A DNA stretch of 64,000 nt, from positions 2,046,001 through 2,110,000 of the forward strand of contig NZ_PJMQ01000001.1 of assembly GCF_002846335.1 (NCBI RefSeq). Reading direction: 5' to 3'. Below are positions 1 through 64,000 of this stretch, one piece after another. The position numbers and the translations under genes are program-made. How positions within the stretch are numbered: position 1 is the stretch's first letter; each line of letters starts with the position of its first letter. Below the pieces are notes generated by a model, which worked only from the letters and a program-made list of their open reading frames with translations, did no database searches and was not told where the DNA came from. Source of the stretch: Janthinobacterium sp. 61. GTDB lineage: Bacteria; Pseudomonadota; Gammaproteobacteria; Burkholderiales; Burkholderiaceae_D.

Positions 1-1891
1 CGTCGAACAGGGACGAGGCCAGCCAGCCCACGTCTATGTTTTCCAGCAAGGACATGGCACCGCCCGCGTGATCGAGGTCGCTGTGGGAAATAATCACGCC
101 GTCGAGCTTGGCGATGCCGCGCGCACGCAAGTACGGCACGATGACCCTGCTGGCACCATCGGAATCGAGGCTGTAGGCGGGCCCCGTGTCGTACAGCAGG
201 CGGTGGCCGTGGGTTTCCACCAGCACGGCCATGCCTTGTCCCACGTCAAAGGCCGTGATCCACATCTGGCCAGCTGGCGGGCTCGATGGCAAGGCTGTCA
301 GCAGGGGCAGCCAGCCCAGCATGCCCGCCCAGCGATGGGGCCATCCCCTGGGCGCCAGCAGCCATGCCGTGCCAAACAATGCCCAGCAAAAACTCCACAT
401 TGGCGGCGCGGGCGCCGTCCACACGGCAAAGCGGCGTGCGCCCAGCCAGTCCAGCACTTGCGCCAGCACTTGCACGATGGCGTGCGCCAGCAGCAACAGC
501 CAGTCGCACAGAGGCGCGGGCAGCAGGCTGCCAGCCAGCGACAGGGGCGTGACGACCAGGCTGATGACGGGAATGGCCAGCGCATTGGCCACGGGGCTGA
601 CCAGCGACACTTGCGAGAACAGCAGCATCGTCAGCGGCACCAGCCCCACCGTCACCACATACTGCGTGTGCGCGCCCAGCGCCACGGCGGCACGCATACG
701 CCGCCAGCGGCTGGCGTTCTCTGGCAAGGGGGCCGTGGTGCGGCCCGCCGTCGCGTACAGCATGGTGGCGACGGCGCCGAATGACAGCCAGAATCCGGGC
801 CACAGCACGGCCCACGGATCGAGCAGCAGCACCACGCCCAGCGCCAGGCACAGCACGTGGCCTATGCTGGTGATGCGCCCCAGCCACAAGGCCAGTGCCA
901 CCACCAGCAGCATGTATAAAGTGCGCTGCGCGGGCACGCCGAAGCCGGCCAGCAACACATAGACAAATGCCGCCAGCGCGCCGGCCAGCGCCGCCACCTT
1001 TTGCGCCGGCAGCAGCAAAGGCAGTTGATTGTCCGTGAAAAACGAGCGCCGCCACAGCGCGCCCGCTCCCAGGGCGAACAGGCCCGCGATCATGGTGATG
1101 TGCAAGCCGGAGATCGAAATCAAATGACTGACGCCCGTGCGGTTGAATACTTGCCAGTCCGACTGGGGAATGGCACGCTGGTCGCCCACCACCAGCGCCA
1201 CGATCACGCCTGCATACTGTTTTCCTTCCAGCCTGCGCAGGATACGCGCGCGCAGTGTCGCGCGGCTGGCCTCCACCACATTGCCGAAAGCGGGCACGAA
1301 GGCTGCCAGGCGCAGGTTCGGCGTATCGGCGCGCGGCTGCGGCCGTACATAGCCCGTGGCGCGCACGCCCTGCTCCAGCAGCCACGCCTCGTAGTCAAAA
1401 CCCATGGGATTCGCATTGCCGTGCGGACGCTGCAGCCGTACTGTCAAACGCCAGCGCTCGCCAGGCTGCACGTCGCCCACCTCGTTCGTCACTTCATCGC
1501 GAAAGCCCGCGTACCAGGACAGGGCGATCAGGGGCGGCACCTTCGCCCCCACCGACTTTTCCACGGCAAAATTGAAACGCACACCCTGCTCGAAGCGGTA
1601 CGGCAGGCTGGCGACCGTGCCAGTGACGGTGATGGCCTGTCCTTCATCGGCCAGCGCCAGTTGTGGCGACAAGGCGGCCTGGGCCAGCCAGGCGGCCCAA
1701 TAAAAGCCCAGTGCCACGCCAGCGGCGAAGCCGACAATGCAGCGCCAGTATGTGTGATGGCGCAGCAGCAGTACAGTCATCAGCGACACACCAGCGATCA
1801 CCCACAGCAGCGCGCGCGCATGCGGCGGCAAGCTTGCCTGCGTCTGCAGCCAGGCGGCGCCAGCGGCAAAGCCAAGTATCAGGGTGCGCAT
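1..1891 (-). CDS. comEC: ComEC/Rec2 family DNA-uptake channel (3' end outside window)
   Basis: This reading frame opens at an ATG at 1891 and runs without a stop off the left edge, so only about 630 codons are present. Translation gives an N-terminal hydrophobic pair of helices, a soluble OB-like domain (DUF4131 region, about residues 60-200), and then the ComEC core with the typical run ISISGLHITMIAGL near residue 260. A long multi-helix membrane domain follows. A metallo-beta-lactamase-like domain starts near residue 540 with FDVGQG and the metal motif HSDLDHAGG close to residue 597. ComEC moves single-stranded DNA across the inner membrane during natural transformation, and the C-terminal domain is the proposed nuclease. 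The family is usually 750-850 residues, so about 150 are missing only because the window ends. It is divergent from the methyltransferase to its right. Confidence 0.93.
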   Translation of the reverse strand, partial: MRTLILGFAAGAAWLQTQASLPPHARALLWVIAGVSLMTVLLLRHHTYWRCIVGFAAGVALGFYWAAWLAQAALSPQLALADEGQAITVTGTVASLPYRFEQGVRFNFAVEKSVGAKVPPLIALSWYAGFRDEVTNEVGDVQPGERWRLTVRLQRPHGNANPMGFDYEAWLLEQGVRATGYVRPQPRADTPNLRLAAFVPAFGNVVEASRATLRARILRRLEGKQYAGVIVALVVGDQRAIPQSDWQVFNRTGVSHLISISGLHITMIAGLFALGAGALWRRSFFTDNQLPLLLPAQKVAALAGALAAFVYVLLAGFGVPAQRTLYMLLVVALALWLGRITSIGHVLCLALGVVLLLDPWAVLWPGFWLSFGAVATMLYATAGRTTAPLPENASRWRRMRAAVALGAHTQYVVTVGLVPLTMLLFSQVSLVSPVANALAIPVISLVVTPLSLAGSLLPAPLCDWLLLLAHAIVQVLAQVLDWLGARRFAVWTAPAPPMWSFCWALFGTAWLLAPRGWPHRWAGMLGWLPLLTALPSSPPAGQMWITAFDVGQGMAVLVETHGHRLLYDTGPAYSLDSDGASRVIVPYLRARGIAKLDGVIISHSDLDHAGGAMSLLENIDVGWLASSLFD

Positions 1892-2031
1892 GGGAAGGCA
1901 GGATCAAGGCAGGATCGTCGCTCGCTGCGAAAGGTACTCGGATACTCTGATCGTTTTCCACTCTTTGCCGTCTGATCTGGCGCAATGGTGACGTGGATAA
2001 GGACGTCCATGCACGCCATCCGTTGCCACCA

Positions 2032-2058
2032 TTGACAATACTTCCCCCATGCTAAGAT
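2032..2058 (+). promoter_or_regulatory. Putative sigma-70 promoter of the methyltransferase gene
   Basis: A perfect -35 hexamer TTGACA at 2032-2037 is followed after 15-16 bases by a -10-like TAAGAT at 2053-2058. The spacing is slightly short. It lies 42 bases before the start codon at 2100 in the divergent comEC/methyltransferase gap. Confidence 0.45.
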
Positions 2059-2099
2059 GACCATCCGGCGCCCGGGCGCCATGACTTGGCGGACCTTGC

Positions 2100-2933
2100 A
2101 TGAGCCCACTGACAGCGGCCGAAACCTATTTGCACGACTTTCATCAAAGGCAAGTCGGCGTGACCAGTGCCGCGTTTGCCCACCTGCCCGCCCACTCCCC
2201 AACGGGCACCTGGGACTCATCCTATGCAGCACTGACCGACCTCGTGCCGGTCGGCAATAGCCCCTTGACGGTGCTCGACCTGGCCTGTGGCGACGGCCAT
2301 CTGCTGGGCTTGCTGGCCGCCAGGCGGCAGCCAGCACTGCATTTGACCGGTATCGACATGAGCGACGCTGAACTGGCCGTCGCGCGCGCCGCCTTGCCCG
2401 CATCCGTACGCTTGCAACAGGGACGCGCCCAGGCGCTGGACTTGCCATCGTCCAGCGTGGATTATCTCGTCTCGCACATGGCGCTGATGCTGATGGACGA
2501 TGTCGAACAGGTCATGCGCGAAATGCGCCGCGTGCTGCGACCCGGCGGCCAGTTGGCCGCCATCGTCGGCCGGACTTTTTTACTGGGCGAGGTGAATGAC
2601 GTATTCATGCGCGTCTTCAAGCCCATCGCCAGCGACGCGCTGCCGCAGCTGCGCTTCGGCGACCGGCGTGCGGGGTCGGAGGCCGGCTGGCGCGAGCTGC
2701 TCGACGGCAGTTTCGACCACATCGCGTTTGACGACATCGACGTGCCCTGGTCGCCCACGCCAGGCGAACTGTGGGACGCCTTGCTGGACACCTACGATAT
2801 TGACCGCCTGGACGATGACGCCAGGCAGCGCCTGCGCGGCGCGTTCCTCGATGCCGTGGCGCATCTGCAAACCGGTGACGCAGTGATCACCACCGGCTGG
2901 GGGCTGCGCCTGGTGCGCGCGCGCGCCGCCTGA
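2100..2933 (+). CDS. Class I SAM-dependent methyltransferase
   Basis: The product is 277 residues and cytoplasmic, with no signal peptide. Motif I is VLDLACGDGHLLGLL (about residues 58-72), followed by an acidic strand-2 end in GIDMS. Motif III-IV lies around DLPSSSVDYLVSHMALMLMD, and the post-motif RVLRPGGQL is typical of Methyltransf_11 enzymes of the UbiE/small-molecule type. The first 50 residues and the C-terminal 110 residues are family-specific and give no substrate. It is a single gene with its own promoter, divergent from comEC. The fold assignment is firm. The substrate is unknown, and nothing in the neighbourhood points to a pathway. Confidence 0.85.
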   Translation: MSPLTAAETYLHDFHQRQVGVTSAAFAHLPAHSPTGTWDSSYAALTDLVPVGNSPLTVLDLACGDGHLLGLLAARRQPALHLTGIDMSDAELAVARAALPASVRLQQGRAQALDLPSSSVDYLVSHMALMLMDDVEQVMREMRRVLRPGGQLAAIVGRTFLLGEVNDVFMRVFKPIASDALPQLRFGDRRAGSEAGWRELLDGSFDHIAFDDIDVPWSPTPGELWDALLDTYDIDRLDDDARQRLRGAFLDAVAHLQTGDAVITTGWGLRLVRARAA

Positions 2934-2954
2934 AAACGCTGCACGGAAAATTAC

Positions 2955-2981
2955 TTTCATAGTAATATTGCCTTTATGAAA
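2955..2981. promoter_or_regulatory. AT-rich inverted repeat upstream of the exported EreA/ChaN-like gene
   Basis: The arms TTTCATA (2955-2961) and TATGAAA (2975-2981) are perfect complements separated by 13 bases. A second shorter pair, ATTAC/GTAAT, overlaps the left arm. The element stands between the methyltransferase stop and the next gene, about 70 bases before its start, and just ahead of a TTGACA at 2989-2994. It could be an operator or a weak terminator; no regulator is identified. Confidence 0.35.
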
Positions 2982-3048
2982 ATTATCGTTGACACCACGG
3001 CGTCGAGCGCAGTGTATGGTAGCGATAGGACACCATAAGGACACAGGC

Positions 3049-4332
3049 ATGCCCCCATTCAAGAAACTGATCCTCGTCGCCATGCTGAGCTACGGCGCCA
3101 CGGCAGCATCCGCTGCCAGCGTAGCCGAGTACAACAGTCCCGACAGATATGACTGGTGGAAATACTTGCAGTTACTGGAGAAAAATGTTCAGCAGGAAAT
3201 GCCGGCCGGCTCTACAGTCCAGGCCTCGGATGCGCAGCGCATGCAATTGTTGCGCGCCGTGGGCTCACCGCTGCAGCGCCTGGGCACGGCGCGCGCGATG
3301 CTCGGTGACAGCATGGGCGCCATCGCCGCCTTCGATACCTTTGAGCAGCTCACCCTGTATCAGCAAAGAAAGGGGCAGCCGCATGCCGACGACGATGCGC
3401 GCCTGGCCGCCGCCACGCCTCGCGACGCCATACACGCCATTGTCGAAGCGGCCAGCAAGCGGCAGATCGTCATCCTCAACGAATCCCACCATGTGCCCAT
3501 GCACCGGGCGTTTGCCGCGGCGCTGGCGCGCGAGCTGCGCAAGATCGGCTTCGACACCCTCGCGGTGGAGACCTTTGGCACGACTCCGAATGCATGGCCC
3601 TACATCCATGAACAGACCGGCTACTATTCGAATGAGCCCGTGTTTGGCCACTTCTTGCGCGAGGCGCGCCAGGACGGATGGGCCTTCGTCCAATATGAAG
3701 AAGAGCGCGCGGACCGTGGCGCGGACGACTATCCGCGCCAGCGCGAACTGGAACAGGCCGAAAATATCCAGTCCAGGATCTTCGCCAGCCGCCCCAATGC
3801 CCGCGTATTCATCTATGTCGGCTATTCGCACAGTGTGGAAACGCCCATCGCGAACAAAAGGGAGGACGACGTCCGCATGGCCTCGCACGTGCGCCGCATC
3901 ACCGGCATCGATCCACTGACGATAGACCAGACCGTCATGTACGCGCACGCGGCGCCGGGTGCGGAACAGGCGTCATACCAGCAGGCGCAGGCCAAGTCGG
4001 ACAGCCAGCGCCCCTTTGTGCTGCTCGGGCCGGGCGGACAACAGGAAGTATTTGGCGCCTACCGCAACGGCGTGGACATGCAGGTCATCCATCCGCGCTA
4101 CGCCGCCGGCGCCAGCGGGCGTCCGGGATGGTACGCCATGCTGCCCCAGCTTCAGCCACATAGGATTCCCGCCAACCTCTACCCCGCCACCGGCAGAAAG
4201 CTGATCACGGCGCGCGCCACTGGCGCGGACCTGCATGCCGTGCCTTACGACGCCATCGTGATTTCGGCCGATGCGCCAGCACCGCAGTTGATGCTGCCGC
4301 CCGGCTCCTACACGCTGCTGGAAAGCCTTTGA
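3049..4332 (+). CDS. Exported protein of the EreA/ChaN-like superfamily, function unknown
   Basis: I start it at the ATG at 3049, 20 codons inside the longest frame. AAGGA lies 7 bases upstream and this start gives a clean signal peptide (PPFKKLILVAMLSYGATAASA, then cleavage). The mature part is about 405 residues. Residues 135-180 carry a strand followed by NESHH (144-148), then an acidic strand-end VETF (Glu174). This is the layout of the erythromycin-esterase/ChaN/TIKI-like fold, in which the Glu-x-x-His and later Glu/His residues form the active or haem/metal site. Later landmarks are YEEERAD and YVGYSHSVETP. The substrate is unknown. A periplasmic hydrolase or metal/haem-binding role fits the fold, but that is inference. 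It stands alone, ending 13 bases before a large palindrome. Confidence 0.6.
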   Translation: MPPFKKLILVAMLSYGATAASAASVAEYNSPDRYDWWKYLQLLEKNVQQEMPAGSTVQASDAQRMQLLRAVGSPLQRLGTARAMLGDSMGAIAAFDTFEQLTLYQQRKGQPHADDDARLAAATPRDAIHAIVEAASKRQIVILNESHHVPMHRAFAAALARELRKIGFDTLAVETFGTTPNAWPYIHEQTGYYSNEPVFGHFLREARQDGWAFVQYEEERADRGADDYPRQRELEQAENIQSRIFASRPNARVFIYVGYSHSVETPIANKREDDVRMASHVRRITGIDPLTIDQTVMYAHAAPGAEQASYQQAQAKSDSQRPFVLLGPGGQQEVFGAYRNGVDMQVIHPRYAAGASGRPGWYAMLPQLQPHRIPANLYPATGRKLITARATGADLHAVPYDAIVISADAPAPQLMLPPGSYTLLESL

Positions 4333-4345
4333 AGGAGGCGGCGCC

Positions 4346-4383
4346 ACCGTGCGCCGGGCAAAATCTTTTGCCCGGCGCACGGT
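4346..4383. repeat. 38-bp perfect palindrome overlapping the helicase promoter
   Basis: Two 18-base arms (4346-4363 and 4366-4383) are exact reverse complements with only TC between them. The arms read ACCGTGCGCCGGGCAAAA outward to inward. As RNA from the upstream gene this would be a very stable hairpin and probably a terminator. The last base of the right arm is also the first T of a TATAAT box, so the structure is physically joined to the promoter of the next gene. Confidence 0.85.
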
Positions 4384-4388
4384 ATAAT
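4383..4388 (+). promoter_or_regulatory. -10 box of the Suv3-like helicase gene
   Basis: A perfect TATAAT lies 33 bases before the ATG at 4421. No good -35 hexamer sits 16-18 bases upstream, because that position is occupied by the loop of the palindrome. Core promoter strength may therefore depend on the palindrome or a bound factor. Confidence 0.55.
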
Positions 4389-4420
4389 CGGCCTCGCTTA
4401 CTTCAACACCCAGGCACGAC

Positions 4421-6409
4421 ATGACTTCCTCCGCACCTCCTCCCGATACTTCCACCGCCATTTCCGACAGCACCGAAGACAATAACGACGCAACCCTGGT
4501 CGCGGAACTGGGGGAACTGGCCGAGCATATCCGCCTGGTCAAGATGGAGGGGCGAGTCTTCGTGCGCTTTTCCGGCGTGGTCAAGGCGGGTCACCTGGTG
4601 GTGCCCTATGCGCTGGTGCCGGCACAGGGCGTGCTGGCGCGGCCGGCCAAGTGGCGCAAGATGGACCGCGAAACCAAGCTGGCCCTGGTGCGCGAACGGG
4701 CCAGCGCGGCCATCTTCGATGAGTTGCGCCAGCATGTGATGGATTTCGTCGCCGATATCGCTGGCCTGAGCGAAGACGTGGACACGGACCCGATGGTCTT
4801 CCTGCACACCTTGGCCGACATGCAGACGTCGGAACCTGCAGGCATGGTCTTCGACCGCATCCGCCAGCGCTTCAACCACGCCATCGAGCGCCAGCAGGAA
4901 GAGCAGCACGCAGCGCGCACGCGCCAGAGCATCAACCTGGCCGAGTATCCGGCCTCGTTCGAGATGGCGCGCCGCCTGCCGCGCCGCTTCATCGCCCTGC
5001 TGGGCCCCACGAATTCCGGCAAGACACACCGCGCCATGGAAGCGCTGGTGAAGGCGAAAAGCGGCATTTATCTCGCGCCCCTGCGCCTGCTGGCCCTGGA
5101 AAACTACGAACGCCTGCAGGAAGCCGCGCCGCATGGCAAGCCGCTGGCCGTGAGCCTGATCACGGGCGAGGAGCGTCGCGTCGTCGAGGGCGCCACGCAC
5201 GTGGCCAGCACGGTGGAAATGCTGGACACGAAAACCGTCGTCGAAGTGGCCATCATCGATGAAATCCAGATGCTGGCCGACCCGGACCGGGGCGCCGCGT
5301 GGACGGCGGCCGTCTGCGGCGCGCCGGCCCACACCGTCTACCTGGTAGGGGCGCCCGAAGCGCGGCGCGCCATCGAAGCGCTGGCCGAACGCCTGGACTG
5401 CCCGCTGGAGGTGCATGTCTTGAAGCGCATGGCGCCCCTGTCGATGGAGCCGACCGCCGTGCGCAAAGTGCGCAACTTGCGCCGCGGCGATGCCGTCATC
5501 GCCTTTTCTCGCCGCGAAGTGCTGATGTGGCGCGACATGATTACGGAAACGGGGCTGTCGGTGGCCACCGTCTACGGCAACCTGTCGCCCGAAGTGCGGC
5601 GCGCGCAGGCGCAGCGCTTCCGTGACGGCACGGCCGATATCGTGGTCGGCACGGACGCGCTGGCGATGGGCTTGAACATGCCGATCGCGCGCATCGTCAT
5701 GACTACCTGCGTCAAATACAATGGCCGCGAAGAAGAAGAGATTTCAGCGGCGCTGGCGCGCCAGATCGCCGGGCGCGCGGGCCGCTATGGCGTGCATGAA
5801 GAGGGTTTGGTGGCCGGCTACGACAACGAGACGCATGAAGTAATGCGCGCGCTGCTCCAGGAAAAGCTGCACCCGCTGAACACCAGCGGCTTTGCCGTGG
5901 CGCCATCGCTCGAACATCTGCACCGCATTTCGTCGGTGACTGGCGAGCTGTCGCTATCAAAACTGCTGCGCCGCTTCATCCACAATATCGACGTGCCGGA
6001 CGGCTTTTTCTTCCCCCGCATCACGGAAGACCAGAAGGAGCGCGCCATCTGGCTCGACACCCTGCCCCTGTCCGTGGCCGACAAGTTCACCCTGTCGCTG
6101 GTACCTATCTCCAGCAAGGTGCCGTCCTTGCAAACGGCGTGGGAACACTGGTCGAAGAATCTGTCGTTGGGCAAGACCTCAACCCTGCGCCAGCACGCGT
6201 ATGGCGGTGGCACACAGAATCTGCAGCAAGTGGAAGACACCTGCCGCTACTACTCCGCGTATGCGTGGCTCAGCTACCGCCTGCCAGAATTTTTCCCCGA
6301 CATCGCCGTGGCGCAAAACCTGTCACGCGACGCCTCGGAACGTGTCGATTCCATCCTGCGCGCGCACAATGCGGCATCGCGCGGACGCTCCGGCAAAAAG
6401 TTCAAATAA
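4421..6409 (+). CDS. Suv3-type ATP-dependent DExH RNA helicase
   Basis: The protein has 662 residues. After about 185 residues of N-terminal extension comes motif I as GPTNSGKT (195-202), the form characteristic of Suv3/SUPV3L1 helicases. Motif II follows as DEIQM (280-284), then a second RecA domain with YGNLSPEVRRAQ, GTDALAMGLNMP and motif VI QIAGRAGR (448-455). The C-terminal part (about 490-640) resembles the Suv3 helical domain. Mitochondrial Suv3 unwinds RNA for the degradosome, and related proteins occur in a minority of bacteria. The bacterial role is not established; RNA decay or surveillance is the natural guess. The gene is monocistronic, with a TATAAT box fused to a 38-bp palindrome upstream and a convergent gene downstream. 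The tail GRSGKKFK is basic and could bind RNA. Confidence 0.85.
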   Translation: MTSSAPPPDTSTAISDSTEDNNDATLVAELGELAEHIRLVKMEGRVFVRFSGVVKAGHLVVPYALVPAQGVLARPAKWRKMDRETKLALVRERASAAIFDELRQHVMDFVADIAGLSEDVDTDPMVFLHTLADMQTSEPAGMVFDRIRQRFNHAIERQQEEQHAARTRQSINLAEYPASFEMARRLPRRFIALLGPTNSGKTHRAMEALVKAKSGIYLAPLRLLALENYERLQEAAPHGKPLAVSLITGEERRVVEGATHVASTVEMLDTKTVVEVAIIDEIQMLADPDRGAAWTAAVCGAPAHTVYLVGAPEARRAIEALAERLDCPLEVHVLKRMAPLSMEPTAVRKVRNLRRGDAVIAFSRREVLMWRDMITETGLSVATVYGNLSPEVRRAQAQRFRDGTADIVVGTDALAMGLNMPIARIVMTTCVKYNGREEEEISAALARQIAGRAGRYGVHEEGLVAGYDNETHEVMRALLQEKLHPLNTSGFAVAPSLEHLHRISSVTGELSLSKLLRRFIHNIDVPDGFFFPRITEDQKERAIWLDTLPLSVADKFTLSLVPISSKVPSLQTAWEHWSKNLSLGKTSTLRQHAYGGGTQNLQQVEDTCRYYSAYAWLSYRLPEFFPDIAVAQNLSRDASERVDSILRAHNAASRGRSGKKFK

Positions 6410-6513
6410 GCGTCCGCTGATTTCCAGAAGCCAGCCCTGGTCGGTGGTGGGATGCCTGGCCGGTCGTAGAGCAATGAGGCGACCTCGCACTGAGCGAGGG
6501 CAGGCCATCGGCA

Positions 6514-7755
6514 TTAAGGTTTGGGCGTCTCATAGTGCAGCTTCAGCACCAGGCCATTATGGTCATCGGCCATATAGATGTCGCCATCCTGTCCCAGCTT
6601 CACGTCGACGGGCGCGCCCCTGCCCTGCTTGCCCTTGCGCTCCCAGTTGCCGATCAACTCGACGGACTTGCCCAACGGCGCGCCCGCCTTGTCGGGCAGC
6701 AGGGCCACGAGGCGGTGGCCATTGCTGCGGTAGCCGTGGTAGCCGATGATCAGACTGTTCTTGTACAGATCCGGGAAGCGGCTGGCCGTATAGAACGTCA
6801 TGCCCAGCGGCGCGGCGTGGCCGGGCAGCAGGCGCTGGGGCGCCGCGTATTGGGCGGAGCAAGCCGTCTTCGGATACTCCGGGCTGGCCACGTTGTCGTC
6901 ATAGCAGTACGGCCAGCCGTAGTGGCGATCTGCCTTGATCAGATTCAGTTCTTCATGCGGCAGGTTCTCGTCGCTTTTCAGCTGCGGCAAGGCGGCCTGG
7001 ATGGCGTCGCGCGCGTTTTCCGCTTGCCACAGCTCGCCCGTGGCCGGGTGGAAGGCCAGCGCCATCGAATTGCGCAAGCCGCGCGCATGCGTGCGCCAGC
7101 TTGTCACCGTGCCGGCAGGCCAGTCCATTTTGTATTCGCGGATGGCACCCAGCGCCTCCGGCCCCTCCGCCGAGGCGCATGGTTTGCTCGCATCGGGCGC
7201 CTTGCCATCGTTCTCGCAATGGTCGGTGCTGGAACCCACGTTCACATACAGGTCGCCCCTGGGGCTGAAGCGCATGTTCGTCAGCAGGTGCAAGCCCATG
7301 CCCGGCAGGCGCGGCGTCTTCGCCGTGCCGCCGATCACGTCGGTGCGGGTGCGCGTGGTGTCGCGCAAGTCGAAGCGGAAAATGCGTCCCACCTCGCCCA
7401 CGTAGACCATGCCGTCCGGTCCCTGCACGATGCCATTCGGGCGATCGAGCTTGTCGAGCAGCAGCTTGCGCTCGTAGCCGGCGCCGGCAGCCTTGCGCTG
7501 CAACAGCCACAATTTACCTAGCTTTGGCGCCCATCCCGCCATGTCCGTAACGAGGATGTCGCCATTTGTCAGCGGCAGCACGCCACGGGGGAATTTCAGG
7601 CCGTCGGCCAGCACGGCCACGCAAAAGCCGGGCGGCGTGGTGACATCGAGGCGCGGCATGCCGTCGCACTGGCTGCTGGTCGTCGCCGCCATGGCGTGGC
7701 CAAACACGGTGGACATGCAGGCTGCCATGGCGCCCGCGAGCATTTTCTTGTTCAT
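6514..7755 (-). CDS. Periplasmic PQQ-dependent sugar dehydrogenase family protein (sorbosone dehydrogenase-like)
   Basis: The product has 413 residues with a Sec signal peptide ending near AMA-ATT. The mature protein is a six-bladed beta-propeller of the soluble glucose/sorbosone dehydrogenase family. Visible landmarks are LKFPRGVLPLTNGDILV, LDRPNGIVQGPDGMVYVGE, RGLRNSMALAFHP, ADRHYGWPYCYDD and the closing DGDIYMADDHNGLVLKL. These proteins oxidise aldoses or related sugars in the periplasm using PQQ, although many members have no known substrate. It is the last gene of the lol-tatD run, starting 4 bases after the TatD-family stop, so it is probably cotranscribed. Relatives in which the PQQ ligands are lost exist and cannot be excluded here. 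Confidence 0.78.
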   Translation of the reverse strand: MNKKMLAGAMAACMSTVFGHAMAATTSSQCDGMPRLDVTTPPGFCVAVLADGLKFPRGVLPLTNGDILVTDMAGWAPKLGKLWLLQRKAAGAGYERKLLLDKLDRPNGIVQGPDGMVYVGEVGRIFRFDLRDTTRTRTDVIGGTAKTPRLPGMGLHLLTNMRFSPRGDLYVNVGSSTDHCENDGKAPDASKPCASAEGPEALGAIREYKMDWPAGTVTSWRTHARGLRNSMALAFHPATGELWQAENARDAIQAALPQLKSDENLPHEELNLIKADRHYGWPYCYDDNVASPEYPKTACSAQYAAPQRLLPGHAAPLGMTFYTASRFPDLYKNSLIIGYHGYRSNGHRLVALLPDKAGAPLGKSVELIGNWERKGKQGRGAPVDVKLGQDGDIYMADDHNGLVLKLHYETPKP

Positions 7756-7759
7756 GGTC

Positions 7760-8560
7760 TCATTCCATCAAGGGTAAACGGGGCAGCACGGCGCGCGCAT
7801 TGGCGCTGGTTTGCGCCGCAACGTCAGCAAGCTCCAGGCCGCGCAATTCGGCCAGCACGGCGCCGATGCGCGGCAATTCTTCGGGGCTGTTGCGGCCAGG
7901 GTGGATCCAGCTGGGAGAAATATCGGGCGCGTCCGTCTCCAGCACGATGGACGCCAAAGGCAGGTCCGTCGCCATGCGGCGTATCTGCAGCGCGCGGGTA
8001 AACGTCATGGCGCCGCCGAAACCGAGCTTGAAACCGAGATCGATATAACCCTGCGCCTGCTGGAAGCTGCCATTGAATGCATGCGCGATGCCGCCGTTCG
8101 GGCGGATCTGGCGCGCATGCTTGAGGACGATGTCCTGCGAGCGGCGCACATGTGTCAGCACGGGCAGGTCGAAGTCGCGGGCGATTTTCAGCTGCTCGCG
8201 CAAAAAATGCTCCTGCTTGGCGCGCATGGCCGGTTCGCACAGTATGGGAATGAAGAAGTCCAGGCCGATTTCGCCGATGGCGACGAAACGCGGGTCATTC
8301 ATGGCCTGCGCCACTGCATCGCGCAGGGCGATCAAATCGTCTTCGGTGGCGTGCGGCACGTAGATCGGGTGTATGCCAAGGGCAAAGCAGGCGTTGGGCG
8401 CCATTGCCGCCAGGTCGCGCACGATGCTGAAATTGGCCCGTTCGACGGCGGGAATGACGATCATCGCCACGCCTTGAGCGCTTGCATGCGCCGCCACCTG
8501 CAGCGATTCGCTGCCGAATTCGTGCGCGTCGAGGTGGCAGTGCGTATCGATCCACAGCAT
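7760..8560 (-). CDS. TatD-family metal-dependent DNase
   Basis: I choose the ATG at 8560 (AAGGAG 5 bases upstream, product begins MLWIDTHCHLD). A start 16 codons earlier would overlap the end of lolD. The 266-residue TIM-barrel shows the family metal ligands: the HxH pair in DTHCHLD, Glu in IGEIGLDFF, His in LTHVRRS, His in GGIAHAFNG, and Asp in ETDAPDISP. TatD enzymes are Mg-dependent 3'-5' exonucleases acting on DNA or RNA in repair and turnover. It follows lolD by 19 bases and precedes the sugar dehydrogenase by 4 bases, which suggests one transcript. Confidence 0.92.
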   Translation of the reverse strand: MLWIDTHCHLDAHEFGSESLQVAAHASAQGVAMIVIPAVERANFSIVRDLAAMAPNACFALGIHPIYVPHATEDDLIALRDAVAQAMNDPRFVAIGEIGLDFFIPILCEPAMRAKQEHFLREQLKIARDFDLPVLTHVRRSQDIVLKHARQIRPNGGIAHAFNGSFQQAQGYIDLGFKLGFGGAMTFTRALQIRRMATDLPLASIVLETDAPDISPSWIHPGRNSPEELPRIGAVLAELRGLELADVAAQTSANARAVLPRLPLME

Positions 8561-8579
8561 GGCGGCTCCTTGGTATTGC

Positions 8580-9329
8580 TCAGTATTGGTAAGGCTGCAG
8601 CCCCTCATCCGTCAGGCGCAGCACGCGGTCGCAGCGCTTGGCCAGTTCGATATCGTGCGTGACGATGACGAAGGCCGTGCCCAGAGTGCGCGACAGTTCC
8701 AGCATCAGGTCAAAAATTTGTTCGGCGGTGGCGTGATCGAGGTTGCCCGTCGGTTCATCGGCCAGCACGCAGGCCGGCTGCGTGACGAGGGCGCGCGCCA
8801 GGGCCACGCGCTGACGCTCGCCGCCCGACAATTCGCCCGGCGTGTGCGTAACGCGCTTGGCCAGGTTCACCCGCGTGAGAATTTGCTGCGCCAGGTCGGT
8901 GGCCTGGGCGCGCTTCATGCGCCGTATCATCAGGGGCATGGCGACGTTGTCCAGCGCGGAAAACTCGGGCAGCAGGTGGTGGAACTGGTAGACGAAGCCC
9001 AGCGAGGCATTGCGCAAGTCGCCGCGCGCCTTTTCGCTGAGGGTGGCGAAATCCTTGCCCAGCAGGGTCACCTTACCACTGGTGGGCGTATCGAGCCCGC
9101 CCAGCAGGTGCAGCAGGGTCGATTTTCCGGAACCGGAAGCGCCGACGATGGCGACCCGTTCGCCACGGTGGATATCGATGTCGATGCCGGCCAGCACCTG
9201 CACCTTGTAGCTGCCTTGCGTGAAAGTCTTTCCCAGGCCTCGGCAGGACAGGACGGCAGAATCAGCGGAAGCGCCGTTGGAGGCAGGTTTGTTCAGATCG
9301 GTCATGGTAGTAGTCAGTGGTTTATTCAT
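8580..9329 (-). CDS. lolD: LolD, ATPase of the lipoprotein-releasing ABC transporter
   Basis: The product has 249 residues. It has Walker [11 protein letters not shown]-loop region [11 protein letters not shown] (the LolD/MacB-type LLPEF), signature [15 protein letters not shown], Walker [14 protein letters not shown] and the switch His in VTHD. LolD powers release of outer-membrane lipoproteins from the inner membrane to LolA. The first ATG (9329) overlaps the stop of the upstream permease by 8 bases, a typical coupling arrangement. A second ATG at 9305 is also possible. Genes run permease, permease, lolD, tatD-like, sugar dehydrogenase on the minus strand. Confidence 0.95.
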
Positions 9330-10587
9330 AGCGCAGGGCTTCCGCAGGTTTGACGCGGGCAGCCCACCAGCTTGGGTACAGGGTCGCCAAAAAGGCGAGG
9401 ATCACGGCCAGCACGCCGATCTTGGTGACGTCGGGCCAGCGCAGGTCGGACGGCACGGTGCTGATGAAGTAAATGTCCTTGGAGAGGAATTGCACGCCCA
9501 GCAAATGCTCGATGAAGGGCACGATGACGTCGATGTTCATCGCCACCAGCACGCCGCCGCCCACGCCCAGTATCGTGCCCAGGATGCCCACCAGCGCGCC
9601 CTGGATCATGAAGATCTTCATGATGGAGCGGGGCGAGGCGCCCAGGGTGCGCAGGATCGCGATATCGGCCTGCTTGTCCGTCACCGTCATCACCAGGGTC
9701 GACACAAGGTTGAAGGCGGCCACCGCGATGATCAGGGTCAGGATGATGAACATCATGCGCTTTTCCGTCTGAACGGCGGCGAACCAGTTGGCGTTCAGTT
9801 TCGACCAGTCGCGCAGCCACAAGTCGCCCGGCATGGTCTTTTTCAGTTCCGCCGCCACTTGCGGTGCCTGGTTCATGTCGGCCAGACGCAAACGCAGGCC
9901 GGACGGGCCGTCGAGGCGCAGCAGGCGCTGGCCGTCTTCGATATTGATGAAGGCCAAACCGGCGTCGAATTCATTATGGCCCGCCTGGAAGATGCCGCTG
10001 ACGGTGAAGCTGCGCATGCGCGGCAGCACGCCGGCCGGCGTGACCTGGCCCTGCGCCAGCATCAAGGTGACTTTTTCACCGAGGTTGACGCGCAGGGCGC
10101 GCGCCAGCTCGATGCCCAGCACGATACTGAAGGTGCCCGGCTGCAGCGCCTTGAAGCTGCCCATGCGCGTCTGGCCGGCCACGTCGGAGACATTCGGCTC
10201 TTCCTCGGGCAGCACGCCGCGCACGATGGCGGGGCGCAGCGCATCGTCGCGCAGCAGCATGCCCTGCGTTTCCACGAATGGCGCGGCGCCCTTGACAGCG
10301 GGATTCTTGAATGCCTGCGCAGCTTCCGCGCGCCAGTCCGGCATGCTGCCGCTGTTGTCGAACACTTCCACGTGGGCCAGCACGGACAGCATGCGGTCCG
10401 TCACTTCCTTCTGGAAGCCGTTCATCACGGACAGCACGACGATCAGCGCCGCCACGCCCAGGCCAATGCCGGCCATGGAAATGAGCGAGATAAAGGAGAT
10501 GAAACTGTTGCGGCCACTGCGCTTGCCGGCCCGCGTGTAGCGCAAGCCGACCAGCCATTCGAAAGGAATATTTTTTAACATGCTCAT
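9322..10587 (-). CDS. lolE: LolC/LolE-family lipoprotein-releasing permease, second tandem copy
   Basis: The product has 421 residues in the four-helix FtsX/MacB-like topology. A first helix sits near residues 25-50 ([22 protein letters not shown]), then a large periplasmic domain of about 200 residues, then three C-terminal helices starting at [21 protein letters not shown]. The conserved C-terminal end is [18 protein letters not shown]. It is closely similar along its whole length to the copy immediately upstream, far more than LolC and LolE of E. coli are to each other. Calling it lolE is therefore only positional. The start could also be the ATG two codons in. It overlaps lolD by 8 bases. 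Confidence 0.88.
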
Positions 10588-10604
10588 TGATTCGCTATTT
10601 CTAA

Positions 10605-10631
10605 GGGGTCAGACCCGCCGGGTCTGAGCCC
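10605..10631. repeat. REP-like palindrome between the two lol permease genes
   Basis: The element has arms GGGTCAGACCC and GGGTCTGAGCC around a short GCC centre, with one mismatch. Variants of GGGTCAGACCC / GGGTCTGACCC palindromes are common intergenic repeats in Burkholderiales (from memory). It lies in the 65-base gap between the tandem permease genes and would form a hairpin in the operon mRNA. Confidence 0.65.
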
Positions 10632-10652
10632 AGCAGTTTGTTGATCAGCCAT

Positions 10653-11930
10653 TTACTCATAGCGCAGCGCCTCGGCCGGCTTGACACGCGCGGCGCGCCA
10701 GCTCGGGTAGATGGTCGCCACCAGCGCGAGGCCAAAGGCGATGAGGCCGATCTGCGCCACGTCCAGCCAGTGCACGTCCGACGGCACGGCGCTGATCTGG
10801 TAGATTTCCTTGGAGATGAAGTGCAGGCCGAAGATGCCTTCGATGAAGGGCACGATGACGCCCACGTTTAGCGCCAGCACGACGCCGCCGATCACGCCCA
10901 GGGCACTGCCCAGCAAACCCACCAACGCGCCCTGGATCATGAAAATCTTCATGATGGAGAATGGCGAGGCGCCCAGGGTGCGCAAAATGGCGATGTCGGC
11001 CTGCTTGTCGGTGACCGACATCACCAGGGTCGATACCAGGTTGAACGCGGCCACGGCGATGATCATGCTGAGGATGATGAACATCATGTTCTTCTGGCTT
11101 TGCACCAGCGCATACCAGCTGGCACTGGCGCGCGACCAGTCGCGCATCCACAGCTGGCCCGGCATCGACGCTTTGAGTTCGCGCGCCACCTGCGGCGCCT
11201 TGTTCATGTCGTGCAGGCGCAAACGCAGGCCGGATGGGCCATCGAGCTGCAGCAGCTGCTCGGCATCCTGCATGTTCACAAACGCCAGGCTGCCATCGAG
11301 TTCATTGTGACCTGCCTCAAAGATGCCGGCCACCTTGAGCGCGCGCATGCGCGGCATGACGATGCCGTTGGCCGGGTCGCCCGCCTTCGGCTCGCGTTCC
11401 AGCATCAGGGTGACGTTCTGCCCCACTTTCACGTCGAGCGCCTTGGCCAAGTCGATGCCCAGCACGATGTTGTACGAGCCTTGCGTCAAGTCCTTGAAAC
11501 TGCCCTGCTTCATCTGGGAGGCCACGCTGGAGACGGTCGCTTCCTGCTGCGGCAGCACGCCGCGCACGATGGACGGGCGCATGGTTTCGTCATTGAGCAG
11601 CATGCCCTGAGTTTCCACGAACGGCGACACGGCCTTGACTTGCGGATTGGCGTAGGCGGCGCGCTCCTGCGCCTGCCAGTTGGGCATGGAGCCGCTGGTA
11701 TCGAACACCTCGACGTGGGCCAGCACCGACATCAGACGGTCGGTGACTTCCTTCTGGAAGCCGTTCATGACGGAGAGGACGACGATCAGGGCGGCCACGC
11801 CCAGGCCGATGCCGGCCACGGAAATGAGGGAGATGAAGGAAATGAAGCTATTGCGGCCACTGCGTTTCCCGGCACGCGTATAGCGCACGCCAACCTGCCA
11901 CTCAAAAGGAAATTGTTTGATGATGCTCAT
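10653..11930 (-). CDS. lolC: LolC/LolE-family lipoprotein-releasing permease, first tandem copy
   Basis: I start it at the ATG at 11930 (MSIIKQFPFEWQVGVRYTRAGK). The longer frame upstream adds an implausible Cys/Arg-rich tail absent from the paralog. The product is 425 residues with the same topology as the next gene: one N-terminal helix, a periplasmic domain, and three helices from [21 protein letters not shown] to the terminal AEALRYE. Compared with its twin it has a small insertion in the periplasmic domain around EREPKAGDPANG. In the Lol system two such subunits and two LolD form the complex. Two near-twin subunits suggest a recent duplication that has moved from a homodimer toward a heterodimer. 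Confidence 0.9.
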   Translation of the reverse strand: MSIIKQFPFEWQVGVRYTRAGKRSGRNSFISFISLISVAGIGLGVAALIVVLSVMNGFQKEVTDRLMSVLAHVEVFDTSGSMPNWQAQERAAYANPQVKAVSPFVETQGMLLNDETMRPSIVRGVLPQQEATVSSVASQMKQGSFKDLTQGSYNIVLGIDLAKALDVKVGQNVTLMLEREPKAGDPANGIVMPRMRALKVAGIFEAGHNELDGSLAFVNMQDAEQLLQLDGPSGLRLRLHDMNKAPQVARELKASMPGQLWMRDWSRASASWYALVQSQKNMMFIILSMIIAVAAFNLVSTLVMSVTDKQADIAILRTLGASPFSIMKIFMIQGALVGLLGSALGVIGGVVLALNVGVIVPFIEGIFGLHFISKEIYQISAVPSDVHWLDVAQIGLIAFGLALVATIYPSWRAARVKPAEALRYE

Positions 11931-12079
11931 GCGCTCCCGCGACAACGATAATATGCGAGCGCGCAGTGTGCCACACAAATGACACTCATGCGTGAAACAC
12001 ATCACCGGGGCGCCACTTTTCGCGCGCCCGCCGCCAAGGGAAAAACCGCGGGGACTACTCCCCCGGCGCCACAATCGCC

Positions 12080-12085
12080 TACAAT
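12080..12085 (+). promoter_or_regulatory. -10 box immediately before the rpfE-like start codon
   Basis: TACAAT ends 6 bases before the ATG at 12092. A transcript from it would begin at or next to the start codon, so the mRNA could be leaderless. No Shine-Dalgarno sequence is visible before this ATG, which agrees with that idea. Confidence 0.4.
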
Positions 12086-12091
12086 CTCGGG

Positions 12092-13144
12092 ATGAATCAA
12101 CTTACCCTCGTCCTGCCCTTCGCCTTGCCCAATGCCGAGCTGGCTGCCGACCTGCTCAAGGTCTTGCAGGCGCCCGCCCTGGCGGCACTGCTGTCACGCA
12201 CCTCCACCTGCAATTTGGAAACTTTTGACAACGCCAAGCGCCTGCTGCCACACGAAACGTGGCTGGCGCACGCGCTGAGCCTGTCGCCCGCGCCCAACGG
12301 CGAAGCGGCGCAGGCGGCCTTTGCGGCCCAGGCCATGCGCGGCTACGGCCTGGCGCCGGAACCGGGCGCGCGCTATTTCCTGCTGCATCCAGCCCATCTG
12401 GCCATCGCCCGCAGCCATATCAGCCTGGAAGACTTGCGCCAGCTCAAGCTCAGTGAAGTGGACGGCCGCGCCCTGTTCGACATTGCGGCCCCGTATTTCG
12501 ACGAAATCGGCCAACCGCTGGCGTATGGCGACGCAAGCACCTGGTTCATGCGCGCCGATGCCTGGAGCGACTTGCAGTGCGCCTCGCCGGATGCCGCCAC
12601 CACGCAGGACCTGTCAGTCTGGATGCCGGAAGGCGAACACGCGCGCGCCGCGCGCCGCCTGCAAAACGAAGTGCAGATGCTGTGGCATGAACATCCCGTC
12701 AACGCGGCGCGCGAAGAACGTGGCCTGAAAGCCATCAACTTCTTCTGGATCTGGGGCGCCAGCGTGGCCACGGCTGAACCTGTGCGCTGCGCGGCCAGCC
12801 TGCATACCAAGGACGCAGCCGGCTGGCTGGCCGCGCTGGCGGAACCAACGCTGCGCGATGCCAGTCCAAACAGTGTGCTGGCAAGCAAACAGGACGCGAT
12901 TGTCGTGCTGGGCGGCCTGATCGAGGCGGCGCAGGCCCAGGAATGGGGCATGTGGCTGCAGCAGTTGCAGGCACTGGAAGCCGACTGGTTCGCGCCCCTG
13001 CTGGCGGCCGTAAAAGATGGCCGGCTTGCGCAGCTGCGCCTGGTGCTGAGCCACCGCGACGCCTGGCTAGCTTGCAGCACCAGCAAGCATGCGCAGCGCA
13101 AATTCTGGCGCGCGATTACCCTGAACAAGTTGAAAGCATCATGA
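12092..13144 (+). CDS. rpfE: RpfE-like conserved protein (COG4255 type)
   Basis: This 350-residue cytoplasmic protein begins LTLVLPFALP. A central region has YFLLHPAHLAIARSH and LRQLKLSEVDGRALF, and a C-terminal half has KAINFFWIWGA, the hallmark FWxWG run of this family. It is the conserved gene next to recJ in many beta- and gammaproteobacteria, named RpfE in Xanthomonas. It is often described as distantly related to cofactor-independent phosphoglycerate mutase; no catalytic function is proved. Its stop overlaps the recJ start by four bases (ATGA), so the two are translated from one mRNA. Confidence 0.72.
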   Translation: MNQLTLVLPFALPNAELAADLLKVLQAPALAALLSRTSTCNLETFDNAKRLLPHETWLAHALSLSPAPNGEAAQAAFAAQAMRGYGLAPEPGARYFLLHPAHLAIARSHISLEDLRQLKLSEVDGRALFDIAAPYFDEIGQPLAYGDASTWFMRADAWSDLQCASPDAATTQDLSVWMPEGEHARAARRLQNEVQMLWHEHPVNAAREERGLKAINFFWIWGASVATAEPVRCAASLHTKDAAGWLAALAEPTLRDASPNSVLASKQDAIVVLGGLIEAAQAQEWGMWLQQLQALEADWFAPLLAAVKDGRLAQLRLVLSHRDAWLACSTSKHAQRKFWRAITLNKLKAS

Positions 13145-14841
13145 CCCGCACCCGCATCGCCACCCGTCCCTGCCCTTACCGCGAATCCGAACTGCTGCGC
13201 CAGGGCGGCATCCATCCCGTGCTGGCCCGCCTGTACGCCTCGCGCGGCCTGTCCGACGCGAAAGAACTGTCGAGCGAACTGGCGGCCCTGATGCCGCCGT
13301 CCGGCTTGCTGCACATCGGCGCGGCCGGCGTCTTCCTGGCCGACGCGATTGCCGCCAAGAAGCGCATGGTCATCGTCGCCGACTACGATTGCGACGGCGC
13401 CACCGCCTGCGCCGTGGCCATCCGCGGCTTGCGCGCCATGGGCGCCGACGTCGATTTCATCGTGCCCAACCGTTTTGAGTACGGCTACGGCCTGACGCCG
13501 GAAATCGTCGAACTGACGGCCCGCGAAAAGTCGCCCGACATCATCATCACCGTCGATAACGGCATCGCCAGCATCGACGGCGTGGCCGAGGCCAACCGGC
13601 GCGGCATCCAGGTCGTCGTTACCGACCACCATTTACCGGCCGACACCCTGCCCGACGCGGCCGTCATCGTCAACCCGAACCAGCCCGCCTGCGGCTTCCC
13701 CAGTAAACATCTGGCCGGCGTGGGCGTCGTGTTCTACGTCTTGCTGGCCCTGCGCGCAGAACTGCGCCGGCGCGGCATCTTTGATGCGCAGACGCAACCC
13801 AAGCTCGATAATCTGCTCGACCTGGTCGCGCTGGGCACAGTGGCCGACGTGGTGCGCCTCGATACGAACAACCGCATCCTCGTCGCGCAAGGCTTGAAAC
13901 GCATGCGCAAGGGCAATATGCATGCGGGCGTGGCCGCCCTGTTCCGCGTGGCGGGCCGCGAAGCGCGCAGCGCCACGCCATTCGACCTGGGCTTTGCCCT
14001 GGGACCGCGCCTGAATGCGGCCGGGCGCCTGCAAGACATGTCACTGGGCATCGAATGCCTGATCACGGATGACGAAGGCCGCGCCTGGGCGCTGGCGCAG
14101 CAACTCAACGATATCAACCTGAAGCGCCGCGAAATCGAGGCGGAAATGCAGGACACGGCCCTGCTGCACCTGGACGACTTCGAACCGGCCAACAGCAGCA
14201 CCATCAGTGTGTTCGACGAGTCCTGGCACCAGGGCGTGATCGGCATTGTCGCCTCGCGCCTGAAGGAAAAGTTTTATCGCCCAACGATCACATTTGCGCC
14301 CGGCGCGGACGGTTGGATCAAGGGTTCGGGCCGCTCGATTCCCGGCTTCCACTTGCGCGATGCGCTCGACCTGGTGTCGAAACGGGCGCCCAGCCTGATT
14401 GACAAGTTCGGCGGCCACGCCATGGCCGCAGGCTTGACCATCCGCGCCGACGCCTTCGAGGCGTTTTCCAAGGCCTTCGAAGCCGTGGGCCAGGCCTGGC
14501 TCAGCCAGCAACAGCTGGAAAGAGTGGTGGAAACGGACGGCCCCCTGGAAGACGCGTATTACACGACGGCTTTCATCGAACTGATGGATGGGCAAGTGTG
14601 GGGCCAGGGTTTCGCCCCGCCCGTCTTCTGCGACGAATTCCGCGTCGTCAGCCAGCGCATATTAAAAGAGCGCCATTTGAAACTGCTGCTGGAAAAGAAC
14701 GGCGTGCGCTTCGACGCCATCTGGTTCGGCCACACGGACGCCCTGGGCGAACGCACAAGGGTCGCCTTCCGCCTCGATGCGAATGAATACAATGGCACGA
14801 CCAAGGTGCAACTGATGGTGGAGCACGCCGAACCTATCTGA
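13141..14841 (+). CDS. recJ: RecJ single-strand-specific 5'-3' exonuclease
   Basis: The product has 566 residues from the ATG at 13141, which overlaps the rpfE-like stop by 4 bases; a longer upstream frame is not needed. The DHH phosphoesterase domain shows VADYDCDGATA (Asp81, Asp83, Asp85) and VTDHHLPAD (Asp162-His-His), then DLVALGTVADVV. The DHHA1 domain has GSGRSIPGFHL and GGHAMAAGL (from 424). A C-terminal OB-like domain follows. RecJ degrades 5' single-stranded ends in RecF-pathway recombination, mismatch repair and base-excision repair. In many betaproteobacteria prfB follows closely; here prfB is more than 14 kb away. Confidence 0.96.
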   Translation: MTRTRIATRPCPYRESELLRQGGIHPVLARLYASRGLSDAKELSSELAALMPPSGLLHIGAAGVFLADAIAAKKRMVIVADYDCDGATACAVAIRGLRAMGADVDFIVPNRFEYGYGLTPEIVELTAREKSPDIIITVDNGIASIDGVAEANRRGIQVVVTDHHLPADTLPDAAVIVNPNQPACGFPSKHLAGVGVVFYVLLALRAELRRRGIFDAQTQPKLDNLLDLVALGTVADVVRLDTNNRILVAQGLKRMRKGNMHAGVAALFRVAGREARSATPFDLGFALGPRLNAAGRLQDMSLGIECLITDDEGRAWALAQQLNDINLKRREIEAEMQDTALLHLDDFEPANSSTISVFDESWHQGVIGIVASRLKEKFYRPTITFAPGADGWIKGSGRSIPGFHLRDALDLVSKRAPSLIDKFGGHAMAAGLTIRADAFEAFSKAFEAVGQAWLSQQQLERVVETDGPLEDAYYTTAFIELMDGQVWGQGFAPPVFCDEFRVVSQRILKERHLKLLLEKNGVRFDAIWFGHTDALGERTRVAFRLDANEYNGTTKVQLMVEHAEPI

Positions 14842-14852
14842 TGGCACCGGCC

Positions 14853-14963
14853 CAAACCTACTGCGCGTCGCGCTTTGCGGCCGGCGATGCTCAACGTGCC
14901 CTGGCACGGTTGCGCTTCTCGGCCACAAATCACTGCCGCTCGCTACGGTTTGGTCAGGTGCCG
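14853..14963 (-). repeat. Dispersed non-coding repeat, copy A
   Basis: Read on the minus strand this segment shares four ordered blocks with 41938-42073 on the plus strand. They are ACCGTAGCGAGCGG (here 14936-14949), GAAGCGCAAC, TGAGCATCGC (14884-14893) and CGACGCGCA followed by TAGGTTT (14862-14870). Copy A is shorter because of gaps between blocks 1 and 2 and blocks 2 and 3. It begins just after the recJ stop. It holds no open frame. Confidence 0.7.
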
Positions 14964-15072
14964 TGATGTTTGTGGTCTTGTTGCTGTATCTCAAACTTGT
15001 GTGGAACAAAGTCATATCAAATCATGGCGATGGCCGACACAGGCCTACCCCACCTAAAAGGTGCCAAGCACC

Positions 15073-15163
15073 ATGTTGACCGGCCTGAACCACCTCACGC
15101 TGTCCGTGCGCGGCCTGCCGCGCAGCGCCGTATCCAGGCATGGTGTTCGAAGCTGATGCTTGA
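15073..15163 (+). pseudogene. Internally deleted glyoxalase/FosA-like VOC gene remnant
   Basis: An ATG at 15073 encodes MLTGLNHLTLSVRGLPRS, the typical first strand of a VOC (glyoxalase/FosA-type) protein with its metal-binding His. The frame then shifts, and in the +2 frame from 15125 the sequence reads APYPGMVFEADA and a stop, which looks like the C-terminal end of the same family. About 100 central codons of a normal VOC protein are missing. The simplest reading is one internal deletion joining head and tail out of frame. Not expected to be functional. Confidence 0.6.
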
Positions 15164-15363
15164 AACATTATATTTGATAAATTCATTAAAATCATTACCC
15201 CACCAATAAGATCAAGCGTCGTTGCTGTAAAAAACGCTGTCACACATCGATACCGCTCTGATAACCTTGTCTTTAAGGCTTAATCAGGCTGGCAAGATTG
15301 CCTCCTGCAATAGGCAAATCTGCCACGTTCCATTGCAAAAATAAAAATATTGATTGAAAATAG

Positions 15364-15393
15364 TTAACACTTATTTGGCAAATTCGCTAGAAT
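15364..15393 (+). promoter_or_regulatory. Promoter ahead of the c-di-GMP riboswitch
   Basis: TTAACA (15364-15369), an 18-base spacer and TAGAAT (15388-15393) make a reasonable sigma-70 promoter in an AT-rich stretch. Transcription would start near 15400, leaving about 30 bases before the aptamer and a leader of roughly 195 bases before the coding start. Confidence 0.5.
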
Positions 15394-15431
15394 CGATAGC
15401 GCATCAGGGTAAGTAGCGATGTATGATCAAT

Positions 15432-15516
15432 TCTGAGGGCAAACCCGTCGAAAGACGGGGACGCAAAGCCACCGGCCTACCGCGCGCAAGCGCCACGGCA
15501 GCGGGGCTGCCAATGC
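15432..15516 (+). ncRNA. Cyclic-di-GMP-I (GEMM-I) riboswitch aptamer
   Basis: The sequence matches the GEMM-I aptamer block by block. AGGGCAAAC (about 15436-15444) is followed by a stem capped by a GAAA tetraloop (CGTCGAAAGACG), then the invariant GGGACGCAAAGCC (15458-15470), then CCGGCCTA (tetraloop receptor side) and the closing GGCAGCGGGGCTGCC. Compared with the V. cholerae Vc2 aptamer the last stem shows compensating changes, U-A pairs becoming C-G. The base I align to the ligand-discriminating position is G, which favours c-di-GMP over cGAMP. It is on the same strand as, and 80 bases before, the sedolisin gene, with a promoter just upstream. Confidence 0.93.
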
Positions 15517-15558
15517 AGGGCCGGGACCGCCAGCGCGGCACCATGCCAGGATGCATTG
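15511..15558 (+). promoter_or_regulatory. Possible expression platform of the riboswitch
   Basis: CAATGCA (15511-15517) and TGCATTG (15552-15558) are perfect complements enclosing a GC-rich segment with further pairing potential. The left arm starts at the very end of the aptamer, so forming this hairpin may compete with the closing helix. No U-run follows, so control of translation or Rho access is more likely than intrinsic termination. Whether c-di-GMP turns the gene on or off cannot be told from sequence. Confidence 0.45.
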
Positions 15559-15595
15559 TCGAGATGTGGCCCTCGCCAACTCGGAGAGTTTCGCC

Positions 15596-18214
15596 ATGAA
15601 AAAATTCAGCCCCCTGCATCCCCGTCACGGGCACCTGCTTCTGGGCGCCACTGCCGCCATCCTGCTGGGCGCTTGCGGCCCCGGCCAGGAGACATCGGCG
15701 CCGCCCGCCGTGATTGCCACGGCGGCAACCCAATTCACTGTCGAGGTACCCGTCATCCCCGCCGCCGTCGGCGCGCTGGTGGCGCAGCCGATGTTCCATG
15801 CGGCCCCCGCCCTGCTCGATGCGCCTGACGGGCGCGACAGCGCCAACAGCAGCGGCTCGGCCCACTGGCGCCCGCACATGCAGCGGGTGCCCGACGCCAT
15901 GGCGAACATCAGCACGCGCCGCCTGACGGCGCAAAAGATCGCCGCCGCGGAACAGACGGCACAGGACATCGCGCCGCTGCAAGCCGGCGGCGCGGCGGAC
16001 ACCGCCGCCCCCATGGCTGGCAGCAGCGCGGTGGCAACGTACTCTCCCGCGCAAATCCGCGCCGCCTACGACTTGCCCGCATTACCGGCAGCGGGCACGG
16101 CGCTGACGCCAAGCCAGGCAGCCCAACTGGGCGCGGGGCAAACGATCTATATCGTCGACGCCATGCACAACCCGAACGCGGCCGCAGAACTGGCCATCTT
16201 CAACCAGAAGTTCGGTTTGCCCGGCTGCACCACCAAGGCCATCGCCACCAATGCCACCCTACCCTTGCCACCAGCGCCGGCCAGCGGCTGCGAGTTTTCC
16301 GTCGTCTACAACACGCCATCGAGCACCATGACGGCCACGGCGCCCGCCTATAACTCGGGCTGGGCCATGGAAATCGCGCTCGATGTGCAGTGGGCGCATG
16401 CCACGGCGCCGCTGGCACGCATCGTGCTGATCGAGGCGCCAGACGCTTCCATCAACAGCCTGCTGGGCGCCGTGCGCCTGGCCAACCTGATGGGGCCTGG
16501 CGTCGTGTCAATGAGCTTTGGCGCCGCCGAAGGCAGCTGGACGGCTTCCGTCGACAGCGCCTTCACGGGCAAGAACATGAGCTATCTGGCCGCCACGGGC
16601 GACTCGGGCAGCGGCGTGTCCTGGCCGTCCGTGTCGCCCAACGTGCTGGCCGTGGGCGGCACCACGCTCAGCTACAGCGGCAGCGGCGTGCGCAGCGAAG
16701 CGGCCTGGTCCGGCACGGGCGGCGGCATCAGCGCCTATACGGCACTGCCCACTTACCAGACGGCCAGCGTACCCGGCCTGAACAATCTGCTACGGCGCAA
16801 CGTGGCCGACGTGGCCTTCAATGCCGACCCCGCCACTGGCCAGTACACGGCCGTGATGGCGCAGGGCAGCAGCACCGCCAGCTGGCTCAGCATCGGAGGC
16901 ACCAGCCTGTCCACCCCACAGTGGGCCGGCCTGGTCGCCATCGCCAACGCCAGCCGCGCGCTGCAGGCCAAAACGGCGCTCGGCTTGCCGCACAACATGC
17001 TGTACGGCCAGATCGCCACCGTGCCCGGCACCTTTGCCAGCAGCTTTGCCGACATCACGCGGGGCAGCAACGGTAGCTGCAGCGTTTGCACGGCCAGGAT
17101 CGGCTATGACCCGCTGGGCGGCCTGGGCACGCCGAACGTGAAAAACCTGCTGGCCAGCCTGTCGGGCACGCAGATCGCCCCCGCCGCCCCCGTGGTGGCG
17201 CCTGCCAGCATCAGCGGCGCAGCCGGCAAGCCTCTATCGTTTACCGTCTCGGCCAGCGCATCGAACCCCCTCAGCTACACCATGCTGGGCGCGCCGGCCG
17301 GCATGAGCATCGCCGCCACGGGCGTGGTCAGCTGGGCCGCCCCCATTGCGGGCAAGTATGCCGTGACCATGGTGGCGCGCGATACCGTCAGCGGCCTCAG
17401 TGGCCAGGGCGCCTACAGCATCGTCATCACCCCTGTCGCGCCGCCCGTCGTCGCCGCCGGAGCCATCACGGGCAAAGTTGGCACGGCCCTGGCATTCAAT
17501 GTCAGCGTCACGGCCGCCAATCCCGTCAGCTACGCGCTGAGCGGCGCGCCGGCCGGCATGAGCATCAGCGGCACCGGACTGGTGAGCTGGGCCACCCCCG
17601 TTGCCGGCACCTATGCCGTCACCGTGACAGCCACCGACAGCAAGACTGGCCTGAGCGGCAAGGGCATCTATACGGTAGCCATCGCCGCCCTGCTGCCACC
17701 CGTGGTGTCAGTAGCCAGCGTCAGCGGCAAGCCCGGTGTTGCCCTGTCGTTCGCCACCACGGTAGTGGCGCCCAACCCCGTCACCTACAGCCTGTCGGGC
17801 GCGCCGTCCGGCATGAGCATCAATGCCGCCGGCGTCGTCAGCTGGGCCAAGCCCGTGCTGGGCAGCTACAACGTGACCATCATCGCTAAAGATAGCAAGA
17901 CGGGCTTGAGCGGCCAGGCCGTGGCCACAGTGAAAATCGCCGCTGCCGGTCCCACGATCAGCGCCGCCGCCATGACGGGCGTGGCGGGCAAGGCCATGAG
18001 CGGCAGCATCGTGCTGACGGCACCTGGCGCGAACGCGCTGCAGGTCTCGATCAACGGCGCGCCGCTGGGCATGCAGTTTTCCATGAGCGGCCTGACCATC
18101 ACGGCCTACTGGCCGCAGCCGGTGGCCGGCAGCTATACGCTGAAGCTGGTGGCGCTGGACAATAACGGCTTGACGGCGCAACTGACCGTGCCGGTCACCG
18201 TCACGGCAAAATAA
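15596..18214 (+). CDS. Sedolisin (S53) serine-carboxyl peptidase lipoprotein with four Ig-like repeats
   Basis: I start at the ATG at 15596 (GGAG 9 bases upstream); the frame begins 15 codons earlier but that part lies in the riboswitch platform. The 872-residue product has a lipoprotein signal (ILLGAC, Cys27), so it should be membrane-anchored or surface-exposed. After a pro-region comes an S53 catalytic domain. It has Glu259 and Asp263 in MEIALDVQWAHA, Asp336 in ATGDSGSG, and the nucleophile Ser437 in GGTSLSTPQWAG. A calcium loop lies around DITRGS and GYDPLGGLGTPN. Residues about 530-872 are four Ig/cadherin-like repeats of about 84 residues sharing GAPxGMSI and VSWAxPVxGxY. S53 enzymes are acid-active endopeptidases. 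The leader carries a c-di-GMP riboswitch, linking it to the motile/sessile switch. A strong terminator follows. Confidence 0.9.
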   Translation: MKKFSPLHPRHGHLLLGATAAILLGACGPGQETSAPPAVIATAATQFTVEVPVIPAAVGALVAQPMFHAAPALLDAPDGRDSANSSGSAHWRPHMQRVPDAMANISTRRLTAQKIAAAEQTAQDIAPLQAGGAADTAAPMAGSSAVATYSPAQIRAAYDLPALPAAGTALTPSQAAQLGAGQTIYIVDAMHNPNAAAELAIFNQKFGLPGCTTKAIATNATLPLPPAPASGCEFSVVYNTPSSTMTATAPAYNSGWAMEIALDVQWAHATAPLARIVLIEAPDASINSLLGAVRLANLMGPGVVSMSFGAAEGSWTASVDSAFTGKNMSYLAATGDSGSGVSWPSVSPNVLAVGGTTLSYSGSGVRSEAAWSGTGGGISAYTALPTYQTASVPGLNNLLRRNVADVAFNADPATGQYTAVMAQGSSTASWLSIGGTSLSTPQWAGLVAIANASRALQAKTALGLPHNMLYGQIATVPGTFASSFADITRGSNGSCSVCTARIGYDPLGGLGTPNVKNLLASLSGTQIAPAAPVVAPASISGAAGKPLSFTVSASASNPLSYTMLGAPAGMSIAATGVVSWAAPIAGKYAVTMVARDTVSGLSGQGAYSIVITPVAPPVVAAGAITGKVGTALAFNVSVTAANPVSYALSGAPAGMSISGTGLVSWATPVAGTYAVTVTATDSKTGLSGKGIYTVAIAALLPPVVSVASVSGKPGVALSFATTVVAPNPVTYSLSGAPSGMSINAAGVVSWAKPVLGSYNVTIIAKDSKTGLSGQAVATVKIAAAGPTISAAAMTGVAGKAMSGSIVLTAPGANALQVSINGAPLGMQFSMSGLTITAYWPQPVAGSYTLKLVALDNNGLTAQLTVPVTVTAK
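17190..18211 (+). repeat. Four tandem Ig-like domain repeats within the S53 gene
   Basis: Units of about 250 bases begin near 17190, 17445, 17700 and 17955. The first three are most alike, sharing GGCGCGCCGGCCGGCATGAG-type cores and the GTCAGCTGGGCC run. The fourth is diverged (GMQFSMSGLT). This is the pattern of domain duplication by unequal exchange and a likely site of length variation between strains. Confidence 0.8.
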
Positions 18215-18231
18215 GCCTGCACGGCCCGCCA

Positions 18232-18273
18232 ACGGGGCGCACCGGGACACACGTCCTGGCGCGCCCCGTTTTT
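18232..18273 (+). terminator. Rho-independent terminator after the S53 protease gene
   Basis: ACGGGGCGC (18232-18240) pairs with GCGCCCCGT (18261-18269), with a second inner pairing between CCGGGAC and GTCCTGG, followed by TTTTT. It lies 18 bases after the stop. Confidence 0.85.
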
Positions 18274-18287
18274 CATGCATGCGACCG

Positions 18288-18316
18288 TTGCAAAGAATCC
18301 GGAAAAGGAGTATATA
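18288..18316 (+). promoter_or_regulatory. Promoter of the RES/Xre toxin-antitoxin operon
   Basis: TTGCAA (18288-18293), an exact 17-base spacer and TATATA (18311-18316). The AT-rich -10 region is the likely binding site for the antitoxin, since such modules are autoregulated. A GGAGG Shine-Dalgarno precedes the ATG at 18351. Confidence 0.6.
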
Positions 18317-18350
18317 TAGTCCATAAACAGAGTTCCATTGGAGGAGTGCC

Positions 18351-18788
18351 ATGAATCTCGCCTACGCCTATCCGAAAAGCCGCTTCGAGCCGGCCGTGCT
18401 TGTCGACTTGAACGCCAAAGCCGAACGCGAGCGCTTGTCGCAGGCGGCACTGAAGGGTTTTTTCAAGCTGGCCGCCGCCTGGAAGCTACGCGACGATGAT
18501 GCGCGCGAATTGCTGGGCGGCCTGTCCAGCAGCGCCTATTACGAGTGGAAGAAGCACCCGGATCGCGTGCTGGAAGTGGACCGCATCACGCGCATTTCCT
18601 ATTTGCTGGGCATCTACAAGGCCTTGCACATCCTGTACGGCGACAAGCTGGCCGACGAATGGGTGAGTTTGCCCAACAAGAACCCCATCTTCGGCGGCCG
18701 CACGCCCCTGTCGCAGATGCTGGCCGGCGGTTTGCTGGCCATGCAGACCGTGCGCAAGCTGCTCGACGCGCGCCGCGGAGGGCTGTAA
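18351..18788 (+). CDS. Xre/MbcA/ParS-type antitoxin (DUF2384)
   Basis: The product has 145 residues. The N-terminal half (about 30-95) is a helical DNA-binding region containing LSQAALKGFFKLAAAWKL and the second helix region LLGGLSSSAYYEWKK. The C-terminal half (about 96-145) is the DUF2384 toxin-binding domain with RISYLLGIYKALHILYG, W-V-LPNKNPIFGGRTPLSQML and GG-L-A. In this family the antitoxin's C-terminus plugs the RES toxin active site and its N-terminus represses the operon. The toxin gene starts with a GTG two bases after this stop, with the GGAGGG inside this gene's last codons serving as its ribosome site. Confidence 0.92.
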   Translation: MNLAYAYPKSRFEPAVLVDLNAKAERERLSQAALKGFFKLAAAWKLRDDDARELLGGLSSSAYYEWKKHPDRVLEVDRITRISYLLGIYKALHILYGDKLADEWVSLPNKNPIFGGRTPLSQMLAGGLLAMQTVRKLLDARRGGL

Positions 18789-18790
18789 TC

Positions 18791-19489
18791 GTGCCTGCCG
18801 CCGCGAATGCACACCTGCCGCCGCTGGCCGCCCTGCGCCAGATCGACACTTGCCGTTTGATACCCTCGCGCTTTGCCGACATGGAAGACTCCGTGCTGGC
18901 GCCCCTGGCCGAGGACGACGAGCACCTGCGCGAGCTGTTCGAACTCGATAACGCGACCAACGCGCGCCTGGTGGCCGAGTATGGCGGCGCGCCAGGAATT
19001 GGCGTGGACGAGCTGGTTTTTGGCGTACCGAACTTTCGCATCATCAACGCCGCCTATACCTACGCCCGCCCGGAAGGGGCGCGTTTCAACGATGGCGAGC
19101 GGGGCGCCTGGTATTGCGCCTTCGACATGCAAACGGCGCTGACCGAGATCATTTTTCATAAAACCGTGGAATACCAGGAAATCGACTATTTCGACGACAG
19201 CGTCAGCTACCAGTCGCTGCTGGCCGATTTTTCCGCCAGTTTCCACGACCTGCGCGGCCAGGAGCACTACCAGGCTTGCCTGGACCCGGCCAGCTATATC
19301 GCCTCGCAAGACCTGGCCGCCATCCTGCTCGAAGCGGGCTCCATGGGCGTGATCTTCCCCAGCGTCCGGCACGCCAGCGGCACCAACCTGGCCTGCTTCC
19401 GCCCTGCCCTGGTGGGCAATGTTCGCAAAGGCGCCGCCTATCGGTTAACATGGCAGGGTACGCCGACGCCGCGCGTGGAAGCCCTGTAA
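18791..19489 (+). CDS. RES-domain toxin (NAD+-degrading family)
   Basis: I choose the GTG at 18791, preceded by GGAGGG 8 bases upstream. This keeps the conserved N-terminal RLIPSRF intact, which an ATG at 18881 would cut off. The 232-residue product has the RES fold landmarks: an Arg in GARFNDG, aromatic WYCAFDMQTALTE with the Tyr and Glu expected in the NAD-binding pocket, and the late VIFPSVRHASGTNLACFRP with the conserved Ser. Known RES toxins deplete cellular NAD+ (MbcT, Res of P. putida). It forms a two-gene module with the upstream Xre/DUF2384 antitoxin. The toxic activity is inferred from family membership. Confidence 0.92.
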   Translation: MPAAANAHLPPLAALRQIDTCRLIPSRFADMEDSVLAPLAEDDEHLRELFELDNATNARLVAEYGGAPGIGVDELVFGVPNFRIINAAYTYARPEGARFNDGERGAWYCAFDMQTALTEIIFHKTVEYQEIDYFDDSVSYQSLLADFSASFHDLRGQEHYQACLDPASYIASQDLAAILLEAGSMGVIFPSVRHASGTNLACFRPALVGNVRKGAAYRLTWQGTPTPRVEAL

Positions 19490-19542
19490 GGCAAGCCTAG
19501 CGCGCGCAACGGCACCCGACTCACCGCAACTTGATATATCGC

Positions 19543-19863
19543 ATGCAAACCAATCCTGAAAAAGACACCGAACTGCGCCTCAAAGTCAACAGCGAAACGG
19601 CCCGCCTGGCCTGGAGCGAACTGGAAAAGCACTTCGCCCAGGGCAATGTCGTCTGGGTCGCCAATGAACTCGATCTGGTCGAAGTGGCCGTGCGCATCTC
19701 GCACGACGACAAGGCCAGCATCACGCAATGGATGGTCGATGGCAAAGTGGCCAAGGTGTCGGACCAGCAGGCGCTGGACTGGCAAGCGGCCGATGCGGCC
19801 CTGTGGGCTGTCGTCGTCAGCCCGTTTATTCTGGTGCAGCAGGACAAGCCGACGAAACACTAA
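19543..19863 (+). CDS. DUF2288 family protein
   Basis: The product is 106 residues from the ATG at 19543 (a TTG four codons earlier is possible). It is small, acidic and cytoplasmic, and built around ETARLAWSELEKHFAQGNVVWV, LDLVEVAVRISHDDKA and ADAALWAVVVSPFILVQ, the conserved blocks of DUF2288. The family is common in proteobacteria and cyanobacteria and has no assigned function. It stands alone, just after the toxin-antitoxin pair and convergent with liv genes. Confidence 0.8.
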   Translation: MQTNPEKDTELRLKVNSETARLAWSELEKHFAQGNVVWVANELDLVEVAVRISHDDKASITQWMVDGKVAKVSDQQALDWQAADAALWAVVVSPFILVQQDKPTKH

Positions 19864-19975
19864 AGACTGCGTTCGAGCATCAGGCGCAGCGATGTATGCC
19901 TGGAATGCGGTGTCGTTGTACGCATAACGCCCTGCCTACACTACGGAAAGTCGTATCGCGCAGCGTGGCAGGTTC

Positions 19976-20000
19976 GACAATGCGCAGCAAGCGCATTGTC
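19976..20000. repeat. Perfect 10-bp stem hairpin between convergent genes
   Basis: GACAATGCGC (19976-19985) and GCGCATTGTC (19991-20000) are exact complements around AGCAA. It lies between the DUF2288 gene and the 3' end of livF and may protect or terminate both transcripts, though neither side has a T-run. Confidence 0.6.
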
Positions 20001-20017
20001 AGCGTACTGTCAGCTCG

Positions 20018-20740
20018 TCAGTGCCCGCCGCCCAGGTAGGCCGCAATCACCTTCGGATCATTTTTCAGGCTGTCGGCCGGGCCATGCACGGAGATGCTGC
20101 CGTTTTCCAGTACGTAGCCGTAATCGGCCACGTTCAGGGCGGCGGCGGCGAATTGCTCCACCAGCAGCATGGTCACGCCTTCCGCCTTTAATCTCGTGAT
20201 GATGCGGAAAACCTCCTCGACCAGGATGGGTGCCAGGCCCATCGACGGCTCGTCCAGCAAGATCACTTCCGGATTCAGCATCACGGCGCGGGCCATGGCC
20301 AGCATCTGTTGCTCGCCGCCCGAGAGCGTGCCAGCCAGCTGGTCGCGCCGCTCCTTCAGGCGGGGGAACAGCTCCAGCGCCTTGTCCAGGTCGCCCTTGA
20401 TGTCGCCTTTCGGGCGTGAGCGTGTAAAGCGGGGAAAGGCGCCCAGCAGCAGGTTGTCCGTCACCGACATGGAGGCGAACACGCGCCGGCCTTCCGGCGA
20501 ATGGGCCAGGCCGGCGCGTGCGATGCGGTGCGAGTCGAGCCCCGTGACATCCTTGCCGCCCAGGGTGACAGTGCCCGATTTGGGTTTCAGCATGCCGGAA
20601 ATGGCGCGCATGGTGGTGGTCTTGCCGGCCCCGTTCGAGCCGATCAGGGTCACCAGCTTGCCCTTCGGTACGTTGAGCGAAATGCCGTGCAAAACTTCGA
20701 CTTTGCCGTAGGCGGCGTGCAGATTTTGAATGGTCAGCAT
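20018..20740 (-). CDS. livF: LivF, branched-chain amino acid ABC transporter ATPase
   Basis: The product has 240 residues with Walker A IGSNGAGKTTTM, LAHSPEGRRVFASMSVTDNL (the LivF-type EGR), signature LSGGEQQMLAMARAV and Walker B VILLDEPSMGLAP. It ends with the family's PKVIAAYLGG. With the LivG half it energises import of leucine/isoleucine/valine or similar substrates. It is the last gene of the operon, 10 bases after livMG, with its own GAGAGGAAG ribosome site. Confidence 0.95.
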   Translation of the reverse strand: MLTIQNLHAAYGKVEVLHGISLNVPKGKLVTLIGSNGAGKTTTMRAISGMLKPKSGTVTLGGKDVTGLDSHRIARAGLAHSPEGRRVFASMSVTDNLLLGAFPRFTRSRPKGDIKGDLDKALELFPRLKERRDQLAGTLSGGEQQMLAMARAVMLNPEVILLDEPSMGLAPILVEEVFRIITRLKAEGVTMLLVEQFAAAALNVADYGYVLENGSISVHGPADSLKNDPKVIAAYLGGGH

Positions 20741-20750
20741 GGTCTTCCTC

Positions 20751-22694
20751 TCAGTGCGCCGCAGGGCTTAGGGTGTCGGCGCTGCCGCCCAGGTAGGCTT
20801 CAATCACTTTTGGATCGCTCTGGACAAGCGCGGGTGCGCCTTCGGCGATCTTCTGGCCGAAGTCCAGCACCGTCACCACGTCCGACAAGGCCATTACCAC
20901 GTCCATGTGGTGCTCGATCAGGATGATGGTGATGCCATGCTCGCGGATCTTGCGGATGATGGCCATCAGTTCCTTGATGTCGGGCGCCGTCAGGCCCGCC
21001 GCCGGTTCATCGAGCAGCAGCAAACGGGGATTGAGACCCAGCGCACGACCGATTTCCAGCAGCCGCTGCTTGCCATATGGCAGATTGCGCGCTTCTTCGT
21101 TGGCCAGGTCGGCCAGGCCGACAAATTCCAGGATGCTGGCGGCCCGCTCGCGCGCCGCCTTCTCTTCGCGCTTGTAGCGGGGCGTGTGCAGCATCACGTC
21201 CAGCACGTTCGACTTGAAGGTGTTGTGCAAGCCCACCAGCACGTTCTCGGTCGCCGTCATCTCGCCGAACAGCTGCACGTTCTGGAAGGTGCGCGCCACG
21301 CCGCCCAGCGCGATCTCGGACGGCGTACGGCCGGAAATCACGGCGCCGGCAAATTCCACCTTGCCCGCCGTCGGCTTGTAGATGCCCGTCAGCACATTCA
21401 TCATCGTGCTCTTGCCCGAGCCGTTCGGTCCGATCAAGCCGTGCACGGAGCCCTGCGTGACGTTCAAGTCCACCTGGTTCAGCGCTTTCAGCCCGCCGAA
21501 CTGCATCAGGGCCTGGTCCACGCGCAGCAGCGTTTCGCCGCGCTGGCCGCCCAGAGCGTGGTCAAAAGGCGCCACCCCGTGCGAAGCGACGGCCTGCACA
21601 TGGCGCCGGCCCTTGCCGATAAAGCTCATCAGGAACCCGACGATGCCGTCCTGCAGGTAGTAGACGACAAATAAAGTCATCAGGCCGAAGATGGTCAGGC
21701 GCCAGTCGATCATATTATCCAGTTTATAGGAATATGCGGCCAGGCCGATGGTGGCGACCAGCGGCACGAGCACGCCGCGCACCGTGGAGCGCTTCTTGGC
21801 CAGCATGTAGATGGAACCGATCACCCCCAGCACGGCGGCAGCGACGGCGATCTTGCGGAACAGTTCGATGTCCGCCAGCAGGCTGGGCAGCATGACGACG
21901 ATCAGGGCGCCGATCAGCGCGCCCGAGCGCGTCTTGCGCCCGCCCATGATGACGGCCAGCAGGAACAAGATCGTCAGCTCGAAGTTGTAGGTATTGGGCG
22001 AAATGTATTCTTCCGAATACGCGTACAGGCTGCCGGCCAGGCCGGCGAAACCGGCGCTGATGACGAAGGCATAGACTTTATAGCGATAGACGGAGACGCC
22101 CATGCAGTCCGAGGCAATGGGACTGTCGCGCAATGCTTCAAACGCCCGCCCCAGGTTCGACTTCAAGATACGGTGCACGACCACCAGCGAAATCACCATC
22201 AGCGCGGCGACCATGTAGTAGTACTCCACTTCCGACAGTTTGTGCCCGAACATGACGGGCTTGTGGATCTTGATGCCCATCGGGCCTTCCGTCAGGAAGC
22301 TCATTTCATTGATGAGGATTTGCACGATAGTGCCGAAGGCCAGGGTCACCATGGCCAGATAAGGACCCGTCACGCGCAGGGCCGGCAACGCCAGGATGGC
22401 GCCAAACAGGGCCGCCCCCACGATGCTGGCGGGGATGGCAAGCCAGAACGGCAGGCCCAGTTTGAACACCAGCACGCCCGTGGCATACGATCCGATGCCG
22501 AACAGGCCCGCGTGGCCCAGCGATACCTGCCCCGTGTAACCGACGACGATATCGAGGCCGAACAGCAGGATGGCGTAGATCAGGATGGTCTCGGCCAGGT
22601 GGATGTAATAGGGATTCGGGATGACGATGGGGAACAGCACGAGTGCGGCCAGGCCCGCCGCGCTCAACGCCAGCATGGTGATTTTCTTGTTCAT
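20751..22694 (-). CDS. LivM-LivG fusion: permease and ATPase in one polypeptide
   Basis: One 647-residue frame joins two subunits that are usually separate. Residues 1 to about 360 are the LivM permease, with about ten helices and IVVGYTGQVSLGHAGLFGIGSYATG, the EAA-like loop FEALRDSPIASDCMGVSVYRYK and AGFAGLAGSLYAY. After a linker of about 45 residues, the LivG ATPase has Walker A GPNGSGKST (422-430), GGVARTFQNVQLF, the LivG-form signature NLPYGKQRLLEIGRAL, Walker B LLLLDEPAAGLT and the switch His in EHHMDVVM. Fusion fixes a 1:1 ratio, which means the LivG:LivF pair stays asymmetric. It follows livH by 7 bases with a good ribosome site. Such fusions are known in some betaproteobacteria. Confidence 0.94.
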   Translation of the reverse strand: MNKKITMLALSAAGLAALVLFPIVIPNPYYIHLAETILIYAILLFGLDIVVGYTGQVSLGHAGLFGIGSYATGVLVFKLGLPFWLAIPASIVGAALFGAILALPALRVTGPYLAMVTLAFGTIVQILINEMSFLTEGPMGIKIHKPVMFGHKLSEVEYYYMVAALMVISLVVVHRILKSNLGRAFEALRDSPIASDCMGVSVYRYKVYAFVISAGFAGLAGSLYAYSEEYISPNTYNFELTILFLLAVIMGGRKTRSGALIGALIVVMLPSLLADIELFRKIAVAAAVLGVIGSIYMLAKKRSTVRGVLVPLVATIGLAAYSYKLDNMIDWRLTIFGLMTLFVVYYLQDGIVGFLMSFIGKGRRHVQAVASHGVAPFDHALGGQRGETLLRVDQALMQFGGLKALNQVDLNVTQGSVHGLIGPNGSGKSTMMNVLTGIYKPTAGKVEFAGAVISGRTPSEIALGGVARTFQNVQLFGEMTATENVLVGLHNTFKSNVLDVMLHTPRYKREEKAARERAASILEFVGLADLANEEARNLPYGKQRLLEIGRALGLNPRLLLLDEPAAGLTAPDIKELMAIIRKIREHGITIILIEHHMDVVMALSDVVTVLDFGQKIAEGAPALVQSDPKVIEAYLGGSADTLSPAAH

Positions 22695-22701
22695 GTGATC
22701 C

Positions 22702-23592
22702 TCAGACTTTCTTGATCGCGGCTTTGCCGAACAGGCCGGACGGCTTGATGGCCAGCACCAGCAGCAGCAATAGCAGGCCAGGCACTTCCTTGTAGCCGGT
22801 GGAAATGTAATAGCCGGTGGTCGTCTCGGCGATGCCCAGTATCAGGCCGCCGACGATGGCGCCCACGCCCGAGGTCAGGCCGCCGATGATGGCCACGGCA
22901 AAGGCCTTCAGGCCCAGCGAGGCGCCCATGGTGGCGCCCGTCAGCGTCAGGGGCGCCACCAGCACGCCTGCGAAGGCAGCCGTGGCCGATGACAGCGCGT
23001 AGGAAAAGGTGATGACCATGCCCGTGTTGATGCCCATCAAACCTGCCGCGTCGCGGTCGTTGGCTGTCGCTACCACGGCCTTGCCGTAGATCGATTTGCG
23101 GTTGAACATTTCGACGGCCAGCATGATGGCCAGCGCGCCGACGATGACGGCCACCTGCATCGGCTGTACGTTCGCGCCCAGCACCTTGAATGGCGCGGCT
23201 GATAGGGGCGACGGGAATGTCAGGTCATCCTTGCCCCAGATATTTTCCGCCACGTTCTTGAAGATGATGGCCAGCGCGATGGTCGACATGATCCAGCCGA
23301 ATTCGGACTTGATCTTGATCGCGGGCCGCACGCCTATCCATTCGACGAACACGCCCTGCAAGGCGCCGAAGGCGATGACGACGGGGATCATCAGCAGATA
23401 GCTCATGTAGGGGCCGCCGTGGATGGTGCCCACCAGAGAGAGGCCCACGAGCGCGCCCAGCATCAGGGATTCGCCCTGGCCGAAGTTGAGGGTGCCGGAC
23501 GTGGCAAAGGTCAGCTGGTAGCCGAAGGCGATGACGGCATAAATCATGCCCAGCGCGATGCCGCTGAAGACTAGCTGCAGGAAGATTTCCAT
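22702..23592 (-). CDS. livH: LivH, branched-chain amino acid ABC transporter permease
   Basis: The product has 296 residues of nearly continuous transmembrane helices. Family landmarks are GMIYAVIAFGYQLTFATSGTLNFGQGE (LivH/LivM N-terminal motif), ATANDRDAAGLMGINTG (the coupling loop that contacts the ATPases) and GLKAFAVAIIGGLTSGVGAIVGGLILG. It pairs with the LivM half of the fusion to form the membrane pore. GGGGAA lies 5 bases before the ATG. An intrinsic terminator stands between this gene and livK upstream. Confidence 0.95.
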   Translation of the reverse strand: MEIFLQLVFSGIALGMIYAVIAFGYQLTFATSGTLNFGQGESLMLGALVGLSLVGTIHGGPYMSYLLMIPVVIAFGALQGVFVEWIGVRPAIKIKSEFGWIMSTIALAIIFKNVAENIWGKDDLTFPSPLSAAPFKVLGANVQPMQVAVIVGALAIMLAVEMFNRKSIYGKAVVATANDRDAAGLMGINTGMVITFSYALSSATAAFAGVLVAPLTLTGATMGASLGLKAFAVAIIGGLTSGVGAIVGGLILGIAETTTGYYISTGYKEVPGLLLLLLVLAIKPSGLFGKAAIKKV

Positions 23593-23615
23593 GGTATTCC
23601 CCGAAGGACGGAAGA

Positions 23616-23654
23616 TAAAAAAATGGCCAGTCCTGATTCCTCAAGGCTGGCCAT
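23616..23654 (-). terminator. Attenuating terminator between livK and livH
   Basis: On the minus strand ATGGCCAG and CTGGCCAT pair around a 16-base loop and are followed by seven T (plus-strand A-run 23617-23623). It lies 24 bases after the livK stop. In binding-protein operons such a partial terminator keeps the periplasmic protein in excess over membrane parts. Confidence 0.85.
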
Positions 23655-23677
23655 GGCGTGGCAGGTGTCCGCCAGGC

Positions 23678-24835
23678 TTATTTCGCGAGGACGACCTTGC
23701 CGTCCTTGACTTCACCGAAAACGGTCAGGTCGGCCGTGATCGCCTCGTGGTTGGTCTTGCTGAACGGCTTGTTGTAGGTGGTGACGGCGCCTTCCACTTT
23801 TTCCGTCAGGTTTTCCAGCGCGGCGCGCACTTTCGGGCCATCGGTGCCGCCCGCCTGCTTGAAGGCCGCGGCCAGCAGGTAGATGGAATCGTAGCCTTGC
23901 GCAGCCGACACGGCCGACGGCATGCGGCCGCCCGATGGCTTGTAAGCGGCCACATAGGCGTCGATGAAGGCCTTGCGCTTCGGCGTGCTGGCATCCTGGA
24001 TGAAGGTTTGCGGCATGCGCGTGCCGTCGCCGTTCTTGCCCGCGTTATCGATGAAATTGCCCATGGCCAGGGTCCAGCTGCCGATCAGCGGCACTTTCCA
24101 GCCCAGTTTTTCCATGCCGTTGGCAATCTGCGCCAGTTCCGGGCCGATGCCGTAGGTCAGCACGACTTCCGCCCCCGCCTGCTTGGCTTTCAGCAGCTGG
24201 GCCGTCATGTCGACGTCCTTGATGTTGTATTTTTCAACGACAACGGGCTTGATACCTTTCTTGTCCAGCGCCTTTTCCAGGTCTTCGCGGCCCAGCTGGC
24301 CATAGTTGGTGGAGTCAGCCAGGATCGCCACTTTCTTGAACTTGCGGTTTTCGATCGCCTCGTGCACGATCATGCCGGATTGGATGGTGTCATTGGCCGC
24401 ATTGCGGAAGATGTAGTTTTCCGGCTGGTCGGCGAATTGCTTGGTGACGATGGAGCCCGTCGCCACATTGTTCATCACGGGAATTTTCGCTTCCTGGTAG
24501 AAGCGCTGCGAAGCCAGGGCCACGCCCGTGTTGATGTAGCCGACGGTGGCGGCGACCTTTTCCTTGTTGATGAGCTCCTGGGCGATCTGCACGCCCCGTT
24601 CGTTCTTGGCTTCATCATCGCGTTCGATCAGCAGCAGGGAACGTCCCAGTACGCCGCCCTTGGCATTGATTTCAGCGACAGCCAGCTTGACGCCGTCGCG
24701 CATTGACACGCCCATCGGCGCGGAACCGCCCGTGAACGGACCGGACACGCCGATCTTGATGGGGTCGGCTGCGACTGCCGCCTGCGAGAATCCCAAAACC
24801 AAACTTGCCACGAGCAATTTCTGTTTCAAATTCAT
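23678..24835 (-). CDS. livK: Periplasmic branched-chain amino acid binding protein
   Basis: I start at the ATG at 24835: AGAGGAG ends 6 bases before it, but directly abuts the alternative ATG at 24841. The 385-residue product has a signal peptide ending AAVAA-DP. The mature protein begins IKIGVSGPFTGGSAPMGVSMRDGVKLAVAEINAKGG, the standard opening of type I (LivJ/LivK) receptors, and contains GYINTGVALASQRFYQEAKIPVM and AILADSTNYGQLGREDL. It delivers ligand to LivHMGF. The exact ligand (Leu/Ile/Val, another amino acid or an amide) is not determined by sequence. Its gene leads the operon and is followed by an attenuating terminator. Confidence 0.92.
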   Translation of the reverse strand: MNLKQKLLVASLVLGFSQAAVAADPIKIGVSGPFTGGSAPMGVSMRDGVKLAVAEINAKGGVLGRSLLLIERDDEAKNERGVQIAQELINKEKVAATVGYINTGVALASQRFYQEAKIPVMNNVATGSIVTKQFADQPENYIFRNAANDTIQSGMIVHEAIENRKFKKVAILADSTNYGQLGREDLEKALDKKGIKPVVVEKYNIKDVDMTAQLLKAKQAGAEVVLTYGIGPELAQIANGMEKLGWKVPLIGSWTLAMGNFIDNAGKNGDGTRMPQTFIQDASTPKRKAFIDAYVAAYKPSGGRMPSAVSAAQGYDSIYLLAAAFKQAGGTDGPKVRAALENLTEKVEGAVTTYNKPFSKTNHEAITADLTVFGEVKDGKVVLAK

Positions 24836-25212
24836 TGTCATCTCCTCTGATACAACGTTTTTAATGCCACTTATTTTTATAGTCGTACGCTGGATAACCG
24901 CCCCATCGATAAATCATTGTAGGTGAGTAAACATGCACCAGCAACAACTACATATGACGCATCGCAACATGCAGAAAAGACCGGTTTTCTGGCCCGATGT
25001 CAGTCTTTTGTAAGGAAAATATGACGCTAATTTGCGCAGCTGCGCCATTCGCCAACCTGACTGTGGCAAAACGCGACAGGCAAGCAGACGAGCTCTGCTA
25101 TTCCCCCGGCCCCTGATCTGGCGCAATACGGGCACTGTCCAGCATGCTAACGTCGGCCATGCCAGCGCGTGCGCGCCGGTCCAGTCAACCGCACCTACCA
25201 CATGGAGGCCAT
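24836..25212. other. 377-base intergenic region between divergent livK and lipoprotein genes
   Basis: No supported gene. The livK-proximal part (24850-24970) is AT-rich and must hold the livK promoter. On the minus strand TATAAA near 24880 is a weak -10 candidate without a convincing -35. No clear operator or hairpin was found. Confidence 0.5.
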
Positions 25213-26121
25213 ATGCAGCGCCCGTCGAACACCTCCCTTTTTTCCCTGCTGCCTGGCGCCATCGCCAGCCTGCTGCTGGGCGGTTGCGCCACCGACCTGG
25301 CGCCCGTGCGCACCTTCGCCGAACAGACGCAGAAAATGTCGGTCCACTTCGACCCCATGCTGGCGGGCGGCGTCCACAGCTGCATGGACAAGGCCATGCG
25401 CAAGCGTCTGATCCTGGCAGAGCGTTTCGATGCGCAAGCCAGCGAGCAGGCGGCGCGCGCCGATTGCGCCGCCATCGCGCAGGCCAGCGCGTCGGTCGCC
25501 AGCCTGAACGACGTCCTGCTGCGCTATGCCCACACCCTGGCAGCGCTGGCCGGTGACAAGCTGCCTGTCTACAAGGAAGAGCTTGGCGAACTCGGCGATG
25601 CGCTGAGCGGCCTGGCACAGCCGGATGGCGGTGCGCCCCTACTCGATGCGGGCAAGCTGGACAAGGTGATGAAACTGAGCGAACACCTGAGCCGGCTGGC
25701 CACGCAGCGCCTGCAGAAATCGGCCTTGCGCGAACTGCTCGACGAGCAGGAAGCCATCGACATTGTCAGCAATGCGCTCAAGGAGTATGCCCAGCGCAGC
25801 TACCGTGCCGGCTTGCAGGATGAATTGCGCGACCTGGACCTGCTGCGCGGCGCCGTCGACAAGTCCGCGCCGCGCGAACCGCTGGCCGCCAACTACATCC
25901 GCACGCGTCTGTACCTGGAAGGACGGCAATTGAAAGAAAGGGAAAAGATCGTCGCCGCGTATGTCGCCGCCGTCGACGCGCTGCAAGCCAGCGTGGCCGC
26001 GCTGCGGAGCAATCTCGACCACCTGCAGGCGCCCGAACTGGAACGGCAACTGGCGCAGTTTTCACGCCACGTCGACACGCTGCAAAAACAGGCTGTTTTC
26101 TATGGCCCCGCCCGCTGGTAA
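25213..26121 (+). CDS. Orphan predicted lipoprotein, alpha-helical
   Basis: I start at the ATG at 25213, with GGAGG 5 bases upstream; an upstream start would spoil the signal peptide. The 302-residue product has a lipobox LLLGGC near residue 26. The rest is almost entirely helical and charged, with heptad-like stretches in KLMKLSEHLSRLATQRLQKSALRELLDEQEAIDIV and near the C-terminus (VAALRSNLDHLQAPELERQLAQFSRHVDTL). No enzyme motif is visible. The next gene starts 24 bases downstream, and the two are probably one operon; that protein is also helical, so a membrane-anchored partner pair is possible. I do not recognise the family. Confidence 0.7.
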   Translation: MQRPSNTSLFSLLPGAIASLLLGGCATDLAPVRTFAEQTQKMSVHFDPMLAGGVHSCMDKAMRKRLILAERFDAQASEQAARADCAAIAQASASVASLNDVLLRYAHTLAALAGDKLPVYKEELGELGDALSGLAQPDGGAPLLDAGKLDKVMKLSEHLSRLATQRLQKSALRELLDEQEAIDIVSNALKEYAQRSYRAGLQDELRDLDLLRGAVDKSAPREPLAANYIRTRLYLEGRQLKEREKIVAAYVAAVDALQASVAALRSNLDHLQAPELERQLAQFSRHVDTLQKQAVFYGPARW

Positions 26122-26145
26122 GCGGCGCGCACACAGGAGTATCCC

Positions 26146-26559
26146 ATGGCCCAACTGACCGAACTGACGAAGGACCAAAGCTACGCCATCGCCGACAGCC
26201 TGGCACAAGCGTCAAACCTGGTGCTGGAATTGCGCATCCGCGAACGGGAGGCGCTGACGCCAGACGAGCGCGCGCTGCTGGAGCAATATGAAGACCACCT
26301 GGACCAGATGGTGGCCCTGTTTCGGGCCTATGGCATTTACCTGACCGCCGCAGGCGCCGAGCAGGCACGCGGCGATATCGAGGGCGCCATCGCCAAGGGC
26401 AAGCTGCAGCTCAAGCGCATCGCCGACATCAAGGCGGCCATAGTCGCCGCTGCCAGGCTGGTCGACCTGGGCGCAGCCATTCTGTCGCGCGACCCGTTCG
26501 CCATCGGCGAGGCTGCGGCCAGCCTGCGGGCCAAGCCAAAAAAAGGTGTGCCAGGCTAG
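26146..26559 (+). CDS. Small helical protein of unknown function
   Basis: The product has 137 residues with no signal peptide by eye. It is amphipathic helical throughout: LTKDQSYAIADSLAQASNLVLELR, DERALLEQYEDHLDQMVALFRAYG, then a more hydrophobic IAAIVAAARLVDLGAAILS-like run near residues 100-115 and a basic tail. It follows the orphan lipoprotein by 24 bases with an AGGAG ribosome site, so both are likely cotranscribed and may interact. Its stop is 1 base from the convergent Sel1-repeat gene. Not recognised. Confidence 0.65.
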   Translation: MAQLTELTKDQSYAIADSLAQASNLVLELRIREREALTPDERALLEQYEDHLDQMVALFRAYGIYLTAAGAEQARGDIEGAIAKGKLQLKRIADIKAAIVAAARLVDLGAAILSRDPFAIGEAAASLRAKPKKGVPG

Positions 26560-26560
26560 C

Positions 26561-27052
26561 TCAGGGTTCCGGCGTGCGGTGTCCCATCGCGTGCGTGGCC
26601 ATTTTCAGGTACAGGAAGGACTGCTCCTCGTTGTGCGCATAGCCCATGCGTCCCTCCGCCAGCGCCACGGATTTCTGCTGCAGCGCTTCCGGGTAGTTCA
26701 GGTCGCAGGCAGCGTCGAGCCAGAAACGCGCCATGCCCTCGTCGCTATCCTGCAGCATGTTCGCCACGATAAACATGGCCGGCGCCACCTGGCGCTGCGC
26801 GGCCAGCTCCAGCCAGCGCAGCGCGGCGGCGCTGTCCTGCGCTCCGCCCATGCCGTTTTTCAGCATCAGGCCCAGGTAATACGCAGCGGGGCCGCTGCCC
26901 TGCCCCGCCGCCTGTTCGAACAGGGCGCGCGCCTGCGGCTGGGACGCTACTCCCGCGCGCATCAACACCTTGGCCCGGGCCGTGACATCGGGCGCCGCCA
27001 ATGCCAGGGGTGACGCCAAGGCGGCTGCCAGCAGCCATGCCGCCCGCTTCAT
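26561..27052 (-). CDS. Exported Sel1/TPR-like repeat protein
   Basis: The product has 163 residues with a Sec signal peptide (LLAAALASPLALA-AP). The mature part has three Sel1-like helical repeats, most clearly AAGQGSGPAAYYLGLMLKNGMGG and ALRWLELAAQRQVAPAMFIVANML. Such repeats serve as protein-protein scaffolds in the periplasm. Its ATG overlaps the cpdB stop by 4 bases (ATGA), so it is translated with cpdB and may assist it or be a cargo; the functional link is inference. Confidence 0.78.
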   Translation of the reverse strand: MKRAAWLLAAALASPLALAAPDVTARAKVLMRAGVASQPQARALFEQAAGQGSGPAAYYLGLMLKNGMGGAQDSAAALRWLELAAQRQVAPAMFIVANMLQDSDEGMARFWLDAACDLNYPEALQQKSVALAEGRMGYAHNEEQSFLYLKMATHAMGHRTPEP

Positions 27053-29094
27053 TTGGACAGGTCGAGCTGGTACTGCGCAAAGCCCTTGCCCGCGCCATCG
27101 TCGGCCTTCAGCTGCGTGACGTTATCGATACCGGCAGCTTTCGCCAGGTCGATCACGTTCGGCGCCGAATGGAAGACCACCGGGCCTTTCGTGACGACTT
27201 TGGCAAAGCGCCAGCTGCGCGCCGAGCCGTTTTTCGCGCGCGTCAGGTTTTTCTGCTGCGTGACGTAGGCGATCAGCAGTTCGCGGTTGTTGTCGGGCGA
27301 GGCCACCACCGTCTTGCTGCCGTCGAGGCCGGGGAAATTGCCGCCGCCGCTGGCGCGATAGTTATTTGTCGCGATGAGGAATTCCTGGCCCGCGTCCATC
27401 GGCTTGCCCTTATAGGTAAGCGCCTTGATGCGCTGGCCCGGCGGTTGCGTGACATCGATTTGGTAGCGCACGTCGGCGCTGGTGAGCGTATCGAAGTTGT
27501 AGCTCGGGTGCGCCGTGTTGACCAGTTCCTGCGGCTCCATCTTGTGCGGGGCGATGGTATTGAAACGCTGCGCCGACTGCTCCAGCCAGGCTTTCAGCTC
27601 TGCGCCATTCATCTTCACGCCATACAGCGCATTCGGATACAAATACAGGTCGGCCGCGTTGTTCAGCGCCACATTGCCTGCCTTGACGTCCGTGTAGTCG
27701 GACACGCCGGCCGAGCCGCTCTTGAACGGCGATGACATCGACAGCACGGGCAGGTGCGCATACTGCGGCAAGTTCGCCTTGACATAGGCGGCCAGGTAGC
27801 CCGATTGCGCCTGGTTCACCACTTCGATGGCGCTGACGTCGCCCACGTCGGCGAAATACGTCGACATGCGGAAGTCCGTGGCACCCACGGGCGTCTGCAC
27901 GTAGGCGATGGTGGCCGCGTGTTCCTCGGCCACCAGTTTGGCGATGGCCGCATCGGGCTGGACATAGCTTTTGTCCGCATTCTGGATGCCGCGCGCTTCC
28001 ACCGTGGTGGCACTCTTGTCGATGAGCCACTGCTTGCCGTCATGGCGCAGGCGCAAACCGATCACGCCCAGGTGCTTGCCCCACAAATTGGCCATCACGG
28101 TAGGCACGCCATTGACCAGGCCACGGGCCTTGTCGACGCCGGGCAAATTAAACTGCGGCACCGTGCTGCTGGCGTTCGGGAACAGCTGGTGCGAGTGGCC
28201 GATCAGCATGGCGTCCACGCCCGGCACTTGCGACAGGTAGTAATTGCCGTTTTCCATGGTGGGCGAGTACGGGCTGTTATCCAGGCCGCCGTGCGAGATC
28301 GCCACCACCAGCTCGGCGCCCTTGGCGCGCATCTCGGGAATGAATTTTTCCGCCGTCTCGCGCACGCCCTGCGTGTACACGCGGCCTTCGAGCCAGCGCT
28401 TGTCCCAGGCCATGATGGTGGGCGGCGCAAAACTGATGATGCCGACCTTCACGGTGCTCGTGATGGCCTTGCCATCGGGGCCGGTCGCCGTGATCTGCTT
28501 GTTTATGATGTGATACGGCGCAAACAGGGGCTTGCCCGTCTTGGCGCTGTAGACGTTGGCCAGCACTTGCGGGAACGCGGGGCCGGCGCAGCGCGGCTTG
28601 GCCGCGTCGACGCTGTCGACGTCAAAACGGTTGCCCGTCACCTGGCTCAAAAACGCCAGGCCGTAGTTGAATTCGTGGTTGCCGATGCCGCCGCCATCGA
28701 CCTTCAGCAAATTCATGGCCTTGTAGATGGCCAGGGTCTGGTCGCAGGCCAGCGGTTTCACGAGGGCCTGGTAGTCGGCCAGCGCCGTGCCCTGGATGGT
28801 GTCGCCGTTGTCGAGCAGGAGATTGTTCGGGAACTCGGCACGTGCCTGCGCGATCAGTGCCGCCGTGCGTTCCAGGCCGATCGAGGGCTCCGCCTGCAGC
28901 TTGTAGTAATCATAACTGAGTACATTCGCGTGCAAGTCCGTCGTCTCCAGCAGGGCCAGGGTGGCGCTGCTGCCCGCCGGCGCCGCTGCCAGAGGCCGGG
29001 CCGGTTCGTGGGCGGCGGGCGGCAAGGCGCCGCAGCCGGCCAGCAGCAGCGGTAACAGGGCGAGACGGGGGAGTTGGCGCAAGGGTTGGCACAT
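27049..29094 (-). CDS. cpdB: 2',3'-cyclic-nucleotide 2'-phosphodiesterase / 3'-nucleotidase
   Basis: The 681-residue product has a lipoprotein-like signal (LLLAGC, Cys near 21), whereas E. coli CpdB is a soluble periplasmic protein. The metallophosphatase domain shows LLETTDLHANV, DNGDTIQGT, GIGNHEFNYGL, SHGGLDNS and IGHSHQLFP, all metal-ligand motifs of the 5'-nucleotidase superfamily. The C-terminal substrate domain has LYLYPNALYGVKMNGAELK and the aromatic clamp region ATNNYRASGGGNFPG. It hydrolyses 2',3'-cyclic nucleotides and 3'-nucleotides to nucleosides for uptake. The next gene (Sel1 repeat) overlaps by 4 bases. It is divergent from prfB. Confidence 0.93.
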   Translation of the reverse strand: MCQPLRQLPRLALLPLLLAGCGALPPAAHEPARPLAAAPAGSSATLALLETTDLHANVLSYDYYKLQAEPSIGLERTAALIAQARAEFPNNLLLDNGDTIQGTALADYQALVKPLACDQTLAIYKAMNLLKVDGGGIGNHEFNYGLAFLSQVTGNRFDVDSVDAAKPRCAGPAFPQVLANVYSAKTGKPLFAPYHIINKQITATGPDGKAITSTVKVGIISFAPPTIMAWDKRWLEGRVYTQGVRETAEKFIPEMRAKGAELVVAISHGGLDNSPYSPTMENGNYYLSQVPGVDAMLIGHSHQLFPNASSTVPQFNLPGVDKARGLVNGVPTVMANLWGKHLGVIGLRLRHDGKQWLIDKSATTVEARGIQNADKSYVQPDAAIAKLVAEEHAATIAYVQTPVGATDFRMSTYFADVGDVSAIEVVNQAQSGYLAAYVKANLPQYAHLPVLSMSSPFKSGSAGVSDYTDVKAGNVALNNAADLYLYPNALYGVKMNGAELKAWLEQSAQRFNTIAPHKMEPQELVNTAHPSYNFDTLTSADVRYQIDVTQPPGQRIKALTYKGKPMDAGQEFLIATNNYRASGGGNFPGLDGSKTVVASPDNNRELLIAYVTQQKNLTRAKNGSARSWRFAKVVTKGPVVFHSAPNVIDLAKAAGIDNVTQLKADDGAGKGFAQYQLDLSK

Positions 29095-29254
29095 GAGTTA
29101 TTCCTGTGGAAAGACAATATGGCCAGCATCATACGCAGCACGGCAGCCATCTTCAAGGCAAAAATATTGTCGCAAATATAGCAAAATCGTCATTTTATTG
29201 CCCGGTGCAGCAGCAATTGCGCCGCAGCGGCAGCGGAAACGCGCCGCGCTCGCG

Positions 29255-29260
29255 TATAAT
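29255..29260 (+). promoter_or_regulatory. -10 box of the prfB-lysS operon
   Basis: A perfect TATAAT lies 36 bases before the prfB ATG at 29297. No strong -35 hexamer is present at the expected distance. Confidence 0.5.
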
Positions 29261-29296
29261 TCAAGGTTTGATTTCACCATAGAAGACCAGAACATT

Positions 29297-30401
29297 ATGG
29301 AAGCCGAACGCATCAATATCATCTCCGCCCTGCTCAACGACCTGACGGTCCGCGAAGCCGAACTTCGGAGGTATCTTTGACTTCACTGTCAAGTCGGAGA
29401 AACTAGAGCAAGTCAACGAAGAACTGGAAGATCCGACCGTCTGGAACGATCCCAAGCGCGCCCAGGACCTCGGTAAAGAGAAGAAGGCGCTGGAAGCCAT
29501 CGTCTTCACGCTGACCAAGGCTGATGCCGACCTGCGCGACACTCGCGACCTGTTCGACATGGCCCGCGAAGAAGGCGACGACGATACCCTGGAAGCGATC
29601 GAGCAGGACGTGCAGGAAATCCGCAAGGTCATCGAAAGCATGGAGTTCCGCCGGATGTTCAACAATCCGATGGACCCGAACAACTGCTTCATCGACATCC
29701 AGGCCGGCGCCGGCGGTACGGAAGCCCAGGACTGGGCTTCGATGCTGCTGCGCCAGTACCTGCGCTATTGCGAACGCAAGGGCTTCAAGGTCGAGATCCT
29801 GGAGCAGTCCGACGGCGAGGTTGCCGGCATCAAGACGGCCACCCTGAAGGTCGAGGGCGATCACGCCTACGGCTTCCTGCGCACGGAAACGGGCGTGCAC
29901 CGCCTGGTACGCAAGTCGCCATTCGACTCGGCCAATGGCCGCCACACCTCGTTTACGTCGCTGTTCGTGTATCCGGAAGTCGACGATTCGATCGAGATCG
30001 ACGTCAACCCGGCCGATATCCGCGTCGATACCTATCGCGCGTCGGGCGCCGGTGGTCAGCACATCAACAAGACCGACTCCGCCGTCCGCATGACCCATGC
30101 GCCGACCGGGATCGTGGTGCAGTGCCAGAACGACCGTTCGCAGCACCGCAACCGCGCCGAAGCGATGGAAATGCTGAAAGCCAAGCTGTACGAACATGAA
30201 CTGCGCAAACGCATGAGCGAGCAGCAAAAGCTGGAAGACTCGAAAACGGACGTGGGCTGGGGCCACCAGATCCGCTCCTACGTGCTGGATCAGTCCCGCA
30301 TCAAGGACTTGCGCACCGGTTTCGAGACGGGCAATACCAAGGGCGTGCTCGATGGCGACATCGACGAATTCATCTCCGCCTCGCTGAAACAAGGCGTGTA
30401 A
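29297..30401 (+). CDS. prfB: Peptide chain release factor 2, programmed +1 frameshift
   Basis: The protein is encoded in two frames: 29297-29377 (27 codons, [10 protein letters not shown]...RRYL), then a +1 shift skipping T29378, then 29379-30401, giving 367 residues. Release of peptides at UGA and UAA is shown by the GGQ motif in SGAGGQHIN. The SPF tripeptide that reads UGA is in [10 protein letters not shown]. Conserved blocks EFRRMF and [14 protein letters not shown] confirm the family. The in-frame UGA at 29378-29380 is itself the RF2 substrate, giving autoregulation. HAD phosphatase and lysS follow on the same strand, the former only 2 bases after this stop. Confidence 0.97.
29366..29381 (+). 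promoter_or_regulatory. prfB: RF2 autoregulatory frameshift site
   Basis: The sequence CGGAGGTATCTTTGAC contains an internal Shine-Dalgarno-like GGAGG, three bases of spacer, the slippery CTT, the in-frame stop TGA (29378-29380) and the following C that weakens termination. This is the classic arrangement (E. coli has AGGGGGTATCTTTGAC). When RF2 is scarce the ribosome slips +1 from CUU to UUU and makes full-length RF2. Confidence 0.97.
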
Positions 30402-30403
30402 GG

Positions 30404-31099
30404 ATGAATGCATCCGTTCCAGCCCGGCGTGCCTTCCTGTTCGACATGGATGGCACGATCGTCGACAACATGGCCTTCCACACGACCTCGTGGCTGGCGT
30501 TCTTTGAACGACAGGGCCATGCGCTGGATGCGGACGCCTTTTTCCGCGACACGGCAGGACGGCAAGGACACGAAATTATCGCCAAGTACCTGGGCGAGGA
30601 TGCCGACCATGTCACCCTGCTGGCTGAAAAGGAAGTCGTCTACCGCGAACTTTATGGCCCGCACCTGGCCACGGTGGCCGGTTTCGGCCAGCTGATCGCC
30701 AGCGCGCGCCAGCACGGCGTAGCGCTGGTGGTGGGCACCGCCGCACCAGACGAGAACATCGCGTTCACGCTCGACGGCCTGGACCTGCGGCACCGCTTCG
30801 ACGCCATCGTCGGCGCCGCCGACGTGGAACGGGGCAAGCCGCACCCGGACGTGTTCCTGAAGGGCGCGCTACTGGCCGGCGCACTGCCGCAAGACTGCAT
30901 CGTCTTTGAAGACGCGCCCCTGGGCGTGGAAGCGGCGCGCCGTGCCGGCATGCGCGTCGTGGTACTCACCACCACCCTGCCGGCCGAGGCGTTTGCCGCC
31001 TTCGACAACGTCATTGCCATCGTGCCGGATTTCTCCGCACTCGAGGTCGACGCACTGTTTGCCAGCGTGGCGCCAGCGCTGGCGCCACATCATCAATAA
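30404..31099 (+). CDS. HAD-superfamily phosphatase, beta-phosphoglucomutase-like
   Basis: The product has 231 residues. Motif I is FLFDMDGTIVDN (nucleophile Asp and acid/base Asp), motif II is the Thr in VVGTAAP, motif III is the Lys in RGKPHPDVF, and motif IV is FEDAPLGVEAARRAGM. The helical cap (about 25-90) follows motif I, so it is subfamily IA, the group with beta-phosphoglucomutases and small sugar-phosphate phosphatases. The substrate is unknown. It begins 2 bases after the prfB stop and lies 18 bases before lysS, so it is in that operon. Confidence 0.9.
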   Translation: MNASVPARRAFLFDMDGTIVDNMAFHTTSWLAFFERQGHALDADAFFRDTAGRQGHEIIAKYLGEDADHVTLLAEKEVVYRELYGPHLATVAGFGQLIASARQHGVALVVGTAAPDENIAFTLDGLDLRHRFDAIVGAADVERGKPHPDVFLKGALLAGALPQDCIVFEDAPLGVEAARRAGMRVVVLTTTLPAEAFAAFDNVIAIVPDFSALEVDALFASVAPALAPHHQ

Positions 31100-31117
31100 T
31101 CACCAACGAAGAACACC

Positions 31118-32647
31118 ATGACTACGGATATCCAAGAACAAGCCGCCGCCCCCGATGAAAACAAGATCATCGCCGAGCGCCGCGTCAAGCTGGCAGCACT
31201 GCGCGAACAAGGCGTCGCCTTCCCGAACGACTTCCGCCCCGAGCACAAGGCAGCCGACCTGCATGCGCAATACGGCGCCAAGACGCGCGAAGAGCTGGAA
31301 GAAAACCCCGTACACGTAGTGCTGGCCGGGCGCATGATGCTCAAGCGCGAAGCGGGCAAGAAAGCCGCCTTCGCCACCCTGCAAGACGCTTCCGGCCCGA
31401 AAGCCGACGGCCGCATCCAGATCTACGCCACGCTCGACCTGACGGGCGAAGCGGCCATGGCCGCCCTGCACCACTATGACCTGGGCGATATCCTGGGCGT
31501 GCAAGGCACACTGTTCAAGACCAAGACGGACGAACTGACCATCAAGGTCACCGAACTGCGTTTGATCACCAAGTCGCTGCGCCCGCTGCCGGACAAATTC
31601 CACGGCCTGGCCGACCAGGAAACGAAGTACCGCCAGCGCTACGTCGACCTGATCATGAACGAAGAGACGCGTCGCACCTTCAAGGCGCGTACCGCCGCCA
31701 TCTCGTCGATCCGCCGCTTCATGGAAAAGAACGAGTTCATGGAAGTGGAAACGCCGATGCTGCACACGATCCCGGGCGGGGCCGCGGCCAAACCATTCAT
31801 CACGCACCACAATGCGCTGGACATGCAAATGTTCCTGCGTATCGCGCCCGAGCTGTACCTGAAGCGCCTGGTCGTGGGCGGCTTCGACCGCGTGTTCGAA
31901 ATCAACCGCAACTTCCGCAATGAAGGCGTGTCGATCCGTCACAACCCTGAATTCACGATGATGGAATTCTACGCGGCCTACACCGACTACAAATGGCTGA
32001 TGGACTTCACGGAAGCCGTCATCCGCCAGGCCGCCATTGATGCGCACGGCACCGCCACCCTGACCTACGGCGGCCGCGAGCTGGACCTGGCCAAGCCGTT
32101 CCACCGCCTGACCATCGTCGAAGCGATCAACAAGTACGCTCCGGGCTACACTGCCGAGCAGTTGAACGATGCGGAATTCATCAAGGAAGAACTGAAGAAA
32201 TTCGGCGTCAAGCCGTTCGCCACGGCCGGCCTGGGCGCGCTGCAACTGGCGCTGTTCGAAGAGACGGCTGAAGCGCAGCTGTGGGAACCGACCTACATCA
32301 TCGACTACCCTGTCGAAGTGTCGCCACTGGCGCGCGCTTCCGACACGGTGGCCGGCATCACCGAGCGTTTTGAACTGTTCATGGTGGGCCGCGAAATCGC
32401 CAACGGCTTCTCCGAGTTGAACGACGCGGAAGACCAGTCAGCCCGCTTCCTGGCGCAAGTGGCCGCCAAGGACGCAGGCGATGAAGAGGCGATGTTCTAC
32501 GACGCCGACTACATCCGTGCGCTGGAATACGGCATGCCGCCAGCCGGCGGCTGCGGCATCGGCATCGACCGCCTGATGATGATCATCACGGATTCGCCGA
32601 ACATCCGCGACGTCTTGCTGTTCCCTCACCTGCGCCGCGAAGACTAA
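31118..32647 (+). CDS. lysS: Lysyl-tRNA synthetase, class II
   Basis: The product has 509 residues. It has an N-terminal OB-fold anticodon domain (about 65-180, with [21 protein letters not shown]). The class II core has motif 1 around [21 protein letters not shown], motif 2 [26 protein letters not shown] and motif 3 [12 protein letters not shown]. It charges tRNA-Lys. It is the third gene of the prfB operon, a linkage conserved widely in bacteria, and ends before a strong bidirectional terminator. Confidence 0.97.
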
Positions 32648-32667
32648 TCACGGACGCAAGCCAGTAA

Positions 32668-32702
32668 AAAGCCGCCTGATCGCAAGATCAGGCGGCTTTT
32701 TT
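32668..32702. terminator. Bidirectional terminator between lysS and the sugar-acid cluster
   Basis: GCCGCCTGATC (32671-32681) and GATCAGGCGGC (32686-32696) form a perfect 11-bp stem with a GCAA loop, flanked by AAAAA on the left and TTTTTT on the right. It ends lysS on the plus strand and the reductase gene on the minus strand. Confidence 0.93.
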
Positions 32703-32719
32703 ACTGATGCGGCCTGCTA

Positions 32720-33721
32720 TCAGCCGGCCAGGGTCACGCGCTGGTGGCTGCGGCTGGCCTGCTGCGCCGCCAGCGCCGTGGCCAGCGCGCGCATGCCATC
32801 GTCGCCAGTGGCGGCCGGCTGCCCTTCGCCGCGCATGGCGCGCTGGAAGGCGCGCACCGAGCGCACATACAGGTTTTCATGTTCGACGGGGATGTCGACG
32901 CTGCCGCCATCACGGGTCAGGCAAATGGTGCCGATGGGGCGCTGCGTCATCACGCCGGTGGCGAAGATGGTGCCCTTGCTGCCGATGATTTCCACTCCCG
33001 ACAGCGAATACGGCGCATTGAACGCGTCGTGCACCTGCACCAGGGTGCCGTTATCGAACTCGATGACGGCCATCAAACCCTCTTCCAGCCCGGCGACCGT
33101 CATGCCGCCGCTGGTGGCACAGGCGGTGACGTGGCGCGGCTCCGAGTCCAGCAAAAAGCGCAAGGTGTCGACGTCGTGCACGAACATGTCGAGCGTGACG
33201 CCACCCGATTCCGGCGCGTCCAGGCGCCAGCCGCGCAGGTGCTGCGGGAGGTTGTTCGCGTGCAGCACGCGGCAATACAGGGGCTGGCCGATCTCGCCCG
33301 CGCGTATCAGCTCGCGCACCTTGCCGTGGCTGGCGGCGTTGCGCAGGTGGTGGTTAATCCCCAGCACCACGCCCGCTTCGGCGCAGCCGTCGACCATGCG
33401 GCGGGCGTCGTCCATGTTCAGCGCCAGCGGCTTTTCGCACAGCACGTGCTTGCCCGCGCGCGCCGCCTGCAAGGTCTGCGCCATGTGCCACTCATTGGTG
33501 GTGCTGATGTACACGGCCTCCGCGCCCGGATGGGCCAGCGCCGCATCCAGGTCGGTATAACTGGCGCCGATGCCGAACTGCTCGGCGAAGGCGGCGCCGC
33601 GCGCGGCATCCGTGCTGACCAAGGCCAGCACTTCCGCGTCGCCCTGCTGGCGGATCGCGTCGACCATCCATTCGCGCGCCACGGTGCTGGCGCCGACCAA
33701 AATCCATCCGATCTTCTTCAT
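32720..33721 (-). CDS. Gfo/Idh/MocA oxidoreductase resembling 1,5-anhydro-D-fructose reductase
   Basis: The product has 333 residues and is cytoplasmic. The Rossmann N-terminus WILVGASTVAREWMVDAIR is followed by AVYISTTNEWH, HVLCEKPLALN (the EKP motif), GVVLGINHHLRNAA, PQHLRGWRLDAPESGGVTLDMFVHDVDTLRF (catalytic-site His/Asp) and VMTQRPIGT. Together these closely recall the 1,5-anhydro-D-fructose reductase of Sinorhizobium as I remember it, rather than myo-inositol or glucose-fructose oxidoreductases. It uses NAD(P). It is the last gene of the minus-strand kgu-like cluster, 12 bases after the porin. A role in reducing a keto- or anhydro-sugar is likely; the exact sugar is inference. Confidence 0.82.
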   Translation of the reverse strand: MKKIGWILVGASTVAREWMVDAIRQQGDAEVLALVSTDAARGAAFAEQFGIGASYTDLDAALAHPGAEAVYISTTNEWHMAQTLQAARAGKHVLCEKPLALNMDDARRMVDGCAEAGVVLGINHHLRNAASHGKVRELIRAGEIGQPLYCRVLHANNLPQHLRGWRLDAPESGGVTLDMFVHDVDTLRFLLDSEPRHVTACATSGGMTVAGLEEGLMAVIEFDNGTLVQVHDAFNAPYSLSGVEIIGSKGTIFATGVMTQRPIGTICLTRDGGSVDIPVEHENLYVRSVRAFQRAMRGEGQPAATGDDGMRALATALAAQQASRSHQRVTLAG

Positions 33722-33733
33722 TCGATTCTCCAG

Positions 33734-34756
33734 TTAAAAAGTGTGGCGCAGGCCGAGGTTCCAAGCCTGGTTGCCGCTGCCGTTGTCAGTGGCGTTGCCC
33801 ACCACGTAGGCGGCGCCGTTGCGGTTGTCGATATGCGCATAGGCCGCGTACAGCGTGCTGCGCTTCGACAGCGCATAGGTGTAGCCGATGCCGATCTGGG
33901 AAGCGTCGCCGTTGGCGGCGCGCCGGTCGTCGCGCCGCACGTACGAGAAAGATACGCGGTGCGGGCCCACCGGCAAGGTGGCGCCCAGCATCAGGTCCGC
34001 GCTATCGACCGTGGTGGCGGCGCCCGCCGAGCTCTTGCTGACGGCAACGGCGCCGTGCGCCTTGACCACGCCGAAGTCCCAGGTGGCGCCAAGCACCGTG
34101 TTGCGCGCCCTTCCCCTCACCAGCGCGGCCGACAGGGTGTTGGCGTCCTGGTGTGCCATGCGCACATACAGTGGCCCGCTGGCATAGGTGGCCGCGGCGC
34201 CGGTGTAGCGCTTTGCCGCCGCGTCGCCAGGTACTTCGCCGTAGCCGTACGCCAGTTCGCCGGAAAGGCCGCCGCGCACGGGCGAGCTGTAGGTGATGCT
34301 GTTATCGACCCGGCTGATGTAGCCGGCCGTGAAGACATTGCTCATCCTGCCCGCAAAACCAAGGTAAAACGGATCCAGCGCGCCCAGGCTGCTATCGATA
34401 AAAGTGTACTGGCGGCCCAGCCGCAGCGTGCCCGCCTCGCCGGCGAGGCCGACGAAAGCCTGGCGCCCGAACAGCAGGCCGCCCTGAGCCGAAGCGCCCG
34501 TGTCAGCCAGGATGCCCGCATCCATCGTAAAGATCGCCGTCATGCCGCCGCCCAGGTCTTCGCTGCCCTTGAAACCCAGCCGCGAGCCGTTGGCGATGCC
34601 GCTGGTCAGCTTGAGCACCCTGCCGCCAGCACCGCCACTCTCGGACACCACGCCCAGGTCCGCGATACCGTACATGGCCACGTTCGACTGCGCCGAGCAC
34701 AGGCCGCCGCAAGCGCCGGCGCCGATGATCATTGCTCCTACAACCTTGTTCTTCAT
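33734..34756 (-). CDS. Outer-membrane general porin (OmpC/Neisserial type)
   Basis: The product has 340 residues with a signal peptide ending CSA-QSNVAMYGIADLGV, the classic start of beta-proteobacterial trimeric porins. It shows alternating beta-strand patterns, EDLGGGMTAIFTMDAG, GRQAFVGLAGEAGTLRLGRQYT, the constriction loop region around DSSLGALDPFYLGFAG, and a C-terminal aromatic strand NLGLRHTF ending in Phe as needed for BAM. Placed inside the sugar-acid operon, it probably provides outer-membrane access for the cluster's substrate. Unlike Pseudomonas, where OprB-type porins serve sugars, this is the general porin family. Confidence 0.92.
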   Translation of the reverse strand: MKNKVVGAMIIGAGACGGLCSAQSNVAMYGIADLGVVSESGGAGGRVLKLTSGIANGSRLGFKGSEDLGGGMTAIFTMDAGILADTGASAQGGLLFGRQAFVGLAGEAGTLRLGRQYTFIDSSLGALDPFYLGFAGRMSNVFTAGYISRVDNSITYSSPVRGGLSGELAYGYGEVPGDAAAKRYTGAAATYASGPLYVRMAHQDANTLSAALVRGRARNTVLGATWDFGVVKAHGAVAVSKSSAGAATTVDSADLMLGATLPVGPHRVSFSYVRRDDRRAANGDASQIGIGYTYALSKRSTLYAAYAHIDNRNGAAYVVGNATDNGSGNQAWNLGLRHTF

Positions 34757-34791
34757 GTCTTGCCCTGTCTGTCTTTTTATCGATACTGTTC

Positions 34792-35751
34792 TTAGCTCAC
34801 CAGGTAGCGCGGACGCTCGCCGCGCAAGCCGGCCAGCAGGTTGTCCACGGCCTGCTGCGCCATGGCGTAGCGCGTTTCATGCGTGGCCGAGCCGATGTGC
34901 GGCAGCGCCACCACATTGGCCATGGCCAGCAGCGGATTGTCCGGCGCCACCGGCTCGCGCTCGAACACGTCGAGGCCGGCGCCATGGATCTGGCCCTGTT
35001 GCAGCGCCTCGATCAGCGCCGCCTCGTCGACGATGCGCCCGCGCGAACCATTGATAAAGATGGCGCCGGGGCGCATCAGGGCGAACTCGCGCCGGCCCAT
35101 CATGCGTTCCGTCTGCGCCGTCAGCGGCAGGACCACGCAGACGAAGTCCGACCCGGCAAGCAGCTCGTCGAGCGCCACCTGGCGCGCGCCCAGCGCAGCC
35201 TCCACCTCCGGCACCGCTTCGCCGTTCACGTACAGCACCTGCATGCCGAAACCCAGCGCGGCGCGGCGGGCGACGGCGCGGCCGATGCGGCCCATGCCCA
35301 GCATGCCGATGGTTTTTCCATGCACGTTGACGCCGTACTGGCTTTCGCCCACGCTGCGCGTCCAGCCTCCAGCCTTGACGAATTCGGCCAGTTCGACGAC
35401 GCGCCGCGCGCTGGCCAGGATCAGCGCAAAGATCGTGTCGGCCGTCGTTTCCGTCAGCACGTCCGGCGTATTGGCCAGCAAGATGCCCCGTTCGCGCAGG
35501 TAATCGACGTCGAACTGGTCGACGCCCACCGAAATGGTGGAAATGATGCGCAGCCCGGCAGCCGGGTCCAGCAGTTCTCGGTCCAGGCGCACGCTGGCAC
35601 CCAGCAAGCCGTGCGCGCCACGGATGGCGGCGGCGAACGCGGCGCGGTTGCCCGCATCGATGGCCTCGAAATACGTCACATCGCATTCCGCACGCAGGCG
35701 CGCCAGCAGCGGTTCGGCCAGCTTTTTATAGACAACGACATTTTTTTTCAT
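34792..35751 (-). CDS. kguD: D-isomer 2-hydroxyacid dehydrogenase, KguD/2-ketogluconate-reductase-like
   Basis: The product has 319 residues. NAD(P)-binding motif GMLGMGRIGRAVARRAALGFG (about 150-170) and the catalytic triad are clear: Arg in INGSRGRIVDE, Glu in DVFEREPV and His in PHIGSATHETR. The substrate loop ISTISVGVDQFDVDYL is typical of glyoxylate/hydroxypyruvate and 2-ketogluconate reductases. Next to the KguK-like kinase it most likely reduces 2-keto-6-phosphogluconate to 6-phosphogluconate, as KguD does in Pseudomonas. Reduction of unphosphorylated 2-ketogluconate (GhrB/TkrA type) is the alternative. The symbol rests on context. Confidence 0.8.
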   Translation of the reverse strand: MKKNVVVYKKLAEPLLARLRAECDVTYFEAIDAGNRAAFAAAIRGAHGLLGASVRLDRELLDPAAGLRIISTISVGVDQFDVDYLRERGILLANTPDVLTETTADTIFALILASARRVVELAEFVKAGGWTRSVGESQYGVNVHGKTIGMLGMGRIGRAVARRAALGFGMQVLYVNGEAVPEVEAALGARQVALDELLAGSDFVCVVLPLTAQTERMMGRREFALMRPGAIFINGSRGRIVDEAALIEALQQGQIHGAGLDVFEREPVAPDNPLLAMANVVALPHIGSATHETRYAMAQQAVDNLLAGLRGERPRYLVS

Positions 35752-35769
35752 GTGTTTCCCCTGTTCGGT

Positions 35770-36759
35770 TCAAGATTGGACCAGCGCATCGAGCTGGGCG
35801 CGGGTCGGCAAACCTTCCATGTCGCCGGCCACCTGGATGGCGAAGGCGCCGACCCGGTTGCCGCGCCGTACCGCCTGCGCCAGCGGCAAGCCTTCCAGCA
35901 AGGCGCTGACCAGGCCGGCCGCAAAGCCGTCGCCGGCACCCACCGTGTCGACCACGTTGACCACGCGCTCGCCCGGCACCATGCCGCTGTCGCCATCGGC
36001 CGTGCGGTAATAGGCACCCTCGGCACCCAGCTTGATGACCACCAGCCGCGCGCCCTGTTGCAAATAAAAGCCGGCGACGTCGTGCGGCAGGTCGTGACCG
36101 GTGAGGATTTTTCCTTCCCCCAGGCCGGGCAGTACCCAGTCCGCCTTGGCGGCGAGGCGGTTGATCTGTTCGACCATGACGGCTTGCGAAGGCCACAGCG
36201 AGGGCCGCAGGTTCGGATCGAACGACACGCTCCGACCATGGTCGCGCATGAAGTCGAGCGCCTGACCGGCGAACGCCAGGCTGGTCTCGGATAGAGCCGC
36301 CGCCACGCCGGTGGCGTGCAAATGGCGCGCGGAAAGGAAATAGGCGGGGTCGAAGTGCTCGGGCGCCAACCGGCTGGCGGCGGAACCCTTGCGGAAGTAT
36401 TCGACGATCGGGTCGGCGCCGTTCTCGGCCCTGGCCTTGAGCTGGAAGGCGCTGGTCTGGCCGGCGACGGCGACGACCCGGCTGCAATCGACGCCTTCGG
36501 CCTGCACGCTGGCGCGGATGAAGCGGCCGAAGGAATCGTCGCCCACCCGGCTCAGCCAGCCGACTTTCAGCCCCAGGCGTGCCAGGCCGATGGCGACATT
36601 CGTCTCGGCGCCAGCCAGGCGGCGCGTAAAATGCGCCACGGCCGCCAGGTCCCCCGTTTCCTCGGCAACGAACATCGCCATCGCCTCGCCGTAGGTGACG
36701 ACGTCGAGCGCATACGCAGCCTGCCCCTCTTCTACCCGGCCCTCCTCATGCGGCATCAT
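35770..36759 (-). CDS. kguK: PfkB-family sugar kinase, probable 2-ketogluconokinase
   Basis: The product has 329 residues. The PfkB signature 1 region lies at AGAETNVAIGLARLGLKVGWLSRVGDDSFGRF and signature 2 at DTVGAGDGFAAGLVSALLEG, where Asp of GAGDG is the catalytic base. The substrate region VTYGEAMAMFV and QTSAFQLKARAENGADPIVEYFRKGSAASRL match keto-acid sugar kinases (KdgK/KguK) rather than ribokinase. It overlaps the epimerase stop by 4 bases (ATGA) and precedes the KguD-like gene by 18 bases. 2-keto-3-deoxygluconate kinase is the main alternative, but no KDPG aldolase is present nearby. Confidence 0.8.
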   Translation of the reverse strand: MMPHEEGRVEEGQAAYALDVVTYGEAMAMFVAEETGDLAAVAHFTRRLAGAETNVAIGLARLGLKVGWLSRVGDDSFGRFIRASVQAEGVDCSRVVAVAGQTSAFQLKARAENGADPIVEYFRKGSAASRLAPEHFDPAYFLSARHLHATGVAAALSETSLAFAGQALDFMRDHGRSVSFDPNLRPSLWPSQAVMVEQINRLAAKADWVLPGLGEGKILTGHDLPHDVAGFYLQQGARLVVIKLGAEGAYYRTADGDSGMVPGERVVNVVDTVGAGDGFAAGLVSALLEGLPLAQAVRRGNRVGAFAIQVAGDMEGLPTRAQLDALVQS

Positions 36760-37502
36760 GCGGCCTCCAGCATCTGGATGTAGCGGCCCGTTTCGGCCAC
36801 CAGGTCGGCGCCTTCGAGCGGGAATTCGATGGCCCGCTGCACGCCCGGTGCAAAGTGCGCGAAGACGGCGCGCCAGGCCGGATCAGCCTCGGAGACAGCA
36901 CAGGCGGACAGCCGGCCCGCGTCCTCCAGGACAGCCTTGCAATGCACGTAGCGCACATACGGCGCCAGCAGGCGTGCCGCCTGCTGCGCATCCTCGCCCA
37001 CCCAGCGCCAGTTGCCGATGTCGAACGTCAGTCCCACCGGCAGCCCGTCATCGCGCGCCGCCGCCAGGAAGCGCGCCATAGTTGACAGCTTGCCGCCATG
37101 GGCCGTCTGGTCGTTTTCCACCAGCAGCGCCACGGGCGCCGCCGCCAGCTGCGCGTTCAAGGCCTGCAGGTCCGGCGCGTCCGGGTAATGGCCCAGCGAC
37201 ACCTTCAGGTAGCGCGCCCCCAGGCGCGCCGCCTCGTCCAGCATCTGCTGCAGCAGCTCCTGCTGCAGCAGTCCGTCCGCGCCCCACAATTCGATGGGCG
37301 TGGAATACACGCTGTACAGGCCGCGCGCGGCCACTGCCGCGCCCATGCGCGCCAGGTCCGGCAAGTCGGAGGTGAACAGTTCGCGACGGATTTCGATGCC
37401 TGCGCCGCCCGCATCGGCCACCACGTCGATGAAATGGCTTTGACCCAGCTGCCTTACCCTGCTTGCGCCGTAGGCCGACGCTGCCACCAGGACGGGGCTC
37501 AT
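36756..37502 (-). CDS. kguE: KguE-like sugar phosphate isomerase/epimerase
   Basis: I start at the ATG at 37502 (MSPVLVAASAYGASRVRQ), which overlaps the ABC ATPase stop by ATGA. The 248-residue product is a xylose-isomerase-like TIM barrel. Metal-site landmarks are Glu in AGIEIRRELFTS, Glu in ALLVENDQTAHGG, Asp in GLTFDIGNWRW, His in YVHCKAV and Glu in RAIEFPLEG. KguE is the first gene of Pseudomonas kguEKTD, and its reaction there is not well defined. The order kguE-kguK-kguD is kept here, with the transporter moved upstream. Confidence 0.78.
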   Translation of the reverse strand: MSPVLVAASAYGASRVRQLGQSHFIDVVADAGGAGIEIRRELFTSDLPDLARMGAAVAARGLYSVYSTPIELWGADGLLQQELLQQMLDEAARLGARYLKVSLGHYPDAPDLQALNAQLAAAPVALLVENDQTAHGGKLSTMARFLAAARDDGLPVGLTFDIGNWRWVGEDAQQAARLLAPYVRYVHCKAVLEDAGRLSACAVSEADPAWRAVFAHFAPGVQRAIEFPLEGADLVAETGRYIQMLEAA

Positions 37503-38233
37503 TTGATCGCTCCCGCGCCGACGAACTGGCGCGCTTCGGGCGTTTGCGGGTTGCTGAAGAAGGCTTCGGACGGCCCGCTCTCCCACACCGTCCCCTGGTG
37601 CATGAAGACGGTGACGTGGGCCATGCGCCGCGCGAACTCCATCTCGTGCGTCACCAGCAGCATCGTCATGCCCGCCTGCGCCAGCTCTTCCATCACCTTC
37701 AGCACTTCCTGCGTCAGTTCCGGGTCGAGCGCCGACGTCACTTCGTCGAACAGCATCACCTGCGGTTCCATCGCCAGCGAACGGGCGATCGCCACGCGCT
37801 GCTGCTGGCCGCCCGACAGCTGCTCGGGATAGGCGTCGCGCTTGTGCTCCAGGCCCACCTGCTTGAGCACGCGCAGCGCCGTGGCGCGGCCTTGCACGTC
37901 GGGCACCTTCTTGACGATGCGCGGCGCCAGCATGACGTTTTCTTCCACCGTCAGGTGGGGGAACAGGTTGTAGCTCTGGAAGACCATGCCGACATCCTTG
38001 CGCAAGTCGAGCAAATGCTCCTGGCGCGCCGTCAGCGTATGGCCTGCCACGACGATGCTGCCGCTGTCGATGGTTTCAAGGCCGTTGATACAGCGCAGCA
38101 TGGTGCTCTTGCCGGAGCCGCTGCGCCCGATCACGGCGATGACCTGGCCACGCTCGACGGCGAACGAAACGCCCTTGAGCACGTGATTGGCGCCGAAGCT
38201 CTTGCTGATATTGTCAATTTCAACGATGGGCAT
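37499..38233 (-). CDS. Polar-amino-acid-type ABC transporter ATPase
   Basis: The product has 244 residues with Walker A GRSGSGKSTMLRCINGLE, Q-loop MVFQSYNLFPHLTVEENV, signature LSGGQQQRVAIARSL and Walker B VMLFDEVTSALDPEL. Switch His is in VTHEMEFA. All are typical of the GlnQ/HisP family. It overlaps the upstream permease gene by 14 bases and the kguE-like gene by 4. The family normally imports amino acids or opines, but here its operon encodes only sugar-acid enzymes. Confidence 0.93.
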   Translation of the reverse strand: MPIVEIDNISKSFGANHVLKGVSFAVERGQVIAVIGRSGSGKSTMLRCINGLETIDSGSIVVAGHTLTARQEHLLDLRKDVGMVFQSYNLFPHLTVEENVMLAPRIVKKVPDVQGRATALRVLKQVGLEHKRDAYPEQLSGGQQQRVAIARSLAMEPQVMLFDEVTSALDPELTQEVLKVMEELAQAGMTMLLVTHEMEFARRMAHVTVFMHQGTVWESGPSEAFFSNPQTPEARQFVGAGAIK

Positions 38234-38870
38234 GGAATTTCCTTTCCAGTGAATGGCTGTAGCGCGACAGTGGGTAGCACATCGCGAAGTAGATCAGGGC
38301 GACGACGGGGAAGACGATGAAAGGCAGGAAGGTCGCGTTGCTGACCAGTTGCCCTGCCCGCGTCAGTTCCACCACGCCGATGATCGAGGTGATCGAAGTG
38401 TTCTTGATGATCTGCACCATGAAGCCCACCGTCGGCGGCAACGAATGGCGCAGCGCCTGCGGCAGGATGACGTAGCGCAGCTGCTGGTAGCGGTTCAGCG
38501 CCAGCGCGGCCGATGCTTCCCATTGCTGCCGCTGCACGCCTTCGATGCAGCCGCGCCAGATCTCGCCCAGGTAGGCGCTGGCAAAGATCGTCATCGCCGC
38601 GCCGGCCGCGATGATCGGCGACAGCTTGTAGCCGAACAAGGCCAGGCCGTAATAGGTGAGGAACAGCACGATCAGCACGGGCGTGCCCTGGACCAGCTGG
38701 ATGTACAGGGCGCTGATGAAGCGCAGGAACGGGCTGCGCGCCGTGCGCAGCAGCGCCACCGCGAAGCCGGCGATGCCACCCGTGATGAAGACGATCAGCG
38801 ACAGGCCGATGGTCCAGCGCGTGGCCTCAAGCAGAAATTGCAGGTTATCCCAGGAAAAATCACTGATCAT
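38220..38870 (-). CDS. PAAT-family ABC transporter permease, second subunit
   Basis: The product has 216 residues with five predicted helices. The family opening LLEATRWTIGLSLIVFITGG and LYIQLVQGTPVLIVLFLTYYGL are present, as is the EAA loop EASAALALNRYQQLRYVILPQALRHSLPP, which docks with the ATPase. It starts 1 base after the stop of the partner permease and overlaps the ATPase gene by 14 bases. It forms a heterodimer with the upstream permease. Confidence 0.92.
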   Translation of the reverse strand: MISDFSWDNLQFLLEATRWTIGLSLIVFITGGIAGFAVALLRTARSPFLRFISALYIQLVQGTPVLIVLFLTYYGLALFGYKLSPIIAAGAAMTIFASAYLGEIWRGCIEGVQRQQWEASAALALNRYQQLRYVILPQALRHSLPPTVGFMVQIIKNTSITSIIGVVELTRAGQLVSNATFLPFIVFPVVALIYFAMCYPLSRYSHSLERKFHAHR

Positions 38871-38871
38871 G

Positions 38872-39564
38872 TCATGCTCCCATGCGCACCGCGCCCAGAC
38901 GGCGGCGGCGTTTGAAGACGATCTGGCCCAGTACCCAGAAGCTGAAGCGGAACAGCAGGGCCAGCAAGATGTACAGCACCATCACGACGATGTAGATCTC
39001 GAAGCTGCGGAAGGTTTCCGCATCGAGCAGGTGGGCGGCGGCAGTCAGCTCTTCGGCGGAAATGGCCGACACCACGCTCGAGGCGAGCATCATCAGCGTG
39101 AACTGGCTGGCCAGCGCCGGATACACTTTTTCCAGCGCCGGCAGCAGCACTACATGGCGCATCACTTGCCAGCGCGTCATGCCCAGCGCCTGCGCCGCCT
39201 CCAGCTGCGACGGATGCACGGCGCCTATGCCGGCGCGCACGATTTCCGCCGCATAGGCGCCCAGGTTGACCGTCATGGCGACGAGCGCGGCGCCATTCGC
39301 GTCCAGCTGCAGACCCAGCGACGGCAAGCCGAAGTAAATAATGAACAGCTGCACCAGAAACGGCGTGCTGCGGATCACCTCGACATACGCGCGCACCAAA
39401 GCGCGGGCATAGGCGGGACCGTTCTTCAGGATGACGGCGGCGCACACGCCCACCGCCAGTCCCAGCACCATCGCCAGGGCGCTCAGGCGTATCGTCAGCG
39501 CCGCGCCCCACAACAGACGGTCCAGCGATTGCATGACGAGCTCGAAATGAAATTCATACGGCAT
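38872..39564 (-). CDS. PAAT-family ABC transporter permease, first subunit
   Basis: I start at the ATG at 39564 with AAGGAG upstream; a longer frame adds an unlikely N-terminus. The 230-residue product has LLWGAALTIRLSALAMVLGLAVGV, VEVIRSTPFLVQLFIIYFGLP (family motif) and the EAA loop EAAQALGMTRWQVMRHVVLLPALEKVYPAL. It lies 91 bases downstream of the binding-protein gene and is cotranscribed with the rest of the cluster. Confidence 0.92.
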   Translation of the reverse strand: MPYEFHFELVMQSLDRLLWGAALTIRLSALAMVLGLAVGVCAAVILKNGPAYARALVRAYVEVIRSTPFLVQLFIIYFGLPSLGLQLDANGAALVAMTVNLGAYAAEIVRAGIGAVHPSQLEAAQALGMTRWQVMRHVVLLPALEKVYPALASQFTLMMLASSVVSAISAEELTAAAHLLDAETFRSFEIYIVVMVLYILLALLFRFSFWVLGQIVFKRRRRLGAVRMGA

Positions 39565-39655
39565 ACTCAACTCCTTATCTACGTGCACATCCCCGGCGGC
39601 GCCACCATGGTGGCGCGCCGTACGGACCAACACTTTCCCTATGCGGCTTGCGGTA

Positions 39656-40462
39656 TCAGAAGGTCGGCAATGGCGGCAGCGGCGCGCCGCTCCACTTGCG
39701 CGCGATGGCGTCGAGTTCGCCGTTCAGCTTGACGTAGTAGATGAAGTTGTTGAGCCACTGATGCAGCTCGAAGTCGCCGCGGCGCACCGCCATCGAATTC
39801 GGTTGCACGGAATACGTGAACCTGACCTCGATCTTGCCCGCGCCGCGGGTCTTGATGATGTCGAGCGCCATCGTGCTGGGGATCGACACGGCGTCGACCT
39901 GCTTGCTGAGCAAGGCCTGGGTGACGGTGGCGTCATCCTCGAAACGCACGATGGCCGTGCCGGCCGGCGCCATGCGGCTCAGCGCCGTGTCATTCGTGGT
40001 GCCGCGCGTCACGCCCACCTTCTTGCCCTTCAGGTCGGCCAGGGCCTTGAATTTGCCGCCGACCGGCGCGACGATCGCCAGTTCGAACGCGCTGTAAGGC
40101 ATGGTGAACATCAAGGTCTTGGCCCGTTCCGGCGTGGGCGCCAGGGTCGCCACAAGGAAATCGACCTTGCCCGACTCCAGCGACGGCACGCGTGAGGGCG
40201 CCGTCAGGGGCACCACTTCCACGGGCAGGTTCATGTATTTGCCGATCAGGTTGGCGACATCGACGTCATAGCCGACGGGCGCGCCCTTGGCGTCGATGCT
40301 GCCAAACGGCGGCGTGCCGCTGACCACGCCGATGGTCAGCTTGCCTTTCTTGATGAGGTCGCCAAGCGTCTGGGCGCCCGCGTCGGCGGCCGCGCCCAGG
40401 GCGCAGGTGGCGGCGAGCGCACAAGCCACGATCTTCGCGTAAAACAGTGTAGTCATCTTCAT
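39656..40462 (-). CDS. Periplasmic solute-binding protein, family 3
   Basis: The product has 268 residues with a signal peptide ending near ADAGA-QT and an AGGAG ribosome site. The mature protein has DLIKKGKLTIGVVSGTPPFGSIDAKGAPVGYDVDVANLIG, then APSRVPSLESGKVDFLVATLAPTPERAKTLMFTMPYS. The Arg in SRVP is the residue that grips the alpha-carboxylate in this family. It is followed by GVTRGTTNDTAL and FEDDATVTQALLSKQVDAV. A carboxylate-clamping site would suit a sugar acid such as 2-ketogluconate as well as an amino acid. It is the first gene of the operon, with a LacI-type operator about 170 bases upstream. Confidence 0.88.
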   Translation of the reverse strand: MKMTTLFYAKIVACALAATCALGAAADAGAQTLGDLIKKGKLTIGVVSGTPPFGSIDAKGAPVGYDVDVANLIGKYMNLPVEVVPLTAPSRVPSLESGKVDFLVATLAPTPERAKTLMFTMPYSAFELAIVAPVGGKFKALADLKGKKVGVTRGTTNDTALSRMAPAGTAIVRFEDDATVTQALLSKQVDAVSIPSTMALDIIKTRGAGKIEVRFTYSVQPNSMAVRRGDFELHQWLNNFIYYVKLNGELDAIARKWSGAPLPPLPTF

Positions 40463-40559
40463 GCTTCAGTCTCCTGTGATCCCGGTACCGGCCTCGTCGA
40501 GGCACTTCCGGGAATATTGTCAAATGGACGATTTAGTTCGTCTCTTGCCGTGTCGTTTC

Positions 40560-40581
40560 AACCTCGTGCCAACCTCGTGCA
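40560..40581. repeat. Perfect tandem repeat of 11 bases in the operon leader
   Basis: CAACCTCGTGC occurs twice back to back (40560-40570 and 40571-40581), about 100 bases upstream of the binding-protein start on its minus-strand leader or promoter region. It could be a protein-binding site or a slippage product. Confidence 0.5.
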
Positions 40582-40632
40582 ACCATTGCCCTGCCTGCCT
40601 ATCCATACTCCTTTCCAGTGAGAACATCTTCT

Positions 40633-40648
40633 ATGAAACCGGTTCCAT
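40633..40648. promoter_or_regulatory. LacI/PtxS-type operator of the transporter-kgu operon
   Basis: ATGAAACCGGTTCCAT is a 16-base palindrome with one mismatched pair, centred on CCGG. It closely matches the TGAAACCGGTTTCA site known for PtxS of Pseudomonas. It lies between the regulator's terminator and the binding-protein gene. A nearly identical, fully symmetric site sits before the regulator gene itself. Confidence 0.8.
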
Positions 40649-40657
40649 ACCTTCCCC

Positions 40658-40677
40658 AAAAAAAAGGGCAACGCCCT
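40658..40677 (-). terminator. Terminator of the LacI-family regulator gene
   Basis: On the minus strand AGGGC, loop GTT, GCCCT and then eight T (plus-strand A-run 40658-40665), 9 bases after the regulator's stop. It separates the regulator transcript from the operon it controls. The stem is short (5 bp), so read-through is possible. Confidence 0.65.
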
Positions 40678-40685
40678 CTTCCCCG

Positions 40686-41753
40686 TCAATCTGCACTCTT
40701 GCCCGCAATTCCTCCCTGGGTCGAGTTGCGCACAATCAACTTACCCGGCAACAGCACCTCGCGCGGCGGGCACTGCTCGCCCTGCAGGCGCGACAACATG
40801 CACGTCATCGCCGAAAAGCCGATCTCGTAAGTCTGCTGCTCGATCGTGCTCAGGCCCGCCAATGGCGACCACGGCAATTCGTCAAAGCCCAGCAGGCCCA
40901 CGTCTTGCGGCATGCGCAGCGCGAGGCGCTGCAGCATCAGCGCCAGTTCCAGCGCCACCATGCCGTTCGACGCCAACAGCGCCACGCGGCGGCCGCGCCA
41001 CTGCGCCAGGCATCGCCGCACATGCGCGTCGATGGAGGGCCGGTCGTCCAGGTCCACCGCCAGTACTTCGCCCACGCAGCCGGGATGCTCGGCCATCACG
41101 GACTGAAAACCCTCGGCGCGCATCAGCCGCGAACTGACGCCCGTCAATGGCGGCGCGACGAAGGCGATGGCGTCGAAACCCTGTTCGATCAGATGCGAGG
41201 TGGCCAACCTGCCAGCCTGTACATTGTCCAGGCCCACCAGGTCGAAATCGGCGCCCTCGATGCGGCGGTCGACCAGCACGATGGGCATGTCCGCCTGCTG
41301 CAAGTCAGACGATTGAATGTTGCGCCCCTGCGTGTTGACGATCAGCCCTTCCACGCTGTACGAGCGCAGCGCTGCCAGCGACTGCCGTTCGCGCAGTTCG
41401 TCATTGCCTGTATTACACAAGATCAAGGTATAGCCATGCTGCTGGCAAGCCGCCTCCACGCCTTGCAGCACTGCCACCGTGTAAGGGTTCAGCATGTCCG
41501 CCACGACCATGCCGATCAGGCGCGTGCGTCCACGCTTGAGGCCGCGCGCCATCTGGTTCGGCTGGTAGCCGAGGCGCGCGATGGTGCTGGTGATCTGCTG
41601 GCGGATATTCTCGGACAAAGCGTCCAGTTCGCCGCCGAGAAAGCGCGACACGCTGGTCTTCGACACGCCCGCCTCGCGCGCCACTTGGGCGATGGTCACG
41701 GGCCGGGCTGGCTCGCCGGAAACTGTTTTTTTATTGCCGCGTACTGAATCCAA
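40686..41753 (-). CDS. ptxS: LacI-family repressor, PtxS-like
   Basis: The product has 355 residues. An N-terminal extension is followed by the LacI helix-turn-helix and hinge VTIAQVAREAGVSKTSVSRFLGG (about 19-41) and LGYQPNQMARGLKRGRT. The periplasmic-binding-protein-like effector domain begins LIGMVVADMLNPYTVAVLQGVE and includes VLVDRRIEG and GFDELPWSPLAGLSTIEQ. Palindromes with the PtxS core GAACCGGTTC lie directly upstream of its own gene and before the transporter operon, so autoregulation plus repression of the operon is likely. Effector: 2-ketogluconate if PtxS-like. Symbol by context and operator, not by measured identity. Confidence 0.8.
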   Translation of the reverse strand: MDSVRGNKKTVSGEPARPVTIAQVAREAGVSKTSVSRFLGGELDALSENIRQQITSTIARLGYQPNQMARGLKRGRTRLIGMVVADMLNPYTVAVLQGVEAACQQHGYTLILCNTGNDELRERQSLAALRSYSVEGLIVNTQGRNIQSSDLQQADMPIVLVDRRIEGADFDLVGLDNVQAGRLATSHLIEQGFDAIAFVAPPLTGVSSRLMRAEGFQSVMAEHPGCVGEVLAVDLDDRPSIDAHVRRCLAQWRGRRVALLASNGMVALELALMLQRLALRMPQDVGLLGFDELPWSPLAGLSTIEQQTYEIGFSAMTCMLSRLQGEQCPPREVLLPGKLIVRNSTQGGIAGKSAD

Positions 41754-41791
41754 GGTTGCTCTCCACTACCTGTTGACGTTCATATTTTTAT

Positions 41792-41809
41792 TTTGGAACC
41801 GGTTCCAAA
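41792..41809. promoter_or_regulatory. Operator upstream of the LacI-family regulator
   Basis: TTTGGAACCGGTTCCAAA is a perfect 18-base palindrome centred 47 bases before the regulator's ATG. On the minus strand its TTGGAA half could act as the -35 element with a TATGAA-like -10 about 18 bases on, which would put the operator squarely over the promoter. Confidence 0.88.
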
Positions 41810-41937
41810 GATAGCACCCACGCATCGATGACGCAAGCGATTTGATTACTTGTGGTGGCGAAAGCACGCTGGGGGCAAATGTGAAAGGCGCCACCCTCCC
41901 CCGGCAAACGCAGGGAGAGAGCGGACGGTGACTTGCA

Positions 41938-42073
41938 ACACCTGACAAAACCGTAGCGAGCGGAAGGAAGGCTGGGCGCCCCCGATGGCTCGGGAAGCGC
42001 AACTGTACGAAGTACGGGGCCGCCGAGGCAGTGAGCATCGCAGACCGCCAATTACGACGCGCAATAGGTTTTG
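41938..42073 (+). repeat. Dispersed non-coding repeat, copy B
   Basis: It contains, in order, ACCGTAGCGAGCGG (41950-41963), GAAGCGCAAC (41994-42003 region), TGAGCATCGC (42032-42041) and CGACGCGCA followed by TAGGTTT (42055-42070). These are the same blocks found on the minus strand at 14853-14963. It lies just beyond the 3' end of ppnN, in the 339-base gap between ppnN and the LacI-type gene. No open frame is supported in it. Confidence 0.7.
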
Positions 42074-42092
42074 ATAGGTGTTACTAAGTAGC

Positions 42093-43463
42093 TTACTGGA
42101 TCACGGTATAGCAAGGTACGTATGCCGTACCGGCCAGCTTCATGCGGTGCTGCGCCACGAAGGAGGCCAGCAGCGCATCCATGGGACCCATGATGTCCTT
42201 GTCGCCATGGATTTCGAAGTTGCCGTGCTCTTCGATCGAACGGATGCCGTCGTCCTTGACGTTGCCCGCCACTACACCGGAAAACGCGCGGCGCAGCTGG
42301 GCTGCCAGCAAGTGCGTGGGCTGGTTCTTGTGCAGGCTCAGGTTACGCATGTTTTCATGCGTGGGGTGGAACGGCTTCTGGAACTCGTGGTCGATCTTCA
42401 GCAGCCAATTGAAATAATAGGCATCGCTGTGGGCCTTGCGAAATTCGCGTACCAGGCGGATGCCTTCGAGCATTTCGCGCGCCACCAGTTCCGGGTCGTC
42501 GATGATGATTTTATAGCGCTGCTGCGCTTCCGGACCCAGGGTGTCGCTGATGAACTGGTTGATCTGCACGAAGTACTCGCGCGAGGTTTCCGGGCCCGTG
42601 AAGATCAGCGGGAAGGGAATATCGGCGTTGTCCGGGTGCAGCAGGATGCCGAGGATATACAAAATCTCTTCGGCCGTGCCCGCGCCGCCGGGGAACACGA
42701 CGATGCCGTGGCCCGCGCGCACGAACGCTTCCAGGCGTTTTTCGATGTCCGGCATGATGACCAGGTCATTGACGATGGGGTTCGGCGACTCGGCCGCGAT
42801 GATGCCCGGCTCGGTGATGCCCAGGTAGCGGCCATTGTGCAGGCGCTGCTTGGCGTGGCCGATGGTGGCGCCCTTCATGGGCCCCTTCATGGCGCCCGGG
42901 CCGCAGCCGGTGCAGATGTCGAGGCCGCGCAAGCCCAGCTGGTAGCCCACTTCCTTCGAATAATTGTATTCGGCGCGGTTGATCGAATGGCCGCCCCAGC
43001 ATACCACCAGGTTCGGGTTGAGCTGGGTTTGCAGCACGTTCGCGTTGCGCAGGATATGGAAGACGGCGTCCGTCACGCCTTCCGTGCTCTGCAAGTCGAA
43101 TTTCGGATTGCCCGTGACTTCATCGCTGACGAAGATAATGTCGCGCAGCACGGCAAACAGGTGTTCGTGGATGCCCTTGATCATCTTGCCATCGACAAAG
43201 GCGATGGCTGGCGCGCCCTTGATGTCGAGCTTGATGCCGCGCTCGCGCTGAATGATGGAGATTTCAAACGATTGGTAGCGCTCCAGCAAGGCGCGGCCAT
43301 CGTCGATGGTGCTGCCGCAATTCAAGACCGCCAGCGCGCAGCGGCGGAAAGTGTTGTACAGGCCGCCCTGGCTGGTGTCGAGCAGTTTGTTGACTTCAGT
43401 CTTGGAGAGCACGTCCAGGCGGCCTTCCGGTGAAACCAGAGTATCGATAACGTCGTGTTCCAT
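42093..43463 (-). CDS. ppnN: PpnN, nucleotide 5'-monophosphate nucleosidase
   Basis: I start at the ATG at 43463 (MEHDVIDTLVSPEGRLDVLSK), giving 456 residues, matching the size of E. coli PpnN (YgdH, 454). The N-terminal domain is followed by the LOG-type Rossmann core with VVCWGGHSI, GLDICTGCGPGAMKGPMKGA, ESPNPIVNDLVIMPDIEKRLEAF and the nucleotide-binding PGGAGTAEE. The C-terminal domain includes FHPTHENMRNLSLHK. PpnN splits purine nucleoside monophosphates to base and ribose-5-phosphate and is activated by (p)ppGpp in E. coli. It is monocistronic and divergent from the POT transporter. Confidence 0.94.
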   Translation of the reverse strand: MEHDVIDTLVSPEGRLDVLSKTEVNKLLDTSQGGLYNTFRRCALAVLNCGSTIDDGRALLERYQSFEISIIQRERGIKLDIKGAPAIAFVDGKMIKGIHEHLFAVLRDIIFVSDEVTGNPKFDLQSTEGVTDAVFHILRNANVLQTQLNPNLVVCWGGHSINRAEYNYSKEVGYQLGLRGLDICTGCGPGAMKGPMKGATIGHAKQRLHNGRYLGITEPGIIAAESPNPIVNDLVIMPDIEKRLEAFVRAGHGIVVFPGGAGTAEEILYILGILLHPDNADIPFPLIFTGPETSREYFVQINQFISDTLGPEAQQRYKIIIDDPELVAREMLEGIRLVREFRKAHSDAYYFNWLLKIDHEFQKPFHPTHENMRNLSLHKNQPTHLLAAQLRRAFSGVVAGNVKDDGIRSIEEHGNFEIHGDKDIMGPMDALLASFVAQHRMKLAGTAYVPCYTVIQ

Positions 43464-43773
43464 AATGCGAAAAATCCCTTTAAAAATCGATGCTCGAAGG
43501 TCTTGCAGCCTTAATATACGACAAGTCAGGCAAGTTGTGCTGTGCCGCCGCAAAATCGCCGGGGCCGCCCTTGCCTGCAAACCGGTTTGACTAATATGAA
43601 ACAGTCATTCTTGCTAATGCAAATCGAAACTTACGCTCAGCGCAATTTGTAGATTAGAATGCCAGCCTATTGGAATTCCCGTGCGTGAGGTTCTTCATGA
43701 GAGTCCCCGCCGCCCGCAGGCTTCCATAAGTTTTTTTATCGATTGACTATAATAATTTTTCAGGAGGAACCGC
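43464..43773. other. 310-base divergent regulatory region between ppnN and the POT transporter
   Basis: No gene seen. The right end holds TATAAT (43748-43753) followed by CAGGAGGA before the ATG at 43774, which would serve the transporter. No clear -35 or operator is visible. A short AT-rich tract at 43731-43760 marks the promoter. Confidence 0.5.
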
Positions 43774-45279
43774 ATGAGCGGTGCGACTACGCCCAACAAG
43801 GAAGCCGTTATTCCCGAGTTCAAGCAGATTATGGGCCATCCAGGCCCATTATGGATGTTGTTCATGACTGAATTCTGGGAACGCTTCGCGTTCTACGGAG
43901 TTCGCTGGGCGCTGGTACTGTACATCGTTGCCCAGTTCCACGGCGGCGACGGTTCGGGACAGGCAGCGGCCAACCTTACCTACGGTTCCTTCCTCGCGCT
44001 GGTGTACGCCGGCGCTCTGTTCGGCGGTTACATCGCCGACCGCGTCATCGGTTACCAGCGCTCCATCCTGCTGGGCGCCGTCTTCATGGCCGCCGGCCTG
44101 TTCTGCATCTCGGTACCGAACCAGGACATCTTCAACCTGGGCCTGGCCACCATGATCGTCGGTAACGGCATGTTCAAGCCGAACATCTCGACCATGGTCG
44201 GCAAGCTGTACGCGACCGCCGATCCGCGCCGCGACAGTGGCTTCACGATCTTCTACATGGGCATCAACATGGGCGCCATGGCCGCGCCCGTCTTCACGCA
44301 ATGGCTGGCAGGGTCGATCTTCGGCACCAGCGATATGCCTGCGTACAAGATGGTCTTCATGGCTTCCGGTTTCGGCATGCTGATCAGCCTGGTATGGTTC
44401 TTCATCGGCCGCCGTGCCCTGAAGGGCATCGGCGCACCTGAAGCCGGTGCCGGCAGCCCGATGCGCGTCGTCTGGGTGGCCGTCGGCTCGCTATGCGTGA
44501 TCCCGCTGATGTACTTCCTGCTGACCGTTGGCGCTGAAAAGTTGCAAATCGTCCTGACCGTGTTGTTCGCCGGCCTGGCCGTCATGCTGATGATCGAAGG
44601 CATACGCAATGGCAAGGTGGCGCGCGACCGCGTCATCGCCATGCTGCTGATTTTCGTCTTCAACATCCTGTTCTGGATGTTCTTCGAACAGGCGGGCAGC
44701 TCATTCACCTTCCTGGCCGACAAGATCGTCAACCGCGACCTGGGCTTCGCGATCTTCCCGACCGCCTACTTCCAGACCGTCAATTCGGTGGCCATCATCG
44801 TCTTCGCGCCTATCATCGCCGCCGTCTGGGTCTACCTGGCGCGCCACAACGTCAATCCATCGATTCCGCGCAAATTCGGCCTGGGATTGCTGGGCAATGC
44901 ATTGGCTTTCGGCTTGCTGATCTTCGCTCTGTCGAGCCTGGTTGGTGCTGACAACAAGATCCCGTTCTGGACGCTGGCGACCGTGTACATGCTGCAATCG
45001 ATCGGCGAACTGTGCCTGTCGCCTATCGGCCTGTCGATGGTCACCAAGCTGGCCCCTGTGCGCCTGGTTGGCCTGGGCATGGGCGGCTGGTTCCTGTCGA
45101 CCGGTATCGGCAACAACCTGTCGGGTATCTTCGCCAGCTACGTCAGCGGCGAAAGTGGCATGTCGGTGCAGTCGGCCCTGTCCGGCTATACCTTCGGCTT
45201 CTGGTCCCTGCTGGGCGCCGGTGTCGTACTGTTCCTGATCGCACCGCTGATCAACAAACTGATGCACGGCGTGAAGTAA
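43774..45279 (+). CDS. POT-family proton-dependent di/tripeptide transporter
   Basis: The product has 501 residues and 12-14 helices. The family signature is EFWERFAFYGVRWALVLY (ExxERFxYYG-type, proton and peptide coupling). PTR2 blocks follow: GALFGGYIADRVIGYQRSILLGA, GNGMFKPNISTMVGKLY and FTIFYMGINMGAMAAP. Later blocks are FWMFFEQAGSSFTFLADK and SIGELCLSPIGLSMVTKLAP. It imports short peptides with protons. AGGAGG ribosome site; monocistronic, with a terminator after it. Confidence 0.95.
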   Translation: MSGATTPNKEAVIPEFKQIMGHPGPLWMLFMTEFWERFAFYGVRWALVLYIVAQFHGGDGSGQAAANLTYGSFLALVYAGALFGGYIADRVIGYQRSILLGAVFMAAGLFCISVPNQDIFNLGLATMIVGNGMFKPNISTMVGKLYATADPRRDSGFTIFYMGINMGAMAAPVFTQWLAGSIFGTSDMPAYKMVFMASGFGMLISLVWFFIGRRALKGIGAPEAGAGSPMRVVWVAVGSLCVIPLMYFLLTVGAEKLQIVLTVLFAGLAVMLMIEGIRNGKVARDRVIAMLLIFVFNILFWMFFEQAGSSFTFLADKIVNRDLGFAIFPTAYFQTVNSVAIIVFAPIIAAVWVYLARHNVNPSIPRKFGLGLLGNALAFGLLIFALSSLVGADNKIPFWTLATVYMLQSIGELCLSPIGLSMVTKLAPVRLVGLGMGGWFLSTGIGNNLSGIFASYVSGESGMSVQSALSGYTFGFWSLLGAGVVLFLIAPLINKLMHGVK

Positions 45280-45296
45280 GCGTCTTGTACTAGCTC

Positions 45297-45325
45297 AAAA
45301 CGGCGGCCTGCGGGTCGCCGTTTTT
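45297..45325 (+). terminator. Terminator after the POT transporter gene
   Basis: AAAACGGCG (45297-45305) pairs with CGCCGTTTT (45316-45324), followed by T residues, 17 bases after the stop. The A-run on the left makes it potentially bidirectional. Confidence 0.85.
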
Positions 45326-45410
45326 CATTCCGCCAGCCGTTTCACCCTGGCCTGGCGGTACAATACCGCCATGGCCAGCGGCCACCCGACCAACCCCGAT
45401 AAAGAATCCC

Positions 45411-46103
45411 ATGTCCAGCATCTCCACCACCACGCCCCTCTCCGACGACGAATACGCCGAACTCGACACCCTGCTGGCCGCGCCCGCCCTGGCCGACGCC
45501 GCCATGGACGTGTCGATGCTGGAAGGTTTCCTCACGGCCGTCGCCCTGAGCCCGAAACAAATTACCGTTGAGCAATGGTTGCCCTGGGTCTGGGACAAGG
45601 CGGCGGGCAGCGCCGCGCCCGCGCCGGACGAGGCCAGCGAACGGGCAGCCAGCCTGGCGCTGCGCCACCACGCCTACATGGTCGAATGGCTGACGAAGGA
45701 CCCGGACAGCTTCGAGCCCATCTACGTCTGCGGCCCCGAATGGAGCGTGCCCGCCTGGTGCGCAGGCTTCCTGCTTGGCACCAGCCTGGACAAGCCCCAG
45801 TGGGCGGCCCTGGCCGTCAGCCACCCTCAATACCTGGCGCCGTTCCAGCACCTGGCCACGGCCAGCGAGCTCGACGACGAGGCGGCCGAAACGGCCATGG
45901 ATGGCGTGATTCCCGCTGTCATTGCCATCAATGCCGCCTGGGCGCGCCAGCGCCACCTGAAAAGTCAGGTGCAAAGCCAGTCCGGCGCGACGGTCTTGCG
46001 CGACGTACCGAAAACGGGCCGCAACGACCCGTGCCACTGCGGCAGCGGTAAAAAATATAAAAAATGCTGTGCCGACGCCGATAGCGCGGCTGGCCAAGGC
46101 TAA
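45411..46103 (+). CDS. YecA/UPF0149 family protein with SEC-C zinc motif
   Basis: The product has 230 residues. The UPF0149 domain (about 10-170) begins [14 protein letters not shown] and [17 protein letters not shown], with [16 protein letters not shown] in its second half. The C-terminus is a SEC-C zinc-binding tail [18 protein letters not shown], as in SecA and YecA. YecA-type proteins associate with ribosomes or unfolded proteins; a role in nascent-chain handling is inferred. TACAAT at 45359-45364 is a likely -10 about 47 bases upstream. The next gene lies in the same frame only four codons after this stop. Confidence 0.88.
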
Positions 46104-46115
46104 AGCGACGCCTCC

Positions 46116-47810
46116 TTGCGCCAGCTGCTGACGGCCCTGTTGCGTTTCCTGCTGCGCCACGCGCTGCAGTTCGCGCTCTTTATCGTCATCCTGCTGGCCG
46201 GGCGCTTGCTGCTGGCCGAATGGCGCGCCTACAGCGCCGCCAGCGAGGCCGTCACCGCGCTCAGGCTGGCCGCCAGCGGCGCCGATCATCATGGCGCCGG
46301 CCTGGCGGATGCCGCCACATCCAGGGTCAACGCCCTGCAAACAATCTCACAAACGGCCATCACCGCCCGCCTGGCGCAAGTACAAGCGCAATTGCGCCAG
46401 CTGCGCGCGCAGCAGCAGCCGTCGCTGTTTACCCTTCCCCTGCCCGACACGAGCACCTTGGCCATGCACGCACGGGAAGAAGCCACGCGCCGCGTGGAAA
46501 TCGAGGTGCTGGCGCAGGAAGAACACTATTTGACCGCGCTTCAGGCGGCCCTGAACGGCGAGGATGCGCGGCATACCCTGGCGCGCCTGCATGCGGAACA
46601 TGTCGACGCGTATGCCGCGCTGCAAAATAATGTGCGCCAGCGCCGCGAACTGGAAGCGCAGCACCCCGTGGCCGCGCGCCTGCCCGGCAGCGATGCTCAC
46701 GCGCAGCTGTCGCAGCTCGAAGCGCAAGGCCAGCGCCTGCGAGACATCAACCTGCAAGTCTACAAGGCCTGGACAGCACAGCGGGCGCGCACCAACGATG
46801 CGGCCCGCCCCGCGCCCTTCGCCATTGACGACAGCGCGCTGGCCGGCGCACTGGCGCCCGTGCAGGCGGCGATTACGGCAGGAGAAGCACAGCTGGCGAG
46901 CAACTGGATCGCCCGCTGGCGCGGCCCGGTCATGGACGTGGTGCCCACGGCCGCCCTGCTGGTGCTGTCGGCCATCCTGCTGCCGCTAGCGATCAAGGCC
47001 TTCTTTTACTTCGTGCTGGCGCCATTGGCTTCGCGCCTGAAACCATTGTCCATCGGGCACGCGCTGAACGTGACAGCCACTACTCTCCCCCTGCCGCCCG
47101 ATGGCCAGTCCCGCATTTCCGCCGTCTCGCAGGCGCTGCAACTCGGACCTGGCCAGCAGATGCTGATCCACCCGGCATACCTGCAATCGTCGCCCGTCAG
47201 CAGCACCAAGCGCACGCAGTGGCTGCTGGACTGGCGCTTCCCGTTCACCAGCCTGGCCGCCGGCATGGTGGCGCTGACCCGTTTGCACAGCGACGCGCCA
47301 GCGTCCGTGACGATTTCCGCCAGCGACGACCCGCTGCTGGAAATCGCCATCGTCCACCTGCCTGCCGGCAGCGCGCTCGTGTTTCAGCCGCGGGGCCTGG
47401 TGGGTTTGATCTGCGACTCGGGCCAGCAGTTGGCGATATCGAGCCACTGGCGTCTGGGCAGCCTGCACGCCTGGCTCACTTTGCAGCTGCGCTTCATCGT
47501 CTTTCGCGGCCCCGTCACCCTGATCGTGCGAGGCTGCCGCGGCGTGCGGATGGAGCGGGCAGGCCAGGGCCGCAGTATCAGCCAGTCCGCCACCCTGGGT
47601 TTTAGCACCGACGTGCTGTATTCGACCCTGCGCAGCGAAACCTTCATCCCCTACCTGCGCGGCCAGCAGGCCCTGCTCAACGACCGCTTCGACGGCGACA
47701 ACGGCGTCTACCTGTACGAAGAAACCCCGCGCCACGGCAAGCAGCCGGGCAAGGTGGGCAGCTGGTTCGAGGGTTTCACGGACGCCCTATTGAAAGTGTT
47801 CGGCATCTAG
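46116..47810 (+). CDS. Large two-helix inner-membrane protein of unknown function
   Basis: The product has 564 residues from a TTG at 46116. That is the only plausible start between the in-frame stop of the previous gene (46101-46103) and the first hydrophobic segment. Helix 1 (residues about 8-30) is followed by a 240-residue helical, Gln/Arg/Glu-rich region with coiled-coil character. Helix 2 pair is near 275-310 (VVPTAALLVLSAILLPLAIKAFFYFVLAPLAS). The C-terminal 250 residues look beta-rich with no enzyme motif (GQQMLIHPAYLQSS, GSALVFQPRGLVGLICDSG, GNNGVYLYEE-like end). No family recognised. It seems translationally coupled to the YecA-like gene and precedes another unknown gene. Confidence 0.75.
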   Translation: MRQLLTALLRFLLRHALQFALFIVILLAGRLLLAEWRAYSAASEAVTALRLAASGADHHGAGLADAATSRVNALQTISQTAITARLAQVQAQLRQLRAQQQPSLFTLPLPDTSTLAMHAREEATRRVEIEVLAQEEHYLTALQAALNGEDARHTLARLHAEHVDAYAALQNNVRQRRELEAQHPVAARLPGSDAHAQLSQLEAQGQRLRDINLQVYKAWTAQRARTNDAARPAPFAIDDSALAGALAPVQAAITAGEAQLASNWIARWRGPVMDVVPTAALLVLSAILLPLAIKAFFYFVLAPLASRLKPLSIGHALNVTATTLPLPPDGQSRISAVSQALQLGPGQQMLIHPAYLQSSPVSSTKRTQWLLDWRFPFTSLAAGMVALTRLHSDAPASVTISASDDPLLEIAIVHLPAGSALVFQPRGLVGLICDSGQQLAISSHWRLGSLHAWLTLQLRFIVFRGPVTLIVRGCRGVRMERAGQGRSISQSATLGFSTDVLYSTLRSETFIPYLRGQQALLNDRFDGDNGVYLYEETPRHGKQPGKVGSWFEGFTDALLKVFGI

Positions 47811-47824
47811 CCGAAGCAAGCAAG

Positions 47825-48205
47825 ATGAACGACTTCCTGTTTGCCGATTTTCTCGAGGACCAGGCCGTGTATGCGGCGGTAGAGGCCTACTGGCAGGCAC
47901 GCCTTGCCTTCCTCAACGGTCTATGCGCGCCGTATCTGCGCACCGCGTTTGCCAATGGCCAGCCGTTCAATGACGGCAATCCCATCGTCAACCTGGCGGA
48001 CCGGGCCGCTGGCAAGGCGGCGCGCATCGTGCAGGAATGCCCGCTGGAGTTCGGCCCCTGCTACACAAGCTTCGAGCAAGCCATCGAGCTGGCCTGCAGC
48101 GATGGACAGCGCCCGGCGCGGGAAAAAATCATCGTGCTGACCTTGACCGCAAACTCGGCGCAACGCGCCGAGGAAGAACTGCGGGCCTGGTTTGATCCAG
48201 CGTAA
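47825..48205 (+). CDS. Small protein of unknown function
   Basis: The product has 126 residues and is acidic and soluble. It opens MNDFLFADFLEDQAVYAAVEAYWQARLAFLNGLCAPYL; the middle has DGNPIVNLADRAAGKAARIVQECP and a late strand REKIIVLTLTANSAQRAEEELRAWF. It starts 14 bases after the membrane-protein stop and is probably its operon partner. No motif or family recognised. It is convergent with the TonB-dependent receptor gene. Confidence 0.65.
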   Translation: MNDFLFADFLEDQAVYAAVEAYWQARLAFLNGLCAPYLRTAFANGQPFNDGNPIVNLADRAAGKAARIVQECPLEFGPCYTSFEQAIELACSDGQRPAREKIIVLTLTANSAQRAEEELRAWFDPA

Positions 48206-48214
48206 GGCCGCGCG

Positions 48215-50719
48215 CTACCAGAGGTAGGCCATGCGCAGGCCGACATTGCGCTGCTCGCCATAATTACAGGCCCGCGCCGAGAAACACGAGGCGACATGGT
48301 ATTTGTCGAACAGGTTCTTGACCGTCATGCTGACGCTCAGGCCGCGCCAGACGCTGCGGGCCTGCCCCAGGTCATAGCGCAGCGACAGGTCGGCCAGGGT
48401 GAACGCCGGCACCTGGAAAGTGTTCTCCGCATCGCCCCAGCTGGCACCGACATGGCGCACGCCAGCGCCGGCCGACAGGCCGCGCAAGCCGCCGGCAAAG
48501 GCGTAATCGGCCCAGGCCGAGGCCATCTGCCTGGGCACTTCAAATGGCGACTTGCCCTGCACGTTCGAACCCCACCTGTCCGGATACGCCTTAGTCACTT
48601 TCAGGGGATTGTAGGTCAGGGACGCCAGCAGTTTCAGCTGGCTGCTCGGCTGTGCCGCCACTTCCAGTTCGATGCCGCGCGAGCGCACTTCTCCCTGCTG
48701 GATCGAAAAGTTCGGGTCATCCGGGTCCGTCGTCAGCACATTCTGGCGGCGCAGTTCAAATGCGGCTGCGGTCACGGAAAGATGCGCGCCAGGCGCGTAC
48801 TTCACGCCGACTTCCACTTGCCGGGCCGTTTCCGGCGCGAACGGACGGTCCAGGCGGTCCGCGCCGGAGACGGGCGAGAACGATTCGCTGTAACTGGCGT
48901 AAGGCGCCAGGCCGTTCGCCGCCAGATAAGTGATGCCCGCGCGCCCAGTGAATGCCCTGGGCTTGCGCAAAGTCGTGGTCGAAGGCGATACCAGCAGATT
49001 GAGCTGCTCCTGGCGCGTCCAGTCCTGGCGCCCGCCCACGGTGAAGACCCAGCTGCGGTACTGCATGCGGTCTTGCAAATACGCCCCCAACTGCCGGTTA
49101 TGCTCGCGGCGCAGGGCATCGGGTGCCAGCGCCGCCAGGTTCAGCGGACTGCCGTAGACGGGGCGGTAGATATCGATCTGCGGACCGTCGGCAATATACG
49201 AGCTGAACGAAGTATTGCTGCGGCTGTAATCGATGCCGGCAACCACCTCATGGCGCAGCGCACCTGTCGCCACATGGCCCGTCACGCTTGTATCGAGCGA
49301 GTACACGCTGCCCTTGCCGTCGCGCGTATCGATCTCGCGGTTGGTGATCGCCTTGTCGATCAAATTGCCGTAACGAAACATGTACTGTTCATGGTTATCC
49401 GCGTGCAGGTAGCGAAAGTTCTGCCTGACTGTCCATCCGTTGTCGAAGGTGTGGCGCGCCGCGTAGCCCGCCGAAGCGACGCGCGTTTCCTCACGGTCGA
49501 AGCCGGGCTCCCCCAGGAAACGCGTCAGCGGCAAGCGGCCGTTGGGATTGCTGCCGTTCAGGGCCTCCCACTGCACGTTCGACGATTGCATGGCGCGATT
49601 CTTCTGGACAAAGCCCAGCAAGGTGATGCTGGTGCGGGCGCTCGGCGTCCACGTCAGGCTGGGCGCCAGATAGTAGCGGTCGTCCCTCATGTCATCGATC
49701 TGCTGGTCCGCATTGCGCGCCAGCCCCACCAGGCGGTACTGCAGGCTGCCATCGTCCGCCAGCTTGCCGCCCACGTCGAGGGCCAGTTGCTTGCGCGCGT
49801 AGCTGCCGAGCGATAATTCGACCTGGTTCAGCTGGTCCGCCGCGGGGCGCTTGGCGACGAAATTGACGATGCCGCCCGGTGCGTTCTGGCCATATAACAC
49901 GGACGAAGGCCCCTTCAGCACTTCCACCCGCTCGGCACCGTATGGTTCCACACCGAAGAAGCCCAGCGTCCCCATGGGCATCAGGCGCATGCCATCGAGG
50001 TAGAACGCGCCCGAGAACTGGCTGAAGCCGCGCACCGCCAGGCTGTCGTCGGCAGGATTGGCGCCTGCCGTGTTGCTGCGCAAGCCGGCCGTGTACTGAA
50101 TCGCGTCGTTCAGGGTACGCACGCCCTGGTCATCCATGCGGTCGCGCGTGATGACGGATACCGATTGCGGCACTTCCAGCAAGGAAGCGTCGGTCTTCGT
50201 GGCGGTACTGCCGCGCCGCGCCACATAGCCGCTGACCTTGCCCCAGGGGTTTTCCTCTTCCGCCTGCGCGCTGACGGTCACGGGCGCCATCGTCTGCACG
50301 CCATCGGCCGCTGCGCCAGTAGCGGACGCGGTGGTGGCGCGCAGCGCATAGCCGCCACCGGCCGTACGCACGGCATCCAGCCCGGTGCCGGCCAGCGCGC
50401 GAGCGAGCGCATCGTCCACCGCATAGCTGCCGCTGACGCCACGGCTGCGCAATCCTTCCGTCGTGGCCGACCCAAAGGCGATCAGCAAGCCCGCTTCACG
50501 CCCCAGCCGGTTCAGCGTCGCTTCCAGCGGCCCGGCCGGGATGGCGTAGTGGCGCAGGGCCTCGGCCTGTCCGGCTGTCTGTGCCTGCGCCGGCGCGCCG
50601 GCCAGGCTGACCACGGCGCCCAGGCACAAGGCATGCACCAGGTGGGCGAGCGGCTTCATTGCCAGCAGGCCCGGTAGCCGGCTGCGCGTGGATGGGAGGA
50701 ATGTGCTGCGATCGTTCAT
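48215..50719 (-). CDS. TonB-dependent siderophore receptor with STN signalling domain
   Basis: I start at the ATG at 50719 (MNDRSTFLPSTRSRL); MKPLAHL at 50659 is an alternative that gives a shorter signal peptide but has no ribosome site. The product is about 834 residues. A signal ends near APAQA-QT. The STN/secretin domain (about 45-125: LRHYAIPAGPLEATLNRLGREAGLLIAFGS) talks to FecR. The plug domain has LLEVPQSVSVITRDRMDDQ, LAVRGFS, VEVLKGPSSVLYGQNAPGGIVNFVAKRP. The 22-strand barrel ends in GLRMAYLW with a terminal aromatic. It imports a ferric siderophore of unknown identity and signals to the adjacent FecR/FecI pair. A Fur box lies upstream of fecI. Confidence 0.93.
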   Translation of the reverse strand: MNDRSTFLPSTRSRLPGLLAMKPLAHLVHALCLGAVVSLAGAPAQAQTAGQAEALRHYAIPAGPLEATLNRLGREAGLLIAFGSATTEGLRSRGVSGSYAVDDALARALAGTGLDAVRTAGGGYALRATTASATGAAADGVQTMAPVTVSAQAEEENPWGKVSGYVARRGSTATKTDASLLEVPQSVSVITRDRMDDQGVRTLNDAIQYTAGLRSNTAGANPADDSLAVRGFSQFSGAFYLDGMRLMPMGTLGFFGVEPYGAERVEVLKGPSSVLYGQNAPGGIVNFVAKRPAADQLNQVELSLGSYARKQLALDVGGKLADDGSLQYRLVGLARNADQQIDDMRDDRYYLAPSLTWTPSARTSITLLGFVQKNRAMQSSNVQWEALNGSNPNGRLPLTRFLGEPGFDREETRVASAGYAARHTFDNGWTVRQNFRYLHADNHEQYMFRYGNLIDKAITNREIDTRDGKGSVYSLDTSVTGHVATGALRHEVVAGIDYSRSNTSFSSYIADGPQIDIYRPVYGSPLNLAALAPDALRREHNRQLGAYLQDRMQYRSWVFTVGGRQDWTRQEQLNLLVSPSTTTLRKPRAFTGRAGITYLAANGLAPYASYSESFSPVSGADRLDRPFAPETARQVEVGVKYAPGAHLSVTAAAFELRRQNVLTTDPDDPNFSIQQGEVRSRGIELEVAAQPSSQLKLLASLTYNPLKVTKAYPDRWGSNVQGKSPFEVPRQMASAWADYAFAGGLRGLSAGAGVRHVGASWGDAENTFQVPAFTLADLSLRYDLGQARSVWRGLSVSMTVKNLFDKYHVASCFSARACNYGEQRNVGLRMAYLW

Positions 50720-50819
50720 GGCATGCCTTCGTATCATGGGATGGGTGGAACGGGCCAAAACCTGTGCCCTCACTTCCCTTGACAAGGCAGCGTACAAAAA
50801 CAGTCCATGTATTTTCAGT

Positions 50820-51821
50820 TTATTTTTTCGTGGCGCGCGGCCGCAGCGTGACCCAGAAGCGCGTCAGATAATGCAGCTCTACGGGCAAGGCCTCCACCAG
50901 CGCCAGTAGCGCCCTGTCGGTATCGGCCAGCGGATAGGCGCCCGATACCAGCAGATGCGCCAGCGCCGGGTCGCATGCCAGATGGCCGCGCCGATGGCGC
51001 GACAACTCCAGCAGGAAGGCGTCCAGGCGCATGTGCGCGGCGACCAGCATGCCGTCAACCCAGGCGCCCGCGCCGGCATCAAGCGCATGCGCCGCGCCCA
51101 AGCCGTCGCGGGTAAAACTGCCCTCCTCGCCCGCCTGCAGCACGCGTGCCTGGCCATGGGCCGCCGCAGGCCGCAGCTCGACAGCTCCTTCCAGCACGCC
51201 GACCTGCACGAAACCGTCGCGCTGACGCACGATAAAACGCGTGCCCAGCGCCCGCGCCGTGCCATCGGCGGTGTGCACGAGGAAGGGCCGCCGCTGCGCG
51301 TCGGGCGCCGTCTGCAGCAGTACCTCGCCGCGCAGCAGCTGCACCGCGCGCGCGCTTGCGTCGTAGCGCAGTTTGATGGCGCTGTCCGTATTGAGCACCA
51401 GCGTGCCGCCGTCCGGCAGGCGCAAGCTGCGCCGCTCGCCCGTGGCCGTGCTGGCATCGGCATTCCACGACTGCCAGACGGGTGCCTGGCGCAACAGGGC
51501 GGCGCTGCCGCCCGCAACCACCAGCGCCGTCAGCAGGCGCACCGCGCGGCGCCGCTGTGCGCCTGCAGGCGCGGCCAGAGCGGCGCTGGCCAACGGCGGC
51601 GGAATGCCCGCCAGCTGGCCGCTGACCGCCTCGATGCGCTGCCAGGCCCGTTCATGTTCGGCGTCCTCGGCGCGCCAGCGCTGCCAGGCATCGAGTTGTG
51701 CGGCAGTGGCGTCACCGCCCTGCACCGCCAGCCACCACTGCACGGCCCGCCGCGCCACGGCGGGCGCCACGCGTGCGGCGGCAACCAAGCTGCCCAGCGG
51801 AAGCTGTAGCTCTTCATCCAT
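50820..51821 (-). CDS. fecR: FecR-family anti-sigma/sigma-regulator
   Basis: The product has 333 residues. The N-terminal cytoplasmic domain (about 20-85) has ARRAVQWWLAVQGGDATAAQLDAWQRWRAEDAEHERAWQRIEAV, the DUF4880/FecR-N pattern of spaced Trp. A single helix (about 95-115, LLTALVVAGGSAALL) crosses the membrane. The periplasmic FecR domain includes RSLRLPDGGTLVLNTDSAIKLRYD and the C-terminal secretin/STN-binding part. It receives the signal from the receptor STN domain and activates FecI. It overlaps fecI by 8 bases. Confidence 0.92.
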   Translation of the reverse strand: MDEELQLPLGSLVAAARVAPAVARRAVQWWLAVQGGDATAAQLDAWQRWRAEDAEHERAWQRIEAVSGQLAGIPPPLASAALAAPAGAQRRRAVRLLTALVVAGGSAALLRQAPVWQSWNADASTATGERRSLRLPDGGTLVLNTDSAIKLRYDASARAVQLLRGEVLLQTAPDAQRRPFLVHTADGTARALGTRFIVRQRDGFVQVGVLEGAVELRPAAAHGQARVLQAGEEGSFTRDGLGAAHALDAGAGAWVDGMLVAAHMRLDAFLLELSRHRRGHLACDPALAHLLVSGAYPLADTDRALLALVEALPVELHYLTRFWVTLRPRATKK

Positions 51822-52335
51822 CGTGCTGCTCCGGGAAAAAGCAGCGCAGGGCCGCCCTGGCCAGATGGCGCTTGACGGTGGACAGGGAAATTCCCAGCTC
51901 GGCGGCGACCTCCTGCTGCCCCATGCCGTCGAGCTGCACCAGCAGGAAAGCTTGCCGGGCCTGCCCAGGCAGCGCGGCCAGGCGGCGGTCCAGCTCCACC
52001 AGCCGTTCCAGGAACATCAGGCGCACCTCGGGAGGCGGCGCCACCGGTTCCGGCATCAGGGCAAGAGCATCGAGGTAGGCCTGCTCGATGGCGCGCCGGC
52101 GCACATGGTTGATCAGCAGGTTGCGGGCGATCGTCGTCAGATACGCGCGCGGCTCCTGCACGCCTTGCATGCCTTGTGGCGCGAGCACGCGCAGGAAGGT
52201 GGCCTGTGCCAGGTCGGCCGCGTCGAAGGCGTTGCCCACCTTGCGCTGCAGCCAGCCACGCAGCCAGCCGTGATGCTGGCGATACAGAATGGCGATGTCA
52301 TCGAAGTCATGCAGGGAGACGTGGTCGGCGGACAT
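51814..52335 (-). CDS. fecI: FecI-family ECF sigma factor
   Basis: The product has 173 residues. Region 2 (about 15-80) has YRQHHGWLRGWLQRKVGNAFDAADLAQATFLRVL. Region 4 (about 115-165) has LPGQARQAFLLVQLDGMGQQEVAAELGISLSTVKRHL, the FecI-type helix-turn-helix. It directs transcription of the receptor gene in response to its siderophore through FecR. A Fur box 33-52 bases upstream should repress it in iron-replete cells. No strong ribosome site is visible before the ATG. Confidence 0.94.
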   Translation of the reverse strand: MSADHVSLHDFDDIAILYRQHHGWLRGWLQRKVGNAFDAADLAQATFLRVLAPQGMQGVQEPRAYLTTIARNLLINHVRRRAIEQAYLDALALMPEPVAPPPEVRLMFLERLVELDRRLAALPGQARQAFLLVQLDGMGQQEVAAELGISLSTVKRHLARAALRCFFPEQHDG

Positions 52336-52367
52336 GGAGCGGCGGGTCTGGCGGATAGCACAAACTT

Positions 52368-52387
52368 AATGAGAATTATTCTCAATT
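52368..52387. promoter_or_regulatory. Fur box upstream of fecI
   Basis: AATGAGAATTATTCTCAATT contains the perfect inner palindrome GAGAAT-T-ATTCTC and closely matches the Fur consensus in its 7-1-7 form. It lies just upstream of fecI on the minus strand. Confidence 0.88.
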
Positions 52388-52445
52388 ATAGGCAGAAGTG
52401 AGCGACTCGGCAAGATCAGTGGCTGCCGCGGCCAGCGCAGGCGGC

Positions 52446-52988
52446 TCAATCCGCCCTGAAATCAGCCTGCAGCAAAGCGTAGACATGCAGGTCGACAAAC
52501 ACGCCGTTTAACCATTCCGCCTGCCGCAACACACCTTCGTGGGCAAATCCCAGCCGCCCGGCCAGCGCCATGCTGGCGTGATTGCCGGCCGCGCATTGCA
52601 ACGCGATGCGATTCAATTGCAGCACGCCAAACGCATGCGCCAGGACGGCGCGTACCGCCGCGCTGGCGATGCCCCTGCCCTGGAACTGCCGTCCGACGTA
52701 ATAGCCAATGCTGGCCTTGCGGTCCGCTGTATCGGTCTCTTTCAGGCGGATGCTGCCGCATAAGGCCGTGCCGGAAAAAATATGCCGTTCCAGAATGTCA
52801 CCGCTGGCGGCGCGCGCGGCAGCGGCGCACAGATACTCCCGGGCATCGTCGACGCACGCCAAATGCACCACGGCGGGCAGGAAGGCGTGCAGGTGCTCAC
52901 GGTTATGCCCCACCAGTTCAGCAAGGGCTTCGGCGTGTTGCGCCAGGGTTGGAACAATAGAGATATCAGGAAATGCTGAAAGATTCAC
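52446..52988 (-). CDS. GNAT acetyltransferase, RimJ/RimL type
   Basis: The product has about 180 residues. There is no ATG at the 5' end: I take the GTG at 52988 (AGGG 8 bases upstream); a TTG two codons earlier is possible. The acetyl-CoA motif A is IGYYVGRQFQGRGIASAAVRAVLAHAF (Q/RxxGxG/A form), with upstream CGSIRLKE and downstream RIALQCAAGNHASMALAGRLGFAHEGVLRQAEWLNG. These are typical of ribosomal-protein N-acetyltransferases and small-molecule relatives. The substrate is unknown. It lies between the fec genes and a small unknown gene, all minus strand or divergent promoters, with no clear operon. Confidence 0.85.
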   Translation of the reverse strand: MNLSAFPDISIVPTLAQHAEALAELVGHNREHLHAFLPAVVHLACVDDAREYLCAAAARAASGDILERHIFSGTALCGSIRLKETDTADRKASIGYYVGRQFQGRGIASAAVRAVLAHAFGVLQLNRIALQCAAGNHASMALAGRLGFAHEGVLRQAEWLNGVFVDLHVYALLQADFRAD

Positions 52989-53042
52989 GCACAAAACCCT
53001 GGCGGGCCGAAAAAGTGAAAGTAGAAAAAACTGGCTTGACCG

Positions 53043-53270
53043 CTACGCCGCAATCGAATGCGACACCGTCAGCCACTCGCCCGGCTGCAGCTTGGCCGCT
53101 GCCTCGCGGGTGGCCAGCACGCTGTCGGGGTCCAGGTCAGACCGGTTCAGCTTGTAGGAATAGGCGAAATCGTCGGCATCGAATGCCTGCCCCGCCTTGA
53201 CGTAATACTTGAAGCCGACAAAGGAGTCGGGATTGGTGACGACAGTGTATTCAAGCGTGACGCTGTTCAT
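53043..53270 (-). CDS. Small conserved-looking protein of unknown function
   Basis: The product has 75 residues from the ATG at 53270 (GAGG upstream). An ATG 11 codons earlier lacks a ribosome site. It is compact, with beta-rich VTLEYTVVTNPDSFVGFKYYVKAGQAFDADDF and a charged middle, ending GEWLTVSHSIAA. It has no signal peptide or Cys. Not recognised. It is separated from the OPT transporter gene upstream by a terminator. Confidence 0.55.
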   Translation of the reverse strand: MNSVTLEYTVVTNPDSFVGFKYYVKAGQAFDADDFAYSYKLNRSDLDPDSVLATREAAAKLQPGEWLTVSHSIAA

Positions 53271-53363
53271 GGCGGGCCTCGTCGACGTTGGTAAAGTATT
53301 CATTATGCGTCAATTCCGTCGGCAGCGACGCAGCAACGGCGCATCGCCGTCATGCGCACCCAT

Positions 53364-53402
53364 AAAAAAAACCGCCCGGGTCGTTATGACACCGGGCGGT
53401 TT
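53364..53402 (-). terminator. Terminator after the OPT transporter gene
   Basis: ACCGCCCGG (53371-53379) and CCGGGCGGT (53392-53400) form a 9-bp GC-rich stem. The flanking seven A (53364-53370 on the plus strand) give the U-run on the minus strand. The TTTT on the other side makes it partly bidirectional. Confidence 0.9.
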
Positions 53403-53422
53403 TCATTGGATAGGCTACAGCA

Positions 53423-55690
53423 TCACGCCTGCGGGCTGTCCGCCTTTTTCTCTCTAGCGACGACGTACAGCAGCACGATGATGAGCGCATACGGCAGCAG
53501 TGACAGCGCGTCCGAATGCAGGCCCGCATAAAACGGGTTGCCGTGCTCGGCCCAGTCGGCCATCATCTGGTCGAAGTGCGTCAGCACGCCGGCTGTAATC
53601 GCAATGATGATGCCGGCCAGCGCGCCGCCGGCGATGTAGCCGGACGCCAGCAGCACGCCCGAACTGCGGTCGCCCGCCAGCTGGCGCTCTTCCTCGTTCA
53701 GTTTCGCGTTGTGTTCCAGCTTGTTGTTGCGGCGGTCCGCCAGCCAGCGCACCAGGCCACCGACGAAGATCGGCAAGGTCGATGACAGCGGCAGGTACAC
53801 GCCCACGGAAAATGCCAGCGACGGGATGCCGGCCATTTCCAGCACCACGGCGATCATCACGCCGAACAGCACCAGGGTCCACGGCAGTTGCTGGTCGAGG
53901 ATGCCCTTGATGATGTAGGACATCAGCACGGCTTTCGGCGCATCATATTTTTTCACTTCCGAGCCATCCGGACGCTTGCTGTAATGGCCATTGATGCCCG
54001 GGTCGACCAGGTAAGCCAGCTGGCCATCTTCCTTGACAAAATATTTGCCGGCCGGGCCGCCCACGGTGTCCGTCTTTTGCCAGACTTTATACGTATTGTG
54101 GTCAGCGTCGGCTTGCGGGCCATGCAGCTCGCCCGTCACGGTCAGCTTCGACGCGTCCACCGTCAGGCCAGGCGCTACTTGCGCGGCCGGCACGTAGACG
54201 GTGCTCGCCTCGTTCAGTTTCAGCAAAATCGGACCGAGAATCAGGGCGGACGACAGCGCGCCCGCCAGAATCGCATACTGCTGCAGGCGCGGCGTGGCGC
54301 CCACCAGGTAGCCGGTTTTCAAATCCTGCGACGTGGTGCCGGCATTGCTGGCGGCGATGCACACGATGGCGCCCACCGACAGGGCCGTCACATAGTAACG
54401 CCCGCCCGTCCAGCCCATGAGGAGGAAGATCAGACAGGTAAACAGCAAGGTGGCCACGGCCATGCCGGAGATCGGGTTCGACGAGGAGCCGATTTCGCCC
54501 GTCAGGCGCGAAGACACGGTGGCGAACAGGAAGCCGAAGACGAGGATCAGCAGCGCACCGAGGAAATTCATGTGCAGCGGCGTGGCGAAGGTGATCACGG
54601 CGATGATGGACAGACAGCCGATGATGACCCATTTCAGGGGGATGTCCTGGTCGGTGCGCAAGGTGGAATTGCTCTTGACGCCCTTGCCGATGCCTTTCAG
54701 GCCAGCCGACAGGCTGCGCCAGATCATGGGCATGGCGCGCACCAGGGAAATCAGGCCGCCGGCGGCCACGGCGCCCGCGCCGATATACAGCACATAGGCG
54801 CTGCGGACGTCGTCGGCGCCCATTTCGCTGATCAACTTGGTACCCGGCGAGAGCACGGTGGTCAGGCTGTCGCCAAAGAACTTGATCATCGGGATCAGGA
54901 GCAGGTAAGACAGTACGCCACCGGCCGCCATGGTGGCGGCGATGCGCGGGCCGATGATGTAGCCCACGCCCAGCAACTCAGGCGAAATCTCGGCGCCGAT
55001 GGAGCCGCCCTTCAGCGGCGCGGCAAATTCCACGCCCGGCGTGTCCTTCCAGCCCTTGAACGAGATATTGAAGACCTTGTACAGCAAGCCGACGGCGAAA
55101 CCGCCGAAGATGATCTTGGCGCGGCGCTTGGCGTCCAGCGCGGCAGCCGAATCCTTCTCGATGCTTTCGCCGGCGGCGATGCGCGATTCTTCCGTGGCGG
55201 CCGCCTTCAGTACTTCAGCGCAAGCCGTGCCTTCGGGGAATTTGAGTTCCTTGTGCTGGTCGACGATCATGGTGCGGCGCATGGGGATCATCATCAGGAT
55301 GCCCAGCAGGCCACCGAGGATACCGACCAGCATGACGCGCGAGATTTCCAGGTCGAAGCCGAGGATAAGGATGGCGGGCATGGTCACGCCAAGGCCGAAG
55401 GCCAGCGATTCGCCGGCCGAACCGGCCGTTTGCGTGATGCTGTTTTCCAGGATTGACGAATCCTTGCCGCCCACCTTCTTGGCCAGGCCGAACAGGGTGA
55501 TGGCGATCACGGCGACGGGGATCGAGGCGCTGACAGTCAGGCCCACTTTCAGCACCAGGTAGAGCGAGGAAGCGCCAAAGACCATCCCCAGGATGACGCC
55601 CATGAACAGCGCGCGGAAGGTCATCTCGGGCAGCTTCGCATCGGCCGGAATATACGGCTTCACGGCGCTCGGCATTGCATCTTTTGCCAT
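53423..55690 (-). CDS. OPT-family oligopeptide transporter
   Basis: The product has 755 residues with about 15-16 predicted helices. It has the OPT N-terminal block LPEMTFRALFMGVILGMVFGASSLYLVLKVGLTVSASIPVAVIAI, then SILENSITQTAGSAGESLAFG, FPEGTACAEVLKA and GVGYIIGPRIAATMAAGG. A hydrophilic insertion of about 90 residues (about 520-610, with YFVKEDGQLAYLVDPGI) is a large extracytoplasmic loop seen in bacterial members. OPT proteins carry oligopeptides or metal-chelate complexes by proton symport. The substrate here is unknown. It has a hairpin in its leader and a terminator at its end; single gene. Confidence 0.93.
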   Translation of the reverse strand: MAKDAMPSAVKPYIPADAKLPEMTFRALFMGVILGMVFGASSLYLVLKVGLTVSASIPVAVIAITLFGLAKKVGGKDSSILENSITQTAGSAGESLAFGLGVTMPAILILGFDLEISRVMLVGILGGLLGILMMIPMRRTMIVDQHKELKFPEGTACAEVLKAAATEESRIAAGESIEKDSAAALDAKRRAKIIFGGFAVGLLYKVFNISFKGWKDTPGVEFAAPLKGGSIGAEISPELLGVGYIIGPRIAATMAAGGVLSYLLLIPMIKFFGDSLTTVLSPGTKLISEMGADDVRSAYVLYIGAGAVAAGGLISLVRAMPMIWRSLSAGLKGIGKGVKSNSTLRTDQDIPLKWVIIGCLSIIAVITFATPLHMNFLGALLILVFGFLFATVSSRLTGEIGSSSNPISGMAVATLLFTCLIFLLMGWTGGRYYVTALSVGAIVCIAASNAGTTSQDLKTGYLVGATPRLQQYAILAGALSSALILGPILLKLNEASTVYVPAAQVAPGLTVDASKLTVTGELHGPQADADHNTYKVWQKTDTVGGPAGKYFVKEDGQLAYLVDPGINGHYSKRPDGSEVKKYDAPKAVLMSYIIKGILDQQLPWTLVLFGVMIAVVLEMAGIPSLAFSVGVYLPLSSTLPIFVGGLVRWLADRRNNKLEHNAKLNEEERQLAGDRSSGVLLASGYIAGGALAGIIIAITAGVLTHFDQMMADWAEHGNPFYAGLHSDALSLLPYALIIVLLYVVAREKKADSPQA

Positions 55691-55719
55691 AAATAAATCC
55701 TTAATTGTATAAAATAAAC

Positions 55720-55741
55720 AGCCCGGATTGACGCCCGGGCT
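55720..55741 (-). promoter_or_regulatory. Hairpin in the OPT transporter leader
   Basis: AGCCCGG (55720-55726) and CCGGGCT (55735-55741) form a 7-bp stem with an 8-base loop. On the minus strand it is followed by TGTTTATTTTAT about 30 bases before the ATG. This resembles a weak attenuator. Confidence 0.45.
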
Positions 55742-55845
55742 ATTTGCTTGAAGCCGAGACTATCGCACAGCCACGTTTCGATGAAAAGGTTTTTTGCTCC
55801 CCGTCCCTGCGCCCCGGCCGCACAGGAAGCGCCGGCGCATTGGTC

Positions 55846-55851
55846 TATAAT
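55846..55851 (+). promoter_or_regulatory. -10 box of the PBP1A gene
   Basis: TATAAT about 38 bases before the likely start at 55890. No strong -35 is visible at the expected position. Confidence 0.5.
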
Positions 55852-55889
55852 CGCTGCCACCGTGCCTTGCACGCTACTGTGAGACTGCC

Positions 55890-58217
55890 TTGACTGCCAA
55901 ACGATCAGGATTCCCCTGGCCTTCCCGCCGCGCCACCATGCGCGGCTTCATCATCGCCGGCTGCGCCGCGCTGGCCGCCGCCGTGCTGCTGGCCGCCTAC
56001 CTGTTCCTGTACGTTCGCCCCCGCCTGCCCGAGCTGGGCGTCATCACTGACTACCAGCCGAAGATACCGCTGCGCGTGTACACGGCCGACAATGTGCTGA
56101 TCGGCGAATTCGGCGAAGAACACCGCGACTTCGTGCCGATTGCGCAAGTGCCGGAAATGATGAAAAAAGCCCTGCTGGCCATCGAGGACAGCCGCTTCTA
56201 CGAACACCACGGCATCGACTTCGTGCGCGCCGGCGGCGCCGTGCTGTCGAACCTGCGCCACGGCTTCGGCCACGGCGGCGGCTCCACCATCACCATGCAG
56301 GTGGCGCGCAATTTCTTCCTGACGCGCGAAAAAGTCGCCTCGCGCAAGCTCAATGAAATCATGCTTGCCCTGAAGATCGAAGCGGCCCTGTCGAAAGAAC
56401 AGATTCTCGAGCTGTACATGAACCAGATGTACCTGGGCCAGCGCTCGTTCGGCTTCGGCAGCGCGGCGCAGACGTATTTCGGCAAGCCTTTGTCCGAACT
56501 GTCGATCGCCGAAATGGCCATGCTGGCCGGCTTGCCGCAAAACCCCTCGCGCCACAACCCGATCAGCAACCCGAAGAAGGCGCACGCGCGCCAGCAACTG
56601 GTGCTGAAACGCATGCGCGAACTCGATTACATCAGCGAGGGCCAGTACCAGCAGGCGCTGGCGCAGCCCCTGCATATCAACAGCCGCGGCAAGCAGGGTT
56701 TTGATACGCACGCCGAATACGTGGCCGAACTGGCGCGCCAGGCCGTGTACGCGCAGTTCAAGGAAGACAGCTATACCAAGGGCATCAGCGTCTACACGAC
56801 CATCCTGAAAGCCGACCAGGACGCGGCCTACGCCTCGACGCGCCGCAACGTCATCGCCTACGACCAGCGCCACGGCTACCGCGGCCCGGAAACCTTCATC
56901 GACATGCCGGCTGACCCCGAGCAGCGCGACGACGCCATCGATGCTGCACTGCAAAAACGCCCGGACAGCGACGGCTTGATCGCCGCCGTCGTCACGGAAG
57001 TCGGCAGCGGCAAGGTGGTGGCCGACACGGGCGACGGCGACGCCAAGGCCATCACGGGCGAAGGCTTGCGCTTTGCCGCCCCCGCGCTGTCGGCCAAGGC
57101 GAGCGCAGGCATCAAGCTGCGCCCGGGCGCCGTCATCCGCATCACCAGGGACGGCAAAGGCCATTGGTCCATCACGCAAGTGCCGCTGGTGGCCGCCGCC
57201 TTCGTCTCGCTGGACGCGGACACGGGCGCCTACCACGCCATGGTGGGCGGCTTCGACTACAACCTGCAGAAGTTCAACCACGTCACGCAGGCCTGGCGCC
57301 AGCCCGGTTCGGCCATGAAGCCCTTCGTGTATTCGGCGGCGCTGGAAAAAGGCTTTTCGCCGGCCACCCTGATCAACGACGTGCCCCTGGAAATGCAGGC
57401 GGGCGGCAAGGTGTGGGCGCCGCAGAACGACGACTTCAAGTTCGACGGCCCCATCACCATGCGCTACGCGCTGGCGCAATCGAAGAACGTGGCCTCGGTG
57501 CGCATCCTGCGCGCGCTGGGCGTGTCCTACACGCACGATTTCCTGGAAAAATTCGGCTTCGACCCGGCCCGCCAACCCAGCAATCTCACCATGGCGCTGG
57601 GCACGGGTTCCGTCACTCCCGTGCAGATGGCGGGCGCCTACGCCCTGTTCGCCAATGGCGGCCACCAGGTGGAGCCGTATCTGATTGACCGCATCGTCGA
57701 CGCCAAGGGCACGGTATTGATGCAAACCAAACCGCCTGTCCCGAACGACGACAAGACCCTGGCGCTAGACCCGCGCAACGCCTTCGTCATGGACAGCATG
57801 CTGCGCGAAGTGGCCCGCACCGGGACGGGCGCGGCGGCGACGAAAAAACTGGGGCGCAGCGACATCGCCGGCAAGACGGGCACCACCAGCGACGCCGTCG
57901 ATGGCTGGTTCGCCGGCTACGGCGGTGGCATCGTGGCCGTGGCGTGGATGGGCTATGACGAGCCGAAATCGCTGGGCGGACGCGAATTCGGCTCGACCCT
58001 GGCCATGCCGATCTGGATCGACTACATGCGCACAGCGCTCTCCACGCGGCCACAAGTGACGCGCGCCGTGCCGGCAGGCCTGAGCCAGGTCGATGGCGAG
58101 TGGCTATACGACGAGTTTATCGACATGAATGGCGTCAAGACGCTGGATATGGATGTGGAGACGCCGACGGACCCGGCGGCAGTGCCGGAGACGCTCCCCA
58201 TAGAAACCACGAACTGA
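55890..58217 (+). CDS. mrcA: Penicillin-binding protein 1A, bifunctional peptidoglycan synthase
   Basis: The product has 775 residues from a TTG at 55890; ATG at 55938 is the alternative and would leave almost no cytoplasmic tail. One N-terminal helix (about 19-42). The GT51 glycosyltransferase domain has the catalytic Glu in AIEDSRFYEHHGIDFVR, then GGGSTITMQVARNFFLTRE and KIEAALSKEQILELYMNQMYLGQ. An OB/ODD region follows. The transpeptidase domain has SxxK at Ser474 (RQPGSAMKPFVY), SKN and KTGTT. It polymerises and cross-links peptidoglycan in the periplasm. A REP-like element separates it from the convergent TetR gene. Confidence 0.95.
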   Translation: MTAKRSGFPWPSRRATMRGFIIAGCAALAAAVLLAAYLFLYVRPRLPELGVITDYQPKIPLRVYTADNVLIGEFGEEHRDFVPIAQVPEMMKKALLAIEDSRFYEHHGIDFVRAGGAVLSNLRHGFGHGGGSTITMQVARNFFLTREKVASRKLNEIMLALKIEAALSKEQILELYMNQMYLGQRSFGFGSAAQTYFGKPLSELSIAEMAMLAGLPQNPSRHNPISNPKKAHARQQLVLKRMRELDYISEGQYQQALAQPLHINSRGKQGFDTHAEYVAELARQAVYAQFKEDSYTKGISVYTTILKADQDAAYASTRRNVIAYDQRHGYRGPETFIDMPADPEQRDDAIDAALQKRPDSDGLIAAVVTEVGSGKVVADTGDGDAKAITGEGLRFAAPALSAKASAGIKLRPGAVIRITRDGKGHWSITQVPLVAAAFVSLDADTGAYHAMVGGFDYNLQKFNHVTQAWRQPGSAMKPFVYSAALEKGFSPATLINDVPLEMQAGGKVWAPQNDDFKFDGPITMRYALAQSKNVASVRILRALGVSYTHDFLEKFGFDPARQPSNLTMALGTGSVTPVQMAGAYALFANGGHQVEPYLIDRIVDAKGTVLMQTKPPVPNDDKTLALDPRNAFVMDSMLREVARTGTGAAATKKLGRSDIAGKTGTTSDAVDGWFAGYGGGIVAVAWMGYDEPKSLGGREFGSTLAMPIWIDYMRTALSTRPQVTRAVPAGLSQVDGEWLYDEFIDMNGVKTLDMDVETPTDPAAVPETLPIETTN

Positions 58218-58224
58218 TGAACCC

Positions 58225-58308
58225 GTAGGTCGGGTTAGCCGGCACGGCGTAACCCGACATGCGCCGCCGTCCGCGCGTGTCGGATTACGCTACGCTAATC
58301 CGACCTAC
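58225..58308. repeat. 84-base REP-like inverted repeat between convergent genes
   Basis: GTAGGTCGG (58225-58233) and CCGACCTAC (58300-58308) are perfect outer arms. Inside, two related GGTTA...TAACC and GGATTA...TAATCC hairpins surround a GC-rich centre. Elements of this type (GTAGGTCGGATTAGC...) are abundant between genes in many Burkholderiales and other proteobacteria (from memory). It sits in the gap between PBP1A and the TetR gene and may end both transcripts. Confidence 0.8.
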
Positions 58309-58313
58309 CTCGC

Positions 58314-59009
58314 CTACGTCTTGACCATGCTCAGATACCCGCGCACCGTACTGACGACGCTATCGGCAAAATCGTCGACATTAACCTTCGCCGCGCGGTA
58401 CTTCCAGCGCTTCACGTACCAGTCCTGGAACAGGGCCAGGCAGTGGGCGGCCAGCAAGGTGGGGTCGCCCTGCGGCTCCGGCTCGATTTCCCCGATGGTG
58501 GCGGCGATCAGCGTCTGCACATACAGTTCCGAATTCTTCGCCATGCTGCGCTGCTCTACCTGCAGCACGCGCGAATCCATGAAGACAAAATAAAACCACG
58601 GCTGCAGCACTTCGGACAGGTAGATCGACGAGCGTATCATCGCCTCGAGCCGGTCCAGCGGCGACTTCACGTCGGCAAACAGCAGCGGCAAGGCTTGCGT
58701 GGCGTGGCGCACCACGTCCTCGATCATTTCGGCCAGTTGATCCTTGCTGGTGATGTAGCCATACAGGCCGCCCATCGACAGCCCGGTCTCGCGGCACAGG
58801 TCGCGCAAGCTCATGGCGCGGAAGCCCACGTCATTGGCCAGACGGAAGGTGGCGACAAAGATGCGTTCGAGATTTTCCAGCGCCGGCTTGCGGCGCTTGA
58901 CGCCGATACGTTCCGCGTGGCGGTCAAGAATATATTCCCAGATGTTTTCGCCATTTAAAGGCGTCATCTGCTGAAACTGTTCAAAATTAAAATGGGTCGA
59001 CAAGTGCAT
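58314..59009 (-). CDS. TetR-family transcriptional regulator
   Basis: I start at the ATG at 59009 (MHLSTHFNFEQFQQM); the frame extends 17 codons upstream. The product is 231 residues. The helix-turn-helix is unusually far in, at about residues 66-110: ERIFVATFRLANDVGFRAMSLRDLCRETGLSMGGLYGYITSKDQL. The ligand domain includes MIRSSIYLSEVLQPWFYFVFMDSRVL. It is divergent from lipA, with a 348-base gap containing an inverted repeat, so control of the lipase genes is likely but not shown. The effector is unknown. Confidence 0.88.
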   Translation of the reverse strand: MHLSTHFNFEQFQQMTPLNGENIWEYILDRHAERIGVKRRKPALENLERIFVATFRLANDVGFRAMSLRDLCRETGLSMGGLYGYITSKDQLAEMIEDVVRHATQALPLLFADVKSPLDRLEAMIRSSIYLSEVLQPWFYFVFMDSRVLQVEQRSMAKNSELYVQTLIAATIGEIEPEPQGDPTLLAAHCLALFQDWYVKRWKYRAAKVNVDDFADSVVSTVRGYLSMVKT

Positions 59010-59267
59010 TCCCAAGTAGCGGTGTAAGAGCGAGGTCCAGGCAATGCCTGTACGCGGCAAGGCAAGACGGCGGGACGGCTGATGCCGGGCCGATTATAGC
59101 TCAGGAAAACAAGTATTTGACCTTTCAACTATGCAATGGGCGCATACGCAACGCCAACTATCCACAGTTATTGCACTGCATCATACAATTCACTGCAATT
59201 TACATCCAGCAGTGCTACATTCAAAAAACCGAGCGCTCGCTATCTTTAATGCATCGATAGAATGTGA

Positions 59268-60272
<1,005 letters not shown>

Positions 60273-60282
60273 GGAGATGCGC

Positions 60283-61203
60283 ATGCACGCGAAATGGATC
60301 ATCGGCGGCAGCCTGGCAGCCCTGGCCCTGTACCTGGTGCTGCGCCCGGGCGAACCGCCCGCCCCGCCACAGGAAAAGCCGGAAGCGGACCTGTTCGCGT
60401 TCGTGCGCTCGATGCAAGGCACGCGGCCCGACGGCAACGTGACGGTGGCCGCCGGCGACAAGCTGGTGGTCGACGCGGAACTGGGCCATCTGTTCGACTA
60501 CTACCTGGCGGGGCTCGGTGAAAAACCGCTGGCGGCCATCCGCAGCCAGATCGAGGCGGAACTGGACAAGCGCCTGGCGCCCGTCCCCGCCCGCGAAGCC
60601 AAGCGCCTGCTGGATGCCTGGCTGGCCTACAAACAGGCGCTGGCTGGCACGGAACAAGCCTTGCCGGCGCAAGCCGATGCGGCCCTGGCGGCGCGCGCAC
60701 GCCTGCAGGCGATGCGCGCGCTGCGCGGCAATTATTTTACGCCCGAGGAAAGCGCGGGGCTGTTCGGCGCCAGCGATGCGTATGACGACGATGCCGTGGC
60801 ACGCATGGCCATCCTGGGCGATGCGGGCCTGGACGAAGCACAGCGCCAGGCGCAATTGGCGGCGCTGGATCAAAAAATGTCGCCGGCCCAGCGCGCCGCG
60901 CGCGATGCCCCGCTGCAGGTGGCCCAGCTGGACGCCTCTGTGAAGACGCTGCGGGCACAGGGCGCCGGCGAGAATGAAGTCTATCGCCTGCGCGCCAGCA
61001 CCTTCACGCCGGCAGCGGCGGCGCGCCTGGCGGAACTGGACCGCGAGGAATCACAGTGGCAGCAGCGCATCATCGCCTATCAGGCACAGAAGGCGCAGCT
61101 GGCCAGCCTGCCCGGCGGCGCGCAGGATACGGCAGCCATGCAGCAGCTGCGCGACGCCAGCTTCACGCCGGAAGAACAGCGCCGGCTGGGCGCCTACGAA
61201 TAG
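60283..61203 (+). CDS. lifO: Lipase foldase (Lif), inner-membrane steric chaperone
   Basis: I start at the ATG at 60283, 6 bases after AAGGAG; the ATG at 60277 abuts that site. The 306-residue product has a single N-terminal anchor helix (about 4-20), a short Pro-rich linker, then the helical foldase domain. The signature region reads ELGHLFDYYLAGLGE (66-80). FDY and GE of the family motif are kept, but the usual Arg three residues before the Phe is Gly68. The tail repeats RxxxFTPEE/ FTPAAAARL helices that wrap lipase. It folds LipA in the periplasm before secretion and is coupled to lipA by 10 bases. Confidence 0.9.
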   Translation: MHAKWIIGGSLAALALYLVLRPGEPPAPPQEKPEADLFAFVRSMQGTRPDGNVTVAAGDKLVVDAELGHLFDYYLAGLGEKPLAAIRSQIEAELDKRLAPVPAREAKRLLDAWLAYKQALAGTEQALPAQADAALAARARLQAMRALRGNYFTPEESAGLFGASDAYDDDAVARMAILGDAGLDEAQRQAQLAALDQKMSPAQRAARDAPLQVAQLDASVKTLRAQGAGENEVYRLRASTFTPAAAARLAELDREESQWQQRIIAYQAQKAQLASLPGGAQDTAAMQQLRDASFTPEEQRRLGAYE

Positions 61204-61206
61204 CCA

Positions 61207-63984
61207 TCAGGCCAGCTGCACCAGCAAAGCCGCAGCCGCCATCACGTCCGTGGTTTCGCGCCCCTGCCGGTAGCCGGCATGGACAGGGGCCAGAACGGCG
61301 TGCGCGGCGGCGCGGCGTCCTTGCACCAGCAGAACGGTCGCCAGGCTGGTGGCGCAGCGCAGTTCCCAGCCTGGCGCCTGCTGGCCTCTGGCCAGTTGCA
61401 ACGCCTCTTCCAGCTGCACCCGTACGGTTTCCAGGCCGAGCGCATCGCCTTGCGCCAGCGCCCGCCAGCGGTGGTGCGCATCGCGGCGCAGCACTTCCGG
61501 CGCACTCCACGGCGCCACGCCCATGCGCGCGCGCCGCAGCGCCTGGCTATCGGCGGCGGCGTCGTGCAGGGTGGCCATCAAATCGATTTGTATAGGCCAG
61601 CTGCGCACCGAGGGCCAGGGAAACTCCGTCATCGCCTCGCCCGCATCGAGCAGGCGCTGGTAGGCGGCACCCCAGGCGCTCCAGTACAGCAGGCCATATC
61701 GGGCAGCATGCTCGCACAGCAGGCAAGTCCAGGCATGCGCCAGTCCTTTCTGCCCGCACCACAGGGCGACGGGGATGGCATTGATGGCCAGTGCCACGCA
61801 CAGTGTGACACGATTGTGCTCGAATCCCACCGTCACCGCCTCGCGCGCCAGCGCCAGCGCATCGTCGGGACGGCCCTGCATCCACAGGCAGCGCGCCAGC
61901 GTGCCGCGCAGGCAGACCTGGTGATCGGCCAGCAAGGCATTGTTGAAGCCAAGCTGGCCGGCGCCCTCGGGGTGCGCCAGCACCATGCGCGCCAGTGCCG
62001 CCGACTGCGCGTAGCGCCCCCGCAAATACTCGCCCGCCGAGCGCATGCGCGCCAGCACCAGCCGCATCGCCGTGTCGTCGCGCGCTGCGCACAGGGCGGC
62101 AAGCTGGACCACGTAATTGTCGGCGCCCTGGAAATCGGCCATCTTCAGGCTGCAGATCCACATGCCGCAAATCGCCTCGGCGCGGCGGCTGTCGTCGTCC
62201 GTGCGCATGGCCAGCGCATAGCCGCGCTGGAAGGAGCGCAGCATGGTGCCGGTGACGCCCTGCGTATGCAGCAGCAGGTGCGCCAGCGAGGCATGCAGCT
62301 GCATCTCGCTGTCGGGATCCTCCACCGCATGGGTGGCCATGCATTCGAGCGCCCGCTCGACGCGCACGCGGTATTCATCCATCAGCGACAGCTGATAGAA
62401 CAGGGTTTGCGCCGCCAGGGTCAGGGCCACGCCCAGCGCCACGTCACCGTCCTCGCCGAAGGCCCAGTCGATGGCTGCGCGCAGGTCATCGACATGGCGG
62501 CCGTAGCGCGCGCTCCAGTGCGCCGGGGCCATGCTTTCCCAGTCGGCGGCGATGCGTCCGGCCAGGCCCAGGCAATGGCGTGCATGGCGCAGCAGCACGG
62601 CGCCCGCGCCCCCGCTCGCCGATAGCTGGGCCGCAGCGTAGGCGCGCGTGGTGTCGAGCAGGCGGTAATACACATGCTGGCGGAAAAATTCGATGCTGAC
62701 GAGGGACTTGGCCGCCAGGTCGGCCACCGTGTCGAAAACCTCGCAGCCCACCACGGCGCTGGCCGACTCCAGGCGGAACCGGCTCCTGAACACGCTCAGC
62801 GCCTGCAGCACCTGACGCTCCTGCGCATCGAGCAAGCCGTAGCTCCAGTCCAGGGTGGCGCGCAGGGTCTGGTGGCGCAAGGGCATGTTGCGCGCGCCGC
62901 GTGTCAGCAGACGAAAGCGGTCATCGAGCTGGCGGCGCAATTCGTGCAAGCCGAAATGGCCGATGCGCCCGGCCGCGAGCTCCAGCGCCAGCGGGATGCC
63001 GTCGAGCCGCCGGCAGATATCCACCACCACAGGCACATCGGCGTCGGCCAGCATGAAGGCATCGTCGACGGCCGCGCAGCGTTCGCAAAACAGCTGCACC
63101 GCCGCGAAATGGCGCGCCGCAGTCACATCGGGCACGGCATCGTCCGGCGGCAATTCCAGCGCGGGCAGGCGCAGCAACTGTTCGCTGGAGATGCGCAGCG
63201 GCTCGCGGCTGGTGGCCAGCACGTGCAGCAGCGGTGCGCCCTTGAGCAAGGCATCGGCCAGCGTGGCGGCCGCGCCGATCACGTGCTCGCAGTTATCGAG
63301 CACGATCAGCATGTGGCGCGGGCGCAGGTAGGCCAACAGGGCCGGCATGGCGTCGCCGGCCGGCACCGCCACTCCCAGCGCCGTGGCCAGCGCCAGCGGC
63401 ACCAGGCGGCCTTCGTCCAGCGGAGAAAGGTCGACGAAACACACGCCGTCGGCATAGCGGCGCAGCACGCGCATGGCCAGGACGACGGCCAAGGTGGTCT
63501 TGCCGATGCCACCGGGGCCGGCAATGCACAGCAGGCGCAATTGCAGCAACTGGTTGGACATCGTTTGCAGCGCCTCGGCGCGGCCCAGCATGCGCGTCAG
63601 CATGACGGGCAGGTTATGCCACGGCTCCACGCCAGCCGTACCGGACTCCGGCCGGCCCGTGTGTGTCAGCGGCGCCAGGAAGCCGTAGCCGCGCCCGGGG
63701 ATGGTGGTGATGTAGCGCTGGCCATCACGGCCATCGCCGAGCGCCTTGCGCAGCGCCGCCAGGTGCACGCGCAAGGTCGCGTCATCCACCACGGCATGGG
63801 GCCAGACGATGTTCACCAGTTCATGCTTGTCGACGATGTCGCCGGCGCGCTCCAGCAAGGCCAGCAGCAAGTCCATGGCCCTGCTGCCCAGGCGCAGCGC
63901 GCGGTCGCCCTCGAACAGCAGGCGTTCTAGCGGCAAAAGGCGAAACGGACCGAATACATAGGCCGGGACGGGACTGTTTATCAT
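61207..63984 (-). CDS. Winged-helix transcription regulator fused to NB-ARC-like ATPase and helical repeats
   Basis: The product has 925 residues. An OmpR/PhoB-type winged helix (about 8-105) has LLALLERAGDIVDKHELVNIVWPHAVVDDATLRVHLAALRKAL and ITTIPGRGYGF. The STAND-type ATPase has Walker A CIAGPGGIGKTTLA (about 160), Walker B HMLIVLDNCEHV, sensor ATSREPLRI and a GxPLALELAAGRIG-type motif. The remaining 500 residues are helical TPR-like repeats. Such proteins (CadC/SARP-like N-terminus on a MalT-like engine) bind DNA and switch on ATP and ligand. The target is unknown; it is convergent with lifO by 3 bases. Confidence 0.88.
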   Translation of the reverse strand: MINSPVPAYVFGPFRLLPLERLLFEGDRALRLGSRAMDLLLALLERAGDIVDKHELVNIVWPHAVVDDATLRVHLAALRKALGDGRDGQRYITTIPGRGYGFLAPLTHTGRPESGTAGVEPWHNLPVMLTRMLGRAEALQTMSNQLLQLRLLCIAGPGGIGKTTLAVVLAMRVLRRYADGVCFVDLSPLDEGRLVPLALATALGVAVPAGDAMPALLAYLRPRHMLIVLDNCEHVIGAAATLADALLKGAPLLHVLATSREPLRISSEQLLRLPALELPPDDAVPDVTAARHFAAVQLFCERCAAVDDAFMLADADVPVVVDICRRLDGIPLALELAAGRIGHFGLHELRRQLDDRFRLLTRGARNMPLRHQTLRATLDWSYGLLDAQERQVLQALSVFRSRFRLESASAVVGCEVFDTVADLAAKSLVSIEFFRQHVYYRLLDTTRAYAAAQLSASGGAGAVLLRHARHCLGLAGRIAADWESMAPAHWSARYGRHVDDLRAAIDWAFGEDGDVALGVALTLAAQTLFYQLSLMDEYRVRVERALECMATHAVEDPDSEMQLHASLAHLLLHTQGVTGTMLRSFQRGYALAMRTDDDSRRAEAICGMWICSLKMADFQGADNYVVQLAALCAARDDTAMRLVLARMRSAGEYLRGRYAQSAALARMVLAHPEGAGQLGFNNALLADHQVCLRGTLARCLWMQGRPDDALALAREAVTVGFEHNRVTLCVALAINAIPVALWCGQKGLAHAWTCLLCEHAARYGLLYWSAWGAAYQRLLDAGEAMTEFPWPSVRSWPIQIDLMATLHDAAADSQALRRARMGVAPWSAPEVLRRDAHHRWRALAQGDALGLETVRVQLEEALQLARGQQAPGWELRCATSLATVLLVQGRRAAAHAVLAPVHAGYRQGRETTDVMAAAALLVQLA

Positions 63985-64000
63985 TCTTGCGTGGGGGAGA

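Follow-up and report, generated by a model that had tools for sequence, protein, structure and literature searches.

A riboswitch of the c-di-GMP-I class probably controls the translation of a lipoprotein-type S53 protease with Ig-like repeats in Janthinobacterium sp. 61. Three short RNA strands would form the switch, and the gene would be off at high c-di-GMP. The locus lies in a window of 64,000 nucleotides, the whole stretch of DNA that was analysed. Sequence comparison lends good support to riboswitch control of this sedolisin-family protease, which is putatively exported. The off direction is favoured by evidence from the whole family, and it may also apply to the window itself. The aptamer, the gene, their conserved linkage, the complementarity of the strands and their covariation were all computed here.

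The aptamer and the protease gene

The aptamer, a full-length match to RF01051 (model positions 1-87 of 87 aligned), occupies 15428-15514 of the plus strand. In a covariance-model scan with Rfam it scored 86.9 bits against a gathering score of 35 (E 8.5e-16). An earlier note on this DNA had claimed a GEMM-I aptamer here and proposed such a scan; the match, far over the gathering score, bears it out. It is the only gathering-level Rfam match in the window and the single RF01051 match in the genome of 6.0 Mb. Model position 11 is a G in the RF01051 alignment. It may correspond to G20 of Vc2, which distinguishes the c-di-GMP type (G) from the cGAMP type. The leader RNA is predicted to bind c-di-GMP. 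The aptamer is found in the 5' leader of the protease gene, on the same strand and 81 nt before the CDS.

A promoter-like site, TTAACA-18-TAGAAT, precedes the aptamer at 15364-15393 (+) and has 10 of 12 consensus letters. Within 15200-18350, both strands included, it is the one such site, compared with 0.5 on average (sd 0.8) in shuffled sequence, which is weak evidence taken alone. The site is kept in the leaders of the genus: TTAACA occurs in 20 of 22, and all 22 have a -10 that reads TA(G/A/T)(A/T)AT. It corresponds to the promoter claimed earlier.

The CDS at 15596-18214 (+) encodes 872 residues of the S53 (sedolisin-kumamolisin) family. A lipobox, LLGAC|G, with Cys27 can be read by eye near the N-terminus, in agreement with the lipoprotein signal claimed for it. 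E259, D263, D336 and S437, the full catalytic set named in the earlier note, are located as predicted and invariant in an alignment of 20 sequences. For profile comparison a catalytic-domain query of 379 residues was used (145-523, encoded by 16028-17164, +). Its E-x3-D, GDSG and GGTS stretches align with those of kumamolisin-As (1sio; E 3.6e-29). Four Ig-like stretches were matched by Pfam PF05345 (He_PIG, E 3e-21), as many repeats as had been claimed; they span 17183-18211 (+), with approximate limits. The protein shares with kumamolisin and sedolisin (PDB 1sio, 1nlu) the catalytic Glu, Asp, Asp and Ser together with GDSG and GGTS. It differs from them in its N-terminal lipobox and its four C-terminal Ig-like repeats, and no pro-kumamolisin activation domain was matched by Pfam in the 872 residues up to E 1. 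That N-terminal domain is usual in S53 proteases, but does not define them. On the subtilisin-like fold of S53 proteases, an AlphaFold2 model of low confidence (mean pLDDT 60, much of the catalytic domain below 50) was set aside; the sequence profile matches solved S53 structures. The product is predicted to be a surface protease made as a lipoprotein, and the earlier label of acid protease is a candidate one. Both export and proteolysis are expected of it.

The aptamer is found just upstream of full-length S53 orthologues in 22 of 22 cases in Janthinobacterium. Across the family it lies upstream in 54 of the 73 strong S53 matches, a count that drew on 73 of the 150 riboswitch locations listed. 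Loci on genome contigs (29 found, 17 scanned) had the riboswitch in 12 cases, 9/9 in one set and 3/8 in the other. Of the 19 family exceptions, where S53 occurs without a riboswitch, 17 fall in one Duganella-type genus group, and none of these 17 genomes is among those in the listed family RF01051 matches. In a tree of 59 rows a single label change sets apart five riboswitch-less Duganella rows. The earlier note would have taken a missing aptamer upstream of S53 orthologues as refuting its claim; such absence is seen mainly in the Duganella-type group. Judged by this sequence comparison the pairing of aptamer and S53 gene is old. Within the genus, one genome (G026) lacks RF01051 and its S53 match is distant (33% identity), and seven riboswitch loci (L022, L023, L025-L029) lack an orthologue of the window protease.

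Five named Duganella loci have kept the protease without the aptamer, and this might be taken to mean that the aptamer is conserved but idle, inherited beside the gene after its role was lost. Such a reading is very improbable. The 22 species of the genus share an almost unchanged aptamer core, against a variable linker inside the P4 hairpin described below, and strands A and B of the proposed switch co-vary across the family.

A proposed three-strand switch at the ribosome site

Strand B (GCCCUCG, 15569-15575, +) is positioned just 5' of the Shine-Dalgarno (SD) sequence and can pair with either of two partners. One is strand A (UGAGGGC, 15434-15440, +), the 5' strand of the aptamer core; the other, C, is the SD/start region with GGAGAG at 15583-15588 (+). 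Without c-di-GMP, A and B would pair and leave the ribosome site open. With c-di-GMP bound, the aptamer would keep A, and the freed B would pair with the SD/start region and shut off the protease. Since B would pair with either the aptamer or the Shine-Dalgarno sequence, c-di-GMP should turn the gene off. In the hairpin proposed to close the start codon, the inner CUC:GAG pairs and the outer pairing of GUGGC (15566-15570, +) with GCCAU (15593-15597) are intact in 22/22 genus leaders, the outer one also invariant.

The seven A:B pairs are likewise present and invariant in all 22 genus leaders. Relative to the SD sequence, the best A:B duplex is 6-7 nt upstream in each of these, and 3-15 nt upstream in 32/32 other S53 leaders tested. 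Compared with dinucleotide shuffles, A:B reached p <= 0.05 in 15/22 genus and 21/32 other leaders; for the aptamer 3' strand, used as a control in S53 leaders, the figures were 0/22 and 1/29. Single-locus p values are modest and the loci are related. Among 39 non-redundant S53 leaders whose strands were swapped, A fits its own B better (permutation p 0.00005), and over six core types the observed sum was reached by 4 of 720 exact permutations. For example, L137 and L149 have A GAAGGC, B GCCUUC and SD GGGAAG, and L117 has A CCUGGGC, B GUCCAGG and SD AAGGAC. One leader, L125, goes the other way: its B is matched better by the consensus A than by the A of L125 (A:B p 0.74). Outside Janthinobacterium, covariation supports the putative three-strand switch.

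Folding predictions for S53 leaders outside the genus point the same way. Blocking B raises the predicted openness of the SD sequence in 24/32 and lowers it in 7/32, and it lowers the opening energy of the ribosome-binding site (RBS) in 33/35. These ensemble folds omit tertiary contacts, the ligand and co-transcriptional folding. Near-duplicates L101, L103, L136 and L139 were omitted from the A:B shuffle, SD-openness and P4 tests, and L192 also from the SD-openness test; the swap test and RBS energies omitted L101 alone. L088, L084 and L085 (Curvibacter) and L087 (MAG) were omitted from the leader counts because their core reads GGCACA. By eye, three of these four have AGGCAC with GUGCCU 5' of the SD sequence, and in these three the aptamer 3' strand can also form another, strong pairing.

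The P4 hairpin, between the aptamer and B, would place B beside A. Its arms, CAAUGCA (15511-15517, +) and UGCAUUG (15552-15558, +), are complementary, and in many diverged leaders they differ yet stay complementary. The 5' arm shares the last four positions of the aptamer, and the Rfam consensus leaves these four unpaired. Tested locus by locus against shuffles, P4 reached p <= 0.05 in 1/22 genus and 8/32 other S53 leaders. These values are weak; the case for P4 lies in its position and in the way its two arms change together.

The earlier note had proposed a single local hairpin as the expression platform. The proposed A/B/C pairing describes the platform better. The local SD hairpin AACUC-GGA-GAGUU (15578-15590) was not accepted, since it is imperfect in six genus leaders (L002, L004, L005, L010, L018, L024). 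An upstream ORF at AUGCAU/AUGUGG was rejected because its reading frame varies among species.

The leader could instead act on transcription, by Rho-dependent or intrinsic termination rather than SD access. It is GC-rich, and some leaders of S8 protease genes have U-runs after B; by eye, As lying 5' of the SD sequence could take up these Us in base pairs. No intrinsic terminator-like site was found on the plus strand of 15200-18350, and transcriptional control is considered unlikely.

Direction of the switch in Janthinobacterium

With A and B invariant, the genus offers no covariation. In the window, SD openness is 0.41 and drops to 0.37 when B is blocked, and RBS opening energy rises from 5.5 to 7.1 kcal/mol; both changes are opposite to the off prediction. 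Over the genus, blocking B raises SD openness by more than 0.02 in 11/22 leaders (the mean goes from 0.38 to 0.43; Wilcoxon p 0.0017) and leaves opening energies almost unchanged. In five genus leaders, folds of the free RNA and folds with an enforced aptamer showed no consistent difference at the SD sequence.

A less probable alternative, worth keeping in mind, is that the Janthinobacterium switch is turned on by c-di-GMP. Strand D (UCGAG, 15559-15563, +) would then pair with the SD region when A takes B; once c-di-GMP occupies the aptamer, D would pair with B instead and open the ribosome site. D:C is intact in 19/22 genus leaders and D:B in 20/22, and blocking B raises RBS opening energy by 1.6 kcal/mol in the window and by 1.3 to 2.1 kcal/mol in L004, L011 and L012. 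However, the varying leaders L002, L004 and L024 lose D:C without compensation, whereas the B:C hairpin is intact in 22/22, and the 33 of 35 S53 leaders noted above predict the opposite sign. With an off switch, the favoured reading, the protease would be made at low c-di-GMP and may have a part in leaving the sessile state. Degradation of matrix or host proteins could in this way be tied to the sessile/motile choice, as the earlier note suggested without naming a direction.

Known systems and other exported proteases

Control of exported proteolysis by c-di-GMP in Gram-negative bacteria is known in the LapD/LapG type. If the proposal is true, the locus would give a direct RNA link from c-di-GMP to exported proteolysis in Gram-negatives outside that type, and specific leaders whose strands change in concert have been named for a test of it. 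Putting an exported protease under the control of a c-di-GMP-I riboswitch is itself a known idea: PPEP-1/ZmpI (CD2830) of Clostridioides difficile is described as a secreted protease under negative regulation by a class I c-di-GMP riboswitch, one that frees surface adhesins at low c-di-GMP (PMC6366702, PMC11477304). The two systems share the riboswitch class, a protease target and the off sign proposed here. PPEP-1 is a zinc metalloprotease of a Gram-positive, whereas the window encodes a Gram-negative lipoprotein-type S53 protease whose control is proposed at translation, through an SD-pairing strand. If the proposal holds, it suggests that proteases came under class I c-di-GMP riboswitches in lineages far apart, and with one and the same sign. 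Other targets are also described for this riboswitch class: at the flgB operon of C. difficile, Cd1 gives a terminated transcript (PMC6366702), and Bc1 of Bacillus thuringiensis has two rho-independent terminators (PMC11218506), in contrast to the plus strand here, where no terminator-like site was seen. No precedent for a sedolisin under a c-di-GMP-I riboswitch was found in literature searches naming sedolisin or S53, and broader literature searches found no family with proteases of three kinds as main riboswitch targets.

Such a family may be represented here. Among the family matches listed (150 to RF01051, 125 outside the genus, of which 100 were fetched and 3 had no ORF), 72 of 97 readable leaders outside the genus precede exported-protease-like genes (S53, S8 or metzincin-like), compared with 7/40 leaders from other families. 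The same kind of sensor precedes several unrelated exported proteases in relatives and probably shuts them off at high c-di-GMP. S8 and, less clearly, metzincin-like leaders would follow a similar logic with different strands. In S8 leaders it is the aptamer 3' strand that acts as A (p <= 0.05 in 14/24, against 1/24 for the 5' strand), and blocking B raises predicted SD openness in 21/23. In the proposed design, then, the SD-pairing strand would also pair with the aptamer itself, with the 5' core strand in S53 and the 3' strand in S8 leaders. For the 14 metzincin-like leaders the strand to block, CCUUUG, was picked by motif, and blocking it opens the SD sequence in 14/14; A:B is weak (significant in 0/14, and 2/14 for the 3' strand). 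More tentatively, and with somewhat more doubt than belief, Oxalobacteraceae, the family of Janthinobacterium, can be pictured as repeatedly placing unrelated exported proteases of these three kinds under off switches of the c-di-GMP-I class, every switch having a separate three-strand platform. Surface and matrix proteins would then be released through direct RNA wiring as c-di-GMP falls, in parallel to PPEP-1.

The aptamer also precedes SLT transglycosylase genes at nine loci. Six of these leaders have no anchor under the pattern used, and in the three testable ones p <= 0.05 was reached in 1/3 with the 5' strand and 0/3 with the 3' strand. Among S53 leaders from outside the family, A:B seems by eye to be paired in L198 and L224, and in L217 with one mismatch.

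The aptamer and the protease gene behind it

The gene at 15596-18214 (+), identified from its coding sequence, Pfam matches and catalytic residues, encodes an S53 protease (sedolisin) of 872 residues whose nearest relatives are in Janthinobacterium. Upstream of it, RF01051 matches over its full length at 15428-15514 (+) (86.9 bits, E 8.5e-16), marking a c-di-GMP-I aptamer that has no second copy in the 6.0 Mb, single-contig genome. An earlier note, made from the sequence alone, had proposed such a riboswitch before an exported sedolisin. The analysis confirms this observation and extends it beyond the note; ligand binding, direction of control, export and proteolysis are predictions. For the promoter mentioned in the note there is a promoter-like site, TTAACA-18-TAGAAT at 15364-15393 (+), that is mostly kept in leaders of the genus (TTAACA in 20/22, the -10 in 22/22).

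The layout of the protein also agrees with the note. A lipobox Cys27, matching the proposed lipoprotein signal, is followed by roughly 120 residues that match no Pfam family, the S53 catalytic domain and four He_PIG stretches, the four Ig-like repeats of the note. The proposed catalytic residues E259, D263, D336 and S437 are correctly placed; they are invariant in 20 aligned sequences, and the stretches holding them align with kumamolisin-As. Sedolisin matches the protein over its later part. A Pfam scan of the protease found no pro-kumamolisin domain, and the AlphaFold2 model was too poor for use. Directly 3' of the gene, at 18351-19489 (+), an Xre/MbcA/ParS antitoxin (PF09722, PF20432) precedes a RES-domain protein (PF08808); from these domains the two look like a RES-Xre toxin-antitoxin pair.

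The idea of an exported protease under a c-di-GMP-I riboswitch already exists because of PPEP-1/ZmpI of Clostridioides difficile. According to two papers (PMC6366702; PMC11477304), this secreted protease is negatively regulated by a class I c-di-GMP riboswitch and, at low c-di-GMP, removes adhesins from the surface by cleavage. No S53 target of a c-di-GMP riboswitch was found in the literature searched under sedolisin or S53; the one paper containing both "riboswitch" and "sedolisin", PMC9144310, makes no link between them in the portions consulted. S8 or metzincin-like targets in Oxalobacteraceae were absent among the literature matches listed, an earlier mention of protease targets being possible.

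Linkage in the genus and family

RF01051 is present in 27 of 40 Janthinobacterium genomes and a full-length orthologue of the protease in 22, in all of which the aptamer lies directly upstream. None of the 13 genomes without RF01051 has a full-length orthologue; among them, G026 shows a distant match to S53 and G013 one to the Ig-like part. Among 392 genomes of the family Oxalobacteraceae, 153 have RF01051 and 77 an S53 match. For the 73 S53 matches of at least 438 bits, linkage was counted when a listed RF01051 match lay no more than 1200 nt upstream on the same strand; 54 were linked and 19 were not. Seventeen of the latter belong to a Duganella-type genus group, g40, in genomes without any RF01051 match. 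As for the other two, the genome of G143 has an RF01051 match outside the listed ones, and the S53 match of G084 is on a different contig from the listed RF01051 matches.

Of 29 S53 loci found in named genomes 17 were scanned, and 12 have RF01051 upstream (Janthinobacterium, an Oxalobacteraceae MAG, Rugamonas, Curvibacter, Undibacterium, Rhodoferax, a Rhodocyclaceae MAG and a beta-proteobacterial MAG). The other five, all Duganella, gave no RF01051, and a second scan of four of them at E up to 1 found none either. The pairing described in the note is kept throughout the genus orthologues and in most family matches, and the aptamer is absent mainly at the Duganella loci and the 17 g40 matches. 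In a tree of 59 catalytic domains, with a poorly resolved backbone and an arbitrary root, a single branch (100/99) sets the five rows without the riboswitch apart from all others, so that one loss is enough to explain them; the other g40 exceptions lie outside the tree.

A proposed alternative pairing and the likely direction of control

Comparison of the leaders showed a short strand just before the SD, strand B, whose complement occurs both in the aptamer (strand A) and in the SD region (strand C). The S53 leaders have the 5' core strand UGAGGGC as A, and GCCCUCG or a variant of it as B. In the best A:B duplex, B stands 6-7 nt ahead of the SD in 22/22 genus leaders, and the distance is 3-15 nt in 32/32 other S53 leaders tested. 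Against dinucleotide shuffles it reaches p <= 0.05 in 15/22 and 21/32, respectively; the control, the aptamer 3' strand, does so in 0/22 and 1/29. The central test permuted A strands among 39 non-redundant S53 leaders, a set in which 32 have a common core: own A-B energies summed to -417.8 vs -380.3 (sd 5.4) for permuted A strands (p 0.00005). With the set reduced to a single leader per core type (six types), 4/720 permutations do as well. For one leader, L125, the consensus A is a better fit than its own A. In S8 leaders the role of A falls to the 3' strand of the aptamer (p <= 0.05 in 14/24; 5' strand 1/24). A:B is significant in 0/14 metzincin-like leaders, where a strong hairpin closes the SD.

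A further hairpin, P4, lies between the aptamer and B, its best arms ending 9 nt before B in 19/22 genus and 14/32 other leaders. The arms change together (CAAUGC/GCAUUG, CAACG/CGUUG, CAAAUAAG/CUUAUUUG), and P4 is significant singly in few leaders (1/22 genus, 8/32 others).

The ligand would hold A, B would then be set free, and free B would close the SD, shutting off the protease at high c-di-GMP. This OFF model is favored because blocking B raises predicted SD openness in 24/32 S53 and 21/23 S8 leaders and lowers the RBS opening energy in 33/35 non-genus S53 leaders; openness falls in 7/32 non-genus S53 leaders. In metzincin-like leaders, blocking a motif-chosen CCUUUG strand raises it in 14/14. 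For the genus, openness rises by more than 0.02 in 11/22 leaders (mean 0.38 to 0.43, Wilcoxon p 0.0017), with little change in opening energies. Enforcing the aptamer when five genus leaders were folded had no consistent effect. For the leader in the window the predicted effect has the opposite sign, openness going from 0.41 to 0.37 and RBS opening from 5.5 to 7.1 kcal/mol. A genus-specific strand, D (UCGAG, 15559-15563), could make an ON switch by pairing with C. That pairing is intact in 19/22 genus leaders but breaks without compensation in the other three, and a GUGGC...GCCAU hairpin with CUC:GAG, invariant and so uninformative as covariation, is intact in 22/22. OFF is taken as most likely for the leader in the window as well, a view based on its relatives' leaders and not on its own sequence.

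Other genes behind the riboswitch

Outside the genus, the best-scoring 100 of 125 listed family leaders were paired with the longest ORF whose start lay no further than about 900 nt away; products were clustered by BLAST and named from Pfam scans of representatives. Ninety-seven gave an ORF: 33 in the S53 cluster, 25 S8 subtilases (24 in one cluster, and L113), 14 metzincin-like, 9 SLT transglycosylases, 3 DUF4402, 2 GGDEF/EAL and 11 others. The metzincin-like assignment is less secure, the peptidase Pfam matches of its two representatives being under curated cut-offs; HELGHTLGLxH occurs in 13/14 of these proteins. Exported-protease-like genes therefore stand behind 72/97 family leaders. The control used one leader from each of 40 genomes in other families of the order, taken from the upper part of the listing, not strictly in order; here the count is 7/40 (3 S53, 4 S8). 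The difference (Fisher p 9e-10) is descriptive only, the loci being related.

In 16 control leaders (L197, L201, L205 and 13 more within L197-L236) the gene behind belongs to one cluster. Its representative, L197, is a DUF1631 protein (PF07793, E 8.6e-184) of unknown function. Six others (L200, L203, L206, L207, L209, L227) precede a cluster of apparently exported proteins; no Pfam family matches its representative, L203, at E up to 0.001, and VKWHPGHYY occurs in the L203, L207 and L209 proteins.

The nine SLT lytic transglycosylase loci of the family form one cluster (L098, its representative, L110, L121, L144, L152, L153, L174, L175 and L196), and L025 is a further case in the genus. Aptamers also precede a GGDEF/EAL gene (L148; L191 falls in its cluster), a PAS/Cache sensor gene (L141) and PilZ genes (L146, L225), so a c-di-GMP-I riboswitch may control some of the genes for c-di-GMP signalling itself. 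Some genomes carry two aptamers about 1.4-2.3 kb apart. In the two fully covered cases, L151 and L165 (G252:C15) and L161 and L171 (G257:C56), each aptamer precedes its own protease gene, of the same kind within a genome (S8 or metzincin-like). G323:C8 and G182:C2, for which some of the copies were covered, likewise carry nearby aptamers.
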